The translations under genes were made by a program, and so were the position numbers. Source: Actinopolymorpha pittospori (GTDB lineage Bacteria; Actinomycetota; Actinomycetes; Propionibacteriales; Actinopolymorphaceae). From it: a stretch of 64,000 nucleotides of DNA. The notes under the pieces are model-generated. The model saw nothing but the letters and a program-made list of their open reading frames with translations, was not told the DNA's origin and made no database searches. Location of the stretch: NCBI RefSeq assembly GCF_014873875.1, contig NZ_JADBEM010000001.1, forward strand, positions 9,610,001 through 9,674,000. Direction: 5' to 3'. Of the stretch, positions 1-64,000 are shown in pieces. Positions within the stretch are counted from its first letter, which is position 1. Each line of letters starts with the position of its first letter.

Positions 1-237
1 CTCGTCCTGCCAACGGCGGTTGATCTCACGCTCAGCCATACCCGCCCGCGCGGCCTCGAAGTCGTCGGTTTCGAGATAACCGACCAGCAGGCCGTCGTCG
101 GTGAGGAAGAGCGAGTAGTTGTGCCATCCGGTCTCACGCAGAGCCTGCTGCATCTCGGGCCAGACGGCCCGGTGACGCTCCCTGTATTCGTCGAGACGAT
201 CAGGCCTGACCCTCAGGAGAAAGCACACCCGTTGCAC
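1..237 (-). CDS. rhaM: L-rhamnose mutarotase, partial (3' end outside window)
   Basis: This enzyme interconverts the alpha and beta anomers of L-rhamnose and so feeds rhamnose catabolism in the cytoplasm. The 79 visible codons give a typical RhaM N-terminus: QRVCFLLRVRPDRLDEY, then the RHRAVWPEM segment, then NYSLFLTDDGLLVGYLET. The family is about 104 residues long, so about 25 residues lie beyond position 1. The start chosen is GTG (235-237), preceded by a purine-rich GAGAGAGGCGG. A good promoter and a LacI-type operator lie upstream on the same strand, and the same operator sits in front of the alpha-L-rhamnosidase gene of this window. More rhamnose genes probably follow off the left edge (inference). 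Confidence 0.9.
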   Translation of the reverse strand, partial: MQRVCFLLRVRPDRLDEYRERHRAVWPEMQQALRETGWHNYSLFLTDDGLLVGYLETDDFEAARAGMAEREINRRWQDE

Positions 238-303
238 GGCACCGCCTCTCTCCGTCGAAACCTCGCGGGACACCCCTTCCACCGCTCGTCGAGCGGCGGC
301 GTC

Positions 304-348
304 TGAATCGTTTCATAGATGGTAGGGAGGGCATGCGGACAGGGTCAA
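304..348 (-). promoter_or_regulatory. rhaM promoter with LacI-type operator
   Basis: On the minus strand, TTGACC (348-343) and TACCAT (324-319) are separated by 18 nt and make a SigA-like promoter. The predicted transcription start, near 312, falls inside the near-palindrome TGAATCGTTTCA (304-315), which has one mismatched pair. This fits simple repression by a LacI-family protein. The rest of the 376-bp gap (238-613) holds nothing else I can support. Confidence 0.65.
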
Positions 349-613
349 CGGGAGGGTCCCGGTCAGGACAGGCCAGATCCGGAACGCCGGTCGGACCAGC
401 TCCTCCGGCTCCTCGCGCCCGTCGTACCGCACCGCTTCCGGCACGGCACTGCTCGTGTTCGCCTGGTCGCCGGGGTGGATGAGAACACCTTGTCCTACTG
501 GGTAGTGCGCGGCTGTGCGCAACCGCCTGACACCATCGGGGCAAGGAGCTCCACTGGCGTGACTCCGCCCCCGACCTTCCAGTCGTCCACTCCGATCGCT
601 CCTGGAGTAGCCC

Positions 614-1930
614 GTGACCGACCAGACCCTTCCCGCGACCGACGCGCTCGCCGCGACCGGGATCACCGGCCGCCCCGTCACGATCGCCGTCGTCGGCGCG
701 GGCAACCGCGGCTCCGCGTACGCGAGGTGGGCGGCGGCGCACCCCGAGCGCGTGCGGATCGTCGCGGTCGCCGAGCCGCGTGAGTACCAACGGAAGGTTC
801 TCGCCGAAGCCCACGGCATCCCGGCCGAGCAGACGTTCACCTCGTGGCGGGACCTCGTCGCCGCGGGCAAGCTCGCCGACGCCGCCATCATCGCGACGCA
901 GGACCACGACCACGTCGAGCCGGCCGTCGCACTCGCCGACCAGGGCTACCACCTGATGGTGGAGAAGCCGATGGCACCGGATGAGGAGGGCTGCCGGGCC
1001 CTGGTCGACGCCGTACGCCGGGCCGGCGTGATGTTCGCGGTATGCCATGTTCTTCGCTACACGCCGTACACCCAGCTCGTCAAGCAGGTGATCGACTCCG
1101 GTCGGCTCGGCGACATCATGAGCGTCCAGCACCTGGAGCCTGTCGGCTACTGGCACGTCGCCCATTCCTACGTGCGCGGCAACTGGCGACGTGAGGACGA
1201 GTCGTCGTCCATGCTGCTCGCGAAGTCCTGTCACGACATCGACTGGCTGCGCTACGTGGTGGGCGCGCCGATCGAGCGGGTCTCGAGCTTCGGCCGGCTC
1301 TCCCACTTCCGGCCGGAGAACCAGCCCGCCGGTGCTGCCGAGCGCTGCCTGGACTGTGCCGTCGAGTCCACCTGCGCCTACTCCGCCAAGAAGCTCTACC
1401 TCGGCCAGATCCGACGAGGCGACACCGGTTGGCCGCTGCACACAGTCACCGACGACCTCACCGAGGACGGCGTCACCAAGGCCCTCGCCACCGGTCCCTA
1501 CGGCCGTTGCGTCTACCGGTGCGACAACGACGTGGTCGACCACCAGGTCGTCTCGCTGGAGTTCGCGGGTGGCGTCACCGGCACCTTCACGATGACGGCG
1601 TTCGCGGAGAAGGGGCACCGGCGTACGCAGATCTTCGGCACGCAGGGAAGCCTCGACTGCGACGGCGAACACGTGCGGGTCTTCGACTTCCTGACCGACC
1701 GCACCGAGGTGCTCTCGGTCGCCGCGACCGGGTCGGACGCGGGCTCGGGTCACGGCGGTGGCGACGCGGGGCTGGTGGACTCCTTCATCGCCGCCCTGGC
1801 GGCGGGTGACCCCGGCCTGATCCGCTCCGGCGGGTTGGAGTCCCTGGAGACCCACCTCGCGGTGTTCGCCGCCGAGCGCGCCCGTCACGCGGGGACGGTC
1901 GAGCCGGTGGAGGCGGTCACGGTCGGCTGA
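614..1930 (+). CDS. Gfo/Idh/MocA-family NAD(P)-dependent oxidoreductase
   Basis: A predicted cytoplasmic sugar or cyclitol dehydrogenase of 438 residues; the substrate is unknown. The N-terminal Rossmann fold begins with VVGAGNRGSAYA (about residue 26) and the family signature EKPMAP is near residue 116. The C-terminal half carries the alpha/beta substrate domain, including a CHDIDWLRY segment. A cysteine cluster (ERCLDCAVESTCAYS, about residues 240-255) marks a Gfo/Idh subgroup and could bind a metal (inference). The GTG start has GGAG six bases upstream. It faces away from rhaM and is followed on the same strand by a peptidase and two carbohydrate-related genes, so a role in plant-sugar use is likely. 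Confidence 0.85.
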   Translation: MTDQTLPATDALAATGITGRPVTIAVVGAGNRGSAYARWAAAHPERVRIVAVAEPREYQRKVLAEAHGIPAEQTFTSWRDLVAAGKLADAAIIATQDHDHVEPAVALADQGYHLMVEKPMAPDEEGCRALVDAVRRAGVMFAVCHVLRYTPYTQLVKQVIDSGRLGDIMSVQHLEPVGYWHVAHSYVRGNWRREDESSSMLLAKSCHDIDWLRYVVGAPIERVSSFGRLSHFRPENQPAGAAERCLDCAVESTCAYSAKKLYLGQIRRGDTGWPLHTVTDDLTEDGVTKALATGPYGRCVYRCDNDVVDHQVVSLEFAGGVTGTFTMTAFAEKGHRRTQIFGTQGSLDCDGEHVRVFDFLTDRTEVLSVAATGSDAGSGHGGGDAGLVDSFIAALAAGDPGLIRSGGLESLETHLAVFAAERARHAGTVEPVEAVTVG

Positions 1931-2003
1931 GCGCGCGGCCGGGCGGGTCCGCTCATGATCAGTCTCTCGACCGTCCAGGTGACTCCGACTACAGTCGCGC
2001 GAC

Positions 2004-3929
2004 ATGAAGCCTGCTGATCTCGCACTTCTGCGGATCCCTGGAGCACCAGCGCTGTCTCCCGACGGGCAGACCGCCGTCGTCTCGGTGACCCGGCTCGACC
2101 TCGACGAGGACACCTACCGCGCCCAGCTGTGGACGGTCCGGACGGACGGTTCCAGCCCGGCGCGCCCGCTCACCCACGGGTGGCGTGACTCCGCCCCGCG
2201 CTTCTCCCCCGACGGCCGCTTCCTCGCGTTCGTCCGCGCGGCCAAGGACGGGAAGCCCCAGCTGTACGTCCTGCCCACCGACGGCGGCGACGCTCGGCAG
2301 GTCACCTCCGACGACCAGCACCCGCTGGGCGTCGGCGCGCCGGTGTGGAGCCCCGACTCGACCCGGATCGCCTACGTCACAAGGGTTCCGGAGGAGGGGC
2401 GGTACGGCACCAAGGAGGACGTCGGCGCCGAGCAGGAGCCACCGCGCCGGATCACCACCCTGCGCTACCGACTCGACAGCACCGGCTTCGTTCTCGACCG
2501 CCGGCCGCACGTGTTCGTCCTCGACCCCTTCGTCGAGGAGCCGACGCCGCTCCAGGTGAGCACGGGAGACTTCGACCACGCGGACGTGACCTGGAGCCCG
2601 GACTCCTCGCTGCTGGCCTTCACCTCCGCACGGCACGAGAGCCGGGACGTCGACCTGCGCAGGGACGTCTTCGTCTGCACGCCCGAAGGTGAGGGACTGC
2701 GGCGGGTCACCGACACGACGCTCAACGTCGCGCAACCGGCCTTCGGGCCCGACGGGCAGACGCTGTACTTCCTCGGCGAGGACCTCGGCCCCGACGGCCG
2801 CGACTTCGTCGCGCGGCTGACCGGGCTGTTCGTCGTACCCGTGGACGGGACCGAGCCACCCCGGCGCCTCACCGACCCGGAGCGCTACCACTTCGGTGCC
2901 GCGCCCGCCCGCACCGTGGTCACCACCGACGGCGTGCTGTTCGGCAACGAGAACCGCGGCGCGATCGACCTGGTGCTGGTGCCCTTCGACGGTGGTGAGC
3001 CACGTCCGGTCCTCTCCGGCACGCGGCAGGCCACCGGCTACGACGAGGCGGCCGGGGTCGTGGTGGCCACCGTCACCACCGGCACCGACGCGGGCGAGGT
3101 GGTGGTCGTCAGCGACGGGGAGGAGCGCCCGCTGACGTCGTTCGGCGAGGAACTCTTCTCGACCGGGCGGGTCCGGCCCGTCGAGGAGATCACCGCGACC
3201 GCCCCTGACGGCTACCCCGTGCACGGCTTCGTGGTGCGGCCCGACGGCGAGGGTCCACACCCGGTCCTGCTGATGATCCACGGCGGGCCGTTCGCACAGT
3301 ACGGCTGGACCCTGCTGAACGAGGCCCAGGTCTACGCCGGCGCTGGATACGCCGTGGTGATGGGCAACCCCCGCGGCTCCTCCGGCTACGGTCGCGCGCA
3401 CGGCACCGCCATCCGTCACAACGTCGGCGAGGTGTCCGCCACCGACCTGCACGCGCTGCTCGACCACGCGCTCACCGCCCCTGACCTCGACTCGGACCGG
3501 GTGGGTGTGATGGGCGGGTCCCACGGCGGGTTCATGACCACCTGGCTCGCGGGCAACAGCGGTCGCTTCCGCGCGGCGATCAGCGAACGCGCGGTCAACG
3601 CCCTCGACAGTTTCGTCGGCTCCAGCGACATCGGCTGGTTCTTCGGCGAGCAGTACTACGGCGACCCGGAGCAACGGGCCCGGCAGAGTCCACTGTCGCA
3701 CGCCCACAAGATCGAGATCCCGATGCTGATCATCCATTCCGAACAGGACTGGCGGTGTCCGATCGAGCAGGCGCAGCGGCTGTTCGTCGCGCTGAAGCTC
3801 CGGGGTGTCGAGGCCGAACTCCTGCTGTTCCCCGCCGAGAGCCACGAACTGTCCCGCTCCGGCCTGCCGAGCCACCGGATCGCCCGCTTCGACGCGATCC
3901 TCGACTGGTGGGAACGCCACCTGCGCTGA
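2004..3929 (+). CDS. S9-family prolyl oligopeptidase-like serine peptidase
   Basis: This 641-residue protein has the two-domain plan of S9 acylaminoacyl/dipeptidyl peptidases. The N-terminal half is a seven-bladed propeller with repeated SPDG/SPDS turns (for example SPDGRFLAF and SPDSSLLAF). The C-terminal half is an alpha/beta hydrolase. The catalytic serine lies in GGSHGGF (about residue 504), the aspartate in EQDWRCP (about 582) and the histidine in ESHELSRSG (about 613), so all three triad residues are present. No signal peptide is visible, so it is probably cytoplasmic and trims short peptides. TACAGT (1990-1995) ends eight bases before the ATG, which points to a leaderless transcript. 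Its neighbours are sugar genes, with no obvious functional link. Confidence 0.9.
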   Translation: MKPADLALLRIPGAPALSPDGQTAVVSVTRLDLDEDTYRAQLWTVRTDGSSPARPLTHGWRDSAPRFSPDGRFLAFVRAAKDGKPQLYVLPTDGGDARQVTSDDQHPLGVGAPVWSPDSTRIAYVTRVPEEGRYGTKEDVGAEQEPPRRITTLRYRLDSTGFVLDRRPHVFVLDPFVEEPTPLQVSTGDFDHADVTWSPDSSLLAFTSARHESRDVDLRRDVFVCTPEGEGLRRVTDTTLNVAQPAFGPDGQTLYFLGEDLGPDGRDFVARLTGLFVVPVDGTEPPRRLTDPERYHFGAAPARTVVTTDGVLFGNENRGAIDLVLVPFDGGEPRPVLSGTRQATGYDEAAGVVVATVTTGTDAGEVVVVSDGEERPLTSFGEELFSTGRVRPVEEITATAPDGYPVHGFVVRPDGEGPHPVLLMIHGGPFAQYGWTLLNEAQVYAGAGYAVVMGNPRGSSGYGRAHGTAIRHNVGEVSATDLHALLDHALTAPDLDSDRVGVMGGSHGGFMTTWLAGNSGRFRAAISERAVNALDSFVGSSDIGWFFGEQYYGDPEQRARQSPLSHAHKIEIPMLIIHSEQDWRCPIEQAQRLFVALKLRGVEAELLLFPAESHELSRSGLPSHRIARFDAILDWWERHLR

Positions 3930-4037
3930 ATCGGCCGCCCGGACAGCGGATCGATCCTTGCGGAACCCTCACCGGGTTCTGAGAAGATCGGCTTTACAGC
4001 GATGTAGAAGATTCAAACCGCGACTCCAGGAGTCCCT

Positions 4038-5882
4038 GTGCCCGAGGCATCCCCCACCTCGTCCGCGACCGGCGGCGCCGCCGCGAACCCGACCGACGCC
4101 GGCCTGCCCCGACCCGAGTACCCCCGCCCGCAGTTCGTCCGCCCCGACTGGCTCAACCTCAACGGGCGCTGGCAGTTCGAGATCGACCGCGGCGACTCCG
4201 GCCTGGAGCGTGGCCTGGTCGACCGGGAGCTCGGCGCCGAGATCCTGGTGCCGTTCTGCCCGGAGTCCGAGCTGTCCGGGATCGGCGACGTCGACTTCCT
4301 CGAGGCGGTCTGGTACCGCCGCACCGTCCAGGTCCCGGCCGAATGGGCCGGCCGGAAGGTGCTCGCGCACTTCCAGGCGGTCGACCACGACACCACCGTC
4401 TGGGCCAACGGAGTCGAGGTCGCGTGGCACCGCGGCGGCTCGACGCCGTTCAGCGCCGACCTCGGCGAGGTCGCCGGCCAGGAGGTCACGCTGGTCGTTC
4501 GGGCTCGTGACCACAAGGCGGGCCCGCAGGCCCGAGGCAAGCAGTCCGACCGCTACGCCAACCACGACTGCCACTACACCCGCACCACCGGCATCTGGCA
4601 GACGGTGTGGCTCGAGCCCGTCCCGGAGAGCCACCTGCGCCGGCCGAAGGTGACGCCGGACGTCGCCGCAAGCGCCTTCCACGTCGAGGTTTCGCTCGCC
4701 GGGCCACGGCGCGGCCTCGGCGTCAAGGCGACCTTGTCCGACGGTGAGGGCGTCGTCGCGACCGCGCGCGCCCGGGCCGACCTCGACCTCGCCGTGCGCC
4801 TCACCCTCGCCATCCCGGCGGAGCGGGTGCGGCTGTGGTCCGTCGGCGACGGTTTCCTCTACGACCTCGCGTTCGAGCTCCAGGACGCCGAGGGCAACGT
4901 CGTCGACGCCGCGACCAGCTACGCCGGGCTGCGTTCGGTCACCATCGACGGCAAGGCCGTCCTGCTCAACGGCGAAGCGGTCTTCCAGCGCCTCGTCCTC
5001 GACCAGGGCTACTACCCCGACGGCATCCTCACCGCGCCCGACGACGCCGCGCTGCTCGCCGACATCGAACTCTCGGTCGCGGCGGGGTTCAACGGCGCGC
5101 GCCTGCACCAGAAGGTGTTCGAGGAGCGTTTCCTCTACCACGCCGACCGGCTCGGCTACCTCGTCTGGGGCGAGTTCCCCGACTGGGGGTGCAACGTCGG
5201 CCGCGATGGCGACAACCAGCAGCCGACGGCGACCTACATCACCCAGTGGCTGGAGGCCGTGGAGCGCGACTACTCCCACCCCTCCATCATCGGCTGGTGC
5301 CCGCTCAACGAGACGCGGCAGCACCTGCACGACCGGATGACGGTGCTCGACGACGTCACCCGGGGCATGTTCCTCGCCACCAAGGCCGCCGACCAGAGCC
5401 GCCCCGTGCTCGACAGCTCCGGCTACTCCCACCGGGTGCGCGAGGCCGACATCTACGACTCGCACAACTACGAGCAGGACCCGGTGAAGTTCGCCGCGGC
5501 GATGAAGGGCCTCGCGGACGGGAAGCCCTACACCAACGACGGCGGCGCCGACCGGCCGTGGTCGGTCGCCTACGCCGGACAGCCCTACTTCTGCAGCGAG
5601 TTCGGCGGCATCTGGTGGAACCCCGACGCCCGACCGGAGGAGAACTCCTGGGGATACGGCGAGCGCTGCCGGACCCTGGAGGAGTTCTACACCCGCTTCG
5701 AGGGCCTCGTCGCCGCACTCCTCGACGACCCCGACATGTTCGGCTACTGCTACACCCAGCTGACCGACGTCCACCAGGAGCAGAACGGCGTCTACCGGTT
5801 CGACCGGTCGGAGAAGTTCGACCTGGAACGCGTCCGGGCCGCCCAGACCCGTACCGCCGCGATCGAGAAGCGCAACGGCTGA
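4038..5882 (+). CDS. Glycoside hydrolase family 2 protein (beta-galactosidase/beta-glucuronidase type)
   Basis: A 614-residue retaining glycosidase. The N-terminal jelly-roll sugar-binding domain (RPDWLNLNGRWQFEID, VWYRRTVQVPAEW) is followed by an immunoglobulin-like domain and a TIM barrel. The general acid/base is the Glu of WCPLNE (about residue 425) and the nucleophile is the Glu of FCSEFGG (about residue 520). There is no signal peptide, so it should act on imported oligosaccharides. It is shorter than LacZ and closer in size to beta-glucuronidases; which sugar it cuts cannot be told from sequence. GTG is taken as the start because CAGGAG lies just upstream. A GC-rich hairpin after the stop suggests the transcript ends there. 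Confidence 0.85.
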   Translation: MPEASPTSSATGGAAANPTDAGLPRPEYPRPQFVRPDWLNLNGRWQFEIDRGDSGLERGLVDRELGAEILVPFCPESELSGIGDVDFLEAVWYRRTVQVPAEWAGRKVLAHFQAVDHDTTVWANGVEVAWHRGGSTPFSADLGEVAGQEVTLVVRARDHKAGPQARGKQSDRYANHDCHYTRTTGIWQTVWLEPVPESHLRRPKVTPDVAASAFHVEVSLAGPRRGLGVKATLSDGEGVVATARARADLDLAVRLTLAIPAERVRLWSVGDGFLYDLAFELQDAEGNVVDAATSYAGLRSVTIDGKAVLLNGEAVFQRLVLDQGYYPDGILTAPDDAALLADIELSVAAGFNGARLHQKVFEERFLYHADRLGYLVWGEFPDWGCNVGRDGDNQQPTATYITQWLEAVERDYSHPSIIGWCPLNETRQHLHDRMTVLDDVTRGMFLATKAADQSRPVLDSSGYSHRVREADIYDSHNYEQDPVKFAAAMKGLADGKPYTNDGGADRPWSVAYAGQPYFCSEFGGIWWNPDARPEENSWGYGERCRTLEEFYTRFEGLVAALLDDPDMFGYCYTQLTDVHQEQNGVYRFDRSEKFDLERVRAAQTRTAAIEKRNG

Positions 5883-5898
5883 CCCGCACGTACGCCGT

Positions 5899-5924
5899 CG
5901 GCGCCGGCATCCCGTCCGGCGCCG
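5899..5924 (+). terminator. GC-rich hairpin after the GH2 gene
   Basis: CGGCGCCGG and CCGGCGCCG form a perfect 9-bp stem around an 8-nt loop, 17 bases past the GH2 stop. There is no T-tract, which is usual for actinobacterial terminators. Confidence 0.5.
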
Positions 5925-6035
5925 GCGGAGTACGACCGATCGCGCGTCCGGTCTTGGCCAGGCCCCGTCCGGCCTCGGTCACGGCGCCGGCCCGCGCGGC
6001 TCTCGCGGCGCGGACGTGCGTAGGCTGCTGGTCTC

Positions 6036-7766
6036 ATGACCAGCCCATCTCCGCTCGACGTCCTCACCGCCGGCGTCGAGAGCTATTCGCCTTACCTGCA
6101 AGGCTCCGGCGAGTTGCACGACCCGGTCTTCGACGAGCCGACGCAGTACGGCACGGCCTATCACGCGCTGTGTCAGGCCGTCCTTGCGGTGACCGGCCCC
6201 CCGGCGGAGCGCGCGCGCCACCTGGACAACGCACGCCGCGCGCTGGACGCCGCCCTCACCCACACCGCGGACCCCACGCTCGAGCCCACGGGGTCGTCCT
6301 TCTCCCGGGCGAACGGCTCGGTCCGGCGTTCCAACCACCGCGACTTCACCTGGCCGCCCATCCTGAAGACGTTCCGGATCCTGCGGGACGCGGGCGACGA
6401 GCGCAGCGCGGAGTTCGCCGAACGCATCGCGGCCGTCGACATCACCCAGTCGTTTCGATCTCGTCCCCCGTCGAACTGGGCCTCGGTGTGGCTGTCCGGG
6501 GAGTGGATCCGAATCCGCGAAGGGCTCTCACCTCACACAGTCAAGGACGTCGACGGCTGGCTCGGCGAGTTTCTCGCCGACCTGCTGCGACCCGACGACG
6601 GCTTCTACTTCGAGCCCGGAAAGCCCAACTCCTACGACCTGTTCACCCGCTTCCACATCGCCGACCTGCTGGTCGAGGGGTACGACGGTCGCCACCGCGA
6701 GGACCTGGAGCGGCTGATGGCCACCGGCCTCGCGCGCAGCCTCGCCGTCCAGCTGTCCGACGGCTCGCTCGCCTCCGCCCACCGCAGCACCGGACAGACC
6801 TGGACTCTCGGCGCGCAGATCGCCTTCTTCACCCAGGCCGAGAGGTTCTTCTCGGCCCGCAACGACAGCACCCGCGCGCGGCAGGCGGGCGAGGCCGCGA
6901 GCCGCGCGTTCACGTCAATGAGGCGTTGGCAGCGGCCGGCCTCGACCTTCAGCCCGGTGGAGAACCTCCTCCCCGCCGGCTACCGGGTCGGATACGAGAC
7001 GTACACCGGAGACGGCCACTACGCGAACCTCGCCCTCGCCTTCCTCGCCTGTGCGGTGCAGGCGGGGTTCCGGGCCGACAAGCCGGCCGTCCTGGAACGC
7101 CCGCCCGCCGTCCGGGCCGAGCACGTACCCACCTTCCGCGGCGTCGCCCACACCGGTCGGTACTCCGTCGCGGTCAACGCTGATCCAGCACCCGCCTACG
7201 ACGGGTTCGGCATCACCGACCTCACCTTCGGCCCGGGCCGCCACCTGCAGTTCGCCTCCAGCGTGCGGCACGTCGAGAGCGGCGGATTCCTCAACCTGGG
7301 AAGCGCGACGCGGGCCGGCGGCGTGCGCGGCGAGATCGATGTGCTGGCCCAGCGGACCTTCACCCTGGACGCGCCGATCGAGGGCACCGAGCGGGCCGAC
7401 GGCGCGGGCCTTCGACTGAGCGCCCGTGGCGAGGACGGCGCGCCGTACCAGCTCGAGGTGTCCGTCGGACCGGCCGGTGTGGAGGTCGAGGAGTCGACGC
7501 CCGGGGTGGTCGCCAACCGGACCTTGCTGATCCCCTACCTGCGCGACCTGGGCAGTGGCACCGAGACCGTCGTCGAACGCACCCCTGACGGTGTTCGGCT
7601 CGTGCACGGCGTGGAGGAGATCGCGATCGGTGTCGACGCGGAGGTCGAGGCGATGGTGCATCTGCCGTACGGCTTCGAGAACCGGCGCGGCCTGTGCGGC
7701 CTGGTCCGACTCGATCTCGCCGGACCCGCCGAGGGTGTGCGCTTCCACGTGGCCGTCGTCCGCTGA
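6036..7766 (+). CDS. Uncharacterised protein, probable helical-barrel carbohydrate-active protein
   Basis: I do not recognise this 576-residue protein as a named family. The N-terminal two thirds is rich in amphipathic helices with aromatic, Asp and Glu residues (NHRDFTWPPILKTFRIL, NWASVWLSGEWIRIREGLS), which resembles the alpha/alpha barrels of polysaccharide lyases and unsaturated glycuronyl hydrolases. The C-terminal third is beta-rich (GRHLQFASSVRHVESGGFL), like the beta-sandwich that follows such barrels. This domain guess is inference. There is no signal peptide. TAGGCT lies nine bases before the ATG, consistent with leaderless transcription. A strong bidirectional hairpin separates it from the convergent fusion gene. 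Confidence 0.55.
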   Translation: MTSPSPLDVLTAGVESYSPYLQGSGELHDPVFDEPTQYGTAYHALCQAVLAVTGPPAERARHLDNARRALDAALTHTADPTLEPTGSSFSRANGSVRRSNHRDFTWPPILKTFRILRDAGDERSAEFAERIAAVDITQSFRSRPPSNWASVWLSGEWIRIREGLSPHTVKDVDGWLGEFLADLLRPDDGFYFEPGKPNSYDLFTRFHIADLLVEGYDGRHREDLERLMATGLARSLAVQLSDGSLASAHRSTGQTWTLGAQIAFFTQAERFFSARNDSTRARQAGEAASRAFTSMRRWQRPASTFSPVENLLPAGYRVGYETYTGDGHYANLALAFLACAVQAGFRADKPAVLERPPAVRAEHVPTFRGVAHTGRYSVAVNADPAPAYDGFGITDLTFGPGRHLQFASSVRHVESGGFLNLGSATRAGGVRGEIDVLAQRTFTLDAPIEGTERADGAGLRLSARGEDGAPYQLEVSVGPAGVEVEESTPGVVANRTLLIPYLRDLGSGTETVVERTPDGVRLVHGVEEIAIGVDAEVEAMVHLPYGFENRRGLCGLVRLDLAGPAEGVRFHVAVVR

Positions 7767-7805
7767 GGGGGGCTCCCCAGCCGCACCGGCCGAACCGAAC
7801 AGACA

Positions 7806-7841
7806 AGGGTCCCGCACACGAAGCCTCGTGTGCGGGACCCT
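7806..7841. terminator. Bidirectional terminator hairpin
   Basis: A perfect 16-bp stem (7806-7821 with 7826-7841) closes on the 4-nt loop AGCC between two convergent genes. It should stop transcription from both sides. Confidence 0.8.
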
Positions 7842-7895
7842 CGCCTCTCGGCACTCGGGATCACCCCTCGTGCGGGTGTCCCTCGTGCGCCTTCG

Positions 7896-9905
7896 TCAGT
7901 CGCGCAGATCCAGCCAGCGCACCTCTTCCGGGCTGAGCTCCACCTGGAGGGCGGCGAGCGAGCTGTGCGTCTCCGCCATCGCGCGCGGCCCGATCAGCGG
8001 GAACGTCGGGAAGTCCTGGTGCAGGACGTACGCCAGCGCGATCGCCGTCGGGTCGACACCGCGCCGCTGCGCGAGGTCCTGCGCCCGGGCGAGCCGCTCG
8101 AAGTTCTCGTCGCTGTACCAGCAGCGCACCAGCTCGGCGTCGGAACGGTCCTCCGGCTTCGCCCGGCCGGTGAAGAAGCCGCGCGCCTGACTCGACCACG
8201 GCATCAGCGCGAGCTGGTTCGTCTCGAGCCACGTGCGCGACTCGTCGTCGCTGACGGCGAGGCAACCGGCCCACGGCACGTCCATGGCCCGTGCCAGGCT
8301 GAAGTTGTTGCTCACCGCAACGAACGGTTGACGGCCATTGGCCTGCGCGTAGGCGTTCGCCTCCGCGATCCGCTCCAGCGTCCAGTTGGACCCGCCGAAG
8401 GCCTTGATCCGGCCGGCGCGGAAGTGCTCGTCGAGCACGTCGACGAACTCCGACACGGGGTAGTCGGTGTTGTCGCGGTGCATGAAGTAGACGTCGACGT
8501 AGTCGGTCTGCAACCGTTCCAGCGACTCGTGCAACTGACGGGTGATCGACTCCGGGTCGCAGTGGGGGGTGTGCGCACCCTTGCCGATGACGACGACCTC
8601 CTCCCGGATGCCGCGGTTCTTGATCCACTGTCCGAGCACCCGCTCGCACATGCCGCGGCCGTAGATGTAGGCCGTGTCGAAGGTCGTACCGCCACGCTCG
8701 AAGAAGTCGTCGAACATCGCCGTCGCGTGCGGCAGCGCCGTCTGGTTGTCGACGCCCATCACCAGGCGGGACACCGGCTTGCCGACACCGGGGATCTCGG
8801 AGTACCGCATCGTGTGCTCCGAACGCCGGGCCAGCGGGCGTCCGTGGACGGTCGGGCGGTCGGCGTCAATCCGCTCGGACGGGTAGGTCAGGCCGATCGC
8901 CTGCCGCCAACTGTCCAGCGTCGCGGCGGTTCCGAGCGAGTCGGCCCAGCTCATCGCCGGCGACTGCCGCTCCGCCAGGTGGTCGGCCACGCTGTCGGCC
9001 TCGGCCGCGTACAGCGGGGTCTGCTCCACCTCGACGTGCCGGTCCTCCTCCCCGATGCGGTAGACGTCGATGCCGGAGGAGCCGCCGTCCCGGCCGGGCA
9101 GCCACGAGTTGGCGACCACGAGGTAGCCCTCGCTGCCGACGACGCGCACGACGTTCTCGGCGCTGTGCCGGATCCCGGTCACGACGTGCGCGGACACCCC
9201 GCCGGCGAAGGTGAGGTTGGCCGCGGCCCACTCGTCGACACCGGTCTCACCGACACGGCCGACGGCGGTGAGCGACTCCGGGTCGGCGAACGGCTTGCCG
9301 ACCGCCGCACCGGCGATCAGGCGCGCCATCGTGACCGGGTAGCCGCCGACGTCGAGGATCCCGCCGCCGGCGAGTTCCGCGTCCCAGAGCCGGCTGCCCG
9401 GGTTGGGGCGGGAGCCGAAGGCGAACGACGCCTCGATCTGGTGGATGGTCCCGATCGCGCCCTCGCGCAGGAGTTCGAGCAATTTCTCCGTCTGCGGCAC
9501 GCAGCGGTACATGAACGCCTCCATCAGGAAGACGTCATGCTCGCGGGCGGCCTCGATGACGGCCATCGCCTCGGCGTGGTTGACCGTCAACGGCTTCTCG
9601 CACAGGATGTGCTTGCCGGCCTCGGCGGCCCGGATCGCCCACTGGGCGTGCTGCGGGTGAGGGGTCGAGATGTAGACCGCGTCGACCTCGTCGTCGTTCA
9701 GCAGTTCCTCGTAGCTGCCGTAGCCGCGGGCGCCACCGAACTCGGCGGCGAACTTGTTTGCCTTGTCGATATCGCGACTACCCACTGCCACGAGTACGCC
9801 AGTTCTCGAGGCCGGAAGGTCTGCTGCGAAGCGGCGGGCGATGTTGCCGGGGCCGAGGATTCCCCAGCCCAGCTTCCCGTCCGCACGTGTGATGTCTCGT
9901 CCCAT
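7896..9905 (-). CDS. Fused Gfo/Idh/MocA oxidoreductase and aldo/keto reductase
   Basis: One uninterrupted 669-residue frame carries two NAD(P)-dependent enzymes. Residues 1 to about 350 form a Gfo/Idh protein (GWGILGPGNIARRFAADL, CEKPLTVNHAEA, GGGILDVGGYPVTMA). From about residue 366 (MRYSEIPGVGKPVSRLVMG) there is a full aldo/keto reductase barrel with the tetrad residues in FDTAYIYGRG (Asp, Tyr), VIGKG (Lys) and YFMHRDN (His). Both halves look intact. The start chosen is the ATG at 9905, giving a standard Gfo/Idh N-terminus. An internal ATG (8808-8810) with CGGAG upstream could also make the reductase alone. The pairing suggests two sequential redox steps on one sugar (inference). Confidence 0.85.
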   Translation of the reverse strand: MGRDITRADGKLGWGILGPGNIARRFAADLPASRTGVLVAVGSRDIDKANKFAAEFGGARGYGSYEELLNDDEVDAVYISTPHPQHAQWAIRAAEAGKHILCEKPLTVNHAEAMAVIEAAREHDVFLMEAFMYRCVPQTEKLLELLREGAIGTIHQIEASFAFGSRPNPGSRLWDAELAGGGILDVGGYPVTMARLIAGAAVGKPFADPESLTAVGRVGETGVDEWAAANLTFAGGVSAHVVTGIRHSAENVVRVVGSEGYLVVANSWLPGRDGGSSGIDVYRIGEEDRHVEVEQTPLYAAEADSVADHLAERQSPAMSWADSLGTAATLDSWRQAIGLTYPSERIDADRPTVHGRPLARRSEHTMRYSEIPGVGKPVSRLVMGVDNQTALPHATAMFDDFFERGGTTFDTAYIYGRGMCERVLGQWIKNRGIREEVVVIGKGAHTPHCDPESITRQLHESLERLQTDYVDVYFMHRDNTDYPVSEFVDVLDEHFRAGRIKAFGGSNWTLERIAEANAYAQANGRQPFVAVSNNFSLARAMDVPWAGCLAVSDDESRTWLETNQLALMPWSSQARGFFTGRAKPEDRSDAELVRCWYSDENFERLARAQDLAQRRGVDPTAIALAYVLHQDFPTFPLIGPRAMAETHSSLAALQVELSPEEVRWLDLRD

Positions 9906-10148
9906 GCCACCAAGCCTTCCAGGCCGGGTCGACAACCTCATCGTCGAGCCGCATCCGGTCGCCAGGCTGGCCGAAGTCGGACAGGAGTGACTCCGGTGCG
10001 CAGCCGCTCCACCACCCTGGTGGTTCGATTCCGGCACCGTGGGTTCGCCAGTGTGATCCACTCTTGCCCGACGCGGAGCCCAGTGCAAGTCTTCTCTGCC
10101 CACACGGGGTCACAACCGAGTGCATAGCGCAACGACCAAAGGAGGTCG

Positions 10149-11558
10149 ATGGCGATGCCGACATCACGCAGGGCCGCAGCCATATCGCGCCGGCGAGCGA
10201 TTCAGGCCCTTGGCGGTCTCGGACTGAGCGCGATGGGCCTCCTTTCCGGAGGCTGCACGATCACCAAAGGTACGCCGCCCATTTCCAACATCGGCCTGGA
10301 CAAGAAACCAGCGCCTGGCCGTAAATCCAATATCGAGGTCTACAGCGTCTGGGGCGGAACCGTCGGGGAGGGAATGGTCAAACTCGCCCAACGGTTCGAG
10401 GAGGCCCAACCCGATATCGGCGTCCGCGTCGTCTACGCGCCGGCCGGTATGGGCGGCGGTGCCGTCCAGCAGAAACTCTTCACCGCGATCGCCGGAGACA
10501 ACCCGCCCGACGTGGGCCAGCTCGTACCGTCCCAGGCTCCACAGTGGGTCGAGCTCGGCATCATGACCGATCTCACCGACCGATATCGGGACGCCGGCCT
10601 CACCAAGGACGACTTCTTCCCGCCGATCTGGGAGAGCATCACCTACCAGGACAAGATCTGGCAGGTCCAGTGGGACGCCGACCCCAACTTCCCGTTCTTC
10701 TGGAACAAGAACCTCTTCGAGGAGTCCGGACTCGACCCGGAGAAACCGCCGACCACGATCGAGGAGGTCGACGAGTACTCCCAGAAGATCCTTCGGAAGT
10801 CCGGTGCCAACGTCACCAAGATCGGCATGATCCCCTGGGATTCCTACGGATACTCCAACTCGCTGTTCACGTGGGGCTTCGGGTTCGGCGCGGAGTTCTT
10901 CGACAAGGAACGCGAGGAGGTCACCCCCGACCACGAGTACTCCATCAAGGCCCTGGAGTGGATCGTGAAGTACGCCAAGTCGGTGGGCGGGGCGGACCGG
11001 GTGACGGTGACTCCACCCGGCCTGCAGCTCCATCCCTTCAGCACCGGCAACATCGGCATGTCACCGCTGGTCGCTCCGAACTACCGCGACATCAAGGCCA
11101 ACGTCAAGGAACTCGACATCGGCGCCACCCTGCTGCCGTTCCAGGCACCGGGTGCCAAGGGTCCAGGTGCCGGCGCGTGGATCGGCGGCTGGGGGATGTT
11201 CATCCCAGCGACCGCACGGCACAAGGACGAGGCGTGGGAGTTCATGCGATGGGCGGGCGCGACCGATGAGGGCACCAAGGCCCAGTGGGACACCATCGGC
11301 TTCCCGCCCGGCTACAACAAGGCGGCCGTGCTCAACGAGATCCGCGACGACCCGATCATGGCGCCGTACTACGACGTGCTGACCACGGCCACCAACATCC
11401 GGCCTCCGGTGCCCGTCGCCGACTTCTACTTCACCCAACTCGACGAGCAGATCAGCAACGCCGTCCTCGGCCTGAGCACGCCGCTCGAGGCGATGCGCAC
11501 CGTCAAGAAGAACGTCATGGACGAGTGGGACCGGTTCCGGAAGGAGGTCGAAGTATGA
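10149..11558 (+). CDS. Sugar ABC transporter substrate-binding lipoprotein
   Basis: A 469-residue extracytoplasmic binding protein that delivers a carbohydrate to the permeases encoded next. The N-terminus has arginine-rich runs (SRRRAIQALGG), which may be a Tat signal, and a lipobox LLSGGC with the lipidated cysteine near residue 36. The mature part has the family-1 solute-binding fold (VYSVWGGTVGEGMVKLAQRF, DNPPDVGQL, AWIGGWGMFIPATA). AAAGGAGG (10138-10145) precedes two in-frame ATGs; the second (10155) has the more usual spacing. The stop overlaps the start of the first permease by ATGA. The ligand is unknown; the lyase gene downstream suggests an oligosaccharide derived from uronate or plant polymers. 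Confidence 0.88.
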   Translation: MAMPTSRRAAAISRRRAIQALGGLGLSAMGLLSGGCTITKGTPPISNIGLDKKPAPGRKSNIEVYSVWGGTVGEGMVKLAQRFEEAQPDIGVRVVYAPAGMGGGAVQQKLFTAIAGDNPPDVGQLVPSQAPQWVELGIMTDLTDRYRDAGLTKDDFFPPIWESITYQDKIWQVQWDADPNFPFFWNKNLFEESGLDPEKPPTTIEEVDEYSQKILRKSGANVTKIGMIPWDSYGYSNSLFTWGFGFGAEFFDKEREEVTPDHEYSIKALEWIVKYAKSVGGADRVTVTPPGLQLHPFSTGNIGMSPLVAPNYRDIKANVKELDIGATLLPFQAPGAKGPGAGAWIGGWGMFIPATARHKDEAWEFMRWAGATDEGTKAQWDTIGFPPGYNKAAVLNEIRDDPIMAPYYDVLTTATNIRPPVPVADFYFTQLDEQISNAVLGLSTPLEAMRTVKKNVMDEWDRFRKEVEV

Positions 11559-12502
11559 CCACGACCTCGACCACGAGCACCCGAGCCACGCGGCGGGCCA
11601 CCGGCCGACCTCGGAGCACACCGCAGCAACGGCGTAACTTCTTCTGGGGTCTGGTCTTCACGTCTCCGGCGATCATCGGCCTGCTGTGGTTCACGGCCTA
11701 CCCGGTGTTGGTCTCCCTCTACTACAGCTTCACCTCGGCGACCATGATGAAGCCGGCGAGCTGGCTCGGTCTCGGCAACTACGAAGCCCTGATGTCCGAC
11801 GCGAGTTGGTGGAGCTCGTTGTCCAACACGCTCTACTACATCGTGGTGAGCGTTCCGCTGGGCATCGTGGTGGCGCTGATCCTCGCGATCATGCTCAACC
11901 TCAACGTCCGCGGCCAGTCGGTCTACCGGGTGATCTTCTACCTTCCCGCGATCGTCCCACTGGTCGCGTCCGCGGTGGTCTGGCTGTACGTCTTCAACCC
12001 GCAGTACGGCATCCTCAACACCATCCTCGGCTGGTTCGGGATCACCGGCCCAGGCTGGCTCGCGAGCCCTCAGTGGGCGATGCCGGCACTGATCATCTTC
12101 AGCACGTGGGGCGCCGGCAACCTGATGATCATCCTGCTGGCCGGACTGCAGGACGTCCCGCAGGACCTGCACGACCAGGCCAAGGTCGACGGCGCGGGGG
12201 TCATCCGGCGGTTCCGGCACGTGAGTCTGCCGTTCCTGAGTCCGCACCTGCTCTTCGCGTTGGTGACCGGACTGATCGCGGGCTTCCAGTTCTTCACGCC
12301 GGTCTTCGTGCTGACCAACGGCACCGGCGGCCCGGCCGGCAAGACGCTCGTGTCGGGGCTGTACCTGTACCAGAACGCCTTCCAGTTCTTCAAGGTTGGA
12401 TACGCGAGCGCGATCGCGTGGGTGCTCTTCATCATCGTCGGCCTGGGAACCGCGCTCGTCTTCCGTCTGGTGGGCCGGCGCGTCTACTACGGCGGAGCAT
12501 AG
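11555..12502 (+). CDS. Carbohydrate ABC transporter permease (MalF/UgpA type)
   Basis: A 315-residue inner-membrane permease with six predicted helices (for example FFWGLVFTSPAIIGLLWFTA and GIVVALILAIMLNL). The EAA loop that contacts the ATPase is seen as DQAKVDGAGVIRRFRHVSLP. It starts inside the stop codon of the binding-protein gene (ATGA), so the two are translationally coupled. It pairs with the second permease downstream. No ATPase gene is present in the locus, so a shared MsiK-type ATPase encoded elsewhere is expected from what is known of actinobacterial sugar importers. Confidence 0.9.
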   Translation: MTTTSTTSTRATRRATGRPRSTPQQRRNFFWGLVFTSPAIIGLLWFTAYPVLVSLYYSFTSATMMKPASWLGLGNYEALMSDASWWSSLSNTLYYIVVSVPLGIVVALILAIMLNLNVRGQSVYRVIFYLPAIVPLVASAVVWLYVFNPQYGILNTILGWFGITGPGWLASPQWAMPALIIFSTWGAGNLMIILLAGLQDVPQDLHDQAKVDGAGVIRRFRHVSLPFLSPHLLFALVTGLIAGFQFFTPVFVLTNGTGGPAGKTLVSGLYLYQNAFQFFKVGYASAIAWVLFIIVGLGTALVFRLVGRRVYYGGA

Positions 12503-12513
12503 GAGGGAATTCG

Positions 12514-13392
12514 ATGGCAGTCGCACAACGTAGTGCCCAGGCCCCTCCCGCCGTACGAGGCGCCGGTTGGAACAAGCTCGCCGAGAAGATCGTCTCCCAC
12601 GCGTTTCTCATCGCGGCCAGTGCGATCTTCATGGTGCCGTTCTTCTGGATGGTGTCCGGTTCCCTGAAGACCGGCGCCGACCTCAACGCGTTTCCGGTGG
12701 TGTGGTTTCCGAACACGCTGACGCTGGAGAACTACATCGCCGGACTGCAGGTCTTCCCGTTCCTGCGCTATCTGTTCAACACCCTGGTGATCTGCGCGTT
12801 CTCGATGGTGGGCGCGGCGCTGTCCAGTTCGTTCGTGGCGTACGGGCTGGCCAGGATCGAGTGGCGGTGGCGCACCCCGCTGTTCGTGGTGCTCCTCAGC
12901 ACGATGATGATCCCGTTCTACGTCACGATGGTGCCGCTCTTCACGATGTTCCGCACCCTCGGGTGGACCGACACCTACCTGCCGCTGATCGTGCCGCACT
13001 TCTTCGGGGTGCCCTTCTACATCTTCCTGCTCCGGCAGTTCTTCCTGAGCATTCCCAGGGAGATGTCGGAGTCGGCGCGGATGGACGGCGCCAACGAGCT
13101 TGTCATCTACTGGCGGATCATCCTGCCGCTCGCCAAGCCCGCCTTGGCGGCGGTGGCGCTGTTCCAGTTCCTCAACTCCTGGAACGACCTGCTCGGCCCG
13201 CTGATCTACCTCAGCGACGCCGACAGCTACACCCTCTCCCTCGGCCTCACCTTCTTCCGTAGCGAGTACAGCTCACAGTTCGGTCCGTTGATGGCCGCCA
13301 GCACCGTCGTGGTCATCCCGGTGATCGTGGTGTTCTTCTTCGCCCAACGCACCTTCATCCAGGGGATCACCCTCACCGGCGTCAAGGGGTAG
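12514..13392 (+). CDS. Carbohydrate ABC transporter permease (MalG/UgpE type)
   Basis: A 292-residue second permease of the importer with six predicted helices. The EAA loop reads ESARMDGANELVIYWRIILP and the C-terminus ends in the typical FIQGITLTGVKG. The ATG has an AGGAGGG ribosome site that overlaps the stop codon of the first permease. Two hairpins after the stop probably end the three-gene operon. Confidence 0.9.
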   Translation: MAVAQRSAQAPPAVRGAGWNKLAEKIVSHAFLIAASAIFMVPFFWMVSGSLKTGADLNAFPVVWFPNTLTLENYIAGLQVFPFLRYLFNTLVICAFSMVGAALSSSFVAYGLARIEWRWRTPLFVVLLSTMMIPFYVTMVPLFTMFRTLGWTDTYLPLIVPHFFGVPFYIFLLRQFFLSIPREMSESARMDGANELVIYWRIILPLAKPALAAVALFQFLNSWNDLLGPLIYLSDADSYTLSLGLTFFRSEYSSQFGPLMAASTVVVIPVIVVFFFAQRTFIQGITLTGVKG

Positions 13393-13405
13393 TTCCCACC
13401 CAGCC

Positions 13406-13461
13406 GCCAGCGGGTCGCTGGCTACGTCGAAGCGCCTGGCCGAAGCCTCCTCGGCCGGGCG
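13406..13461 (+). terminator. Tandem hairpins after the first importer operon
   Basis: The first hairpin (13406-13422) has a 7-bp stem and a 3-nt loop. The second (about 13433-13461) has an 11-bp stem with one G-T pair around a 7-nt loop. They lie directly after the permease stop. Confidence 0.55.
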
Positions 13462-13544
13462 TTTCGGCGTCCACCTGCCCCACGGCCGCCCGAGGTGCCC
13501 GAGGTGTGCCCGCGTCGACGCTGGCCGGTCTGGTCGATTCCGTG

Positions 13545-13558
13545 GGTAAGCGCTTGCC
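13545..13558. promoter_or_regulatory. LacI-type operator upstream of the lyase gene
   Basis: GGTAAGCGCTTGCC is palindromic except for one pair and contains the AAGCGCTT core. It lies 64 bp before the start of the lyase gene and differs by one base from the site in front of the 2-hydroxyacid dehydrogenase at 34114. Confidence 0.6.
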
Positions 13559-13621
13559 GACCACTGTCGCCGGTTCCACACTTGCGGGTCCAACTGATGT
13601 CTCTCCCGACGGAGGTCGTGG

Positions 13622-14881
13622 ATGAGTAGCGGAAGAACACGGCGGCTCGTGGCCACGCTGATGGCACTGTCGGCCCTGGTGGCGACCGCCCTGCTCACCG
13701 AGGCAGGTTCGCTGTCACCACCAGCGGCGGCGGCCGTCACGACCCAGGCCTCGGACTTTCGGCACCCGGGCGTTCTGGTCACCCGTCCGCAACTGGACTA
13801 CGTGCGCCGCCAACTGGCGCGTGGCGCCGAGCCGTGGACCTCGGCGTACGCGCAGATGCGAGCCAGCACCTACGCGGCGCTCGACTGGACACCCAAGCCC
13901 TGGGCGGTGGTCGAGTGCGGCTCGAGCTCCAACCCCAACCTCGGCTGCACCGACGAGCGCAACGACGCGTTGGCGGCCTACACCGACGCGCTCATGTGGT
14001 ACCTCACCAGGGACGAGCGCTACGCCGAGAAGGCGATCGAGATCATGGATGCGTGGTCGGCGACGATCACCGACCACACCAACAGCAACGCGCCGTTGCA
14101 GACCGGATGGTCCGGCGCGTCCTGGTCGCGGACGGCCGAACTCGTCCGTCACACCTACCGCGGCTGGCCGGCCGCGGACGTGGAGCGGTTCGAGCGGATG
14201 CTCCGCACGGTCTACCTCCCAGAGATCATCGACGGCGCCCCGGACAAGAACGGCAACTGGGAGCTGATCATGATGGACGCCGCGGTCGGGATCGCGGTCT
14301 TCCTGGACGACCGCGCCACCTTCGACCGCGCGGTGAACACGTGGCGTGCCCGGGTGCCGGCCTACATCTACCTCCCCGAAGACGGTCCGCTTCCGGTCCC
14401 ACCACCGAACGGCACCAAGGACACACCCGAGGAGATCATCCGCTACTGGCAGGGACAGACCACCTTCGTCGCGGGCCTGGCCCAGGAGACCTGCCGGGAC
14501 TTCAGCCACACCGGATGGGGCTTCGAGGCGGCGTCACACGTCGCCGAGACCGCCTGGATCCAGGGCCTCGACCTCTACGCGGAGGTGCAGGAGCGGATGA
14601 CGCGGGCGCTGGAGTTCCACGCGAAGTACGACCTCGGTGCGCAACCGCCGGCCTGGCTGTGTGGTGGAACGGTCAAGCCGGGGCTCGGTCCGACACTGGA
14701 GATCAGCTACAACCACTACCACAATCGTCGTGGCGTGGCGCTCCCGCAGACGCGACAGCTGATCGAGACCAAACTGCGTCCGACCGGGGCCAACTACTTC
14801 CTCGCCTGGGAGACACTCACCCACGCCGACAATCCACAGCCCCGCGGATCGTCCCAGGCACTGCTCTCCGGAAGAAGGTAA
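13622..14881 (+). CDS. Secreted alginate-lyase-family protein
   Basis: A 419-residue exported protein. It begins with a signal peptide (RRLVATLMALSALVATALL, cleavage likely after the PAAAA region near residue 38). The mature part resembles the alginate lyase (PL5-type alpha/alpha barrel) domain: HPGVLVTRPQLDYVRRQL, SGASWSRTAELVRHTY, NGNWELIMMDAAVGIAVFL, and late Asn-His-Tyr (SYNHYHNRRG). It should cleave uronate-containing polysaccharides by beta-elimination; the exact polymer is uncertain. GGAGG lies six bases before the ATG. It is preceded by a LacI operator and follows the importer operon, so secreted breakdown and uptake look linked. A hairpin follows the stop. Confidence 0.75.
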   Translation: MSSGRTRRLVATLMALSALVATALLTEAGSLSPPAAAAVTTQASDFRHPGVLVTRPQLDYVRRQLARGAEPWTSAYAQMRASTYAALDWTPKPWAVVECGSSSNPNLGCTDERNDALAAYTDALMWYLTRDERYAEKAIEIMDAWSATITDHTNSNAPLQTGWSGASWSRTAELVRHTYRGWPAADVERFERMLRTVYLPEIIDGAPDKNGNWELIMMDAAVGIAVFLDDRATFDRAVNTWRARVPAYIYLPEDGPLPVPPPNGTKDTPEEIIRYWQGQTTFVAGLAQETCRDFSHTGWGFEAASHVAETAWIQGLDLYAEVQERMTRALEFHAKYDLGAQPPAWLCGGTVKPGLGPTLEISYNHYHNRRGVALPQTRQLIETKLRPTGANYFLAWETLTHADNPQPRGSSQALLSGRR

Positions 14882-14930
14882 GCTCGACGATCTAGCCGGG
14901 GACGATCACGTAAAGCCCAGACATGCCGAT

Positions 14931-14958
14931 CGGCCGGGTCCTGGTAAGGACCCGGCCG
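14931..14958 (+). terminator. Hairpin terminator after the lyase gene
   Basis: CGGCCGGGTCC pairs perfectly with GGACCCGGCCG (11 bp) around a 6-nt loop, about 50 bases after the stop. The rest of 14882-15136 shows nothing I can name. Confidence 0.65.
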
Positions 14959-15136
14959 ACACGGAAAGACAAATTCACGGTGTGATCCGACTATGCGGTC
15001 GGGCTGTAGCCCGCCAGGATTCACCCAAGGAAAACCCGTTGAACGGGAAAGGACGGAGACCCTTTCAACGGGAGATGGATGCCGGTGGGCCGGGGCGCTT
15101 CATTGCGCACCGACTCGCCGGGCATGGAGGACCGGA

Positions 15137-15472
15137 CTAGATCAACCCGTTCCGCGCCGCCCATGCGACGACCTGAATTGGCGCCCGAGCCCCGAGCCGG
15201 TCGCAAAGCGCCCGAGAGCGCCTGCGAACTGTCCGGTCGGAAAGCGCTAGCCGACGCGCAATAGCTTCCACAGGAAGCCCGTCAGCCAGCAGTGCCAGGA
15301 GCCTGATCTCGTCGTCTGTCACGCGTCGCCTGAGATCAGTCGTCGTCGTGACGTGACTTGGAACGGTGTGATGCGTCGTGGTGACAGCCGGTGCGCCGTA
15401 CATCCCTTCGGCGGCCACACCAGCCGGTCGGAGTGCCCTCACTACGCCATGGCTGAGATCTGACATGCCCAT
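15137..15472 (-). CDS. LuxR-type HTH DNA-binding protein without receiver domain
   Basis: A 111-residue protein whose C-terminal half is a LuxR/FixJ-type helix-turn-helix (TDDEIRLLALLADGLPVEAIARRL, then SDRTVRRRSRALCDRLGA). The first 45 residues are low in structure and have no recognisable sensor or receiver domain. Two ATGs six bases apart are possible starts, and GAAGGCGG lies just before them. It diverges from the importer operon and the two share a 309-bp control region with several repeats, so it may regulate that operon (inference). It is shorter than most stand-alone LuxR regulators (about 200 residues). Confidence 0.75.
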   Translation of the reverse strand: MGMSDLSHGVVRALRPAGVAAEGMYGAPAVTTTHHTVPSHVTTTTDLRRRVTDDEIRLLALLADGLPVEAIARRLALSDRTVRRRSRALCDRLGARAPIQVVAWAARNGLI

Positions 15473-15479
15473 CCGCCTT

Positions 15480-15513
15480 CGCGTTGACCCCGTACCCTGC
15501 GCGTTAACCCCGT
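15480..15513. repeat. Two 14-nt direct repeats exactly 20 bp apart
   Basis: CGCGTTGACCCCGT (15480-15493) and CGCGTTAACCCCGT (15500-15513) match at 13 of 14 positions. The 20-bp period, two helical turns, suggests a dimeric activator or repressor site just upstream of the LuxR-type gene start. Confidence 0.5.
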
Positions 15514-15529
15514 GTAAAAAGAAGCGGCC

Positions 15530-15541
15530 TGAGTCGTTTCA
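15530..15541. promoter_or_regulatory. Possible rhamnose-type LacI operator
   Basis: TGAGTCGTTTCA differs by one base from the operator at the rhaM promoter. It is less palindromic than that site and lies about 240 bp from the importer gene, so its role is doubtful. Confidence 0.3.
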
Positions 15542-15664
15542 ATGTCCACCTAAGGTACGGGCGCGGCACCGCCTAGTCAACGGTCGGACGCAGGCTGTTC
15601 GCGACATCTTCGCGCACAGCATGAACTGTCAGTGACGCCCCATCGCGCACAGTGAGCTCATTGT

Positions 15665-15688
15665 TAACCGTCCGCATCAGGACGGTTA
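15665..15688. promoter_or_regulatory. Perfect inverted repeat upstream of the importer promoter
   Basis: TAACCGTCC and GGACGGTTA are perfect 9-bp arms around 6 nt. The repeat ends ten bases before the -35 box, which is the usual place for an activator. Confidence 0.55.
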
Positions 15689-15698
15689 CGAAATTTGC

Positions 15699-15760
15699 TT
15701 GACACGGTCCGATCACGACTCCTCTACTAGGTGTGATCTTCAGCGCGGTAAACGTTCGCC
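15699..15760 (+). promoter_or_regulatory. Importer operon promoter and downstream LacI-like site
   Basis: TTGACA (15699-15704) and TCTACT (15723-15728), 18 nt apart, form a promoter. Downstream, GGTAAACGTTCGCC (15747-15760) has an AACGTT core and matches 11 of 14 bases of the operator at 13545. It would lie in the 5' untranslated region, just before the GAGGAGAGG ribosome site. Confidence 0.5.
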
Positions 15761-15781
15761 AGCGAGGAGAGGGGCCTGTTC

Positions 15782-17317
15782 ATGGGGCGGATGAGGCGTC
15801 GAGCGGCCCTGGCTGCCGCACTTCTCGCACTTGTCGGAACGGCCGCGTGCGCCGGTGGCGGAGGTGACGGCGAGGGATCCGGTGACGGCGTCACGCGGTT
15901 CTCCTACCTGCGGCCGACCTGGGGTCCGGCGACCTACACCAAGGACGGGCCCTACGAGAAGGAGCTGGAGAAGCGCGGGAAGGTCCAGGTCGACGTCCAG
16001 ATCATCCCGGTCGTCGACTACGACACGAAGGTCAACACCATCCTCGCCTCGGCCGACATCCCCGACGTGATCTGGGGCTCGGGTCCGATGTCGCCGACGT
16101 GGAAGGAGGCCCAGGACGAGGGCGCCTTCCTGCCGATCGACGCCTACCTCGAGAAGTACCCGGCGATCCGCGAAGCGGTGCCGGCGAGCATCTGGAAGAT
16201 CCTGGCCGACGACAAGGGCGACACCTACTTCCTGCCCAACCTCATCTGGCCACAGGTTCCGTTCTTCCTCTTCTACCGCGAGGACCTTTTCGAGAAGGCC
16301 GGCCTGGCCGAGCCGAAGACCCTGGACGATCTCGTCTCGACTCTCCAGAAGTTGAAGACGGACTATCCCACGATGGTGCCGTTCACGATGGGTTACGAAT
16401 GGCACGCCAAGGATCTCGCCACGTCGTTCGGCACCAGCATGAACGGCTGGGAGCCCTCGGCGGACGACCCCGACCAGCTCGTGCCGTGGTTCACCAAGGA
16501 CAAGGAAGTCGACGTCTACTTCTGGTTGCAGGATCTCCACAAACGCGGGCTGCTCGACCCCGACTACGGCGTCAACAAGGAGCCGAACTTCTCGACCGAC
16601 AAGTTCAAGGCGGGCAAGGCCGTCATGGCGCTGGAGAACTGGGCCGCGTTCCCTGACATCGCCTCTGAGCTGCGAGCAGTCGACCCCGCCGGGAAGGTGG
16701 GAGTCGTCTCGCCGCTCGGGGACCTCGGCGGGACGCGGACCGTCTTCCCGGTCGACCGGGGCTTCTACGTCTCGGCCGAGATGGAGGATCCCGACGGCTT
16801 CTTCCGCTTCCTCAACTGGACCCTGACCGACGGCGCGGACTTCCGGCGGTGGGGCATCGAGGGCAAGACCTATCGCACGACGGGCGCTACGAAGACGCCG
16901 ATCCCGGACACGGAGCGTGAGAAGTCGTACCAGGGTCCGCAGGTCGAGCCGTTGAGCTTCCTCTCCCCGTTCAGCGAGAAGCTGGACTGGAACCAGATGC
17001 AGCTCGGCTTCCAGTCGGCGGGCGTCGGTGACCGGTTCGACTACATCCGGGGGAAGTTCGACGCCTACACCGCCAAGGACTACCCCGACTACCGGGACCC
17101 GACCGCCCGTTCGGCCACGGAGGACAAGAAGGGCACCCAACTCTTCGAGGACTACCTCCAACGGGTCACCGAGAGCACGATCATGAACCACGACGTCACC
17201 CGGGCCGACTGGCAACAGGCCGTGGCGAAGTGGCGGGCCGCGGGCGGTGACGACATCATCCGCGAGGTCAACGCCGCGCAGAAGGACAGGTCGAAGCCGA
17301 ACTACATTCCGCGATGA
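15782..17317 (+). CDS. Sugar ABC transporter substrate-binding lipoprotein (LplA/YtcQ type)
   Basis: A 511-residue binding lipoprotein. A short signal peptide ends at the cysteine of GTAAC (about residue 23), followed by a Gly-rich linker. The mature protein is long, as in the LplA/YtcQ group that works with LplB- and YtcP-type permeases and often takes up pectin or rhamnogalacturonan oligosaccharides (family knowledge). Supporting segments are TILASADIPDVIWGSGPM, FLPIDAYLEKYPAIREAV and FKAGKAVMALENWAAFPDI. The ATG follows GAGGAGAGG. The stop overlaps the next start as ATGA. Rhamnosidase and rhamnose genes elsewhere in the window fit a rhamnose-containing ligand (inference). Confidence 0.88.
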   Translation: MGRMRRRAALAAALLALVGTAACAGGGGDGEGSGDGVTRFSYLRPTWGPATYTKDGPYEKELEKRGKVQVDVQIIPVVDYDTKVNTILASADIPDVIWGSGPMSPTWKEAQDEGAFLPIDAYLEKYPAIREAVPASIWKILADDKGDTYFLPNLIWPQVPFFLFYREDLFEKAGLAEPKTLDDLVSTLQKLKTDYPTMVPFTMGYEWHAKDLATSFGTSMNGWEPSADDPDQLVPWFTKDKEVDVYFWLQDLHKRGLLDPDYGVNKEPNFSTDKFKAGKAVMALENWAAFPDIASELRAVDPAGKVGVVSPLGDLGGTRTVFPVDRGFYVSAEMEDPDGFFRFLNWTLTDGADFRRWGIEGKTYRTTGATKTPIPDTEREKSYQGPQVEPLSFLSPFSEKLDWNQMQLGFQSAGVGDRFDYIRGKFDAYTAKDYPDYRDPTARSATEDKKGTQLFEDYLQRVTESTIMNHDVTRADWQQAVAKWRAAGGDDIIREVNAAQKDRSKPNYIPR

Positions 17318-18282
17318 CGACGGTCCGGCGACCGGCTGGCGCCACGGTGGCGCCAGCGCGCCCAGCGGCTGGAGGACGCCTCCGGCGTACGGCCCACGAC
17401 GTCTGGCGCTACCGGTGGATCTACGCGCTCATCGCTCCGACCATCATCTATTTCGTGATCTTCGCCTACCTGCCGATGATCGGGTTGCAGATCGCGTTCA
17501 AGGACTACCGCGTCTTCCGCGGTATGTGGGAAGGCCCGTGGGTGGGGTTCGAGCACTTCCAGACGATGTTCGGCTCGGAAAAGTTTCCGCAGCTGATCCA
17601 GAACACGTTGCTGATCAGCTTCTACCGGATCATCTTCGGCTTTCCCGTGCCGATCATCTTCGCGTTGCTGCTCAACGAAGTACGCCGGATGTGGTTCAAG
17701 CGCAGCATCCAGACGGTGACGTACTTCCCGCACTTTCTTTCCTGGGTGGTCTTCGCCGGCATCGTGGTCAACATTCTCGGGCCGACCGGAATGGTCAACA
17801 CCCTCCTCGTCGGTGCGGGCGACGACCGGATCAACTTCCTCACCAATCCCGACACCTTCCGCTCGGTGGTGGTGATCACCGGTGTCATGAAGGAGTTCGG
17901 CTGGGGGGCGATCATCTATCTCGCCGCGTTGTCCGGTATCGACCAGCAACTCTACGAGGCGGCCCGGGTCGACGGTGCGGGCAAGCTCCGCCAGATCTGG
18001 CACGTCACCCTGCCCGGTCTGCGCCCGGTGATGGCGGTCCTGTTGGTGCTCTCCCTCGGCAGCATGCTCGACGCCGGCTTCGACCAGATCTTCCAGCTCC
18101 AAAACGGCGCCGTGCTCGAGGTCGGCGACATCATCGACACCTACGTCTACCGGGTCGGCCTGCTCGACGCGCAGTTCGAGCTCGCCACCGCCGTCGGCAT
18201 GTTCAAGGGCGTCGTGGGCCTGGTCATGATCGTCACCGCCAATTACGTCCTGCGCCGCATGGGTCAGCGGTCCATCTGGTGA
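17314..18282 (+). CDS. ABC transporter permease (LplB type)
   Basis: A 322-residue inner-membrane permease with six predicted helices. The LplB-like start of the first helix is clear (WIYALIAPTIIYFVIFAYLP, then MIGLQIAFKDY). The EAA loop reads YEAARVDGAGKLRQIWHVTLP. It is coupled to the binding-protein gene by a 4-nt overlap. About 40 residues precede the first helix. Confidence 0.9.
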   Translation: MTTVRRPAGATVAPARPAAGGRLRRTAHDVWRYRWIYALIAPTIIYFVIFAYLPMIGLQIAFKDYRVFRGMWEGPWVGFEHFQTMFGSEKFPQLIQNTLLISFYRIIFGFPVPIIFALLLNEVRRMWFKRSIQTVTYFPHFLSWVVFAGIVVNILGPTGMVNTLLVGAGDDRINFLTNPDTFRSVVVITGVMKEFGWGAIIYLAALSGIDQQLYEAARVDGAGKLRQIWHVTLPGLRPVMAVLLVLSLGSMLDAGFDQIFQLQNGAVLEVGDIIDTYVYRVGLLDAQFELATAVGMFKGVVGLVMIVTANYVLRRMGQRSIW

Positions 18283-18292
18283 GGAGGCCGTC

Positions 18293-19240
18293 GTGAGTAC
18301 GCCGTCGACGTCGGAAGCAGAACTCGTCCGGTCCGAGGAGGCCGTGCCCCGCCGGTCCCATCTCGACCGCAACCCGTGGTGGGGCGACCTGATCATCCAC
18401 GTGGTGCTGGTGGTTCTCGGTCTGGTGACCGTGCTGCCGATGGTCAACATCCTGGCTCGGTCGCTGAGCACCAGCGCCTCGATCGCCGGCAACCCGCTGA
18501 TGCTCTGGCCGACGTCGCTCACGATGGAGGCCTATCTCTACATCTTCGAGACGCCGGTGCTGATGCGGTCGTTCGGCATCACGGTCTTCGTCACCGTGGT
18601 GGGTACGGCGTTGAACCTCTTCTTCACCACCACCGCGGCGTACGGGCTGTCGAAGACCTACATTCCCGGCTACCGCTTCCTGATGTGGCTGGTGATCGTC
18701 CCGATGCTGTTCGGCGCCGGGCTGATCCCGACCTACCTGCTGCTCAAGGGCCTCGGGCTGATCAACAGCATCTGGGTGCTGATCATCGTCGGGCTCGTCT
18801 CGCCGTTCAACCTCATCCTGATGCGCAACTTCTTCTGGAGCCTGCCCGCCGAGATCGAGGAGTCGGCCCGGATCGACGGAGCGTCGGACCTGCAGGTCCT
18901 GTGGCACATCGTGCTCCCCCTGTCGAAGCCGGTGATCGCCACGATCGGGTTGTTCTACGCCGTCGCCCACTGGAACGACTTCTTCACCGGACTGTTCTTC
19001 CTCACCGACAGTTCGAAGTGGCCGCTGCAGGTGGTCATGCGGTCGATCATCATCGACCAGAGCATGCTGGGCATGGGCGGCGGCAACGCACCGAACCAGG
19101 ACCTGCAGAAGATCGTCGTCTCGGCCGACAACATTCGCGCGGCGACGATCATCTTCTCCATCGTGCCGGTGCTGCTGGCCTATCCGTTCCTCCAGCGCTA
19201 CTTCGTCAAGGGCATCATCCTCGGCGCGGTCAAGGGCTAG
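18293..19240 (+). CDS. ABC transporter permease (YtcP type)
   Basis: A 315-residue second permease. It has six predicted helices, a YtcP-like PMVNILARSLSTSASIAG segment and the EAA loop EESARIDGASDLQVLWHIVLP with one substitution typical of the group. The C-terminus ends in FVKGIILGAVKG. It starts with GTG ten bases after the previous gene and has GAGGAGG upstream. No ATPase follows, as with the other two importers of the window. Confidence 0.9.
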   Translation: MSTPSTSEAELVRSEEAVPRRSHLDRNPWWGDLIIHVVLVVLGLVTVLPMVNILARSLSTSASIAGNPLMLWPTSLTMEAYLYIFETPVLMRSFGITVFVTVVGTALNLFFTTTAAYGLSKTYIPGYRFLMWLVIVPMLFGAGLIPTYLLLKGLGLINSIWVLIIVGLVSPFNLILMRNFFWSLPAEIEESARIDGASDLQVLWHIVLPLSKPVIATIGLFYAVAHWNDFFTGLFFLTDSSKWPLQVVMRSIIIDQSMLGMGGGNAPNQDLQKIVVSADNIRAATIIFSIVPVLLAYPFLQRYFVKGIILGAVKG

Positions 19241-19316
19241 TCAGAGGCTGATCGCTCCCGGGCCCCCCGCATCACGGCTGGCTCGCGGGCCCACCATCGC
19301 GGCCCGAAACAGAAGA

Positions 19317-19347
19317 ACCCCTGCCACGAAAAGCTCGTGGCAGGGGT
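19317..19347. terminator. Bidirectional terminator hairpin
   Basis: A perfect 13-bp stem (19317-19329 with 19335-19347) and a 5-nt loop lie between convergent genes. The loop end, CACGA-AAAGC-TCGTG, closely resembles the terminator at 7806. Confidence 0.75.
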
Positions 19348-19366
19348 CCTTCGGACGACGAAAACG

Positions 19367-20467
19367 TCAGGCGACGTCGGGGGTCGCGCCCTCGGGCACG
19401 GCCTCCGGCCGCTCGACCGTGCTCTCCACCTCGACCGGCGCGCCACCCTTGGCGCCGGACTCGAGCAGCGACTCCATCACGTCGAGGACGTGGAAGGCGA
19501 GGTCGCCGTTGGCGCGGTGCGAGGTGCCGTTCTGGATCGCGCGAGCCATGTCGCCGAGGCCGAAGCCACGACCGGAGTCGGCGTAGCCGCCGGACACCGG
19601 AGCGACCGTCCACTCCTTGCTGCCCGCGCTGAGGACCGCGACCTCACCGGCGAAGGTGTTGGGGTCGGGCACCGACAGCGAACCCTCGCTGCCGTAGACC
19701 TCGATGCGCGGCAGCTTCGCTCCCCACACGTCGAAGCTCGTGACGACGGTGGTGAGGACGCCGGACTCGTGCTCGAGAACGCCGGTGATGTGGGTGTCGA
19801 CCTCGACCGTGAACGTCGTTCCCTGCTTGGGCCCACTGCCCACGGTCCGCTCCTGGCGGGCGCGGCCGACCCGACCGGTCACCCGTGCGACCGGGCCGAG
19901 CAGGTTGACCAGCGAGCTGAGGTAGTAGGGGCCCATGTCGAGCAGCGGGCCGCCACCTGGCTTGTAGTAGAACTCGGGGTCCGGGTGCCACGGCTCCGGG
20001 CCCGGGCTCACGAAGAACGCCGTCGCCGCGGTGGGTACGCCGATGTCGCCACGGTCGAGCAGGACCCGAGCGGTCTGCGTGCCGGTGCCGAGGACGGTGT
20101 CGGGCGCGCAGCCGATCCGCAGGCCCGCCTGCTTGGCCACCTCCAGCAGGGGGCGAGCCTCCTGCCGGGTCGCGGCGAGCGGCTTCTCGCCGTAGACGTG
20201 CTTGCCGGCGTTCAGCGCGGCCAGCGCGACCGAGGCGTGTGCCGCCGGGATGGTGAGGTTGAGCACGGCGTCAACGTCGTCGTCGGCGTACAGCTCGTCG
20301 GGCGTGAGCGCCCGAACGGAGTACTGGTCGGCAGCGGACTTCGCCCGCGCGACGTCGAGGTCCGCCGCGGCGACCACCTTGACGTTGGACAGCTTGGCCA
20401 TGTGCTCGAAGTAGGCCTTGCTGATCGTGCCGATACCGACGACGCCCACCTTCAGCGGCTCGCCCAT
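19367..20467 (-). CDS. Gfo/Idh/MocA-family oxidoreductase
   Basis: A 366-residue NAD(P)-dependent dehydrogenase of the sugar or inositol type. The Rossmann motif is VGVVGIGTISKAY (residues 7-19), the signature is YGEKPLAATRQEA, and the substrate domain carries GGGPLLDMGPYYLSSLVNLLGP. The gene starts inside the end of the ThuA gene (16-nt overlap), so the two are made together. ThuA-Gfo/Idh pairs are common in carbohydrate loci, but the substrate cannot be named. Confidence 0.88.
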   Translation of the reverse strand: MGEPLKVGVVGIGTISKAYFEHMAKLSNVKVVAAADLDVARAKSAADQYSVRALTPDELYADDDVDAVLNLTIPAAHASVALAALNAGKHVYGEKPLAATRQEARPLLEVAKQAGLRIGCAPDTVLGTGTQTARVLLDRGDIGVPTAATAFFVSPGPEPWHPDPEFYYKPGGGPLLDMGPYYLSSLVNLLGPVARVTGRVGRARQERTVGSGPKQGTTFTVEVDTHITGVLEHESGVLTTVVTSFDVWGAKLPRIEVYGSEGSLSVPDPNTFAGEVAVLSAGSKEWTVAPVSGGYADSGRGFGLGDMARAIQNGTSHRANGDLAFHVLDVMESLLESGAKGGAPVEVESTVERPEAVPEGATPDVA

Positions 20468-21132
20468 AGAAGTCCTCTCTCGATGACGGTGCGGACCTCG
20501 GGGGTGTCGAGGTCGTCAAGCTTGTGACCGACCGTACACACGAAGACCCGTCCGGATCCCCACGGCTTGGTCCAAACGGCCGGCATCGTGACGCCGTCGA
20601 TCCAGGGGTAGTCCGGGTGCGCGGCGAACGTCGTGGACGCGAGGACGTCGATGCTCGGGTCGGCGTGCACGTAGTACTGCTCGGTGTGGACGGCGAACCG
20701 CTCGATGCCCTGCACGATCGGGTGGTCGGCCCGGTCGGCCGCGACCTCGACCTCGTGGTCGACGAAGCCGCCCGGGTGGCAGATGAACTGCCCACCGACC
20801 ATGAAGTTGTACTCCAGGTCGGCGCGGAAGGCGTCGGCGATGCCGCCGTGCCAGCCGGCGAGGCCGGTGCCGGCGCGGACCGCCGCGTCGAGCCCCTTGC
20901 GTTGTTCGGGAGTGATCTCGCCCATGGTCCAGATCTGCAGGATCAGGTCGGTCGCGGCGAGCAGGTCGGCATCCAGGTAGGAGTCGAGCGTGTCGGACAC
21001 TTCGACGGTGAAGCCACTCTCCTGGAGGAACGGGATGAAGCGATCGGTCGACTCGACCGGGACGTGGCCGTCCCAGCCTCCCCGGACGACCAGTGCGCGG
21101 CGCGAGCCGGGCGTCTGTGTGGGTGTTGTCAC
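20452..21132 (-). CDS. ThuA-family protein
   Basis: A 226-residue ThuA protein with the glutamine-amidotransferase-like fold. The family was named from the trehalose-utilisation operon; its biochemical role is unsettled, though links to 3-keto-sugar chemistry have been proposed. Visible features are RALVVRGGWDGHVPVE near the start, GLAGWHGGIADAF, and the C-terminal KPWGSGRVFVCTVGHKLDDL. The start is GTG at 21132 or 21141; AGGAGG (21145-21150 region, minus strand) favours either over the ATG at 21171, which overlaps the promoter -10 region. It is the first gene of a two-gene operon with the Gfo/Idh oxidoreductase. Confidence 0.85.
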   Translation of the reverse strand: MTTPTQTPGSRRALVVRGGWDGHVPVESTDRFIPFLQESGFTVEVSDTLDSYLDADLLAATDLILQIWTMGEITPEQRKGLDAAVRAGTGLAGWHGGIADAFRADLEYNFMVGGQFICHPGGFVDHEVEVAADRADHPIVQGIERFAVHTEQYYVHADPSIDVLASTTFAAHPDYPWIDGVTMPAVWTKPWGSGRVFVCTVGHKLDDLDTPEVRTVIERGLLWASR

Positions 21133-21172
21133 GGGCGTCACGCCCCTCCTGTACGAGCCCAAGTCAGCCATG

Positions 21173-21201
21173 ACGGTAGGACCCTGTGTCACGCAGGGCA
21201 A
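21173..21201 (-). promoter_or_regulatory. thuA-gfo operon promoter
   Basis: On the minus strand TTGCCC (21201-21196) and TACCGT (21178-21173) are 17 nt apart. Transcription would start near 21166 and leave a leader of about 30 nt. The rest of the 383-bp gap (21133-21515) shows no gene. Confidence 0.55.
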
Positions 21202-21515
21202 CGGCAACCCCCACCGCGTTCAGCATGTGAGAAGCCGTGCGCCAGCGGTGTCCGGAGGTTGCCAACGGAGTGACCCAGCGTGGCGCGCGGACGGCGGGTG
21301 CGCCGGGCCCCGTCGGCGACCCGCGCGTCACGGGGGCGCGGCGTCTTGGTGGGCTGGCGCTGGAGGGTGGTTGGGGCATCAACGGGGTCAGGTACGGCAG
21401 GGTGATGGCGGCGCCTTCACGCGCCGAGGCCCGGCGCTGTCGCTGCCGGCGTTCTCCTCGTCACGACGCGCTCACGCTTCACCTCGCGACATCGGACAGG
21501 CTCTAGGCTGGCGGC

Positions 21516-22337
21516 GTGTCCGCAACGTCCATCGACCCGCTCCCCTCGCCACGCCCCTTCGAGCTGGTGTGCGAGGTCGAGCCGCCGACTCGTCCCGACC
21601 TCGGCCACATCCGTCGGCAGATCGAGGTGCTGGCACCGGTGGCCGACGCCTTCCTCGCGCCCGACAACCACCTCGGCCGCGCCACGATCTCCAGCGTGGC
21701 CGTCGCGCACGAGATCCAGCGCGCCGGAGCGCCGGGGATCGCCTGCCTGAACTCCCGCGACCGCAACCTGCTCGGCCTGCGGCGTGACCTGCTGACCGCG
21801 GCGGCGTACGGCGTGGAGCGGTTCGTGTTCGTCTACGGCGACAAGCCGACTTCGGGTAACCGCGCCAGCGACCTGACCGTCCGCGCCATGTTGGAGGAGG
21901 TCGGCGCCCTGGCCGAGGAGCCCGCGCTGCGCGGCGCCAACTTCCGCGCCGGGGTGGCCGCCGGGCCTGGCCGGTTGCCGGCCTGGAAGCGCGCGGCCGA
22001 CTTCGTGTTCGCCCAGGTGAACTTCTCCGTCGAGGACCTCCTGCGCTGGCGGGAGGCGCAGCGCCTGGACTGCCCGGTCTTCGCCGGTGTGATGGTGCTC
22101 GCGAGCGAGGGGATGGCCCGCCGGCTCGCCGCAGCGATCCCCGACATCGACATTCCGGAGGAGCTGATCCGGCGGGTCGGTCAGGACAAGCTGGCCGGCG
22201 TCGAGGCGGCCTGCGAACAGGTGGAGCGCATCCGGGAGAGTGGCGCGTTCGACGGGGTGCACCTCGTCACGGGCGTGCGCTTCCGACCGGTCGCCGAATG
22301 GTTCACCGAGCGCGGGCGCGGTCGAGGAGCACCGTGA
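21516..22337 (+). CDS. Methylenetetrahydrofolate reductase-like protein
   Basis: A 273-residue MetF-family TIM barrel. Family members use FAD to reduce methylenetetrahydrofolate or handle related C1 carriers. Supporting segments are FELVCEVEPPTRPDLGHI (start of the barrel), CLNSRDRNLLGL, RFVFVYGDKPT, NFRAGVAAGPGRLPAW and DGVHLVTGVRF. The usual E. coli residues are only partly conserved, so a paralogue acting in another C1 pathway is possible. TAGGCT ends seven bases before the GTG, suggesting leaderless transcription. Its 3' end overlaps the convergent nucleotidyltransferase gene by 35 bp. Confidence 0.75.
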   Translation: MSATSIDPLPSPRPFELVCEVEPPTRPDLGHIRRQIEVLAPVADAFLAPDNHLGRATISSVAVAHEIQRAGAPGIACLNSRDRNLLGLRRDLLTAAAYGVERFVFVYGDKPTSGNRASDLTVRAMLEEVGALAEEPALRGANFRAGVAAGPGRLPAWKRAADFVFAQVNFSVEDLLRWREAQRLDCPVFAGVMVLASEGMARRLAAAIPDIDIPEELIRRVGQDKLAGVEAACEQVERIRESGAFDGVHLVTGVRFRPVAEWFTERGRGRGAP

Positions 22338-23067
22338 GTCCGGCCCAGTCGGAGGCGTAGTCGGGCCAGACCTGCGCGGCGAGATCGTCGAAGAGACCGG
22401 CGGAGGCGTCGACCAGGTCGAGCACGCTGTCTCGACCCGAGTCCTCCTCGGGAATCAGGTCGAGCACGCGTTCGAGCACCTCGTTGCCCGGCCCACCGTG
22501 ACGGTGGTGAGTCGTACCCATCTCGTGGTCCCGCAGCAGCATCGCGAGCTCCAGGCACGCGCGGGGCAGCTGCAGCGCGAGGTGGCCGCCCATCAACAGG
22601 TCGTCCCGGGCGTCCTTGACGACCGCCAGCGCGGCGGTGAACCGGAAGTCGTAGATCTGCGCGGGAAGCTCGGGAAGCCGGAACGCCTCGGCCGTACCGG
22701 TGACGCGTCCGGTCGGGGAATCGGGGAGCACGACCTGGCGACGCACCGCAGGAAGCGCCTCGGACTCGGAGACCGCGAGGAGATCGACCCAGCGGCCGTC
22801 GCGGTAGACCACGCGAACCCCGGCGCCTCCGTCGCGCTCGGTCGCCTGGTAGGTCCAGGCGTGCCCGAGGAAGCCCAGCCAGTCGGGGCTCGCGACCTTG
22901 TGAACGTCCTCGACCGGCACGACCAGGGCGACGTCGAGGTCACTCCACTCGTCCAGGTCCCCGGTGGCCGCCGAGCCGTGCACCCACAGCTCGCTGACCG
23001 CCCGGTCGGAAGCGGCCGCCGCCGCGATCTCACACAGCGCGTCCGAATGCCAGGTGCGTTCGCCCAT
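22303..23067 (-). CDS. Nucleotidyltransferase-fold protein (aminoglycoside adenylyltransferase-like)
   Basis: A 254-residue protein with the polymerase-beta nucleotidyltransferase motif HGSAATGDLDEWSDLDVALVV (about residues 29-49), where the two acidic residues of DLD would bind metal. A C-terminal helical region follows (AQIYDFRFTAALAVVKDARDDLL, LELAMLLRDHEMG), as in streptomycin/aminoglycoside 6-adenylyltransferase-like proteins. The natural substrate may be something other than an antibiotic. The ATG at 23067 gives a compact protein; an upstream extension reads as non-coding. The 3' end overlaps the MetF-like gene. Confidence 0.75.
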   Translation of the reverse strand: MGERTWHSDALCEIAAAAASDRAVSELWVHGSAATGDLDEWSDLDVALVVPVEDVHKVASPDWLGFLGHAWTYQATERDGGAGVRVVYRDGRWVDLLAVSESEALPAVRRQVVLPDSPTGRVTGTAEAFRLPELPAQIYDFRFTAALAVVKDARDDLLMGGHLALQLPRACLELAMLLRDHEMGTTHHRHGGPGNEVLERVLDLIPEEDSGRDSVLDLVDASAGLFDDLAAQVWPDYASDWAGLTVLLDRARAR

Positions 23068-23303
23068 GGCGCGGCCTCCTCGATCGTCCTCGCCCACCCC
23101 GTCGCGCAGGGGTACCAGTTCGTCGCACTGGGGCACTCGACCGTCTCCGGCTGAGTGCCCCCTCGACGTCGAAGCGTGGTCCGGGCGTACAGACGTCTCG
23201 CGCGGCTGGGACGCATCCGGCGCGTGGATGGTTCCAGCTGCTGGGATGAGGGCGCGCCAAACTGACCGCGGATCGGGAAACCTTCCCAACCCTTGGAGCA
23301 AAT

Positions 23304-23329
23304 CACAGGTCGCTCTCAGGTTCACAGGC
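23304..23329. promoter_or_regulatory. Three CAGG direct repeats upstream of the orphan OmpR-type gene
   Basis: CACAGGT, CTCAGGT and CACAGGC begin at 23304, 23315 and 23323. The first two are 11 bp apart, the spacing used by PhoB/OmpR-family dimers. The site is about 50 bp before the start of a gene encoding only such a DNA-binding domain, so autoregulation is possible. The rest of 23068-23377 is empty. Confidence 0.4.
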
Positions 23330-23377
23330 GAAGCTCCGGGCGTATCCGCTTCATCGCCCGACCATGAGGGACCCGAG

Positions 23378-23692
23378 GTGTTGACCTATTCCGACCTGGA
23401 GCTCGACGAGAACGCGCACGAGGTTCGCCGGCGCGGCGAAGCTGTGCGGCTTTCCCCGACCGAGTTCAACCTGCTCCGTTACCTCCTGATCAATGCCGAA
23501 AAAGTAGTGAGCAAGTCACAGATCCTGGACCGAGTTTGGGACTACCAGTGCGGTGGTGACAGCCGCATCGTCGAGTCCTACATCAGCTACCTGCGCCGCA
23601 AGATCGACGTCCACGACCCGAAGCTCATCCACACCATCCGCGGTGTCGGCTACACGCTGCGGATCCCCCGCGGCGCGGCCGCCGCACGCTGA
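23378..23692 (+). CDS. Orphan OmpR/PhoB-type winged-helix DNA-binding protein
   Basis: A 104-residue protein consisting only of the OmpR-type C-terminal effector domain: LTYSDLELDENAHEVRRRGE, LSPTEFNLLRYLL, VVSKSQILDRVWDY, SRIVESYISYLRRKID and IHTIRGVGYTLR. The usual N-terminal receiver domain (about 120 residues) is absent. The DNA before it does not encode one, so it is either a natural single-domain regulator or the remnant of a response regulator. GTG is preceded by GAGGG with seven bases of spacing. No kinase gene is nearby. Confidence 0.75.
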   Translation: MLTYSDLELDENAHEVRRRGEAVRLSPTEFNLLRYLLINAEKVVSKSQILDRVWDYQCGGDSRIVESYISYLRRKIDVHDPKLIHTIRGVGYTLRIPRGAAAAR

Positions 23693-23752
23693 CGGCACGT
23701 GCTGGTGCGGCCCTTCCACCCGCACACACCGCGCTGATCGTCACCGGCCTGA

Positions 23753-26700
23753 TCAACGGGACGGCTCGGCGGGCGTCACGAAGGCATAGGTTCCCGACCC
23801 TATCCGGACCACGACCTCGTTGCCCTCCGACCGCACCACGGTCACGCCGTCGACGTCACCGACCGCGCGGCCACCCTCGGTCAGGCTCGCCACGTCGGTG
23901 GCGGGCAACCAGACCTCGGCGGTGACGTTCGCCGGCACCGTGACGTCCAACGCGAAGACACCATCGGCGACCCGCCAGTGGGTCGCGACCTGACCGTACG
24001 CCGTCTCCAACGACGCCCGCGCCCAGGTGAGTCCACCACCGACCCGCGGACGCACCACGACCTGGCGGTAGCCCGGCGATCCCGGTGCGATGCCGCCCAG
24101 CGTCTGGTACATCCACTCCCCCACGGCGCCGTAGGCGTAGTGGTTGAACGACGTCATGCCCGGATCCTGGAAGCCACGAGAGTCGCTCCAGGAGTCCCAG
24201 CGCTCCCACATCGTGGTCGCGTCTCCATGGACGACGGGATACAGCCACGACGGGAACGTGTCCTGCGTGAGCAGCCGGAAGGCCACCTCCTCATACCCGA
24301 ACCGCGAGAGTACGGGCAGGAGGTACGGCGTCCCGAGGAAACCGGTCGCGAGGTGCCAGTTGCGCGAGGCGATCTCCTCGACGAGCCGACTGGCGGCGAG
24401 GGGCTCCTCCTCCGGCTCGAGCAGGCCGAAGTGCAACGCGAGGACGTAGGACGTCTGGGTCCCCGACACCACCCTGCCGCCGCCCCGGACGTATCGCTCC
24501 CGGAACGCCGTGCGTACGCGGGCGTAGAGCTTCTCCCACCGCGCGGCGTCGTCGGCGCGGTCCAGCTCGTTCGCCAGCGCCGTGGCGACCTGCGCGGCGT
24601 AGGCGAAGAAGGCCGTCGCCACGAGGTCCTTGGGCGTCGGAGTCGGCGCCAACCAGTCGGCGAAGCCCTCCGCCGGGCGCACCAGGTCGGTGCTGTTGGT
24701 CTCGAGGTAGTGCAACCAGGAGTTGACGGCACCGAGGCTCTCCGCGGCGATCCTGCGGTCGCCGTAGGCCCGAAGCACCTCCCAGGGGACGATGGCGATC
24801 GCGTCGCCCCAGCCTGCCGCCCCGACCGCCGCACGGCCGTCCCCGCCCATCGCGAACGACTGTGGGGTCAGGACGTCGGGCGCCACGTGCGGCACCCCAC
24901 CGTCGGGTAGCTGGCCGTCGCGCAGGTCGCGCAGCCACTTGCGCAGGAAGGACCGGACGTCGTAGTTGTACGCCGCGGTCGAGGCGAAGACCTGGGCGTC
25001 GCCGGTCCAGCCGAGCCGCTCGTCACGCTGCGGGCAGTCCGTCGGAACGCTGAGGAAGTTGCCGCGTTGCCCCCAGACGATGTTGTGCTGCAGCTGGTTC
25101 AGGCGCGGATCGGACGTCTCCAGCGTGCCGATCTGCTCCATGTCGGCGTAGACGACCTGGGCGGTGATGTCGGCGGCGTCAAGCTCGCCGGGGTAGCCCA
25201 GCACCTCACAGAACCGGAAGCCGTGCACGGTGAAGCGGGGTTCGAAGATCTCGCCGTCGGGATCTCCGGCCAGGATGTACTCGTCGGTCGCCCGCGCCTC
25301 GCGGAGCGCGTCGACGTAAAGCCCGCCCTGGTGGTCGAGCACCTCGGCGTGCCGGACGAGCAGGCGGGTACCGGCATCGCCGCGGACCCGGAGCCGGATC
25401 CAGCCGACGAGGTTCTGCCCGAAGTCGACCAGGTGCACACCGGGACGGGGACGACTGACCTCCGCCGCGGGCAAGGTCTCCTTGACGCGGATCGCGGGCG
25501 CGACCTGTGCCTCCAGCGGTCCGTGCTCGGGTATGTCAACGACAGCTTGCGGCCAGGCGTGGTCGTCGAAGTCCGCCCGGTCCCAGCCCGCTGGTTCCAG
25601 CCGCGCGTCGACCACCTCGCCGTTCTGCAGGTCGGCGTACCTCGTCGCGCCCTCACCGGCACGCCACGAGTCGTCGGTGGTGAGGAGGGTGCGCGAGCCG
25701 TCGACGTGCTCGATCTCCAGCCGGGCACGGAAGAGCCGCCGCCGGCCGTAGTGGAACGGGCCGAACCAGCACACGTTGCCGGCGTACCACCCGTCGGCGA
25801 GCACCGCGCCGAGGACGTTGGCGCCCGCGGTGACGAGGTCGGTGACGTCGTAGGTCTGGTACGGCAAGCGCTGCGCGTAGTCGGTCCAGCCGGGCGCGAA
25901 CCGGTCGGTGCCGACGCGGGCGCCGTTGAGCCGCGGTTCGTAGACGCCGAGGGCGGTGGCGTAGAGGCGTGCGCGGCGCACCGGCGAGGGGCTGGTGAAC
26001 GCCTTGCGGAGGTAGGGGCTCGGCCGGTAGCTCCGCGGGGAGCGCCCGTGTGGCGCGTTGCCGTGCAGGCCGAACGCCTGCGCGAGCGACCACCGCGCGT
26101 CGTCGTGGCCGGGAGCCGCCCAGCCGTCCTCGCGCGCGGGTCGACAAAGCCACCTGTCGTCGCTTGTCACCACGACGGTCGGGCCGTCCGCGGTTTCGAC
26201 GTCGAGTCGCAGGGCGAGCCCGGGCGGTTCGGTCGCCTCGGGAGAACCCTCCACATCGACGGCGAGCACGTTGACGCCGGGCTGGACAGCGCCGGTGACA
26301 CCGACGTCCGTCCCGTCGACGGGCACCTGTCGCGCGTTGACGAAGGCGCGCAGCTGCGCCGCGCCGGCGTCGGCGACGAGACGGGCACGTACGACGGCAT
26401 GGTCGGCGGGAACCTCGAAGCGGGTCCGGAAGTACGCCGTCGAGGAGGTCGTGGACGTGGCGGCGGATCCGGGCGACGTCGACACCCAGATGCGTTCGAT
26501 CTGGTGCGGCCGGCCGGCGTAGTCCAGGGACACGACGTCCTCGAGGTCCCGCTCGCGGGGCGATCCGATCCACGCGGCGGAACGTTCGGCCTGCCAGTCG
26601 GACTCGCCGAGCAGACCGACCTCGAACTCGGCGGGTTCACTCCAGCCCGAGTCGCGACCAGCCTCGTCGCTGATCCGTACCGCCCAGGCGTACCGTTGGC

Positions 26701-26986
26701 GGGCGGCCAAAGGCGGACCGGCGTAGGGCACGTCGACCGACTGCGCGGACTCGACGACGCCGGAGTCCCACACGACGGCGGAATCCTGCGCCGACGTCGG
26801 GACGATCGGCGCAGAACCCGCCGAAGGCTCGAAAACACGCACCTGATAGACAGTCTGCGCGCGTTCACGACCGGAACCGGTCAGCCTCCAGGCCAATAAC
26901 GGCGTGGGTTCGTCGATCCCCAAAGGGTCACGGGTGCGTTCGGTCACAAGATCATGGGGCCGAAGCGGTTCGGTGGTTTCGTCCAC
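23753..26986 (-). CDS. Glycoside hydrolase family 78 alpha-L-rhamnosidase
   Basis: A 1077-residue inverting glycosidase that releases L-rhamnose from plant glycosides or pectin fragments. The N-terminal beta domains (ERTRDPLGIDEPTPLLAWRL) lead into the rhamnosidase core (YLRKAF and GYADLQNGEVVDARLE-like segments) and then the alpha/alpha barrel. The catalytic acidic cluster is in CPQRDERLGWTGDAQ (about residues 648-662), and the second glutamate is in MWERWDSW (about residue 927). No signal peptide is seen, so it probably acts on imported rhamnosides. GTG at 26986 is chosen because the TTG upstream (27025) lies inside the operator region. It is divergent from its probable repressor. Confidence 0.93.
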   Translation of the reverse strand: MDETTEPLRPHDLVTERTRDPLGIDEPTPLLAWRLTGSGRERAQTVYQVRVFEPSAGSAPIVPTSAQDSAVVWDSGVVESAQSVDVPYAGPPLAARQRYAWAVRISDEAGRDSGWSEPAEFEVGLLGESDWQAERSAAWIGSPRERDLEDVVSLDYAGRPHQIERIWVSTSPGSAATSTTSSTAYFRTRFEVPADHAVVRARLVADAGAAQLRAFVNARQVPVDGTDVGVTGAVQPGVNVLAVDVEGSPEATEPPGLALRLDVETADGPTVVVTSDDRWLCRPAREDGWAAPGHDDARWSLAQAFGLHGNAPHGRSPRSYRPSPYLRKAFTSPSPVRRARLYATALGVYEPRLNGARVGTDRFAPGWTDYAQRLPYQTYDVTDLVTAGANVLGAVLADGWYAGNVCWFGPFHYGRRRLFRARLEIEHVDGSRTLLTTDDSWRAGEGATRYADLQNGEVVDARLEPAGWDRADFDDHAWPQAVVDIPEHGPLEAQVAPAIRVKETLPAAEVSRPRPGVHLVDFGQNLVGWIRLRVRGDAGTRLLVRHAEVLDHQGGLYVDALREARATDEYILAGDPDGEIFEPRFTVHGFRFCEVLGYPGELDAADITAQVVYADMEQIGTLETSDPRLNQLQHNIVWGQRGNFLSVPTDCPQRDERLGWTGDAQVFASTAAYNYDVRSFLRKWLRDLRDGQLPDGGVPHVAPDVLTPQSFAMGGDGRAAVGAAGWGDAIAIVPWEVLRAYGDRRIAAESLGAVNSWLHYLETNSTDLVRPAEGFADWLAPTPTPKDLVATAFFAYAAQVATALANELDRADDAARWEKLYARVRTAFRERYVRGGGRVVSGTQTSYVLALHFGLLEPEEEPLAASRLVEEIASRNWHLATGFLGTPYLLPVLSRFGYEEVAFRLLTQDTFPSWLYPVVHGDATTMWERWDSWSDSRGFQDPGMTSFNHYAYGAVGEWMYQTLGGIAPGSPGYRQVVVRPRVGGGLTWARASLETAYGQVATHWRVADGVFALDVTVPANVTAEVWLPATDVASLTEGGRAVGDVDGVTVVRSEGNEVVVRIGSGTYAFVTPAEPSR

Positions 26987-27012
26987 GTGGAATCCGTCCG
27001 TTGATTGGGCGG

Positions 27013-27068
27013 TGAAACCTTTCAAGATTAGCGCGAGTGACGCTATTGTCGGCGCTGGAGGCTGTCAA
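27013..27068 (-). promoter_or_regulatory. Rhamnosidase promoter with LacI-type operator
   Basis: On the minus strand TTGACA (27068-27063) and TAGCGT (27045-27040) are 17 nt apart. Just after the predicted start point lies TGAAACCTTTCA (27013-27024), whose arms TGAAA/TTTCA are a perfect inverted repeat. The arrangement copies the rhaM promoter and implies repression by the divergent LacI protein. Confidence 0.7.
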
Positions 27069-27139
27069 GGTCTCTATTCTGGATTCCCTACCCAGGTTCA
27101 CGTGTGGGGCTCCTCGTTCTATCTCGCGGAGGGTGCATC

Positions 27140-28231
27140 ATGGCGGCGACCGTCCAGGGAGTTGGCCGTACCTCGCGTGCACCGGCACCGACCCGCCGGC
27201 AGAGCATTCGTGACGTGGCCGAATTGGCCGGTGTGTCGGTCGGCACGGTTTCCAACGTGCTCAACAAACCCTCACTCGTGGCCGAGGAGACCCGCCGCAA
27301 GGTCGAGGCCGCTATCGCGACACTCGGATTCGTCCGCAACGGCTCCGCGCGTCAACTCCGGGCCGGCACCAGTCACGCCGTCGGAGCTATCGTCCTCGAC
27401 ATCTCCAATCCCTTCTTCACCGACGTCGCGCGTGGCATCGAGGATCGCCTGGCCGAGGACGACCACATCCTGATCCTCGCGAGTTCCGACGAGAGCCCCG
27501 AACGCGAACGCCGCTATCTGCGGTTGCTCGAGGAGCAGGGTGTGCGAGGCGTCCTGGTCAGTCCGGCCGAGGACGACCTCAGCCCTTTCGACCAGGCGAG
27601 AGGACGCGGCACCGCCGTCGTCCTGCTCGACCGGACGAGTCCGGGCGCGACGATGTGCTCGGTTGCCGTCGACGACGTACGCGGCGGCGAACTCGCGGCC
27701 GCCCACCTGGTGTCACTCGGCCACCGGCGGATCGCGCTGATGAACGGGTCGACGAAGATTCGGCAGTGCGCCGACCGTCGTAAGGGCGTCCGCAAGGCGC
27801 TGCGGGCCGCGGGTCTGCAGATTTCCAGTTCGCTCGTCGAGGTGACGGTGAGCTCCCTGAACGCCGCCGGCGGCGAGGAGGGCCTCAACCGGCTCCTGGA
27901 CCGATCCGAACCGGTGACCGCCGTGGTCTGCGTCAACGACCTCACCGCCCTCGGCGTCCTGCGGGGACTTCGCCAGCGCGGGCTGAGCGTGCCGGACGAC
28001 GTTTCGGTGGTGGGTTACGACGACGTGGAGTTCGCGGCCGTCCTCTCCACTCCGTTGACCTCCATCCGGCAGCCGCGCTACCAGATCGGCCGGGCCGCGG
28101 CCGACCTGTTGCTCGCGGAGGCTCGGGTGCGCGGCCGGCACCGGCACGAGCAGGTGTTGTTCCAGCCTGAGCTCGTCGTCCGGGAGTCCAGCGGTCCCAT
28201 CCAGGCGCGGGATTTGGGAGACGCACCCTAA
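27140..28231 (+). CDS. LacI-family repressor, probable rhamnose regulator
   Basis: A 363-residue regulator. The N-terminal helix-turn-helix and hinge (SIRDVAELAGVSVGTVSNVL, VAEETRRKVEAAIATLGFVRN) occupy residues 20-65. The rest is the periplasmic-binding-protein-like sensor (GAIVLDISNPFFTDVARGIE, SVVGYDDVEFAAVLSTPLTS). The ATG at 27140 has GGAGGG upstream. It diverges from the alpha-L-rhamnosidase gene, whose promoter carries a matching operator; rhaM carries a similar one. Rhamnose or a rhamnoside is therefore the likely inducer (inference). An IS element is inserted exactly in the stop codon: the present stop is TAA and the original was TAG, so the protein is unchanged. Confidence 0.9.
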   Translation: MAATVQGVGRTSRAPAPTRRQSIRDVAELAGVSVGTVSNVLNKPSLVAEETRRKVEAAIATLGFVRNGSARQLRAGTSHAVGAIVLDISNPFFTDVARGIEDRLAEDDHILILASSDESPERERRYLRLLEEQGVRGVLVSPAEDDLSPFDQARGRGTAVVLLDRTSPGATMCSVAVDDVRGGELAAAHLVSLGHRRIALMNGSTKIRQCADRRKGVRKALRAAGLQISSSLVEVTVSSLNAAGGEEGLNRLLDRSEPVTAVVCVNDLTALGVLRGLRQRGLSVPDDVSVVGYDDVEFAAVLSTPLTSIRQPRYQIGRAAADLLLAEARVRGRHRHEQVLFQPELVVRESSGPIQARDLGDAP

Positions 28232-29130
28232 AGGTTGTCCCGTAATCGGCGTGTCGGGTCGGTAGACCCGCCGGTCGGGGTTGACCATGTCGTGGTGCAG
28301 GTGATCAGTGCTTCCTCGGATGGCTGGATTCCACCGTTTACGGGGTTGTCGGTGCGGCAGTTCCGCAAGCTGGTGGGCATCGTGCGGGCTCGTGGCGCCG
28401 AGCAGACAGGTGCGGGCCGCCGGTGGGGGCTGGGACTTGAGGACCGGGTGTTGCTGGTCGCGGTCTACTACCGCACGAACCTGACGTTGCGGCAGGTGGC
28501 GTTGCTGTTCGGGATCTCCAAGTCCGCCGCGGGCCGCGTGGTCGACCACCTCGCTCCGTATCTGGTGCTCTCGCCGCTGCGGCGCCGCCGGGGGCCGGAG
28601 CAGGTGCTGATCGTGGACGGCACCCTGGTCCCCACCCATGACCGCAGCATCGCGGCGTCGTCGAAGAACTACCGGTACTCCACCAACCTGCAGGTCGTCA
28701 TCGACGCCGACACCCGCCTGACGGTCACGGTCGGCAAACCGGTGCCGGGCAACCGCAACGACTGCCGCGCCTTCCTCGACTCTGGCGCCGATGCCGCCTG
28801 TGCCCAGATGGCCGTGATGGGCGATGGCGGCTACCAAGGCACCCGGGTCATCACACCGTTCCGCAAACCAGCCGGCGCCACGTTGCCGGAATGGAAAGAA
28901 CAGATCAACACCCGCCACCGCCGCATCCGCGCCCGAGCCGAACACGCCCTGGCCGGCATGAAGAACTGGAACATCCTGCGCAACTGCCGACGCAAACGCC
29001 AAGGCGTCTACTACGCCACCTCAGGTATCGCCCTCATGCGCAACCTCACCCTCACCACCGACTGAACCACCACACCCACGGTCGACCCGCCCAACCCCAG
29101 CACGCCACAAGATCATTACGGGACAACCTT
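28231..29130 (+). mobile_element. IS5-family insertion sequence, complete
   Basis: A 900-bp element bounded by perfect 16-bp inverted repeats AAGGTTGTCCCGTAAT (28231-28246, and its complement at 29115-29130). It carries a single transposase gene and is flanked by a TA duplication (28229-28230 and 29131-29132). Both ends are intact and the gene is open, so it may be active. It lies at the last codon of the LacI gene; beyond it the short hairpin TTCGCT-TCG-AGCGAA (29135-29149), perhaps the old LacI terminator, is now displaced. Confidence 0.85.
28292..29065 (+). CDS. IS5-family DDE transposase
   Basis: A transposase of about 257 residues. An N-terminal helix-turn-helix (LEDRVLLVAVYYRTNLTLRQVALLFGIS region) precedes the DDE nuclease domain. 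The first Asp is in VLIVDGTLVPTHD, the second in MGDGGYQGTRV and the Glu probably in RIRARAEHALAGMKNW. The conserved YSTNLQVVIDADTRL segment is typical of the DDE_Tnp_4 group. The start is uncertain: several GTG codons (28292, 28295, 28301) are possible and no strong ribosome site is visible. The frame is complete, with no frameshift. Confidence 0.85.
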   Translation: MVQVISASSDGWIPPFTGLSVRQFRKLVGIVRARGAEQTGAGRRWGLGLEDRVLLVAVYYRTNLTLRQVALLFGISKSAAGRVVDHLAPYLVLSPLRRRRGPEQVLIVDGTLVPTHDRSIAASSKNYRYSTNLQVVIDADTRLTVTVGKPVPGNRNDCRAFLDSGADAACAQMAVMGDGGYQGTRVITPFRKPAGATLPEWKEQINTRHRRIRARAEHALAGMKNWNILRNCRRKRQGVYYATSGIALMRNLTLTTD

Positions 29131-29318
29131 TAGGTTCGCTTCGAGCGAAGCTGTCAAGGACGGCTTGGCAGGGCCCGTTCGACCCGGTTCGGTTCGAGCG
29201 TCAACCAGAACTTGCCCCCGCTTTCGATGTGTGCCGAGGCACGGGTCTGCGGCGGCGTACCTCAGGAACGACCAGCCCCGATAGGCGCGGACGGCCCGGT
29301 ACGGCACAGGCGGACAGG

Positions 29319-30113
29319 TCAGTGCCGCATCGCCAGGACGCGCCGGATCGGGATGGCGACCTCGACGCCCTCCGCGCGGCCTTCTGCCCGCTCGGTGAGC
29401 CAGCCGGCCGCGGCTTCACGGCGTTCGTCCGTGGCGTCTGGCAGATAGAGCGCGTCGACCAGCAGCGCGGCGTCGTCCGCCGAACGGACCCGGAAGGCGA
29501 AGCGCTCCCGCGCGTCCTCCAACACGTCGAACCCGGCGCGCTCCAACAGGCCGCCGAGCCCGGTGAGCTCCGCCCCACCGGGGAAGCGCGGCGGGGTTCG
29601 CAGCCGGGCGGTCAGCGGGCCCAGCACGAGCACGTCGCTCGGCCGCAGCGGCACGGCCGACGCCACGGTCGCCGACAACATGCCACCGGAGCGAAGGACC
29701 CGCGCCGCCTCGGCGAGGGCCTCCTCGATCGGCTGGATGACCATCAGGCCCATCGAGCACACCACGGCGTCGAAGGACCCCGCTTCGAAGGGCAGCCGGG
29801 TGGCGTCGGCGCACAGGACCTGCGCGTGGTGGCGGTCGCGAGCGGCCCGGAGTTCGGCCAGCGACCGGTCGATCCCCACGACGAGGGGCTTGCCGCTCGG
29901 CTCGTCCGGGGCGTCCTCGAGATGCAGTTCGCCTGCGACCGCGCCGCTGCCACACGCGACGTCGAGGACCCGACGCCCCCGACCGGCGACCGGCCGAAGG
30001 ACCCAGCCGTAAGGCGTGAGATCACCAGCCGTGCAGCGCGCGAGCAGGTCCTCGGTACGACCGGCGTGGCGGGCGTGGAACTCGTCCAGGTAGCCAGGCC
30101 ACTCCCAGGTCAC
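29319..30113 (-). CDS. SAM-dependent class I methyltransferase
   Basis: A 264-residue soluble methyltransferase. The SAM-binding motif is VLDVACGSGAVAGEL (about residues 49-63), with motif II at VVGIDRS and the later FDAVVCSMGLMVI. It belongs to the broad Methyltransf_11/25 group; the acceptor is unknown. The GTG start overlaps the stop of the upstream gene (GTGA), so it is translationally coupled to the unknown protein encoded before it. The 188 bp between its end and the IS element hold nothing recognisable beyond the short hairpin at 29135. Confidence 0.85.
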   Translation of the reverse strand: MTWEWPGYLDEFHARHAGRTEDLLARCTAGDLTPYGWVLRPVAGRGRRVLDVACGSGAVAGELHLEDAPDEPSGKPLVVGIDRSLAELRAARDRHHAQVLCADATRLPFEAGSFDAVVCSMGLMVIQPIEEALAEAARVLRSGGMLSATVASAVPLRPSDVLVLGPLTARLRTPPRFPGGAELTGLGGLLERAGFDVLEDARERFAFRVRSADDAALLVDALYLPDATDERREAAAGWLTERAEGRAEGVEVAIPIRRVLAMRH

Positions 30114-31210
30114 GGCGTGCGAGCCTCCTTGGCGTGAGGGGGAAACGCGAGCGCGTCGAGAATGCTGTCTCGGATGGTCCGCAGCACCGAACCCGTCTCG
30201 ATCGGACGGCCGGCCACCGCGCTCACCAGCTCACGGAGCCCTGGGAGTACCTCGACTCCTCGGGCCGTTCCAGCGTAGGGCGGATCGAGTCCGTCCGCAT
30301 CTTCGGCCGTTTTGAGTGGGTTCGCTCCGTCGCGCCAGGGCCGGGCCAGCCGTGCCCAGGAGCGCTGCCAGGCCTGGGTGATCTCCCCGGGCGCCGGCAC
30401 GCCGAAGAAGTGGCCGACGGGCGCGTGATGGCGCAACGCGACGACCGGGCTCTCGGCGTACATCCGCGCGAGTTGGACCCGGGCGCCGAGGTCCAACCGG
30501 ACGTCCTGGGGCAGCTGCGTCCACACGGTGCAGGGCTGCCGGCAGACACCCTCGAGCGGCGGTCGGCCCTCGACCGGATGGGACGCGCAACGGGCCAGGG
30601 CGTCGGCGGTGCGGGAGTGGAACCGGTCGAGGTAGGCGTCCCAGCTGTCCGCGTCACCGCGCATGGCGGTACCGATCCGCTGGGCGGCGCTGCGCTGTGC
30701 GGAGTTGTGGCCGCACGCGGGGTCGCGTCGGCCCCACCTGCTGTCCTCGATCTGGACGAACCTCGTGAGCTCGCGCGGGTCGCCCGCATGGCCCAGAACG
30801 CCCTCCCACGCGAGGAGCGGGAAGTACTCCGCGATGAGGTGCAGCAGGACCACCGCGTGCACCGGCTCCCGGCGCCGCCAGCGGATGTCCATCGCCTCCA
30901 GCATCAGGGAGTACAGCGGGCCGAGCGAGCGCAGCGAACCACGGTCAGCGTCGTTCGGCGCCCGCGGGAACTGCGCCGCCCGCACCGGCGCGACCACCTC
31001 CTCGGGCAGCGCCCGGTCGGCGGCGATCAGATCGAAGTCCTCCGCGTCGAGGTCGAGCAGCCGCTCACCCGCCAGCGCCAGCGCCTCCACCCGGCCACAC
31101 ACCGCAGCCGGAACGTCGAGCACGTGCACCACGCTGGCGACGCCGCCGAAGCGGTAGTCGGACAGGAGCGCCCGGACGACGCCCAGCGCGCGTTGGGCAG
31201 AGTTCTCCAC
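30110..31210 (-). CDS. Uncharacterised protein coupled to a methyltransferase
   Basis: I do not recognise this 366-residue protein. It is soluble, rich in Arg, Ala and Leu, and mostly helical by composition (SLGPLYSLMLEAMDIRWRRREP, HAVVLLHLIAEYFPLLAWE). A segment with two Cys and one His (HPVEGRPPLEGVCRQPCTVW, about residue 215) could bind a metal, but this is a guess. Codon use matches the neighbours. Its last bases overlap the methyltransferase start (GTGA), so the two products probably act together. No transmembrane segment or signal peptide is visible. Confidence 0.6.
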   Translation of the reverse strand: MENSAQRALGVVRALLSDYRFGGVASVVHVLDVPAAVCGRVEALALAGERLLDLDAEDFDLIAADRALPEEVVAPVRAAQFPRAPNDADRGSLRSLGPLYSLMLEAMDIRWRRREPVHAVVLLHLIAEYFPLLAWEGVLGHAGDPRELTRFVQIEDSRWGRRDPACGHNSAQRSAAQRIGTAMRGDADSWDAYLDRFHSRTADALARCASHPVEGRPPLEGVCRQPCTVWTQLPQDVRLDLGARVQLARMYAESPVVALRHHAPVGHFFGVPAPGEITQAWQRSWARLARPWRDGANPLKTAEDADGLDPPYAGTARGVEVLPGLRELVSAVAGRPIETGSVLRTIRDSILDALAFPPHAKEARTP

Positions 31211-31268
31211 AGGGGCAGCGATCCTCCGGTCGAGCCGTCTGGGCGCGTTCCTGGTCAGACGGCTCGCG

Positions 31269-32009
31269 TCAGATCCGCTTGACGAAGATGTGGCCGGCGT
31301 CGGTCACGGAGATCTCGGCCGTCTCGCCCTGCCCGTCGTCGGCGACCGGACCCGCGGCGTCGACACCGCTGAGCCGGACCCCGCCCTGGGCCGGGATCAC
31401 CGTGATCACCTGACCTGGAAGGGCACCCGCCCGCCGCAGCACCTCCATCAGCTCGGGGGACTTCTGCAGCGGTTCGCTGATGCGGCGGACGACGACCTTG
31501 GTGTCGTCACCCGTGCCCGCGAGGCTGGTCGCCACCTGGTCGAGCGACTCGACGCCCTCGAGGAAGTCCTCGACGTTGCCGGTCACCCCGAGCTCGTCCA
31601 GCCCGGGGATGGGGTTGCCGTAGGGAGAGGTCGTCGGCTCGCCGAGGATCTGCACCAGGCGGCGCTCGACGTCGTCGGAGATCACGTGCTCCCAGCGGCA
31701 GGCCTCGACGTGCACCAGCTCCCAGTCGAGGCCGATCACGTCGACCAGCAGCCGCTCGGCCAGCCGGTGCTTGCGCATGACCCGGGTGGCGAGGACCCGG
31801 CCCTTCGGGGAGAGCTCGAGATGACGGTCGCCCTGGACCGTCAGCAGGCCGTCGCGCTCCATCCGGGCCACCGTCTGACTCACGGTCGGGCCGGACTGTT
31901 GGAGCCGCTCAGCGATTCGGGCACGCAGCGGAACGATGCCCTCCTCCTCGAGTTCGTACACGGTGCGGAGGTACATCTCCGTGGTGTCGATGAGTTCGCT
32001 GTGGCTCAC
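31269..32009 (-). CDS. DtxR/IdeR-family metal-dependent repressor
   Basis: A 246-residue metalloregulator. The N-terminal winged helix ([40 protein letters not shown]) is followed by the dimerisation domain and a C-terminal SH3-like domain (residues about 160-246). Metal ligands known from DtxR are present: Met near residue 11, His and Glu in HRLAERLL, and Cys, Glu and His in EACRWEH. Both metal sites therefore look functional, and it should bind DNA with Fe(II) or Mn(II). GTG at 32009 is preceded by AAGGAG; a longer frame upstream lacks family similarity. It is likely the chromosomal iron regulator. Confidence 0.92.
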
Positions 32010-32115
32010 GCCCTGTGCTCCTTCTAAGGTCTGCCTGCCCAAAGGATACGCGGCGACGTCCGAAGCTGGTCGCGGGCAAAAAGGGCAAACGCTGGCGGGT
32101 GCGCCGTGGCAGGAG

Positions 32116-32874
32116 CTAGCGGCGCTCGGGCTCCGCATCATAGGCCGACAACCGCCCACACATGCCATATCGGTCGTACCTGGGCGCGGCCAGCCCGAAG
32201 ACGCCACCGGCACCGAGGTGGCCGGTGTCGCCGTCGACGAGCGCCGCGAGTTGCCGACCGGACTCCCGCGCGGCGGCGAGTGGACCGCGTTCCCAGCGTT
32301 CGTGCCAGCTCGACAGCCGCGGTTCGACCAGCCGCCGGGCGGCGGCGTAGAAGTCGGCGAGCCCGGCCTCGGGCCCCTCGGCCTCGACCCGCTCGCGCAG
32401 GGCGAGGAACCCCTCGACGGCGAGGTCGCGGCGTCGCCGGGCGACCTGCTCGTCCTGGGTGGCCATCCGCGTGGGCGAGCTCAGCCGGACCTGCCCGGCG
32501 TAGGCCTCGGCGTCGGCCAGGAACTCCGGCGGCAGCGTCAGGACCGCGTCGCCGGCCTCGGGGAGGCCGGCGTTCTGCATCACGACCAGGATGTCCAGGT
32601 CGCCGTCGTTGACCGCCCGGTGGATGACGCCAGGGGTGAACCACACGATCTCGTCGGGGCGCAGCGGTGTCTCGGCGTAGCCGTCCGGTCCGAGCGTCTG
32701 GAGCCGGCCGGAACCGCCGACGACGACGTAACCCTCCGTACACAGAAGGTGCACGTGCGGCGCGCCGCCACGCAGGCCGTCGACCGTGGGCCAGTCGTAG
32801 ATGTGGATACGCGAGATCGCCGTACCGCCGGGAAAGTGCCCCAGAACGCCGCGCGGGCGGACCAGCGGCTCCAT
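32116..32874 (-). CDS. Cupin-domain protein
   Basis: A 252-residue protein with one cupin barrel: [22 protein letters not shown] (first motif, His pair reduced to HVH) and [21 protein letters not shown] (second motif with His). A C-terminal helical region of about 110 residues follows. Such proteins may be sugar isomerases, dioxygenases or sensors; the function is open. The ATG lies four bases after the stop of a 38-residue gene and has no Shine-Dalgarno sequence of its own, so translation probably restarts from that small gene. Confidence 0.7.
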
Positions 32875-32878
32875 GAGG

Positions 32879-32995
32879 TCAGGAGGAACCCTGGCGTGTG
32901 GCGCCTCGCTCTGCCGCCTTCCGCCGGTCGCGCGTCCGCTTGCGGCGGGTGCGTTCCTTGGTCCAGCGAACCTTCGCCCTCGAGCCTCGTCCCAT
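32879..32995 (-). CDS. Small very basic protein (38 residues)
   Basis: Reading on the minus strand from ATG (32993-32995) gives MGRGSRAKVRWTKERTRRKR and a further 18 mostly charged residues, with about 15 Arg/Lys in all. It looks like a nucleic-acid-binding or ribosome-associated peptide, but I cannot name a family. TAAGCT lies six bases before the ATG, the pattern of a leaderless gene here. The stop is four bases before the cupin start, and the cupin gene has no ribosome site of its own. This spacing argues that the small frame is translated. Confidence 0.6.
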   Translation of the reverse strand: MGRGSRAKVRWTKERTRRKRTRDRRKAAERGATRQGSS

Positions 32996-33074
32996 GCCCG
33001 GAGCTTAGCCGCACTCGCCCGCCGGAACGGGCTGTGACGCGACCCGTTCCGGCCGTCCTTCGAACCGCGGGCGC

Positions 33075-34091
33075 TCAGGCGAGCTGGGAGAGCCGGTCCT
33101 CGAGTACCGGGTAGGCGAACTCCTCGCCTCGGGAGAACCGCTCGAGTTCGTCCAGGGCGAGCGCGCCCATCCGGAGCACCTCGTTGCCGAGGGAGCCCGC
33201 GATGTGCGGCGTGAGGACGACGTTGGGCATCGTGAACAGGGGCGAGTCCCCCGGCAGCGGCTCGGGGTGGGTCACGTCGAGGACGGCGTTGATCCGACCG
33301 CTGGCCGCCTCGGCCGTCAGCGCCTCGGTGTCGACGAGCCGGCCGCGGGCGGTGTTGATCAGCGTGGCGCCGTCGCGGAGCAGGGCGAGCCGGCGCGCGT
33401 CGAACATGTGGTGGGTCTGCGGGATGTCGGGCGCGTGGATGCTCACCACGTCGCTGCTGCTGACCAGTTCGTCGAGTTCGACCAGTCGGACCCCGAGTGC
33501 CTCCGCCTGCTCGGCGGTGAGGGTCGGGTCGGCGAGCAGGACGTCCATGTCGTACGACGCGAGCAGCCCCAGCACCCGGCGACCGACGTGTGAGGCGCCG
33601 ATGATGCCGACGGTGGTGCGGTAGTTGCCGTACCCCGGGTACCTCGCCTCCCAGTTCTGGCGGGCCGCCTGCTCGCGGAAGGCCGCCTGGATCGGGAAGA
33701 CCCGCTTCCCGGCGAGGACGATCATGGACACGGTGAACTCCGCGACCGGAACGGCGTTGGCCGCGACCGCGGAGGAGACGCGTACGCCCTGCCGCCAGGC
33801 CGCCTCGCTGACGAGGCTCTTCACTGTCCCCGCCCCGTGGATGACGGCCTCCAGCCGAGGTGCCGCGGCGACCGCCTCGGCGTCGACGGGCGGCGAACCC
33901 CAGCAGGTCAGCAGGACCTCCGCGCGGGCGAGCGCCTCCTGCGCGCGCTCGGTGCGGAAGTCGTCTAGGACGACGTCCAGGTCGACGTCGGCGAGGCGGG
34001 CGAGACGCTGCCGCATGGGTTCGTCGAGGAGCCGCGGGAGGTTCTGGGGGGACATCGCGAGGACTACGACGGGGCGGCGGGCTTGAACCAT
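33075..34091 (-). CDS. D-2-hydroxyacid dehydrogenase family protein
   Basis: A 338-residue NAD-dependent dehydrogenase of the D-isomer-specific group. The nucleotide-binding motif is VGIIGASHVGRRVLGLL (about residue 170). The catalytic residues are seen as Arg in NTARGRLVD, Glu in THPEPLPGDS and His in LTPHIAGSLGNE. The substrate is unknown; proximity to LacI and sugar genes suggests a sugar-derived keto acid. TACGCT ends seven bases before the ATG, so it may be leaderless. A LacI operator sits directly upstream of that -10 box. Confidence 0.88.
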   Translation of the reverse strand: MVQARRPVVVLAMSPQNLPRLLDEPMRQRLARLADVDLDVVLDDFRTERAQEALARAEVLLTCWGSPPVDAEAVAAAPRLEAVIHGAGTVKSLVSEAAWRQGVRVSSAVAANAVPVAEFTVSMIVLAGKRVFPIQAAFREQAARQNWEARYPGYGNYRTTVGIIGASHVGRRVLGLLASYDMDVLLADPTLTAEQAEALGVRLVELDELVSSSDVVSIHAPDIPQTHHMFDARRLALLRDGATLINTARGRLVDTEALTAEAASGRINAVLDVTHPEPLPGDSPLFTMPNVVLTPHIAGSLGNEVLRMGALALDELERFSRGEEFAYPVLEDRLSQLA

Positions 34092-34098
34092 GACCGGC

Positions 34099-34127
34099 AG
34101 CGTATCGCGGCCGGGTAAGCGCTTCCC
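34099..34127 (-). promoter_or_regulatory. Dehydrogenase promoter -10 box and LacI-type operator
   Basis: On the minus strand the -10 hexamer TACGCT (34104-34099) is preceded by a palindrome that reads GGTAAGCGCTTCCC on the plus strand (34114-34127, one mismatched pair). The operator lies in the -35/-10 spacer region and would block RNA polymerase. The LacI gene 240 bp away is the obvious candidate repressor. The 241-bp gap (34092-34332) holds no gene. Confidence 0.6.
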
Positions 34128-34332
34128 GAGGTCCTGGCGACTCCTCACCGCCGGGTCCGTGACGACAGCGGTGCCCGTGATCAGGTCCGTGATCGTGAAG
34201 CGAGGCGGGCTCGTTCTCGCCCCGGCCCACGTCCACGACACCGTCGAGGAGGCGGAAGGCGCCCACCGAACGCCGTCCCGCCGGGCCTCTTCCGCCCCCT
34301 CGCCGCAACCATGATCGTGACCAGCGGACGGG

Positions 34333-35367
34333 TCAGCCGCGCAGCTTGCGGGTGCTCTGCCGGATGACGACCTCGCCGCGGACCCGGACCAGCCGGTCCT
34401 TCTCCGGTGCGTCCAGCTCCAGAGCCAGCTCCGCCGCCCGGACACCCATCTGCTCCAGGGGGAGCCGGACCGTGGTCAGCGGGGGCACCAGGTCGCGCAG
34501 CGTCTCGATGTCGTCGAAGCCGGCGATGGACAGGTCGCGGGGTACGCCGACGCCCTCGTCCCGGCACGCCGCCATCGCCCCGACCGCCATCACGTCGTTG
34601 ACCGCGAACACACAGGTGACTCCGAGCTTGCGGGCGATGAGCTCACGCGCGGCCTGGTAGCCGCCGTCGCGGGTGAAGGCACCCTCGATCACCGCCTCGG
34701 GAGCGAGGTCGATCCCCTTCTCGGCGAGCCCGGCCTTGAACCCCGTGAACCGGTCACGCGCCGTGAGCAGCGCGCGTGGACCCGCGAGGATGCCGAAGCG
34801 CTTGTGCCCGAGTTCGGCGAGGCGAACCGCCAACTCCCGCGCGCCGGCGCGGTTCTCGGGCAGAACGGTGTCGGCCGGCAGCTTGTTCTGGCTCACGCAG
34901 GCGATCCGGCCGCCTCCACGCCGAAACGCCTCCACCTCCTTCACGAGCCGCTCGGTCTGCTCCTTGTCGGCGGTCCGGCTGCCGACGAGGATCACCGCCC
35001 GGGCCCGCAGGGCGCGCAGCATCGCGACATATTGCACCTCGCGGATGGGATCCCGCGACGTCGTCCCGAGGGTGACGATCAACCCACGCTCGTCGGCGAC
35101 CCGCGTGACGCCGGAGGCGATAGCGGAGAAATAGGGGTCGGCGATGTCGTGCATGACGATGCCGACGGTCGAACTCGTGCCGCGCGCCACAGCCTGCGCG
35201 TGCAGGTTGGGCGTGTAGCCGAGTTCCTCCGCCGCCTGGAGCACGACGGCTCGCAAATCCTCGTTGACGCGCCGGGTGCTGCCGTTCAGCACTCTCGACG
35301 CGGTAGCGAGCGAGACCCCCGCACGCCGCGCCACGTCGCCGAGGGTGACAACCGTGGGAAGGCTCAT
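34333..35367 (-). CDS. LacI-family transcriptional repressor
   Basis: A 344-residue regulator. The helix-turn-helix is at residues 7-28 (TLGDVARRAGVSLATASRVLNG), followed by the hinge and a sensor domain (VGIVMHDIADPYFSAIASGV, FAVNDVMAVGAMAACRDEGV, IAGFDDIETLRDLVPPLTTV). It diverges from the NgcE-type importer and lies next to the 2-hydroxyacid dehydrogenase. Palindromic sites with an AAGCG core lie before that dehydrogenase (34114), the lyase (13545) and the oxidoreductase trio (39080), so it may control several loci (inference). Confidence 0.92.
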   Translation of the reverse strand: MSLPTVVTLGDVARRAGVSLATASRVLNGSTRRVNEDLRAVVLQAAEELGYTPNLHAQAVARGTSSTVGIVMHDIADPYFSAIASGVTRVADERGLIVTLGTTSRDPIREVQYVAMLRALRARAVILVGSRTADKEQTERLVKEVEAFRRGGGRIACVSQNKLPADTVLPENRAGARELAVRLAELGHKRFGILAGPRALLTARDRFTGFKAGLAEKGIDLAPEAVIEGAFTRDGGYQAARELIARKLGVTCVFAVNDVMAVGAMAACRDEGVGVPRDLSIAGFDDIETLRDLVPPLTTVRLPLEQMGVRAAELALELDAPEKDRLVRVRGEVVIRQSTRKLRG

Positions 35368-35673
35368 TTACTCGTGTCTCCGCCCGAACTCGTTTCTTCT
35401 TGTACGACCTCCAGCATGCCGGATGGTCATTCGGGCCCGATACACAGACGCACTGGCGCAGGAAAGTTACGCTTTCGCGAAGCATTTCAGTGAACCCTTG
35501 TTGCGGCGATCACGCGGCATTACGCTGCACGCACTCCACGCAATGCGGAGTCCCGCGGGTCACACCTGTCACCCCCGGGACGGCCAGCGCTCCGGCGGTG
35601 ACCGATGTCGACGCCTCCCGGTCCTCGAGCGCGCCCACGCGATGTTCATCACACGCAAGCAGCAGGAGGAACG
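35368..35673. promoter_or_regulatory. Control region between LacI gene and NgcE-type importer
   Basis: This 306-bp gap contains a -10-like TACGCT (35468-35473) directly followed by the palindrome TTCGCGAA (35474-35481). The flanking inverted arms GAAAG and CTTTC lie at 35462-35476. The layout resembles the promoter at 39075, where TACGCT also abuts a LacI palindrome. No convincing -35 box is seen, and no gene. Confidence 0.35.
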
Positions 35674-37110
35674 ATGACCGAGCACCGCCCGTTCGCCGGC
35701 CTGGACCGCCGGCAGTTCCTGCGCCGTGCGGCGGCGCTGGCGGCAGCAGCCGGAAGCACCTCGATGCTCGGTGCCTGCGCCACCAGTGGGGGCGGCGGCC
35801 CGACGTCCACCACCCCGAAGCCCGCCGCCAGCGCGGACGCCAAGAACCCGTTCGGAGTCGACCCCAAGGCTCCGCTCGATGTCGTCATCTTCAAGGGTGG
35901 CTTCAGCGACGAGTACGCGAAGTACCACGAGGGGATGTACAAGAAGAAGTACCCGCAGGCGGAGGTCTCCCATCTCGGCACCCAGGAGATCACCGCCCAG
36001 TTGCAGCCGCGCTTCGTCAACGGCACTCCGCCGGACGTCATCGACAACTCCGGCGCCCAGGACCTCGACACCGCGACGCTGGTCAACCAGGGCCAGTTGA
36101 CCGACCTCGGAGAGTGGCTCGACGCTCCGTCGTGGGACTCTCCCGACAAGAAGGTCAAGGACACCGTCATCGACGGGACCTTCGCTCCCCTGACCTTCGA
36201 CGGCAAGATCTTCGGCCTGCCGTACGCCTTCAACATCAACGGCCTCTGGCACGACGCCAAGCTCTTCCGCGACAACGAATGGGAAGTCCCCAAGACCTGG
36301 GACGACCTGATGGCGCTCGGCGAGCAGACCAAGGCCAAGGGCCTTCCCCTGTGGACCTACCAGGGCCAGTACCCCACCTACATGCTGACCGTCTTCCACG
36401 CGATGGTGCAGAAGCACGGCGGCAAGGAGGTGATGAAGAACATCGACAACCTCGAGGACGGCGCCTGGCAGCAATCGGCCGTGAGCGATGTCGCCGAAGC
36501 CTTCTTCGAGCTGAAGTCCAAGGGCTACATTCTTCCCGGCACGGCCTCCCTGAGCCACACCCAGGCACAGGCGGCCTGGCTGCAGCGCAAGGCCGCGATC
36601 ATCCCGTGCGGCTCGTGGCTGAAGAGCGAGATGAAGTCGCAGGTTCCGGCCGACTTCGAGATGACGATCGCTCCCACGCCCTCCATGGACGACAGCGACG
36701 AGTTCCCGTTCGATGCGATTCCGAACGCGCCCCAGGAGAGCTTCATCGTTCCCTCCAAGGCGAAGAACGTTCCCGGCGGGCTCGAGTATCTCCGCCTCAT
36801 GCTCTCCAACGAGGCGGCCCAGAAGTTCGCCGAGTTGACGTTCACCCTGACCGTCGTCGACGGCGCTCACGACTCCCAGGCGCAGGACCCTGTTCTCAAG
36901 TCCTCCCTGGCCGCGCTCGAGGCCGCTCGCAAGATCGAGCAGTTGGACTCCATCACGTACGGCACGTGGTACCGCCCGCTGGCCGAGGAGGCCGAGGCGG
37001 CGATGGGCGTGTTGCTGACCGGCAACCTCGACGCGAAGGGATTCCTCGCCCGGGTGCAGAAGAAGGCCGACAGCGTGAAGCAGTCCAACATCAAGAAGTT
37101 CAAGCGCTGA
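35674..37110 (+). CDS. ngcE: NgcE-type ABC transporter substrate-binding lipoprotein
   Basis: A 478-residue binding lipoprotein. The signal has a twin-arginine look (DRRQFLRRAAALAAAAG) and a lipobox ending at the cysteine of MLGAC (about residue 35). The mature protein resembles the NgcE group known for N-acetylglucosamine and diacetylchitobiose uptake in Streptomyces: FKGGFSDEYAKYHEGMYKKK, RFVNGTPPDVIDNSGAQDL, FGLPYAFNINGLWHDAKLF. AGGAGGA precedes the ATG. Two permease genes follow, and an amino-sugar operon lies within 8 kb, which supports an N-acetylated ligand (inference). Confidence 0.8.
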   Translation: MTEHRPFAGLDRRQFLRRAAALAAAAGSTSMLGACATSGGGGPTSTTPKPAASADAKNPFGVDPKAPLDVVIFKGGFSDEYAKYHEGMYKKKYPQAEVSHLGTQEITAQLQPRFVNGTPPDVIDNSGAQDLDTATLVNQGQLTDLGEWLDAPSWDSPDKKVKDTVIDGTFAPLTFDGKIFGLPYAFNINGLWHDAKLFRDNEWEVPKTWDDLMALGEQTKAKGLPLWTYQGQYPTYMLTVFHAMVQKHGGKEVMKNIDNLEDGAWQQSAVSDVAEAFFELKSKGYILPGTASLSHTQAQAAWLQRKAAIIPCGSWLKSEMKSQVPADFEMTIAPTPSMDDSDEFPFDAIPNAPQESFIVPSKAKNVPGGLEYLRLMLSNEAAQKFAELTFTLTVVDGAHDSQAQDPVLKSSLAALEAARKIEQLDSITYGTWYRPLAEEAEAAMGVLLTGNLDAKGFLARVQKKADSVKQSNIKKFKR

Positions 37111-37129
37111 AAGGGCGGGTCTTTCCGCG

Positions 37130-38050
37130 ATGCGTAAGGGCCGAGTTCCTTTCATCATCACGTTCCTCGCTCCGCCGCTTGCTCTGTACGTGGTCTTCGT
37201 CCTCTCACCGTTCGTGCAGGGGATCCAGATCTCGTTCACGGACTGGACGGGGTTCACACCACAGTTCAGCTATGTCGGCTTCGACAACTACACCGCCCTG
37301 ATCCGGGATTCGGCGTGGTGGCACGCGGCGCTGAACAACGTGAAGCTGCTCTTGGTCATCCCAGCGGTGACACTGGTGCTGGCGTTGGTGTTCGCGACGC
37401 TGCTCACCCGTGGGGGCACCGGCGGCGCCAGGTCCGGCCTGTTCGGCTCCCGCTTCTACCGGGTCGTCTACTTCTTCCCCCAGATCATCCCGGTCGTCAT
37501 CGTCGCGATCATGTTCCAGTTCATCTACAGCACGCAGGGCGGCCTGCTGCAGCAGAGCCTGGACTTCTTCGGGCTCGACCTGCTGCGGATCATCCCCAAC
37601 GGACCGCTCGGCAACCCGGGCTTCATCCTCTGGTCCATCATGTTCGTCGCCGTCTGGTCCGCGGTCGGCTTCTACATGGTCTTGTTCATCGCGGGGATGC
37701 AGCAGATCCCGCGGGAGTTCTACGAGGCGGCCGCGATCGACGGGGCCACCCGGTTCCGCATGTTCCGGCACCTCACACTGCCGCTGCTGTGGGGGCACGT
37801 GCAGGTCTCGCTCGTCTACATCGGAGTCGGGACCCTCGACATGTTCGCGTTGTTGTCGGTGATGGCGCGTAACGGTGTCTCCGCCGACTTCGGTGCCGAC
37901 GTGATGGCGACGCAGTTGTTCCGTACGGCGTTCGCCCTGAACTCGCAGTTCGGATACGCCTCGGCCATGGCCACCATGCTGCTGATCTTCTCGCTGCTCC
38001 TCGCGGTCCTGACGTTCCGCTTCACCCGCCGCGAGCGGCTGGAGTACTGA
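37130..38050 (+). CDS. ABC transporter permease (MalF type, NgcF-like position)
   Basis: A 306-residue permease with six predicted helices, starting close to the N-terminus (FIITFLAPPLALYVVFVLSP). The EAA loop is YEAAAIDGATRFRMFRHLTLP. It follows the binding-protein gene after 19 bp. It forms the importer core with the next permease; the ATPase must come from elsewhere. Confidence 0.9.
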   Translation: MRKGRVPFIITFLAPPLALYVVFVLSPFVQGIQISFTDWTGFTPQFSYVGFDNYTALIRDSAWWHAALNNVKLLLVIPAVTLVLALVFATLLTRGGTGGARSGLFGSRFYRVVYFFPQIIPVVIVAIMFQFIYSTQGGLLQQSLDFFGLDLLRIIPNGPLGNPGFILWSIMFVAVWSAVGFYMVLFIAGMQQIPREFYEAAAIDGATRFRMFRHLTLPLLWGHVQVSLVYIGVGTLDMFALLSVMARNGVSADFGADVMATQLFRTAFALNSQFGYASAMATMLLIFSLLLAVLTFRFTRRERLEY

Positions 38051-38067
38051 CCGAAAGACGAAGCCTG

Positions 38068-39012
38068 ATGACGAGCCTGCCCACACCCGCGCCGGCCCCC
38101 ACCACCGAGTCGCCGAAGCCGTCGGCCGCGCCTCCCGCGAAGGGGGACGGCCGCGGCTTCCGGGGCGCGCGGCTGCTCAGTGACGGGATCCCGCAGATCT
38201 TCCTCCTCGCCTGGGCGCTGCTGGTGATCCTGCCCATGCTCTGGGTGCTGTTGTCCTCGCTCAAGACCAACGCGGAGATCTACCGCAGCCCGTTCGCGCT
38301 GCCGCAGACCTGGCAGTTCGCGACCTACGTCGACGCCTGGCAGACCGCCAACATCGGACGGTTCTTCCTCAACACCGTGATCGTCGTGGTCCTCGGGGTC
38401 TTCTTCACCCTGCTGCTGTCCTCGATGGCGGCCTACGTTCTCGCGAGGTACGCCTTCCCGGGCAGCCGCTTCATCTACTACCTGTTCCTCGTCGGCATGA
38501 CGTTCCCGCTGTTCCTCGCGATCGTGCCGCTCACCAAGGTCACCCAGAACCTCGGCCTGCAGCAGTCCCTCCCGGGCCTGATCATCGTTTACGTCGCGTT
38601 CTCCCTGCCGTTCTCGGTGTTCTTCCTGACCGCCTTCTTCCAGTCCCTGCCGGGCGAGCTCGCCGAATCCGCCTTCATCGACGGGGCCGGGCACTTCCGC
38701 ACGTTCTTCCAGATCATGCTGCCGCTGGCCAAACCCGGCCTGATCAGCATCGGGGTGTTCAACTTCCTCGGCCAGTGGAACCAGTACCTCCTCCCCCTCG
38801 TGCTCAACACGCCCAAGGACAACGAGCGGAGCAACTTCCTCCTGACGCAGGGCCTCGCCGACCTGGCGCAGCGCACCCGCTACGAGTCCAGCTCCACCTC
38901 GCTGGCCGAGATGTTCGCGGGTTTGGTCATTGCGATGATTCCGGTCCTCGTGGTCTATATCGTGTTCCAGCGGAAGGTGGAGGAAGGTCTCACCGCCGGC
39001 GCCCTGAAGTAG
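38068..39012 (+). CDS. ABC transporter permease (MalG type, NgcG-like position)
   Basis: A 314-residue permease. About 40 low-complexity residues precede the first of six helices (IFLLAWALLVILPMLWVLLS). The EAA loop reads AESAFIDGAGHFRTFFQIMLP. It ends the importer operon; the next gene has its own promoter and operator. Confidence 0.9.
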   Translation: MTSLPTPAPAPTTESPKPSAAPPAKGDGRGFRGARLLSDGIPQIFLLAWALLVILPMLWVLLSSLKTNAEIYRSPFALPQTWQFATYVDAWQTANIGRFFLNTVIVVVLGVFFTLLLSSMAAYVLARYAFPGSRFIYYLFLVGMTFPLFLAIVPLTKVTQNLGLQQSLPGLIIVYVAFSLPFSVFFLTAFFQSLPGELAESAFIDGAGHFRTFFQIMLPLAKPGLISIGVFNFLGQWNQYLLPLVLNTPKDNERSNFLLTQGLADLAQRTRYESSSTSLAEMFAGLVIAMIPVLVVYIVFQRKVEEGLTAGALK

Positions 39013-39050
39013 CCGTCCAAGCCCGGTCACAGCCGCCCGGGAGGGGTGGC

Positions 39051-39095
39051 TTGCTACCGCCAGGAGGGCTCGGCTACGCTGGAAAGCGTTTTCCA
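39051..39095 (+). promoter_or_regulatory. Promoter and LacI operator of the Gfo/Idh-DUF993-isomerase operon
   Basis: TTGCTA (39051-39056) and TACGCT (39075-39080) are 18 nt apart. Overlapping the end of the -10 box is TGGAAAGCGTTTTCCA (39080-39095), a 16-bp palindrome with one mismatched pair, which is a textbook LacI-type operator. The following gene starts 29 bases later after a GGAGGGG ribosome site. Confidence 0.75.
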
Positions 39096-39124
39096 TGGTG
39101 CTTGCGTATGGTGGAGGGGCGCGA

Positions 39125-40282
39125 ATGAGCGTTCGCGAAGTCGGAATCGTCATGAACGGCGTGACCGGCCGGATGGGATACAACCAGCATTTGGTGCGAT
39201 CGATCCTGGCCATCCGGGAGCAGGGCGGTGTGGAGCTCGCTGACGGTAGCCGCGTCGTTCCTGACCCGATCCTCGTCGGCCGCTCGGAGCAGAAGCTCCG
39301 CGACATCGCCCATCGGCACGACCTGACGAAGTGGACCACGGACCTGGACCAAGCGCTTTCCGATCCGTCCGTCCAGATCTACTTCGACGCCCAGGCGACC
39401 CGCGCCCGCGAGAAGGCCGTGCTCGCGGCCATCGCCGCGGGCAAGCACATCTACTGCGAGAAGCCCACGGCGGACTCCGTCGCCGGCGCCGTCGAACTCG
39501 CCCGGGCCGCCCGGGAGGCCGGCGTCCGCAACGGCGTCGTCATGGACAAGATCTTCCTGCCCGGCCTGCGCAAGCTGAAGCGCCTGGTCGACGTCGGCTT
39601 CTTCGGCCGCATCCTCTCCATCCGGGGCGAGTTCGGCTACTGGGTGTTCGAGGGTGACTGGCAGCGCGCGCAACGCCCGAGTTGGAACTACCGCGCCGAA
39701 GAGGGCGGCGGGATCACGCTCGACATGTTCTGCCACTGGAACTACGTCCTCGAGTCGATCGCCGGCCCGGTCCGCGCCGTCACCGCCCGCTCGGTGACCC
39801 ACATCCCGCAGCGCTGGGACGAGAAGGGTGTGGGCTACGACGCGACCGCCGACGACGCGGCGTACGCGATCTTCGAGCTGGACGGCGGCACGATCGCCCA
39901 GCTCAACTCCTCCTGGTGCGTGCGGGTGTTCCGCGACGAACTGGTGGAGTTCCAGGTCGACGGCACCGAGGGCAGCGCCGTCGCCGGTCTGCGCAACTGC
40001 CGCGCCCAGCACCGCTCCGCCACCCCGATGCCGGTCTGGAACCCCGACATGCCGGTCACCGAACCGTTCCGCGACCAGTGGCAGCAGGTGCCCGACAACA
40101 CCGCGTTCGACAACGGCTTCAAGGTCGAGTGGGAGCAGTTCCTCCGGCACGTGTTCGAGGAGGACCCGCAGCCCTTCCCGCACGACTTCATGGCCGCCGC
40201 CCGGGGTGTGCAGCTCGCCGAACTCGGCATGCGCTCCTCCCAGGAGGGCCGCCGCATCGAGGTTCCCGAGGTCTCCGGATGA
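39125..40282 (+). CDS. Gfo/Idh/MocA-family oxidoreductase
   Basis: A 385-residue NAD(P)-dependent dehydrogenase. The Rossmann region starts VGIVMNGVTGRMGYNQHL, an unusual form with NGVTGRMG in place of the normal Gly-rich loop and rather like dihydrodipicolinate reductase. The family signature is YCEKPTADSVAGA (about residue 115), and the substrate domain includes GGGITLDMFCHWNYVLES. It is the first gene of a translationally coupled trio with DUF993 and a TIM-barrel isomerase/epimerase. Together they could oxidise and then cleave or rearrange a sugar (inference). Confidence 0.88.
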   Translation: MSVREVGIVMNGVTGRMGYNQHLVRSILAIREQGGVELADGSRVVPDPILVGRSEQKLRDIAHRHDLTKWTTDLDQALSDPSVQIYFDAQATRAREKAVLAAIAAGKHIYCEKPTADSVAGAVELARAAREAGVRNGVVMDKIFLPGLRKLKRLVDVGFFGRILSIRGEFGYWVFEGDWQRAQRPSWNYRAEEGGGITLDMFCHWNYVLESIAGPVRAVTARSVTHIPQRWDEKGVGYDATADDAAYAIFELDGGTIAQLNSSWCVRVFRDELVEFQVDGTEGSAVAGLRNCRAQHRSATPMPVWNPDMPVTEPFRDQWQQVPDNTAFDNGFKVEWEQFLRHVFEEDPQPFPHDFMAAARGVQLAELGMRSSQEGRRIEVPEVSG

Positions 40283-41445
40283 CCGGTCCGACCCTCACCC
40301 TGCCTCGCGCCGACGGTTCAGCGGAACGCTACCGGCTCTCGGCGCCACGCCAGTGGTCCCGGCCAGCCGGCGGGTTCACCAGCCGGGTCGCCTTCGCCGC
40401 CGCCCACGTCGTCGCCGACCCGCTCGCCGACAACACCCCCGGTGCCCCGGCGCGGCTGGACTGGGACGCGACCCTGGCGTTCCGGCGCCACCTGTGGGCG
40501 CACGGCCTCGGAGTGGCCGACGCGATGGACACCGCCCAGCGCGGCATGGGCCTGACCTGGGACACCACGGCCGAGCTCATCCGCCGCAGCGCGGCCGAGG
40601 CGGCCGCCTGCGGAGGCGTGGTCGCGTCCGGCGCGGGTACGGACCATCTGCCCTGGCCGGCGGGCGCCGAGAGCCTCACCCTCGACGACGTCCTCGCCGC
40701 GTACGAGCAGCAGCTCACCGTCGTGGAGGACGCCGGCGCCCGGCCGATCCTGATGGCGAGCCGCCATCTCACCGCCACCGCACGAGATGCCGACGACTAC
40801 GCCACGGTCTACGGGCGACTGCTCGGCCAGGTCCGCCGACCGGCGATCCTGCACTGGCTGGGCCCGATGTTCGACCCGGCGCTCGAGGGCTACTGGGGAT
40901 CGAGCGATCTCGACATCGCCACGAAGACGTTCCTCGCCCTGGTCCGCGAGCACGCCGCCGCCATCGATGGCGTCAAGGTGTCCTTGCTGGACGAGGACCA
41001 CGAGGTCGCGCTGCGGGCGGCACTGCCCGCGGGTGTCCGGCTCTACACCGGTGACGACTTCAACTACCCCCAGCTCATCGCGTCCGGCTCCGACGCGCTG
41101 CTCGGCATCTTCGACGCCATCGCACCCGCCGCCGCGACCGCGCTGGCGGCGTTGGACCGGGGGGACACCCAGGGCTACGACGAGGCGTTCGGCCCCACGG
41201 TCGCCCTGTCGCGACACCTGTTCAGCACGCCGACCTACTACTACAAGACCGGCATCTGCTTCCTGGCCTGGCTCGCCGGCCACCAGGGCGCGTTCACGAT
41301 GGTGGGCGGCCTGCAGAGCGCCCGCAGCGTGCCGCACCTGGTCGAGGCCTTCCGGCTCGCCGACCAGGCCGGCCTGCTTCCCGACCCCGACCTCGCGGCC
41401 AGCCGGATGCGGCAGTTCCTCGCCGTGAGTGGAGTGAGCGCATGA
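40279..41445 (+). CDS. DUF993-family protein (aldolase-like TIM barrel)
   Basis: A 388-residue member of DUF993, a family related to dihydrodipicolinate synthase-type aldolases. Characteristic stretches are RVAFAAAHVVADPLADNTPG, WDATLAFRRHLWAHGLGVAD, AMDTAQRGMGLTW and LHWLGPMFDPALEGYWG. A lysine in DGVKVSLLDEDHEV is a candidate Schiff-base residue (inference). ATGA overlaps link it to both neighbours. No function has been established that I can cite; position suggests retro-aldol cleavage of a keto sugar. Confidence 0.8.
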   Translation: MTGPTLTLPRADGSAERYRLSAPRQWSRPAGGFTSRVAFAAAHVVADPLADNTPGAPARLDWDATLAFRRHLWAHGLGVADAMDTAQRGMGLTWDTTAELIRRSAAEAAACGGVVASGAGTDHLPWPAGAESLTLDDVLAAYEQQLTVVEDAGARPILMASRHLTATARDADDYATVYGRLLGQVRRPAILHWLGPMFDPALEGYWGSSDLDIATKTFLALVREHAAAIDGVKVSLLDEDHEVALRAALPAGVRLYTGDDFNYPQLIASGSDALLGIFDAIAPAAATALAALDRGDTQGYDEAFGPTVALSRHLFSTPTYYYKTGICFLAWLAGHQGAFTMVGGLQSARSVPHLVEAFRLADQAGLLPDPDLAASRMRQFLAVSGVSA

Positions 41446-42329
41446 GCACCGTCGACGCCAGCACGGTCGACTCCGCCGTCGGCACGGTCGAGCGCCCCAC
41501 CGCCGACCCGGATCTGTCGCGGCTGTCCCTCAACCAGAAGACCACCAACAGCTGGGGCGTCGCGCAGGCCGTGGACGGGTGCGTCCGCGCGGGCGTCCCC
41601 GCGATCGGCCTGTGGCGCGAGCCCGTGCAGGAGATCGGCCTGGAGCAGGCGCACAAGCTGGTCCGTGACGCGGGTCTTCGGGTCTCCTCGCTGTGTCGGG
41701 GTGGCTTCCTCACCGCGCCGGAGCCCAGCGCCCGCCGACGGGCGCTGGACGACAACCGGCTGGCGATCGACGAGGCGGCGACCCTTGGCGCCCCGTGCCT
41801 CGTTCTGGTGGTGGGCGGGCTGCCCGAGGGCTCACGGGACCTCCCCGCGGCGCGGGCGCTGGTGGCCGACGCGCTGGCCGAGCTCGCGCCGTACGCCGGT
41901 GAACGCGGCGTACGGCTCGCGCTCGAACCGCTGCACCCGATGTACTGCGCGGACCGGGCGGTGCTGTCCACCCTCGCGCAGGCACTCGACCTGGCCGAGG
42001 CCTACCCAGTCGAGCAGGTCGGCGTGGTCGTCGACACCTTCCACCTGTGGTGGGACCCGGCGGTGTTCGAGCAGATCCGCCGGGCCGGCGACCGGATCGC
42101 GTCGTTCCAGGTGTGCGACTTCAACCTCCCCATCCCCGCCGACGCGCTGCTCGCGCGCGGCATGATGGGCGACGGCGTGATCGACTTCCGGCCGTTCCGG
42201 GAGGCCGTCGACGCGACCGGCTACACCGGCGACATCGAGGTGGAGATCTTCAACGCCGACGTGTGGGCCGCCGATCCCGACGAGGTGATCGCCACCATGA
42301 TCAGGCGGTACGCCAACCTGGTGCTCTGA
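41442..42329 (+). CDS. Sugar phosphate isomerase/epimerase family protein
   Basis: A 295-residue AP-endonuclease-2-type TIM barrel (xylose isomerase-like). Metal ligands are recognisable: Glu in ALEPLHPMY, Asp and His in VVDTFHLWWDP, and Glu in GDIEVEIFN near the end. Family members isomerise sugars or, in 3-keto-glycoside pathways, catalyse eliminations next to a ketone. It overlaps the DUF993 gene by ATGA and closes the trio. It converges on the alpha/beta hydrolase gene with only 11 bp between stops. Confidence 0.85.
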   Translation: MSTVDASTVDSAVGTVERPTADPDLSRLSLNQKTTNSWGVAQAVDGCVRAGVPAIGLWREPVQEIGLEQAHKLVRDAGLRVSSLCRGGFLTAPEPSARRRALDDNRLAIDEAATLGAPCLVLVVGGLPEGSRDLPAARALVADALAELAPYAGERGVRLALEPLHPMYCADRAVLSTLAQALDLAEAYPVEQVGVVVDTFHLWWDPAVFEQIRRAGDRIASFQVCDFNLPIPADALLARGMMGDGVIDFRPFREAVDATGYTGDIEVEIFNADVWAADPDEVIATMIRRYANLVL

Positions 42330-42340
42330 ACCTCCCCCGG

Positions 42341-43150
42341 TCAGCCCTGCGCCAGGACCTCCCGGAACCGCAGGACGAACCGGGCAGGGTCCTCGGCGAA
42401 GCCGATGTGGCCGCCGGGAAACATCGTGGGCTCGATGCCGAGTTCCGCGGCCAGCGTCTTCGACGTACGTTCACAGATCTGGCCACCGGAGTCCTCGCCG
42501 AGGCCGATCAGGACGCGGCTCCTCGACCCGCGCAGCGCCTCGACGTCGGGCACCCAGCGGGTGGTCGGGCGCAGCATGTGCGCGTTCTGGTAGTTGGCGT
42601 CGGCGATCTCCTGCGGGCTCGGCTCCGTCGGGATGAAGTCGCCGACCAGGTCCCCCGGCTCCGGCATGATGATGTTGGCGTGGGCCAGGAACTTCACCCA
42701 GGCTCCGCCGACGTCGCCGGACAGGTGGGTGGCGATGATGTCGTCGATCTGCGCACGGTGGTACGCCGGGTCCTCGAGCAGCTCCAGCAGCGGGGGTTCG
42801 TGCGCGATGACGGTGTGCACCTGCTCGGGGTGGGCCTGGACGAGCGCCAGCGCGCTGACCGCTCCGCCGCTGGAGCCAAGCACGACTGCCGGGCCGGCGT
42901 CCAGGTGGGCGATCAACCGGGACAGGTCGTCGGCGCGCATCTGCGGCGTGGAGTCCTGGTCCGGGTCGGCCAGCGGGCTGCGGTGGATGCCCCGAGGGTC
43001 GGTGGTGAGGACGGTGTGGTCGGTGGCGAGCAGGTCGGCGAGCCCCGCGAAGGGCGCGGCGTCCATCGGTGCGCCGACGAGCACCACGAGCGGGCCCTGG
43101 CCGCGTACCTCGTAGTACAGGCGCGCGTCGGGGATCTCCAGGGTTCCCAC
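42341..43150 (-). CDS. Alpha/beta hydrolase
   Basis: A 269-residue alpha/beta hydrolase. The nucleophile serine is in VVLGSSGGAVSAL (about residue 98), the strand-turn PLVVLVGAPMDAAPFAGL is near the start, and the catalytic His is in FPGGHIGFAE. The start is uncertain. GTG at 43150 fits the family (LEIPDARLYYEVRGQGP) but has no ribosome site, whereas a better-placed ATG 56 bases upstream is out of frame. A small frameshift near 43150 could have removed a short N-terminal extension. Confidence 0.8.
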   Translation of the reverse strand: MGTLEIPDARLYYEVRGQGPLVVLVGAPMDAAPFAGLADLLATDHTVLTTDPRGIHRSPLADPDQDSTPQMRADDLSRLIAHLDAGPAVVLGSSGGAVSALALVQAHPEQVHTVIAHEPPLLELLEDPAYHRAQIDDIIATHLSGDVGGAWVKFLAHANIIMPEPGDLVGDFIPTEPSPQEIADANYQNAHMLRPTTRWVPDVEALRGSRSRVLIGLGEDSGGQICERTSKTLAAELGIEPTMFPGGHIGFAEDPARFVLRFREVLAQG

Positions 43151-43389
43151 CGTCGGGCGGGCGTGGCGGGGATGGGGGCGTCGGGAGCGGTGGACGTGTC
43201 GTTCATCGGGGTCCTCCTGGACGAAGCTGGTTCTGCTCGGTCCAGAAGGAGACTCCCCGCGCGGTCCCTCGTCATCGCGTTCCGGCGACCCTTTTCCGGC
43301 TCACGCTCTCCGGGGTCAGGTTTCCCTGCTCACGCCGCTCGCGGCCATCCATCCGCCAGCCGCGGACCTGACCTGCGTGGTCAGCGGAC

Positions 43390-44229
43390 CTAGGCAGCCG
43401 CCCGCAGCACTCCGAGCAGTCGGGCCACCTCGGCGGCCACCGCTTCGCGGCCCGGCGCGAGGTACTTGCGGGTGTCGACCACCTTCGGGTTCGCCGCGAG
43501 GTAGTCGCGCACCGCGCCGGTGAACGCCTGGTTCAGCGCCGTCGCGATGTTGATCTTCGTCATGCCGGCCTCGACCGCCCGGGTGAGATCGGCGTCGGCG
43601 ACGCCCGAGGAGCCGTGCAGCACCAGCGGGACGGGCACCGCCTTGCGGTTGGCGGCGATCAGGTCCAGGTCGAGGGCCGCGGTCTTCTCCAGCATCGCGT
43701 GGGAGGTGCCGACCGCGATCGCGAGGGCGTCGATCCCCGTCGCCTCGACGAACGCCGCCGCCTCGGCGGGATCGGTGCGCGCGCCAGGAGCGTGTACGCC
43801 GTCCTTACCGCCGACCTCGCCGAGTTCGGCCTCCACGAAGACACCCGCGGCGTGGCAGTGCTCCACCACCGACCGGGTGGCGGCGACGTTCTCGTCGTAG
43901 GGCAGGACCGACGCGTCGTACATCACGGACCCGAAGCCGAGCGCGACCGCCTCGCGCACGAGTTCGGCCTTCGTCGCGTGGTCGAGGTGAACGGCGACCG
44001 GCACCGACGCGGTCCGCGCCACGGCGAGCGTCGCGAGCCCGATGGGTTCGAGCCCGCCGTGGTACTTCACGGCGTTCTCGCTGATCTGCAGGATCACGGG
44101 CGCACCCGCGCGTTCGGCACCGTCGACCAACGCGTTCGCGTGTTCGAGCTGGATCACGTTGAACGCGCCAACACCCCGGCCATCGCGCGCCGCGTCGCGC
44201 ACGATGTCACCGGTCGACACCAACGGCAT
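43390..44229 (-). CDS. Class II aldolase (tagatose/fructose-bisphosphate type, KbaY/GatY-like)
   Basis: A 279-residue zinc aldolase that should split a ketose bisphosphate into dihydroxyacetone phosphate and glyceraldehyde-3-phosphate. Zinc and catalytic residues are visible as Asp and His in VHLDHATKAEL (about residues 83-84), EAELGEVGGKDG, His in AVGTSHAM and His in VLHGSSGV. The length fits KbaY/GatY. It is the last gene of the SIS-ROK-NagA operon, its ATG overlapping the NagA stop (TGATG). In the aga pathway this enzyme acts on tagatose-1,6-bisphosphate, the best guess here. Confidence 0.85.
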   Translation of the reverse strand: MPLVSTGDIVRDAARDGRGVGAFNVIQLEHANALVDGAERAGAPVILQISENAVKYHGGLEPIGLATLAVARTASVPVAVHLDHATKAELVREAVALGFGSVMYDASVLPYDENVAATRSVVEHCHAAGVFVEAELGEVGGKDGVHAPGARTDPAEAAAFVEATGIDALAIAVGTSHAMLEKTAALDLDLIAANRKAVPVPLVLHGSSGVADADLTRAVEAGMTKINIATALNQAFTGAVRDYLAANPKVVDTRKYLAPGREAVAAEVARLLGVLRAAA

Positions 44230-45380
44230 CAGAGATTCTCCTTCGTGAGTTCGCCCGACACCCAGCTGCCGCGGCGCATCACCGCGGCGGTGCCGAGCTC
44301 ACTGTCGAGCACTACCAGGTCGGCCAGCAGGCCCGCCTGCAGCGCGCCCACCTCGGTGAGCCCGAACGTCCGGGCCGGCGTCGTCGAGGCCATCCGGGCG
44401 GCCTGCGTGAGGGTCTGCCCGGCCTGCTGGACCGCCAGCCGGAACGCCGCGTCCATCGTCAGGGTGCTGCCGGCGATCGACTCACCGCTGATCAGCATCA
44501 CCAGGCCGTTCTCGACCCGGACCGGCCGGTGACCGAGGTTGTAGACGCCGTCGGGCATCCCGGCCGCGGCCATCGCGTCGGTGACGAGGGACACCCGGTC
44601 GGCTCCGGCCGAGCGGGCGGCGACGGCGATCACACCCGGGTGCACGTGCATCCCGTCGGCGATCAGCTCCACGGTCACCCGTTCGTCCTCGAGGAGGGCG
44701 CCGACCGGTCCGGGAGCGCGGTGGTGCAGAGGTGGCATGCCGTTGAAGAGGTGGGTCGCGACGGTGGCGCCCGCGTCGACCGCGTCGATCACGGTGGTGT
44801 AGTCGGCGTCGCTGTGGCCGACGGCGGCGACCACGCCGGCCTCGCACACCCGGCGTACGGCGTCCAGACCGCCGGGCAGCTCCGGGGCCAGCGTGACCAT
44901 CCGGATGGTGCCCCGGCCAAGTGCCAGCAACCGGTCCAACTCGGCCCGCTCCGCCGGCCGCAGACAGGCCGGGTCGTGCGCGCCCTTGCGTGCCTCGCTG
45001 ATCCAGGGACCCTCGAGGTGCATGCCCGCGACCACACCGTCGACCACGAGGTCGGCTGTGGCGACGACCTGGCGTTCGAGCTCCTCGGCGGTGGTGGAGA
45101 CCAGGCTCGCGAAGGTCGTGGTGGTCCCGTGCGAGCGGTGGAACTCCGCCACCCGCGCGGTGTCCTCCAGCGTCGCGGTGAGGTAGGACGCTCCCCCGCC
45201 GCCGTGGACGTGGGTGTCGACGAAGCCGGGTACGACGATCCGGCCGGCGAGGTCGACGTCGGCCGGTCGGGCCGGGATGCCCTCACCCACGCCGACGATG
45301 CGCTCGTTCACCACCTCGATCCAACCCGGGTCGAGGACGGCGTCGGGGGTCACGACCTTGCCGTTGGCGAGCAGCGTCAC
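44229..45380 (-). CDS. nagA: N-acetylhexosamine-6-phosphate deacetylase (NagA/AgaA)
   Basis: A 383-residue amidohydrolase that removes acetate from N-acetylglucosamine- or N-acetylgalactosamine-6-phosphate. Motifs in order: VDTHVHGGGG (metal-binding HxH), HLEGPWIS (Glu), VAAVGHSDADY, THLFNGMPPLHHR and SLVTDAMAAAGM with the catalytic Asp. The length is standard. It lies 12 bp after the ROK kinase gene and overlaps the aldolase start. The aldolase neighbour favours the galactosamine (AgaA) role over the glucosamine one, but sequence alone does not decide this. Confidence 0.92.
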   Translation of the reverse strand: MTLLANGKVVTPDAVLDPGWIEVVNERIVGVGEGIPARPADVDLAGRIVVPGFVDTHVHGGGGASYLTATLEDTARVAEFHRSHGTTTTFASLVSTTAEELERQVVATADLVVDGVVAGMHLEGPWISEARKGAHDPACLRPAERAELDRLLALGRGTIRMVTLAPELPGGLDAVRRVCEAGVVAAVGHSDADYTTVIDAVDAGATVATHLFNGMPPLHHRAPGPVGALLEDERVTVELIADGMHVHPGVIAVAARSAGADRVSLVTDAMAAAGMPDGVYNLGHRPVRVENGLVMLISGESIAGSTLTMDAAFRLAVQQAGQTLTQAARMASTTPARTFGLTEVGALQAGLLADLVVLDSELGTAAVMRRGSWVSGELTKENL

Positions 45381-45392
45381 GGGTTTCCTCCG

Positions 45393-46382
45393 TCAGTGGA
45401 CCGGTGCACGGTCGATGAGGCGCTCGGCCAGGAGGGCCGCGCCCAGACATCCTGCCTGGTCACCGAGCGTCGCCCGGACGACACGGGGATGCCGTTGGAA
45501 CGTCAGTCGCTTGTCGAGCTGTTCGGCGAGCGGGGCCAGCAGGAGGTCCTCCGCCTCGGCGAGGCCGCCGCCGACGATCACCACCTCGGACCCGAGCAGC
45601 GTCACCGCGGTGTGCAGGACCGTCACCAGTGCCGAGACCGCCTCGTCCCACACCGCGCGCGCGTCCTCGTCGCCGGCCTGGACCAGGGCGGCGACGTCGG
45701 CCGCGCCGGAGACCGTGCGGCCGCTGCGTTCGGAGTAACGCCGGGCCACTGCGGCGGCCGAGGCGACGCGCTCCAGGCAGCCACGCGCGCCGCACGGGCA
45801 CGGCTCACCGTCGGGTTCGACGATGACGTGGCCGACCTCACCCGCGTAACCGCCTGCGACGAGGGGGCGGCCGTCGACGATCAGGCTGGCCGCGATGCCG
45901 GTGCCCAGGGCGATGAACAGGCTGTCGCTCGCGCCGGCGCCGGCTCCGAGGACGTTCTCGGCCAGGCCGCCCGCGCGGACGTCGTGCCCGAGCGCGACCG
46001 GGATGCCGAGTCGTTTGGTGAGGACGGTGACGAGCGGTGCGTCGTGCCAGCCGATGTTGGCGGCGGTGACCGCGACACCGCGGGCCTCGTCCACGATCCC
46101 GGGTACGGCGAGACCGGCGGCCGCGGGCGCGTCCAGCCCCAGGCCGGGCGCGTCCGCAGCGAGCGTCTGGAACGCCGTACCGATCTGGTCGATCACTGCC
46201 TGCGGGCCCGCCGCGACCGGCGTGGGGAACGACCGGCGGGTGCGTACCCGCCGCTCGGCGTCGACGAGAGCACCTTTCATGGAGGTGCCGCCGACGTCGA
46301 GGGCGAGGACGCAGGAACGCGGGTCGAACGCGTCAGGCTGGGCGGGGTCCGGGCGCCCGGACGGGTGGGCCGTCTGGGTCAC
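45393..46382 (-). CDS. ROK-family sugar kinase (N-acetylhexosamine kinase candidate)
   Basis: A 329-residue ROK protein without a DNA-binding domain, so a kinase and not a repressor. The phosphate motif is LALDVGGTSMKGALVD (about residue 28), the catalytic Asp is in GHDVRAGG, and the zinc-binding ROK signature is CPCGARGCLERVAS. About 25 extra residues precede the fold. It starts at GTG overlapping the SIS stop (GTGA). In the operon it would phosphorylate imported N-acetylhexosamine at O6 before deacetylation by NagA. Confidence 0.88.
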   Translation of the reverse strand: MTQTAHPSGRPDPAQPDAFDPRSCVLALDVGGTSMKGALVDAERRVRTRRSFPTPVAAGPQAVIDQIGTAFQTLAADAPGLGLDAPAAAGLAVPGIVDEARGVAVTAANIGWHDAPLVTVLTKRLGIPVALGHDVRAGGLAENVLGAGAGASDSLFIALGTGIAASLIVDGRPLVAGGYAGEVGHVIVEPDGEPCPCGARGCLERVASAAAVARRYSERSGRTVSGAADVAALVQAGDEDARAVWDEAVSALVTVLHTAVTLLGSEVVIVGGGLAEAEDLLLAPLAEQLDKRLTFQRHPRVVRATLGDQAGCLGAALLAERLIDRAPVH

Positions 46383-47284
46383 TTGGTGTCCACGCCTGCT
46401 GTTCCGGACAGGATGACCGAGCGGGTCAGGTTGCGCGGACGGTCGGGGTCGAGCCCCTTCTCCGCGCCGATCGTCACGGCGAGCCGTTGGACCCGGATCA
46501 GCTCGGCCATCGGGTCGCGGTCGGGAACGGACACGACCAGGGCGCCGATCTTGGCGACCTCGTCGCGCAGACCGGCCGGCGGCGCTCCGAGGAACCACAC
46601 CACGGAGGAGCTGTCGGTGATGCTCATGGGACCGTGACGGTACTCCATCGCGGGGTAGGACTCGGTCCAGGACAGCGAGGCCTCGCGCATCTTCAGCGCG
46701 GCCTCGTTGGCCAGGCCGATGGTCCAGCCGGCACCGAGGTAGGTGAACTGGCGACGCTGCGTGGCTCCGTCCGGCAGCGCCTCGGTCACGGTCTGCTCGG
46801 CGTCGGCGATCGCGCCGGACAGGTCGGCGCCCAGGTGGGCGCGGAAGAGCGTGAGGGCGGAGGTCGCGAAGCGGGTCTGGACGACCGACTTCTCGTCGGC
46901 GAAGTCGAGGACGACCGTCTCGTCGGACAGGTCCATCACCGGCGTCGTGGGGTCGGCGGTGATGCCTACCGTCGGCACCTGGCCACGCAGCTGGGACAGG
47001 ACCGCGAGCACCTCGCTCGTCGTGCCGGAGCGCGTGAGGGCGACCACCCGGTCGTAGCGGCGGCCGGCGGGGATCTCGGTGGCGGTGAAGGCGTCGGTCT
47101 CGCCGTGTCCGGCCGCCTCCCGCAGGTTGGCGTAGGCCTGCGCCATGAACCAGGATGTGCCGCAGCCGAAGACGGCGACCCGCTCGCCCTTGCGGGGCAA
47201 CACCCCTCCGGCGGTCTCGGCGAGTGCGACGGAACGACGCCAGCACTCCGGTTGGCTGGCGATCTCCTCGGTCACGAATTCCAT
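46379..47284 (-). CDS. SIS-domain sugar isomerase/deaminase (AgaS / NagB-II-like)
   Basis: A 301-residue protein with two SIS domains. EEIASQPECW near the N-terminus is typical of GlmS- and AgaS-type isomerases. Sugar-phosphate loops are seen at VFGCGTSWFMAQAYANL and ALTRSGTTSEVL, and the late EYRHGPMSITD motif is that of GlmS/FrlB/AgaS. It has no glutaminase domain, so it should run as a deaminase/isomerase on an aminosugar-6-phosphate. The ATG at 47284 follows GGAAGGGG. It is the first gene of the operon and diverges from the DeoR regulator. Confidence 0.85.
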   Translation of the reverse strand: MEFVTEEIASQPECWRRSVALAETAGGVLPRKGERVAVFGCGTSWFMAQAYANLREAAGHGETDAFTATEIPAGRRYDRVVALTRSGTTSEVLAVLSQLRGQVPTVGITADPTTPVMDLSDETVVLDFADEKSVVQTRFATSALTLFRAHLGADLSGAIADAEQTVTEALPDGATQRRQFTYLGAGWTIGLANEAALKMREASLSWTESYPAMEYRHGPMSITDSSSVVWFLGAPPAGLRDEVAKIGALVVSVPDRDPMAELIRVQRLAVTIGAEKGLDPDRPRNLTRSVILSGTAGVDTK

Positions 47285-47313
47285 GCCTGCCCCTTCCGCG
47301 ATCGGCTGCCCGC

Positions 47314-47376
47314 AGCATAGGCCATCGACCGCGCATTTGTGCATGCTTTGACCGGTAAACGAACAGTCATGTGCAA
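47314..47376. promoter_or_regulatory. Divergent control region: -10 box and inverted repeat
   Basis: On the minus strand TATGCT (47319-47314) is a -10 candidate for the SIS operon. TTGTGCATG (47337-47345) overlaps its -35 region and is matched at 8 of 9 bases by the inverted copy CATGTGCAA (47368-47376). The pair is a candidate operator for the DeoR protein. Confidence 0.45.
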
Positions 47377-47520
47377 GATCTGGCCATCCGCTGCCCGACT
47401 GTCACAAACACGTGCCCAATGTCGGAATAAGCGCGTTCAAGCATCCCCATGCAGGCTGTGGGCACTCTATGATCGGTTTTCCCAAACTCTCGCGCAGCTT
47501 CGAACATTGGGCGGTAGTCC

Positions 47521-48309
47521 ATGAACCGCTACGAACGGCTCAACGCGATCCTGGAACTCGTCGCCGAGCGCGGCCGGATCGACGTCGAGACCCTGTCCGG
47601 CGAACTCGACGTCTCGACCGCGACCATCCGGCGCGACCTCGACCACCTCGCTCAACAGCAGTTCCTCACCAGGACCCGTGGTGGCGCGGTCGCGCACAGT
47701 GTCGCCTACGACCTGCCGCTTCGCTACAAGACCGCCCGCCAGGCGACGGAGAAGCAACGCATCGGCCAGGCGGCCGCCGATCTCGTCGAGGTCGGGATGG
47801 TGATCGGGATCAACGGCGGCACCACGGCCACCGAGGTCGCCCGCGCCATCGCCACCCGCACCGACCTGCGGTCGCCCGACGGAGGCCGCCGCGCCGTCAC
47901 CATCGTCACCAACGCCGTCAACATCGCCAACGAGCTGACCGTGCGCCCGCACGTCAAGATCGTGGTCACCGGCGGTGTCGCCCGGCCACAGTCCTACGAG
48001 CTCGCCGGACCGCTCGCGACCCACATCCTCGAAGGCGTGAGCCTCGACCTCGCCATCCTCGGCGTGGACGCCGTCGACCCGATGTACGGCGCCAGCGCCC
48101 ACCACGAGGGCGAGGCCGACATCAACAAGTTGATGGCCTCCCGGGCCCGGCAGGTCGTCGTGGTCGCCGACAGCTCCAAGCTCGGCTCACAGGCGTTCGC
48201 CCGGATCCGGCGGCCGGAGGAGATCGACCTGCTCATCACCGACGTCGGCGTCCCCGACGACGCGGTGGCGAAGTTCGAGGAGGCCGGCGTCAAGGTCATG
48301 TGCGTCTGA
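47521..48309 (+). CDS. DeoR/GlpR-family regulator (AgaR-like)
   Basis: A 262-residue repressor. The N-terminal HTH is clear (NRYERLNAILELVAERGRID, VSTATIRRDLDHLAQQQ), followed by the DeoR sensor domain (IGINGGTTATEVARAI, VTNAVNIANELT, DLAILGVDAVDP). Sensor domains of this family bind phosphorylated sugars. Divergent placement beside the SIS-ROK-NagA-aldolase operon matches AgaR in known aga loci, so an aminosugar-6-phosphate is the likely inducer. A hairpin follows the stop. Confidence 0.92.
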   Translation: MNRYERLNAILELVAERGRIDVETLSGELDVSTATIRRDLDHLAQQQFLTRTRGGAVAHSVAYDLPLRYKTARQATEKQRIGQAAADLVEVGMVIGINGGTTATEVARAIATRTDLRSPDGGRRAVTIVTNAVNIANELTVRPHVKIVVTGGVARPQSYELAGPLATHILEGVSLDLAILGVDAVDPMYGASAHHEGEADINKLMASRARQVVVVADSSKLGSQAFARIRRPEEIDLLITDVGVPDDAVAKFEEAGVKVMCV

Positions 48310-48310
48310 T

Positions 48311-48337
48311 CGCGTAACACGCACACCCGGTTACGCG
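48311..48337 (+). terminator. Short hairpin after the DeoR gene
   Basis: CGCGTAAC pairs with GTTACGCG (8 bp) around an 11-nt loop, two bases past the stop. It is a modest terminator candidate. Confidence 0.4.
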
Positions 48338-48378
48338 CGGCAGCCGTGTCTCGCTCCGCTCGTGTAGTTTCACGGCTC

Positions 48379-49224
48379 GTGCGCATCCTTCACGTGTCCG
48401 ACCTCCACATCGAGCCCGAGCCCGAGGAACGCCTGCCCGGCCTGATGAGCACGCTCGCGAACGACCGCGAGCCACTGCGCCGCGTCGGTGCCGACCTGAT
48501 GATCGTCTCCGGCGACCTCACGACCTACGGCAGTTCGAGGCGTGACCATCTCGCCCAGGCGCGCGAGTGGCTGGACAGCCTCGGGATCCCCTACCTCGCC
48601 GTTCCCGGCAACCACGACCTCGGGCCGAGCCGGATCCGGGGCGAGCGCAACCCCCACCAGGAGGGGTTCGAGGACGTCGAGTTCAAGCAGACGGGCTATG
48701 GCCGCACGTTCGGGCCCGACCCGTTGGTCGTCCGCGACCTCGACCGGCTCCGCGTCGTCGGGGTCGCGCTGCGCGAGGACGACCTCGACGGCGTACTCCC
48801 CCGGCTGACCGAGCTGATCGGCGCCGACACCCGGCCGGTGATCCTGGTCGGTCACTATCCGCTCGTGCCCACGCGCGAGCCGAAGCCGCACACCGACTTC
48901 GGCTCGGAGACGTTCGTCCCGCGGGCCGGCGCCGTCCTGCTCGACCTGGTCCGGCGCAGCCCGAACGTCGTCCTCTACGCGTGCGGCCACGTGCACGTCA
49001 ACTCCGCCCGCCCGCTCGCGCCGCACTGCCTCCAGGTGACCGCCGGTTCGCTCGGCCAGGGCGCCAGCACCTACCGGGTCTACGACGTCGACGAGACGGG
49101 TCTCGGCTACTCCACCGTGCTCGGCAGCGGGCCGCTGATCTTCTGGAACACCTTCGACCCGGCGCTGGCGGCGGAGTTCTCCCTCGGCACCGGCACGGAA
49201 CGCACCGGCAGGATCACCTTCTGA
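48379..49224 (+). CDS. Calcineurin-like metallophosphoesterase
   Basis: A 281-residue phosphoesterase. All metal motifs are present: DLH in ILHVSDLHIE (residue 8), GDL in VSGDLTTYG, GNHD in AVPGNHDLG, H in LVGHYPL and GHVH in ACGHVHVN. It may act on cyclic nucleotides or other phosphodiesters; the substrate is not evident. GTG at 48379 is chosen because TAGTTT ends eight bases before it, the leaderless pattern seen elsewhere here, and because it places DLH at the usual position. Confidence 0.88.
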   Translation: MRILHVSDLHIEPEPEERLPGLMSTLANDREPLRRVGADLMIVSGDLTTYGSSRRDHLAQAREWLDSLGIPYLAVPGNHDLGPSRIRGERNPHQEGFEDVEFKQTGYGRTFGPDPLVVRDLDRLRVVGVALREDDLDGVLPRLTELIGADTRPVILVGHYPLVPTREPKPHTDFGSETFVPRAGAVLLDLVRRSPNVVLYACGHVHVNSARPLAPHCLQVTAGSLGQGASTYRVYDVDETGLGYSTVLGSGPLIFWNTFDPALAAEFSLGTGTERTGRITF

Positions 49225-49269
49225 GCCCTCGCCGCCGTGCCCGTTCGTCCGCCGGCCGTGAAAACACCG

Positions 49270-49298
49270 TTGTCTGTTTCGCCGACACCGCGTACGGT
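49270..49298 (+). promoter_or_regulatory. Promoter of the putative RNA element
   Basis: TTGTCT (49270-49275) and TACGGT (49293-49298) are 17 nt apart, a good actinobacterial SigA-type promoter. Transcription would start near 49305, about six bases before the extended Shine-Dalgarno sequence. Confidence 0.6.
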
Positions 49299-49304
49299 CG
49301 TGCG

Positions 49305-49532
49305 TACACGAGGAAGGAGGTGGTCCAGCGTATGCATAGCTTTGGGACTCGTGAGGTGGCTGTCCGCTAGCCGCTGTCCCTTGAAGGACCGACTGCCGAT
49401 CACCGGCTCGTCCTGATGGCACCCGCCGCGGTAACGCGGCGTGAGTGCCGGATGGCGGCCGGCGAAGCCAAGGCAGCCACCCGACCCGCGGGCGCTGGTA
49501 CTTGTCCCCCCAGCACACAAAGCCCGCGGGTC
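49305..49532 (+). ncRNA. Putative structured RNA with very long anti-16S Shine-Dalgarno
   Basis: The RNA would begin with AGGAAGGAGGTGGTCCAGC (49311-49329), which can pair with the last 19 or so bases of actinobacterial 16S rRNA (17 Watson-Crick pairs and two G-U). A 12-codon frame follows. Further on, CGCCGCG-GTAA-CGCGGCG forms a hairpin with a GNRA loop (49424-49441), closed by an outer GGCAC/GTGCC stem. A second hairpin has a perfect 11-bp stem (49483-49493 with 49522-49532) and an inner GCTGG/CCAGC stem. No plus-strand gene follows for over 1 kb. The rest of the gap to 49720 shows nothing. Confidence 0.5.
49332..49370 (+). CDS. 12-residue leader peptide ORF behind the extended Shine-Dalgarno
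   Basis: ATG to TAG encodes MHSFGTREVAVR. The start lies two bases after the end of the 19-nt complement to 16S rRNA, and 11 bases after the GGAGG core. The reading frame is intact and uses common codons. Its role is probably regulatory or ribosome-binding rather than as a free peptide (inference). Confidence 0.5.
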   Translation: MHSFGTREVAVR

Positions 49533-49720
49533 GTCCCATGCCCGGACCCGGCGATCCGCTCGCCGTGGCCGGGCATTCGTGTCGTGGGGGGTACGCCGGC
49601 CCGTGCCGTCCATCCCGGAATGTCCGTACCACCGACTGGCCGGAACCGGGCACGGCTCAGCTGTCGAACCAGGTGCTGGATCCCGCCGGGAGCGCCGGAC
49701 GTCGGCCGCCGGACGGCGAA

Positions 49721-50593
49721 TCAGGGCGCCAGGCGCTCGAGGACCCAGCCCTCACCCTCGCGGCGGTAACCGATCCGGTCGTGCAGGCGACCGTGCCGGC
49801 CCTGCCAGAACTCCACCGTCTCCGGCCGGACGCGGTATCCGCCCCAGAAGTCGGGCAGCGGAATCTCCTCGTCCTCCCCCCACCGCGCCTCCACCTCGGC
49901 GTACGCGCGGTCGAGGGCGGCCCGATCGGCCACCACCTGGGACTGCGGGCTCGCCCAGGCACCGAGCCGGCTGTCGCGAGGCCGGCTCGCGAAGTAGGCG
50001 GCAGACTCCTCCCGGCTGACCCGCTCGGCGGTGCCGGTGACGCGGACCTGGCGTTCCATCGCGTGCCAGGGAAAGACGAGTGCCGCCCGCGGGTTGGCCC
50101 CGAGATCGGCCGCCTTGGCCGACTCGTAGTTGGTGTAGAAGACGAAGCCCCGCTCGTCGAGTCCCTTCAACAACACGGTGCGGGCGGACGGGACGCCGTC
50201 GGGCGTGGCGGTGGCGAGCACCATGGCGTTCGGCTCGGGCACCTCACCAGCGAGCGCGTCGTCGAGCCACGCCGCGAACTGCGTCAACGGGTCGGGGGCC
50301 ACGTCCGCCTCGTCGAGTTCACCACGCGCGTAGCGCCGGCGCAGGGCCGCGAGACCGGCCGCCGGAGCGCCGGGCGGAAGGCTGACCGGTGGCCCGACCG
50401 GGACGGTCGGAACCGGCGCGGCGCTCGGCACCTCCGGGACCGGCGGGAACGGCGGCCGCTCCTCGGGTCGGCGACCCGGTATCGGTGGACCGTCAGGAGA
50501 CACCACACCGGCCGCACCGTCGGCGGCGGGGATGGCCGCGGCAGAGGTGTCGACGGGGGGAAGGTCGGCGGCGTCGCCGTGCGCCTGCTCCAC
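49721..50593 (-). CDS. pdxH: Pyridoxamine 5'-phosphate oxidase with N-terminal extension
   Basis: This FMN enzyme oxidises pyridoxamine or pyridoxine 5'-phosphate to PLP. The core has all the family marks: LRRRYARGELDEADVAPDPL, PNAMVLATATPDGVPSARTV, LLKGLDERGFVFYTNYESAK, RQVRVTGTAERVS, SRLGAWASPQSQ and the C-terminal FWQGRHGRLHDRI ... LERLAP. The protein is 290 residues against about 215-230 normally. The extra 75-80 residues are Pro-rich (PVPEVPSAAPVPTVPVGPPV) and look disordered. GTG at 50593 is preceded by TAGGGT with eight bases between, the leaderless pattern. A later start that omits the extension cannot be excluded. Confidence 0.93.
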   Translation of the reverse strand: MEQAHGDAADLPPVDTSAAAIPAADGAAGVVSPDGPPIPGRRPEERPPFPPVPEVPSAAPVPTVPVGPPVSLPPGAPAAGLAALRRRYARGELDEADVAPDPLTQFAAWLDDALAGEVPEPNAMVLATATPDGVPSARTVLLKGLDERGFVFYTNYESAKAADLGANPRAALVFPWHAMERQVRVTGTAERVSREESAAYFASRPRDSRLGAWASPQSQVVADRAALDRAYAEVEARWGEDEEIPLPDFWGGYRVRPETVEFWQGRHGRLHDRIGYRREGEGWVLERLAP

Positions 50594-50697
50594 GAGTCCC
50601 GACCCTAGCCCTGCCGGGCCGTGTCGGCGCGGTGGACTCGCGTCGCACCGCGTCGACGGCCTCGCCATGGACCGCCGACGGTGTGATCGTGGGCACC

Positions 50698-51432
50698 ATG
50701 ACGAACATGACCGAGCCGAACGGACCGGATCGACCTCCGCCACCTCCGCGTTCCTGGCTGCTGGACCGGCCGCTGACCGGGTTCGCCCTGCCCCACGGAC
50801 GGCTGGGTTCGTTGCTGGGACGGGTGATGGCGGTACTCGGCGGAGCCGAGCAGCGGGAGGTGTCGAAGCTGCTGGAGGTACGCCCGGGCGAGCGCGTGCT
50901 GGAGGTCGGCTACGGGCCCGGAGTCCTGCTCGCCCTCCTGGTCGAGGCCGGCGCCACGGTCGCCGGCGCCGATCCGTCCCCGCAGATGTGTGCCTTGGCC
51001 CGGCGCCGCAACCACGCGGCTGTCGAGGCGGGACGGGCAGACCTGCGCGTGGGTACGGCGGAGCGCACCGGCTTCGACGAGGGCGCCTTCGACGCGGCCG
51101 TCTCGGTCAACAACGTGCCGATGTGGTCCGACCTGGCGGCGGGGATGCGGGAGCTCCGTCGCGTCGTACGTCCGGGCGGCCGGGTGGTGGTCACCTGGCA
51201 CGGCGGCTCGCGCCCGACCCGGGTGGGACGCCGGATGACGCTGGACGCGCAGGTGCTCGACCGCATCCTCACGAGCATGCGGGACACCTTCGGAACCGCC
51301 GAGCTCCACCACGGCACCCGGGTCGTCGCCTTCCGCGCCACCCGTCCACTCGATCATGCCGGCGAGACCATCGATGATCATGCTCGTGATCAGGGGGACG
51401 AACGGGCGCCAGGAGACCATCCGGCTTCGTGA
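50698..51432 (+). CDS. SAM-dependent class I methyltransferase
   Basis: A 244-residue methyltransferase. The SAM motif is VLEVGYGPGVLLALL (about residue 64), followed by VAGADPSPQMCALARRR and the post-motif LRRVVRPGGRVVVTWHGG. About 35 Pro-rich residues precede the fold and about 25 charged residues follow it. It is encoded divergently from pdxH and upstream of serC on the same strand, without obvious coupling to either. The acceptor substrate is unknown. Confidence 0.82.
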   Translation: MTNMTEPNGPDRPPPPPRSWLLDRPLTGFALPHGRLGSLLGRVMAVLGGAEQREVSKLLEVRPGERVLEVGYGPGVLLALLVEAGATVAGADPSPQMCALARRRNHAAVEAGRADLRVGTAERTGFDEGAFDAAVSVNNVPMWSDLAAGMRELRRVVRPGGRVVVTWHGGSRPTRVGRRMTLDAQVLDRILTSMRDTFGTAELHHGTRVVAFRATRPLDHAGETIDDHARDQGDERAPGDHPAS

Positions 51433-51525
51433 TCATGGGGTGCGCGGGCGAATCTCCCGCCAGCACGCGCCCCTTGCCCCCGGACCGGTGGGCGCGCTGA
51501 CAGAATGGACCGGGCCTGACACTGA

Positions 51526-52713
<1,188 letters not shown>

Positions 52714-52735
52714 GCGCGCCCCCACCACGAACGCG

Positions 52736-52782
52736 AGGGCCGGTTTCGCGGCGCGCCAGGCGGCGCCGGCGATACCGGCCCT
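52736..52782. terminator. Hairpin between convergent serC and propeller-protein genes
   Basis: AGGGCCGGT (52736-52744) pairs with ACCGGCCCT (52774-52782), with a GC-rich loop that can itself fold. It should act in both directions. Confidence 0.5.
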
Positions 52783-52825
52783 TCGCTGAGTCCTGGCGGG
52801 GTCCTGGCTGGATCCTGGCCGAGGC

Positions 52826-55048
52826 CTATTCGGGGTCGTCGCGGTAGAGAGGGCGGCGGCGCCGTGGCCGCTCCGGCTCCTCCTGGGACGGGACGGGCGA
52901 CCAGCCAGTCCCCTCATCTGACCAACCGGGCTGCTCCCCCGAACGCGGCACGGCCCACGGCGGCTTCTCGTCCCCCTCCGAACGCGGGGTCTGGCGAGGG
53001 CTCGGCGGGCGATGGTCGGCCGGGGGCACGTCCTCGGTCGAGCGGATCCGCCGACCCCTTCGGGCCGGCGCTGCCGGCGGTTGGGGTGCCGGGGTCGGTA
53101 CGTCGGGGACCGGGTACCACGGCCGGTCCGAGGTGCCGTTGTCGTACGCCGGCTCGTCGTGAGTCCAGCTCTCCTGTGAGCGGCGCCGTCCTCCGGTGTT
53201 CTCCTCGTCGGGCCGACGCGGCTCCTCCGTCGGCTGCTCCTGGGCGTGCCGCCGTCCCCGCGACCGGCGCGGCTCCTCCGGGGGCCACTGGGCCGGCGGC
53301 GGCCACTGCTCCTCCGGAGGCGAAGCGTTCTCCGTCCGTCCCCGCGCGGGCGGCCACTCGTCGAGGCGATCATCGGATCGCGACCAGTCCTGCGTGTCCT
53401 GTGTGCGCGACCACTCCTCCGAGCGCGACCGGTCCGCCGGATGCGACCGGTCCGCCGGAACCGACCAGTCCTCCGAACGTCGCGGCTCGGCCCACGGCTC
53501 GACGGGCTGGTCCACCGACCGGCTCGAACGCCCGGGCTCCTGCCGGGGCGGCGCCGGCTCGTCCGGGTGAGGGCGCCAGTCCGCGTCCTCCCAGGGCAGG
53601 GGTACGCCGCCGCCGTCGGCGGGACCGGCCGCCCGGCGTCGCCCGCCCGCGGGACGCTCGTCTCCGGGAGCGGTGCCGGACGACGCCACGCCGTTGCCCG
53701 CCCAGGTGTCGTCTCCGGCGCTCGGGGTCGCCCATGCCTCACTCGCCCATGCCTCGCCGGTCCGGCCCGGCTCCGGCCACGCCTCGTTCCGACCCGGCTC
53801 GGCCGACGTCGCGTCGTCGACCGCCAGGCCAGCCTCCCCGCGCCGATGATCGTCCAGCCCGCTGGTCGCCGACCGGGCCTCCCGCGGGTCGTCGTAGGGC
53901 GAGGTCCCCCGCCCGTCCGGACCGCCCGGCGCCGGATCCTCGGGCGGACGACGCCGCACCGGGCGCTTACGCCGCGACACGGGGAACGCCGCGATGCCGG
54001 CGAGGACGGCGGCCACGATGACCAACAGCAGGATGCCGCCGGGCAGGCCACCAAAGAGCCCGTTGTCGGCGCCGGCACTGGTGTCCGCGGTGTCGTCGGC
54101 GGCGGGAGCTGTGGGTTTCGCGGTGCTCGGCTTCGGCGCCGGGGTCTGGCCGGGCGTGGAGGTGCCGACCGGGGCGCCCGCGGTGAACGGCACGCTGAAC
54201 ACGGAGGACCTGGCGCCCTCACTGCCCACGAAGATCTGTTCGCCGTCCAGGCTCATCGCGACCGACTCGCCCTGGCGCTGCTGCGTCAACGGGATCTTCC
54301 GCACGACCTTGGCGTCGGGCCAGTTCAGCACCTGTGCGTCGGCGTACGTGCGGAGGACGATCGCCGAGCCGTCCGGAGCGAACACCCCGTCGGTCACGAC
54401 CGCCGGGGCGGAGGCGACCTTCGTCATTTCGGCCGTGGCTCCGGCGACGAGTTCCGGCGGCGCGGCGTAGATCGCACCGCCCTTCGGGTCCTTGGTCACG
54501 ATGTAGACGCGACCCGTGCGGGGGTGGACGAGCAGCGCCTCGGCGTCGTGGGGACCGTCGGGGTACTCGAGCCGGAACCTGCTCCACTCGACGCTCTGGT
54601 CACCGAGCGACTCGGGTTCGCGGAACCGGTAGAGCGTGACCGAGCCGCGCAACTTCTCGTTGTCGCCGATGTCGCCGATCCAGATGCGCTCGTCCGGGCC
54701 GCTCGCCAGGGCTTCCCAGTCCAGATGCCCTGCGCTGCCGAGCACGAGCGTCCCGACGACGTTGCCACGGGGGTCGAGCGCGAAGACGCGGGCCGTGTCG
54801 CCGGAGTCGTTGTTGGTGTAGAAGTAGCCGGGGTGCCTGGTGCTGGCGGCGAGTCCGCTGGACTCGGTGACGCGTTCGTCGTCGATCGTGAACGCCTGTT
54901 TCGCCTCGTCGGGATCACCGGGAGCGGCGTAGGAGGGCGCGGCGGCCAACGGGGCCGCGACCAGCCCGGCCAGAGTTCCGGCGGCGGCGACCGCGGCGAG
55001 TCGGTGGCCAAGCCGGGCGATCCGGCGGTCCGCGCGTTCGAAAGTCAC
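52826..55048 (-). CDS. Membrane-anchored beta-propeller protein with long disordered tail
   Basis: A 740-residue protein of unknown function. A signal peptide (RLAAVAAAGTLAGLVAAPLA) is followed by a propeller-like domain of about 250 residues (ESSGLAASTRHPGYFYTNND, DWEALASGPDERIWIGDIGD, YPDGPHDAEALLVHPRTGRV). Then come a Pro/Thr linker and one transmembrane helix (GILLLVIVAAVLAGIAAF, near residue 350) with RRKRPVRRR on its inner side. The last 370 residues are disordered, rich in Pro, Arg, Glu and regularly spaced Trp (SEDWSVPADRS, SRSEEWSRTQDTQDWSRSDD). The propeller would be outside and the tail inside. GTG overlaps the stop of the methyltransferase gene (GTGA). Confidence 0.75.
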   Translation of the reverse strand: MTFERADRRIARLGHRLAAVAAAGTLAGLVAAPLAAAPSYAAPGDPDEAKQAFTIDDERVTESSGLAASTRHPGYFYTNNDSGDTARVFALDPRGNVVGTLVLGSAGHLDWEALASGPDERIWIGDIGDNEKLRGSVTLYRFREPESLGDQSVEWSRFRLEYPDGPHDAEALLVHPRTGRVYIVTKDPKGGAIYAAPPELVAGATAEMTKVASAPAVVTDGVFAPDGSAIVLRTYADAQVLNWPDAKVVRKIPLTQQRQGESVAMSLDGEQIFVGSEGARSSVFSVPFTAGAPVGTSTPGQTPAPKPSTAKPTAPAADDTADTSAGADNGLFGGLPGGILLLVIVAAVLAGIAAFPVSRRKRPVRRRPPEDPAPGGPDGRGTSPYDDPREARSATSGLDDHRRGEAGLAVDDATSAEPGRNEAWPEPGRTGEAWASEAWATPSAGDDTWAGNGVASSGTAPGDERPAGGRRRAAGPADGGGVPLPWEDADWRPHPDEPAPPRQEPGRSSRSVDQPVEPWAEPRRSEDWSVPADRSHPADRSRSEEWSRTQDTQDWSRSDDRLDEWPPARGRTENASPPEEQWPPPAQWPPEEPRRSRGRRHAQEQPTEEPRRPDEENTGGRRRSQESWTHDEPAYDNGTSDRPWYPVPDVPTPAPQPPAAPARRGRRIRSTEDVPPADHRPPSPRQTPRSEGDEKPPWAVPRSGEQPGWSDEGTGWSPVPSQEEPERPRRRRPLYRDDPE

Positions 55049-56280
55049 GGTCGCAGCACCTCCGCCAGGTCGGGCTCCAGCAACCGCGCGAGTGCGGGCG
55101 TCACCCCCCACGCGGTCATGAGCGCGCGGTAGTCGGCGATGACCTCTTCGGACGGGGCCGCGCCGGTGCGGACCGCTCGGAGTAGGACGTTGCGCGGTGT
55201 GTGCTCGGAAGGGACGAACTCCATCACATCCACGCGGTAACCCACAAGTCTCAGGATCGCCGCGCGCACCCCGTCGGTGAGCACGTCCGTCAGCCTCTCA
55301 CGAAGGATCCCGTGCCGGGTGAGGAGGGAGTAAGGCGCCGGCGCTCCCCGCTCGCGCACCTGTGCGTGCAGGTCGTGGTGGCAGCACGGTGCCGCGAGGA
55401 TCAACGGCGCACGCCAGCCGACCCCGCGGGCGAGCGCGTCGTCGGTGGCGGTGTCGCAGGCGTGCAGGGCGAGAACGACGTCGGCACCGGCCTCGACCTG
55501 GGCGGCCGCGATGTCGGCCGCGGTGAACGTCACGTGCTCGGACCAGCGAAGTTCCTCCGCCAGCCTGGTGTTGCGTCGCCGCGCCTGCTCCTTCACGTCG
55601 ATGCCGGTCAGCGTGACGGGCAGCCCGCGCACACCGGAGAGGAACGCGTAGGCCGCGAAGGTGAGGTAGGCGTTGCCGCAGCCGAGGTCGACGAGCCGCA
55701 GCGGGCGCTCCGGAGTGGGGCGCTCGAGCACGCCCGCCGCCACGGCGTCGTCGATCGCCGGTCCGAGCAGCCGGACGAACTCCTCCACCTGGCGGTACTT
55801 GTCCCGCCGGGTCGGTTTGACGACGCCCTCGCGGCTGCTGATGCCGACGGCGGCGAGGAACGGCTCGGCCGGATCGAGGACGCGGTGCTTCCCGCGGTCG
55901 TGGTCGCGGTCCGGCGCGGGGCCGGTCTCGTCCCGGTCGCGGCGGTGGACCTGCGCCTCGCCCTTCTTGGTGACCCGGAGCTGGATCGTCTCCGCGATCG
56001 TGTCGACGTGCCAGTTGCCGTAGGCGGCGAGCAGCGCCTCCTCCACGGCCTGCCGGGCGGGTTCGCCGAGCGGGACGTTGCGGACGTGGGCCTGGCGGTC
56101 GTCGTACGTCGTGATCTGGAGGTGCCGTCCGCCCTTGATGTCGACGTAACGCAGCTCGGTCCGCCGCCACGGCGGCAGTTCTCCGCGTCGACGACCGGCG
56201 GCGACGGCCCGGACCAGGCGCTCGTCGTCCAGCACCAGGTCTCGAAGCCGGTCAAGCGCGACAACCAGGGATTCGGGCAT
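55045..56280 (-). CDS. SAM-dependent methyltransferase (TRM13/METTL25-like domain)
   Basis: A 411-residue protein. An N-terminal region of about 170 residues (RTELRYVDIKGGRHLQITTY, LRVTKKGEAQVHRR) precedes the methyltransferase domain. SAM motif I is RLVDLGCGNAYLTFAAY (about residue 208), and VLALHACDTATDDALARGV matches the motif of the Methyltransf_32 (TRM13/METTL25) group. A CCHHDLHAQV segment could hold a metal. It may modify RNA, by family analogy only. The upstream gene-free sequence carries a -10-like GACAAT. It is coupled to the propeller protein by GTGA. Confidence 0.82.
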   Translation of the reverse strand: MPESLVVALDRLRDLVLDDERLVRAVAAGRRRGELPPWRRTELRYVDIKGGRHLQITTYDDRQAHVRNVPLGEPARQAVEEALLAAYGNWHVDTIAETIQLRVTKKGEAQVHRRDRDETGPAPDRDHDRGKHRVLDPAEPFLAAVGISSREGVVKPTRRDKYRQVEEFVRLLGPAIDDAVAAGVLERPTPERPLRLVDLGCGNAYLTFAAYAFLSGVRGLPVTLTGIDVKEQARRRNTRLAEELRWSEHVTFTAADIAAAQVEAGADVVLALHACDTATDDALARGVGWRAPLILAAPCCHHDLHAQVRERGAPAPYSLLTRHGILRERLTDVLTDGVRAAILRLVGYRVDVMEFVPSEHTPRNVLLRAVRTGAAPSEEVIADYRALMTAWGVTPALARLLEPDLAEVLRP

Positions 56281-56403
56281 CCGGCCATTGTCGCGCGTCC
56301 GGTTTTCGCCGCCCACGGACCGGCTGCCGGACCGGCCTGCGGGCCTTACCCTGGGAGATCGCGAATCCGGGAGCTCGCGCGCCGGTGCAGAAGGGCGGAT
56401 CGG

Positions 56404-57036
56404 ATGCAGTACTTCACCAGACCCCTCGAGGCGTTGTTCACGATCGTCGTCGCCGGGTTGCTCTGGGTGCTGGCGTCCGTACCCATCGTCACCCTCGGTC
56501 CGGCCACCGCGGCCTTCGCCGCCGTGATGATGGAGTGGGGTCAGGACGGCCCACCCTCGGTCTGGTCGACGTTCTGGACCGCGTTCCGGCGCCACTTCCG
56601 GCAGGGCATGTGGCTCGGCTTCCTCGCCACCATCGCCGGGGTGCTGCTCTCGGTCGACCTGATGTACGGCCTGCGGGCCACGGACGCGCCGCTGCGCGCC
56701 GTCGTGATGGTCGCCGCGATCATCGGCATCCTGGCCGTCGGCGGGACGCTCGTCTTCACCTTCCCGGTGATGGTCGCCTACCCGGCGCCGTGGCGTCGGG
56801 TGCTGCGCAACGCCGCGTTGTTCGCCGCCGCCCATCCGCTGACGACGCTCGGCAGCCTGTTCCTGCTGCTGGCCGCGTCGCTGCTGGTCGTGTTCATCCC
56901 GGCGCTCCTGCCGGTGTGGGTCGGGTTCGCGGCCTGGACGATCAGCCGGCTGGTGCGGCGGGTCTTCCGGCGGTTCCTCGCCCGCCAGGAGGCCGCGGCG
57001 GCGCAGTCGGCCGCGAAGGCGGCGTCGCTGACCTGA
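56404..57036 (+). CDS. YesL/DUF624-family membrane protein
   Basis: A 210-residue integral membrane protein with about five hydrophobic helices (LFTIVVAGLLWVLASVPIVT, GMWLGFLATIAGVLLSVDLM, SLFLLLAASLLVVFIPALLP). The GPATAAFAAVMMEW segment near residue 35 is typical of DUF624. The family (B. subtilis YesL) is often encoded beside LplA/LplB/YtcP-type sugar importers, one of which is in this window, although 37 kb away. The cytoplasmic C-terminus is basic. The ATG at 56404 follows a GAAGGGCGG stretch. Confidence 0.78.
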   Translation: MQYFTRPLEALFTIVVAGLLWVLASVPIVTLGPATAAFAAVMMEWGQDGPPSVWSTFWTAFRRHFRQGMWLGFLATIAGVLLSVDLMYGLRATDAPLRAVVMVAAIIGILAVGGTLVFTFPVMVAYPAPWRRVLRNAALFAAAHPLTTLGSLFLLLAASLLVVFIPALLPVWVGFAAWTISRLVRRVFRRFLARQEAAAAQSAAKAASLT

Positions 57037-57174
57037 CCGCGTGGACCGCGTGGAGCGTCCGGCCCGACCTGGCTGGCCATGCCCTTGGAGTATCGAACGG
57101 GTGGCCATGAGGTCTTGGACGGACCGGCGACCCGGGGTGGAGGGTTGAACGAGGTCCACCACGGAAGGTTCGCG

Positions 57175-57978
57175 ATGACACCCGACGGCCCACCCGTCCA
57201 GCCACCCGATCGCGGGCTCGTTCGGTCGTTCCGGCACCCGCTGGAGGGTGCCCGCATCCTCCTCGTCGGCGGCACCTCGGGACTCGGGCTGGCGGTCGCT
57301 CGGGCCGTGGCGGAGCGTGGGGCCACGCCGATCGTCGCGTCGCGCAGCCAGGTCCACGTCGACGGCGCGCTCGGCGCGCTGCCTGACCACGCGGAGGGCG
57401 CCACGGTCGACCTCACCGATCCGGGTTCGATCGCGCGTCTCGTGGACTACGCCGGGGCGCTCGATCATGTCGTCTACACCGCCGGCGAACCCCTTCAGCG
57501 CACCGAGCTGACAGACCTCACCCCCGAGATCGTCCGCAGCGTCTGGGAGACCCGCTACCTCGGCGCCCTCAGCGTCGTGCGAGCGGTCGCCGTGGCCGGC
57601 ACGGCGACGGCCATCGGTGCCATACGCAAGGGCGGCTCCATCGTCCTGACCGGAGGCAGCGCCGGCCAGCGACCGGGACCGGGCTGGTCGCTGGGGGCGA
57701 GCCTGTGCGGCGCCCTGGAGGCCCTCACCCGAGAGCTCGCGCTCGAACTCGCCCCGGTCCGGGTCAACCTGGTCGCGCCCGGCCTCACCCGCAGGCCGCA
57801 GTGGGCCGGGATGTCCGGGGAGGAGCAGCGGGCGATGTACGGCCGCCTCGCCGCCACCCTGCCCGTCCGCCGGTTGGGCGAGCCCTCCGACGTCGCCCTC
57901 GCCTACGTCTACGCCATGGAACAGCCGATGGCGACCGGTACCTCGATCCTGGTCGACGGCGGCGCGGTCCTCGTCTGA
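57175..57978 (+). CDS. Short-chain dehydrogenase/reductase-like protein with degenerate active site
   Basis: A 267-residue SDR-fold protein. The cofactor motif is present (LLVGGTSGLGLAVARAVAER, about residues 28-47), as are the strand LDHVVYTAGEP (in place of NNAG) and the C-terminal TGTSILVDGGAVLV. The catalytic YxxxK is not: the equivalent helix reads GPGWSLGASLCGALEALTREL, without the Tyr and Lys. It may be a non-catalytic paralogue or use other residues. GGAAGG lies six bases before the ATG. It converges on the HTH regulator. Confidence 0.82.
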   Translation: MTPDGPPVQPPDRGLVRSFRHPLEGARILLVGGTSGLGLAVARAVAERGATPIVASRSQVHVDGALGALPDHAEGATVDLTDPGSIARLVDYAGALDHVVYTAGEPLQRTELTDLTPEIVRSVWETRYLGALSVVRAVAVAGTATAIGAIRKGGSIVLTGGSAGQRPGPGWSLGASLCGALEALTRELALELAPVRVNLVAPGLTRRPQWAGMSGEEQRAMYGRLAATLPVRRLGEPSDVALAYVYAMEQPMATGTSILVDGGAVLV

Positions 57979-58008
57979 GCGTCCCCGTCGCCCGTCTGAG
58001 CGTCTCCG

Positions 58009-58887
58009 TCAGGCGTGGCGGGCGAGCTCGGACCAGTCCGCGAACGCCGGGAAGTCCGACATCCGTCGCAGCGACTTCTCCGCCTCCTCATCCGCCGCGG
58101 TGTAGACGACGAGGCGAGCGCCTGGCTGCTCGCGCAGCCACAGGCTCGTCGTCTCCAGTCGGATCAGGCCGACCTGGGGGTGCACGAACGTCTTGACCCG
58201 GGTCGTCGGCCGGGCCACCGCGTGGTCGCGCCACATCTCGCGGAACTCCGGGGACACGGCGTTGAGCTCCCGGGTCAGCTCCGACCAGGACGCCTCGCCG
58301 ACGTGGTCGGCGCGCGCACCACGGAAGAGGGCGAGGGAGTGGCCCGCCTCCTCCTTCCAGGGCAGCACGAGCTCGCGCCACCTCGGCTCGGCGAAGAGCA
58401 GCCACAACACGTTGCGGCGGTGGACCGGCAGCGGTGACATGTCACCCATCAGCAGGACGCGGGCGCGGTTGTCGGCGATCACGTCGTAGCGCGGTGTCAC
58501 CACCTGCGCCGGATAGGGATCGAGGCTGTCAAGAACGCGTTGCACCGCCGGGTCGACCGCGACCTGTGGCGAGGCCCAGGCCGGACACGGCACGCCGGCG
58601 AGGGTGAACAGGTGCCGCGCCTCGTCCGGATGCAGCCGCAGGGTGCGGGCGATTGCGTCGAGGACCGAGCCGGAGGCGTTGATCGGGCGGCCCTGCTCGA
58701 GCCAGGTGTACCAGGTCACACCGACCCCGGCGAGCTGGGCGACCTCCTCGCGGCGAAGCCCGGGCGTACGGCGGCGCCCGCCCGCCGGCATGCCGACGTC
58801 CTCTGGCCGCAGCCGCTCCCGCCTGGAGCGCAGGAACCCGGCAAGCTCGGCCCGGCGTGGTTCGACCTCGGTCACGACAACCAGCAT
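58009..58887 (-). CDS. XRE-type HTH regulator with MmyB-like ligand domain
   Basis: A 292-residue regulator. The N-terminal HTH (AELAGFLRSRRERLRPEDVG, RTPGLRREEVAQLAGVGVTW, YTWLEQGR) occupies residues 13-75. The C-terminal two thirds is the MmyB-like, PAS-related ligand domain (PRYDVIADNRARVLL, RNVLWLLFAEPRWRELV, HPQVGLIRLETTSLWL). This is a common actinobacterial repressor of efflux or SDR genes. It diverges from an MFS transporter; three CTGGT(A/G)CC repeats between them are the likely operators. The start is ATG 58887 or GTG 58875. Confidence 0.88.
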   Translation of the reverse strand: MLVVVTEVEPRRAELAGFLRSRRERLRPEDVGMPAGGRRRTPGLRREEVAQLAGVGVTWYTWLEQGRPINASGSVLDAIARTLRLHPDEARHLFTLAGVPCPAWASPQVAVDPAVQRVLDSLDPYPAQVVTPRYDVIADNRARVLLMGDMSPLPVHRRNVLWLLFAEPRWRELVLPWKEEAGHSLALFRGARADHVGEASWSELTRELNAVSPEFREMWRDHAVARPTTRVKTFVHPQVGLIRLETTSLWLREQPGARLVVYTAADEEAEKSLRRMSDFPAFADWSELARHA

Positions 58888-58901
58888 CCCTCGGATATGG
58901 C

Positions 58902-58950
58902 ACTGGTGCCAGTCAGCGCTGGTACCAGGATGAGCAGGCTCTGGTACCTG
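58902..58950. promoter_or_regulatory. Three-copy operator array between HTH regulator and MFS pump
   Basis: Three related palindromes are present: ACTGGTGCCAGT (58902-58913), CTGGTACCAG (58919-58928, perfect) and CTGGTACCTG (58941-58950). Their centres are 16 and 22 bp apart. They fill the 89-bp space between divergent starts and probably bind the HTH protein to repress both genes. Confidence 0.7.
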
Positions 58951-58976
58951 CTTCAGGCCGGGTCAAACCTGGCGAT

Positions 58977-60515
58977 GTGACAGTTGCTTCCTCGACCGAC
59001 TCCTCGGCCAACTCCTCGACCACGCCGGGGCCTGACCGGCCCTGCTCCGGTCGCCGTTCCGCCGGGTCGACCACCCGCGGCGCCGGCGCCACTGCCGGCG
59101 TGTCGCGCGCGGCGTGGCGGGCCCTTCCGATCATCCTGCTCGGCTCGTTCCTCGCCACCTCGAACTTCTTCGTTGTCAACGTCGCCTTGCCGACGATCGG
59201 CCGGTCGCTCGACGCGAGCGCGGCCATGCTGCAAGTGGTCGTCGCGGCGTACTCCGTCTCCTACGCGGCGTCCCTCGTCGCGGGTGGCCGGCTCGGCGAC
59301 CGCTACGGGCGGCGCAGGGTGCTCCTCGTCGGACTCACCGGCTTCGCGGTCGCCTCGGTCGCCTGCGGCTTCGCCTCCGACGCGTGGTTCCTCGCCGGAG
59401 GGCGGCTGGTCCAGGGCGCGGCGGCCGGAATCTTCGCGCCCCAGGTCCTGAGCACGATCCAGGCCACCTACCCCGGACCCGCCCGTCAACGCGCGCTTGC
59501 CGCCTTCGGAGCGACGCTCGGAATCGCCTGTGTGGCAGGGCAGCTGTATGGCGGTGCCGCGGTCGCCTTCGACCTCGCACACCTCGGCTGGCGGGTCATC
59601 TTCTTCACCTTCGCCCCACTCAGCCTCCTCGTCGCCGGCCTCGCTGTTCGCCTGGTGCCAGAGACCAGGGGCGTCGCCGTACCCATCGACCTGCGCGGCG
59701 CCGCCGCGCTCACGCTGTCCCTCGCACTCCTGCTGGTGCCGTTGAGCATCGGAGCCTCGGCGGGCTGGCCCGCGTGGAGTTGGGTGAGCCTCGCCGCCGC
59801 ACCGGTCGCGGCGTACGGCTTCGTCCGCGGTCAGGCGACCCGCGAACGCGCGGGTGGCTCGCCGCTGCTCCCGCCGTCGCTGTTCCGCCTGGTCGCGTTC
59901 CGTCGCGGGTTGGCGGTCGTCGCGGTGTTCTTCGTCGGGACCGGAGGCTTCCTCCTCACCACCGGGATCTCCCTGCAGGACGGGCTCGGCATGACCCCCC
60001 TCGGCTCCGGGTTCGCGCTCGCGCCGTACGCGCTCGGCTTCCTGGTCGCCTCGCTCACGGTGCCCCGCCTGGTCGGGAGGTACGCCGCGCGGGTGATCGT
60101 GGTCGGCGCCGTCGTCCTCGCGGCGAGTCTCGCCGCGGCCGCCGCCCAGGCCGCCCTCGGGTACGCCCATCTGGGCGCCCCGGCTCTCGCGCCCGCGCTG
60201 GCGGCGATCGGCTTCGGGCAGGGACTGGTCATGATCCCGGTGTTCGGCGTCGTACTGGCCGAGATCCCGACCGACCGGGCAGGCGTCGCGAGCGGTGTCC
60301 TCACCACCACCCAGCAGGCCGCCCTCGCCGTGGGGGTCGCGGCACTCGGCGCCCTCTTCTTCCAGCTCGCCGCGGGACCCGTGGGCGCCGACGGCTGGCG
60401 TGACGCGACCGTCGCGGTGTTCGCCGGCGAGGCGGCGTTGGCGCTGCTCACCGTGCTGTTCGCGGTGCGTGCCGGGGGTACCGTCCGCCGTGCTCGCGAG
60501 GTGGCCGGAAGATGA
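58977..60515 (+). CDS. MFS drug/metabolite efflux transporter (DHA2-like, 14 TM)
   Basis: A 512-residue membrane transporter. About 50 polar residues precede the first helix (LPIILLGSFLATSNFFVVNV). The family motif A is GRLGDRYGRRRVLLVG and the motif C-like region is ASDAWFLAGGRLVQGAAAGIFAPQ. About 14 hydrophobic segments are seen, as in proton-coupled DHA2 pumps. The start is a GTG that overlaps an out-of-frame ATG. It is divergent from an HTH regulator with a three-site operator, so expression should be induced by its substrate. A DMT-type transporter gene follows after 3 bp. Confidence 0.9.
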   Translation: MTVASSTDSSANSSTTPGPDRPCSGRRSAGSTTRGAGATAGVSRAAWRALPIILLGSFLATSNFFVVNVALPTIGRSLDASAAMLQVVVAAYSVSYAASLVAGGRLGDRYGRRRVLLVGLTGFAVASVACGFASDAWFLAGGRLVQGAAAGIFAPQVLSTIQATYPGPARQRALAAFGATLGIACVAGQLYGGAAVAFDLAHLGWRVIFFTFAPLSLLVAGLAVRLVPETRGVAVPIDLRGAAALTLSLALLLVPLSIGASAGWPAWSWVSLAAAPVAAYGFVRGQATRERAGGSPLLPPSLFRLVAFRRGLAVVAVFFVGTGGFLLTTGISLQDGLGMTPLGSGFALAPYALGFLVASLTVPRLVGRYAARVIVVGAVVLAASLAAAAAQAALGYAHLGAPALAPALAAIGFGQGLVMIPVFGVVLAEIPTDRAGVASGVLTTTQQAALAVGVAALGALFFQLAAGPVGADGWRDATVAVFAGEAALALLTVLFAVRAGGTVRRAREVAGR

Positions 60516-60518
60516 GGT

Positions 60519-61697
60519 GTGACCGAAACGCGAGGTTCCGCGTCCGATGACCGTTCCCACCGCAACTCCCCGCCTGACCCGCCGAACGCCGGCCCGGCCT
60601 CCCGACGAAGCCCCCGACCGGACTCCCCGCCGAGTTCGCGGGCGGGCTCCCGGCAACGGGCGTTCGGAGTGGTCGCGGCGGTCGTGATCGGCATCTTCCT
60701 GGCCTGCCAGTCGCGAGTGAACGGCCAACTGGGCCAGGAGGTACACGACGGGATCCTGGCCGCCCTGTGGTCGTTCGGATCGGGCCTGGTCGTCCTGGCG
60801 ACCGTCTACGCGCTCAGCCCCGGGACCCGCGCGGGTGTACGCCGGCTCTGGCGGACCGTTCGCTCGGCCGCCGGGGTGGGAATCGGAACCTCCGCCCGCG
60901 CCCTGCGCCCGTGGCACTGCCTGGGCGGGGTGTGCGGCGCCTACCTCGTGGTCACGCAGTCCTCGATCGTCGGACTGGTCGGTGTTGCGGTGTTCACCGT
61001 GGCGGTCGTCGCGGGACAGGCGGCGAGCAGCCTGGTCGTCGACCGGCTGGGCCTCGGCCCCGCCGGTCGGCAGCCGGTGACGCTGCTGCGAGTGGTCGGT
61101 GCCGTTCTCGCGCTCTGCGCCGTCCTCCTGTCGGTCGGGCACCAGTTGGACACACCGGCCAAGGCCGCCCTCGCGATCCTCCCGGCGCTCGGGGGTGTCG
61201 GCACCGCCTGGCAGCAGGCGGTGAACGGCCGGGTGGCCGCGACCGCCAGCGGATCCGGTGGCGCGCAGGTCGGGCAGCCCGGCCCGGTCGCCCCTGTCAT
61301 CGACGGCCCCCACGCCACCCGCACCCAGGGAGCCCTGGTCGCCGCCCTCGTCAACTTCACGATCGGAACGTCCGCGCTCATCATCGCCGCCCTCGTCGAC
61401 ATCGCCCTGCGCGGAACGCCGGACGCGTTCCCGACCAACCCGATCCTCTACATCGGCGGCATGTTCGGTGTCGCGTTCATCAGCATGGCCGCCTACGTCG
61501 TCCGCATCACCGGCGTCCTGCTGCTCGGCCTCGCCTCCGTCGCGGGCCAGCTCATCGGCGCGCTGGTGTTGGACGCGCTCCTTCCCGCCAGTGGCACCGA
61601 GCTGAGCCCGACCACCGTCCTCGGCACCGTTCTCACCCTGGTCGCGGTCGCGATCGCCGCCGCTCCGGCGCGACGGACACCCGCCCTGGCGCGGTAG
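60519..61697 (+). CDS. DMT-superfamily transporter (YdcZ/DUF606 type)
   Basis: A 392-residue membrane protein with about ten helices in two repeats. The repeat 1 motif is AVVIGIFLACQSRVNGQLGQ and the repeat 2 motif ALGGVGTAWQQAVNGRVA; the paired NG(Q/R) elements are typical of DMT_YdcZ proteins. A 45-residue Ser/Pro/Arg-rich N-terminal tail and a 40-residue central linker make it longer than usual. GTG lies three bases after the MFS stop, so the two are one operon. The substrate is unknown; export is likely from context. Confidence 0.85.
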   Translation: MTETRGSASDDRSHRNSPPDPPNAGPASRRSPRPDSPPSSRAGSRQRAFGVVAAVVIGIFLACQSRVNGQLGQEVHDGILAALWSFGSGLVVLATVYALSPGTRAGVRRLWRTVRSAAGVGIGTSARALRPWHCLGGVCGAYLVVTQSSIVGLVGVAVFTVAVVAGQAASSLVVDRLGLGPAGRQPVTLLRVVGAVLALCAVLLSVGHQLDTPAKAALAILPALGGVGTAWQQAVNGRVAATASGSGGAQVGQPGPVAPVIDGPHATRTQGALVAALVNFTIGTSALIIAALVDIALRGTPDAFPTNPILYIGGMFGVAFISMAAYVVRITGVLLLGLASVAGQLIGALVLDALLPASGTELSPTTVLGTVLTLVAVAIAAAPARRTPALAR

Positions 61698-61832
61698 CAC
61701 GAAGGCCCGCGGCCACTCCGCGTGTCCCCGCTGCTCCCCGGAGGTTCTCCTCGCGTCTCCTCCGACCGGTTCTGGCACTGCGTTTACCTCGCGGGGGTTG
61801 CCCCGGAAGGCCGGCGCGGCCACTCTTACGCA

Positions 61833-61928
61833 ATGGAGTACACGCACCTCGGAAGGGCCGGCGTCCCGTGTCTCGGCGTGCCGTTCACGGGGCCGGGCGG
61901 CTCCGCGTCTGAGGCGAACGCCGGGTGA
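61833..61928 (+). pseudogene. Possible remnant of an aldo/keto reductase N-terminus
   Basis: This 31-codon frame starts MEYTHLGRAG, which is the standard opening of aldo/keto reductases, but the similarity stops after about ten residues and the frame ends soon after. The stop overlaps the GTG of the following gene (GTGA). Either it is a relic of a deleted reductase gene whose start now drives the next gene, or the match is chance. Confidence 0.35.
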
Positions 61929-62653
61929 CACTCTTCGTCGGAGCGCTCAACGGCGGCCACCGTAAGCAGCACCACTCCGGCATTCCCGTGACGCCCGCCG
62001 AACTGGCCGCCGACTCGGCGCGGGTCGCCGCCGCGGGCGCTACCGAAGTGCACGTACACCCCCGAAACGCCGACGGGAACGAGTCCCTCGCACCGGGTGA
62101 CGTCGCCGCCGCGCTCACCGCGATCCGGGCCGCCGCGCCCGGCCTGGACGTCAGCGTCACGACCGGCGCCTGGATCGAACCCGACCCGCAGCGCCGGTCG
62201 GCCCTGATCGCCGAGTGGAACGTCCTTCCCACCTCGGCATCGGTGAACGCCCACGAGGACGGCGCGGTCGAGGTGGCACGGATCCTGCGGGCCCGCGGTG
62301 TGGACGTCGAGGTCGGACTCTTCACGGTCACCACCGCCGAATGGTTCGTCCGGGGTCCGCTTCGCGGGCTCGCCAACCGGATCCTCGTCGAACCCGTCGA
62401 CCGGCCGAGCATCCTCGCCGTCCACGACGCCAGCAGCATGCTGCGGATCCTGCGTGAGCACGAGATCGACCTGCCGGTCCTCGTCCACAGCGACGGAGCG
62501 GCCACCTGGCCCGTCCTGTTGCGGGCGCGCAAGCTGGGCGTGCCGGTGCGGATCGGGTTCGAGGACACCTTCACGCTGCCGAACGGCGAGGTGGCCGAGG
62601 ACAACAGCGCGCTGGTCCGGGCGGCCCTGGGCGAACAGACTCCGTCGGCCTGA
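61925..62653 (+). CDS. BKACE-family (3-keto-5-aminohexanoate cleavage-type) protein
   Basis: A 242-residue zinc TIM barrel related to beta-keto acid cleavage enzymes, which condense a beta-keto acid with acetyl-CoA. Visible features are VGALNGGHRKQHHSGIPVTP, the metal HxH in EVHVHPRNADG, a central NAHEDGAVEVAR with Glu and the late VRIGFEDTFTLPNG. It is shorter than the canonical 270-300 residues. The GTG overlaps the stop of a 31-codon frame, suggesting translational coupling. The substrate is not known. Confidence 0.8.
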   Translation: MTLFVGALNGGHRKQHHSGIPVTPAELAADSARVAAAGATEVHVHPRNADGNESLAPGDVAAALTAIRAAAPGLDVSVTTGAWIEPDPQRRSALIAEWNVLPTSASVNAHEDGAVEVARILRARGVDVEVGLFTVTTAEWFVRGPLRGLANRILVEPVDRPSILAVHDASSMLRILREHEIDLPVLVHSDGAATWPVLLRARKLGVPVRIGFEDTFTLPNGEVAEDNSALVRAALGEQTPSA

Positions 62654-62660
62654 ACGAGCG

Positions 62661-62701
62661 GCGGGTACGAGCGAGCGGCTGGGCCACCCGCTCGTACCCG
62701 C
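62661..62701. terminator. Bidirectional terminator hairpin
   Basis: GCGGGTACGAGCG and CGCTCGTACCCGC form a perfect 13-bp stem (62661-62673 with 62689-62701) around 15 nt, between two convergent genes. Confidence 0.7.
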
Positions 62702-62704
62702 TCC

Positions 62705-63295
62705 CTACGGCGCCTGCCAGCCCGGGTCGCGGCCGGACAGCCCGAGCGCCTGGTCGAGCCGAGAGGCGGTCGAGGGCACCTCCACCGGGTCGCCGAACAG
62801 CTTCATCTCCCGGGCCTGCCCGTCCCACCGGGTCACCCCGGCGTAGGCCGCCTCGGCCACCTCGTCCGTCACGTTCAACCGCTGCCCGGTGGCCTGGGCG
62901 AGGTCCCAGCCGTGCAGGACGAGCTCGCCGAAGAGCAACTCGGCGATGACCTCGGCCGGCATCTGCGGCTCGTGCCCGCCCATGGTGGTCATCCCCTCGC
63001 CCGCGCCGGGCTCTCCCCACGCGGCGACCGCGCGGTCGAGTTGGGCGGCGTAGTCGTGCGCCCAGTCTCCGCCGGTGAAGTCCCGGTCGGGGTCGAGCAC
63101 GGTGGGATCTGTCAAGGGTGCCTTGCGGGCGGAGTGCTCCGAGACGTACCCGGTCCACACCACCAGGTGGTTGACCAGGGCACGAACGTCGTAGTCCGTG
63201 CAGGGCGTCGGCAACTCCAGCTGCTCGGGGCGGACCCCGCGGGCGACGTCGGCGGCCGACTTGGCGGCGCTCGCCATCAGCGGATGGAGCTTCAT
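62705..63295 (-). CDS. TIGR03086-type metal-binding (DinB / maleylpyruvate isomerase-like) protein
   Basis: A 196-residue four-helix-bundle protein. The N-terminal PTPCTDYDVRALVNHLVVWT carries the first metal His in the usual TPC...W.....H setting, and GELVLHGWDLAQATGQ carries the second conserved HxWD. Proteins of this group may be thiol-dependent S-transferases using mycothiol in actinobacteria (family knowledge). GAGGAG lies about six bases before the ATG. Confidence 0.82.
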   Translation of the reverse strand: MKLHPLMASAAKSAADVARGVRPEQLELPTPCTDYDVRALVNHLVVWTGYVSEHSARKAPLTDPTVLDPDRDFTGGDWAHDYAAQLDRAVAAWGEPGAGEGMTTMGGHEPQMPAEVIAELLFGELVLHGWDLAQATGQRLNVTDEVAEAAYAGVTRWDGQAREMKLFGDPVEVPSTASRLDQALGLSGRDPGWQAP

Positions 63296-63527
63296 GTGCG
63301 GTCTCCTCGGGTCGGACGGAGTGCGCGGTGCGCGCGAACCTGACCAGTCAAGCCCGGGACCGGCACCTGGTCTTGAAGAAACGCGACAACCAACCAATCG
63401 GGCAGACAGCCAGCCGGACGGCCGACTCGCCCACCGGCCAAGGCCGGCGTCCACCGGGAGGGTCCGCCTCCACCGAGGACCGTCCGCGTTCTCGGGGGAT
63501 GTCCGTGCCGGCCACTAACCTGCAGGC

Positions 63528-64000
63528 GTGGAGGGGCTGGTACCGCTGCGCGCTCCGGTGGACACCCGGGGCATCCTGCACGCCCGGGAGGGGCTGCGCA
63601 GGTTCGAGCTACGCCGGCACGCGCCCTCGGCCGCGCTGGCCCCGCTCGTCTCCCACTTCTGGGTCGTCGCGTGGGATCTGCGCGGCCAGGCCCCACACAC
63701 CCAGGTGGTGCTGCCGCACCCCTGCGTCAACGTGACCTTCCTGCCCGGCCGATGTCAGGTCACGGGATCCCGCGCGCACCGCATCGGGAGTCGCTGCACG
63801 GCGCCGGGCGGGTGCTCGGGGTGATGTTCCGGCCCGGCGGGTTCCGCCCGCTGCTCGGGCGGTCCCTCACGATCCTCACCGACCGGGTGGTGCCGGTGGC
63901 GGAGATCTTCGGGCCGGCCGGTAACGCCGTGTCCGAGGCGGTCCTGGCGGCGTCCGACGACGCCGGGATGGTCGCGGCGTTCGAGCACTTCCTCCGTCCC
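63528..64000 (+). pseudogene. AraC-family regulator, frameshifted and cut by window edge
   Basis: The first 80 codons read as the N-terminal domain of an AraC regulator (LVSHFWVVAWDLRGQ, HPCVNVTFLPGRCQVTG). The frame then goes wrong after about 63764 and stops near 63824, while the continuing similarity (GAGRVLGVMFRPGGFRPLLG, then LTILTDRVVPVAEIFG) is in the -1 frame from about 63785. One missing base, perhaps in the GGG run at 63765-63767, would restore a single protein. It may be a real mutation or a sequencing error. TAACCT ends six bases before the GTG. The C-terminal DNA-binding domain lies beyond the window. Confidence 0.75.

Follow-up and report, generated by a model that had tools for sequence, protein, structure and literature searches.

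Ms_IGR-5, a family of actinobacterial RNAs, combines an extended Shine-Dalgarno sequence with a short open reading frame (ORF) whose start, stop, and reading frame seem to be selected, whereas its amino acids are not. As comparison of homologues shows, successive stretches of this ORF can pair with other parts of the same RNA: codons 5–6 with the terminator loop, codons 6–8 with the 5′ end, and codons 8–11 with the strand that precedes the terminator. Ms_IGR-5 may thus be an RNA worked by ribosomes, transcribed on its own and mostly from a single copy, with the ORF serving as a ribosome track rather than as a peptide gene. This reading, which rests on comparative sequence evidence, could prove right or wrong with about equal ease.

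The window is the whole stretch of DNA that was analysed, 64,000 nucleotides of the Actinopolymorpha pittospori genome, and positions refer to it throughout. The earlier note on this DNA had left open whether the element already has a name; an Rfam search supplies one, matching RF02471 (Ms_IGR-5, Actinobacteria sRNA) with 101.4 bits against a gathering cut-off of 45 (E 1.2e-21) and covering the covariance model end to end (1–184 of 184). The window element is a member of this known family, with which it shares the 5′ core, stop region, and terminator, and nothing differs in membership. Two other Rfam matches were set aside: Scr3202, known from Streptomyces, reached 25.7 bits against a cut-off of 52, and CC2171 reached 19.5 bits against 75. 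The sub-threshold Scr3202 match (49479–49580) spans the terminator and the GC-rich sequence that follows immediately. A tmRNA or tRNA was also rejected, as ARAGORN found none in the window and no tmRNA family reached its gathering score.

There is a single RF02471 match in the whole 10.56-Mb source genome. The family is present in 44 of 57 relatives, with one match each, and in 249 of the 394 class genomes sampled, only two of which (G137 and G380) hold two matches. A model of the 5′ domain alone, run on a separate draw, found the RNA in 220 of 345 class genomes, a similar rate that leaves the gaps in the distribution unfilled; here, two matches were seen in G127, G137, G172, and G215. Within the order, the sampled genomes of two genera (g7 and g9) gave no match, and a third genus (g6) had the RNA in one of its listed genomes. 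Among 396 genomes drawn from the phylum, 70 had one match each, 35 of these above the family cut-off. A pattern search for deep-lineage copies returned 13 stretches, from records labelled Actinomycetota or Actinobacteria bacterium. No match was found in a phage collection. The one match in a plasmid collection (L173, NZ_LN868939.1, 133589–133654) comprises the first 66 bases of the RNA, in a stretch without a listed feature; the record is a 2.66-Mb sequence of Nocardia farcinica that is labelled a plasmid and is probably chromosomal. In the passages of the open PMC literature that name it, Ms_IGR-5 has RNA-seq support in S. lividans and is given as an sRNA unit for S. avermitilis; it may be identical to the Streptomyces RNA scr4389.

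The comparisons below draw on a working set of 138 loci, made up of 98 that belong to the order and class (those with the highest scores plus 40 picked across families) and 40 deep loci taken from 42 hits in other classes, 33 of which score below the gathering cut-off yet contain the core. The alignment of these loci (A1) has 138 rows, 131 of them distinct. The features of the window locus are collected in Table 1.

Table 1. Ms_IGR-5 and its surroundings in the window; arms and partners are predicted.
Feature	Position	Strand	Remarks
DeoR-type regulator (PF00455, PF08220), then metallophosphoesterase (PF00149)	47521–49224	+	Left of the RNA
Promoter	49270–49298	+	TTGTCT (49270–49275), 17-nt spacer, TACGGT (49293–49298)
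RF02471 match	49306–49539	+	
Predicted RNA 5′ end	about A49306	+	
P1, 5′ arm	49307–49312	+	CACGAG, at the RNA 5′ end; pairs with 49348–49353
Extended Shine-Dalgarno	49311–49329	+	AGGAAGGAGGTGGTCCAGC; 19 nt against the 16S tail, two G-U pairs
P1b, 5′ arm	49323–49326	+	GUCC within the Shine-Dalgarno; one of two possible partners of GGAC
ORF	49332–49370	+	12 codons, ATG (49332, 2 bases past the Shine-Dalgarno) to TAG; peptide MHSFGTREVAVR
Pseudoknot arm (alternatively P1b, 3′ arm)	49345–49348	+	GGAC, codons 5–6
P1, 3′ arm	49348–49353	+	CUCGUG, codons 6–8
Second Shine-Dalgarno-like hexamer	49353–49358	+	GAGGUG, complementary to 16S CACCUC; 9 nt ahead of the stop; in 138/138 loci
P2, 5′ arm	49355–49364	+	GGUGGCUGUC, codons 8–11
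P3, 5′ arm	49365–49368	+	CGCU, ends at the first base of the stop codon; segment also paired by Rfam
GNRA-loop hairpin	about 49425–49440	+	GTAA loop; in the region of variable length
P3, 3′ arm	49461–49464	+	GGCG
One-sided bulge	49465–49471	+	AAGCCAA, at the place of GAAUYCC in relatives
P2, 3′ arm (P2′)	49472–49481	+	GGCAGCCACC, directly before the terminator
Terminator-like hairpin	49482–49533	+	CGACCCGCGGGC/GCCCGCGGGTCG, directly after P2
Terminator-loop partner of GGAC	49504–49507	+	GUCC
pdxH (PF01243, PF10590)	49721–50743	−	Convergent right-hand neighbour

The element looks like a stand-alone RNA, as the earlier note had proposed. The promoter can be read where that note placed it, and it is conserved: a TANNNT motif 21–23 nt upstream of GGAGG is present in 116 of the 138 homologues, whereas a control window placed 250 nt upstream has it in 0 of 138, and TTG stands at a spacing of 16–20 nt in 89 of the 127 homologues with a −10 element. 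A terminator-like hairpin closes the RNA. The metallophosphoesterase gene ends about 80 nt upstream. Downstream, the next of the scanned plus-strand ORFs to bear a Pfam family encodes a methyltransferase, some 1.3 kb away if it starts at ATG 50698, and the two scanned plus-strand ORFs ahead of it match no Pfam family. In the pdxH ORF, the PNPOx domain begins at residue 160 of 340, so that either the protein is much extended at its N terminus or the true start lies further in.

An ORF, competing hairpins, and a terminator within one RNA are together attenuator-like, and the element could therefore be read as regulating the next gene in cis, as a leader or attenuator. Heuristic gene calls put the first gene downstream on the other strand in 79 of the 138 homologues and on the same strand in 53, with none called in 6, and in the window itself pdxH converges on the RNA from the right. 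Because the downstream gene may lie on either strand, the RNA is not a leader, and a cis role is unlikely; the attenuator was rejected on gene orientation and is very improbable.

The 16S rRNA of the source genome ends in ...GCGGCTGGATCACCTCCTTTCTAAGG (two operon copies were found), so that the 19 nt and two G-U pairs given in the earlier note hold. The sequence GRRAGGAGGTGRTCC occurs three times in the genome—at the RNA locus and as the antisense of two 16S ends—which makes the RNA locus its only sense site. All 138 homologues have a match of 15–22 nt, with a mode of 17 (measured against the 16S tail of the source genome). The length given in the earlier note thus holds for this locus and not as a family figure, and the same applies to its reach into the base of helix 45: given the range of lengths, pairing of the 3′ AGC into that helix is not a feature of the family. 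The core of the Shine-Dalgarno is outside the conserved helices, between P1 and the possible P1b. In the minimum-energy fold of the window RNA, 49317–49327 pairs with 49333–49343, which takes up much of the Shine-Dalgarno and part of the AUG; partly paired to codons 1–4 in this unguided fold, the Shine-Dalgarno of the window RNA may not be open. Codons 2–4 vary across the family, and such pairing is therefore not likely to be a family feature.

Complementarity of this length in every homologue, together with the unique sense site and a GAGGUG hexamer that precedes the stop by 8–9 nt in 137 of 138 loci, would suit a ribosome decoy, in which the long Shine-Dalgarno mainly titrates 30S subunits and the short ORF serves to clear or park them. 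Titration would, however, require a very high copy number, and it has no need of an elaborate fold; moreover, the usual GUGGUCC pairs with the 16S tail through a G-U, where GUGAUCC would be a perfect match. A decoy is thus distinctly unlikely.

The 12-codon frame, two bases past the Shine-Dalgarno, is read in the window just as the earlier note described it. Across the 138 loci, the ORF has 10–15 codons and a standard start lies 8–13 nt from GGAGG. In the 98-locus set, ATG, GTG, or TTG stands 7 codons before GAGGUG in 97 loci and a stop follows immediately past codon 12, likewise in 97. L051 departs from the first rule, with ATT as its start, and L016 from the second, with CAG and then TAG. 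Standard starts account for 118 of the 138 (ATG 56, TTG 52, GTG 10), and the remaining 20 are near-cognate (CTG, ATC, ATT, and ACG). The stops are UAG in 118, UGA in 14, and UAA in 5, with L016 stopping one codon later. Several deep lineages have AUU (L115, L116, and L119) or AUC (L108, L120, L126, and L139) where others have AUG, UUG, or GUG, and these keep the same long Shine-Dalgarno, an observation that bears on initiation-factor control.

The stop holds a fixed place behind GAGGUG in 137 of the 138 loci (a gap of 8–9 nt). Counted from the first G of the hexamer, it lies at 15 nt in 133 (TAG 114, TGA 14, TAA 5) and at 14 nt in 4. In L134, L135, and L138, and also in L129 with its ATT start, the stop is one base nearer GAGGUG, and the start has moved along with it, the frame being kept. 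Frame controls agree: ATG, GTG, or TTG falls in the Shine-Dalgarno window in the frame of the stop in 118 of 138 loci, against 6 and 3 in the other frames, and when CTG, ATT, and ATC are included, the figures are 137 against 30 and 4. The frame is free of stops as far as the stop itself in 135 of 138 loci, compared with 9 and 36 in the other two frames. Since start, stop, and frame are all kept under these controls, it is the reading frame as such that appears to be selected. One reading in the earlier note, a small RNA whose peptide is incidental, is not supported as far as the ORF is concerned: the frame and both its ends appear to be selected, even though the amino acids drift.

A gene for a functional 12-residue peptide would account for a conserved ORF behind a strong Shine-Dalgarno, and codons 8–9 (EV) are invariant in all 84 distinct ORFs of the 98-locus set. 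These ORFs encode, however, 79 different peptides, and the entropies at positions 1, 2, and 3 are 1.38, 1.55, and 1.12 for codon 2; 1.70, 1.77, and 1.39 for codon 3; and 1.25, 1.65, and 1.65 for codon 4; variation at the first two positions is therefore about equal to that at the third, without a consistent third-position excess. Conserved bases instead form blocks, such as GGAC and GAGGUG, regardless of codon position. The invariant residues fall within GAGGUG, where third positions are invariant too, and in one lineage this hexamer is read in another frame; the invariance of GAGGUG may itself have other causes. Amino-acid conservation beyond the RNA constraint was not found among the 84 ORFs. 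A functional peptide was rejected on these codon statistics and is very improbable.

The predicted RNA of the window is strongly folded (−127.6 kcal/mol, z −5.6), with none of 200 shuffles as good, and its unguided minimum-energy fold shows the terminator and all of P1, P2, and P3, whereas P1b is absent. Conservation of the ORF and hairpins in related genomes, on which the earlier note had made its reading depend, was found: the Shine-Dalgarno, the ORF, and the structure are all conserved. Covariation among the predicted helices is clear for P1 and for the pseudoknot described below, and moderate for P2. In A1, P1 joins CACGA, at the 5′ end of the RNA, to the UCGUG that precedes AGGUG. Pair 5–57 shows no misfit among the 131 distinct sequences (AU 94, CG 19, GC 16, GU 2), and pair 6–56 shows one (CG 107, AU 17, GC 5, UA 1); the inner pair 8–54 is unpaired in 85 of 131. 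When P1 and P1b are taken together, 88.5% of cells are paired, whereas sliding the strands gives 46.6% at best. Changes on both sides number 92 cells; shuffles give 28.8, and none of the 500 comes up to the observed count. On two of five measures, the number of double-change pairs (322 of 500 shuffles as high) and the pair types (66 of 500), the two helices are not beyond shuffles, and the covariation of P1b is weak.

P2 was followed in 115 of 122 sequences, 7 rows being dropped, and is 90.3% paired there, with 86.8 as the highest shuffle value; examples are GGTGACCATC:GATGGTCACC and GGTGTCCGTC:GACGGACACC. The anchors used to locate it fix part of pairs 1–4; pairs 5–10, counted apart, are paired in 85.5% of 690 cells, while shuffles reach no more than 80.4 and slid strands no more than 55.1. 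The P3 helix at the stop region is weak, and a competing local hairpin around the stop is weakly above shuffles (16.0 versus 12.4). Between P3 and P2, a simple pattern finds the GAAUYCC bulge in 92 of the 138 loci, with 1 of 138 in control windows. Both strong hairpins reported in the earlier note are in the sequence, the one with the GNRA loop sitting in the part that varies in length; where P2′ is found, its distance from GAGGUG is about 50–131 nt.

The structure drawn in Rfam differs from this arrangement in that it lacks counterparts of P1, P2, and the pseudoknot and leaves the P2′ strand unpaired. Its first helix joins the Shine-Dalgarno (model positions 14–19) to the ORF (55–60). On A1, 87.9% of the cells in this helix are paired, albeit with no cell changed on both sides among the 131 distinct sequences, and the helix does no better than shuffles.

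The putative pseudoknot pairs GGAC of codons 5–6 with GUCC of the terminator loop. For its examination, 391 genomes of the order were searched for ORFs with GGAU in place of GGAC; such ORFs occur in 42 of these genomes, in 3 of 40 genera, and 30 of the 42 were taken as loci. Among 122 distinct sequences, GGAC is found with GUCC in 91 and GGAU with AUCC in 27, while 4 could not be assigned and none is mixed, the loop pattern being limited to RTCC. A second loop finder gave 81, 27, and 3 mixed among 111 sequences; in L020, GGAU faces a GUCC loop as a wobble when inspected by eye. The GUCC of the Shine-Dalgarno varies independently: 12 GGAU/AUCC sequences keep it, and 3 GGAC sequences have AUCC there. 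As GGAU is confined to 3 of 40 genera of one order, and the counts were made without a tree, the changes may reflect few events.

The deep lineages supply further combinations. L103, L114, and L117 have CGACC with GGUCG (L104 likewise, with a wobble), the Shine-Dalgarno being unchanged. Of the 37 deep loci in which a loop was found, 18 have a best pairing of 6–7 bp, a figure from a best-of search without a control; with the second finder, the four central bases pair in 30 of 36. The outer pair of the pseudoknot forms in 19 of 36 deep loci (shuffle maximum 17) and in 53 of 111 in the other set, a count reached by 16 of 2000 shuffles. No clear pseudoknot was seen in L129, L134, L135, L138, and L141.

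This intramolecular pairing also bears on whether Ms_IGR-5 is an ordinary trans-acting, base-pairing sRNA, its Shine-Dalgarno-like segment and ORF being by-products of an antisense or structural element. A stand-alone gene with a promoter and a terminator-like hairpin would fit such an sRNA, for which the GUCC loop and the GAAUYCC bulge are possible seeds. Against it, the loop GUCC is accounted for by pairing within the RNA, and an element acting as RNA only has no need of a start, a stop, and a frame that are kept while the codons are interchangeable. An ordinary sRNA is therefore unlikely.

If Ms_IGR-5 is instead operated by ribosomes, its cycle might run as follows. A 30S subunit would load on the Shine-Dalgarno, where the 3′ part of the 16S pairing would occupy the proximal GUCC and leave GGAC for the terminator loop. 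The ribosome would then read the 10–15 codons; in doing so, it would have to open P1, P2, and the pseudoknot, which would melt. It would end at the stop 8–9 nt past GAGGUG, a second Shine-Dalgarno-like element that could hold it. The shape of the RNA, through its stability or its contacts with other partners, might in this way report or use ribosome loading. A frame kept open while the peptide drifts does suggest a refolding of the RNA by ribosomes in which the peptide itself is beside the point.

Ribosome reads on Ms_IGR-5, reported for M. abscessus and M. smegmatis in a footprint study, count in favour of operation by ribosomes. Against it count the caution given in that study that non-coding RNAs often show ribosome reads, the unguided fold that partly closes the Shine-Dalgarno, the weak P1b, the 3 mixed sequences among 111, and the 30 of 138 loci with a wrong-frame start once near-cognates are allowed. 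A fuller version makes translation the operating force and not the product: the GUCC of the Shine-Dalgarno and that of the terminator loop would compete for one GGAC, codons would matter only as pairing partners, the stop would lie at initiation spacing behind a second Shine-Dalgarno so that ribosomes can be held, and the RNAs would form a phylum-wide class that directly senses or uses ribosome availability. In all these particulars, the proposal is tentative and rather doubtful.

Known systems resemble Ms_IGR-5 in part. The trp and erm leaders are leader-peptide attenuators, and here, as in those, translation of a short ORF would change RNA folding; unlike them, Ms_IGR-5 has no consistent downstream gene, and its amino acids are not conserved. 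Dual-function sRNAs such as SgrS and RNAIII likewise unite structure and a small ORF in one RNA; in these, however, the peptide itself is functional, whereas the peptide sequence of Ms_IGR-5 drifts. In the RF2 gene (prfB), an internal Shine-Dalgarno a very short distance before a stop causes frameshifting. Ms_IGR-5 shares the Shine-Dalgarno-like hexamer close before the stop, but at 8–9 nt, which is near the usual initiation spacing.

The Ms_IGR-5 family itself is known; the passages that name it in the open PMC literature are silent on its function, ORF, and long Shine-Dalgarno and on the anatomy of P1, P2, and the pseudoknot. With the 19-nt match as a family figure excepted, the description in the earlier note is accurate, and what is conserved makes a stronger case than the note assumed; its interpretation is supported in part. 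The RNA is widespread, occurring across the class and in deep branches of the phylum and, according to the passages cited above, in Streptomyces and mycobacteria. A revised structure, combined with evidence of selection for a readable ORF, turns a catalogue entry into a concrete hypothesis on RNAs worked by ribosomes, and an RNA of this kind would account for ribosome footprints on an annotated non-coding RNA.
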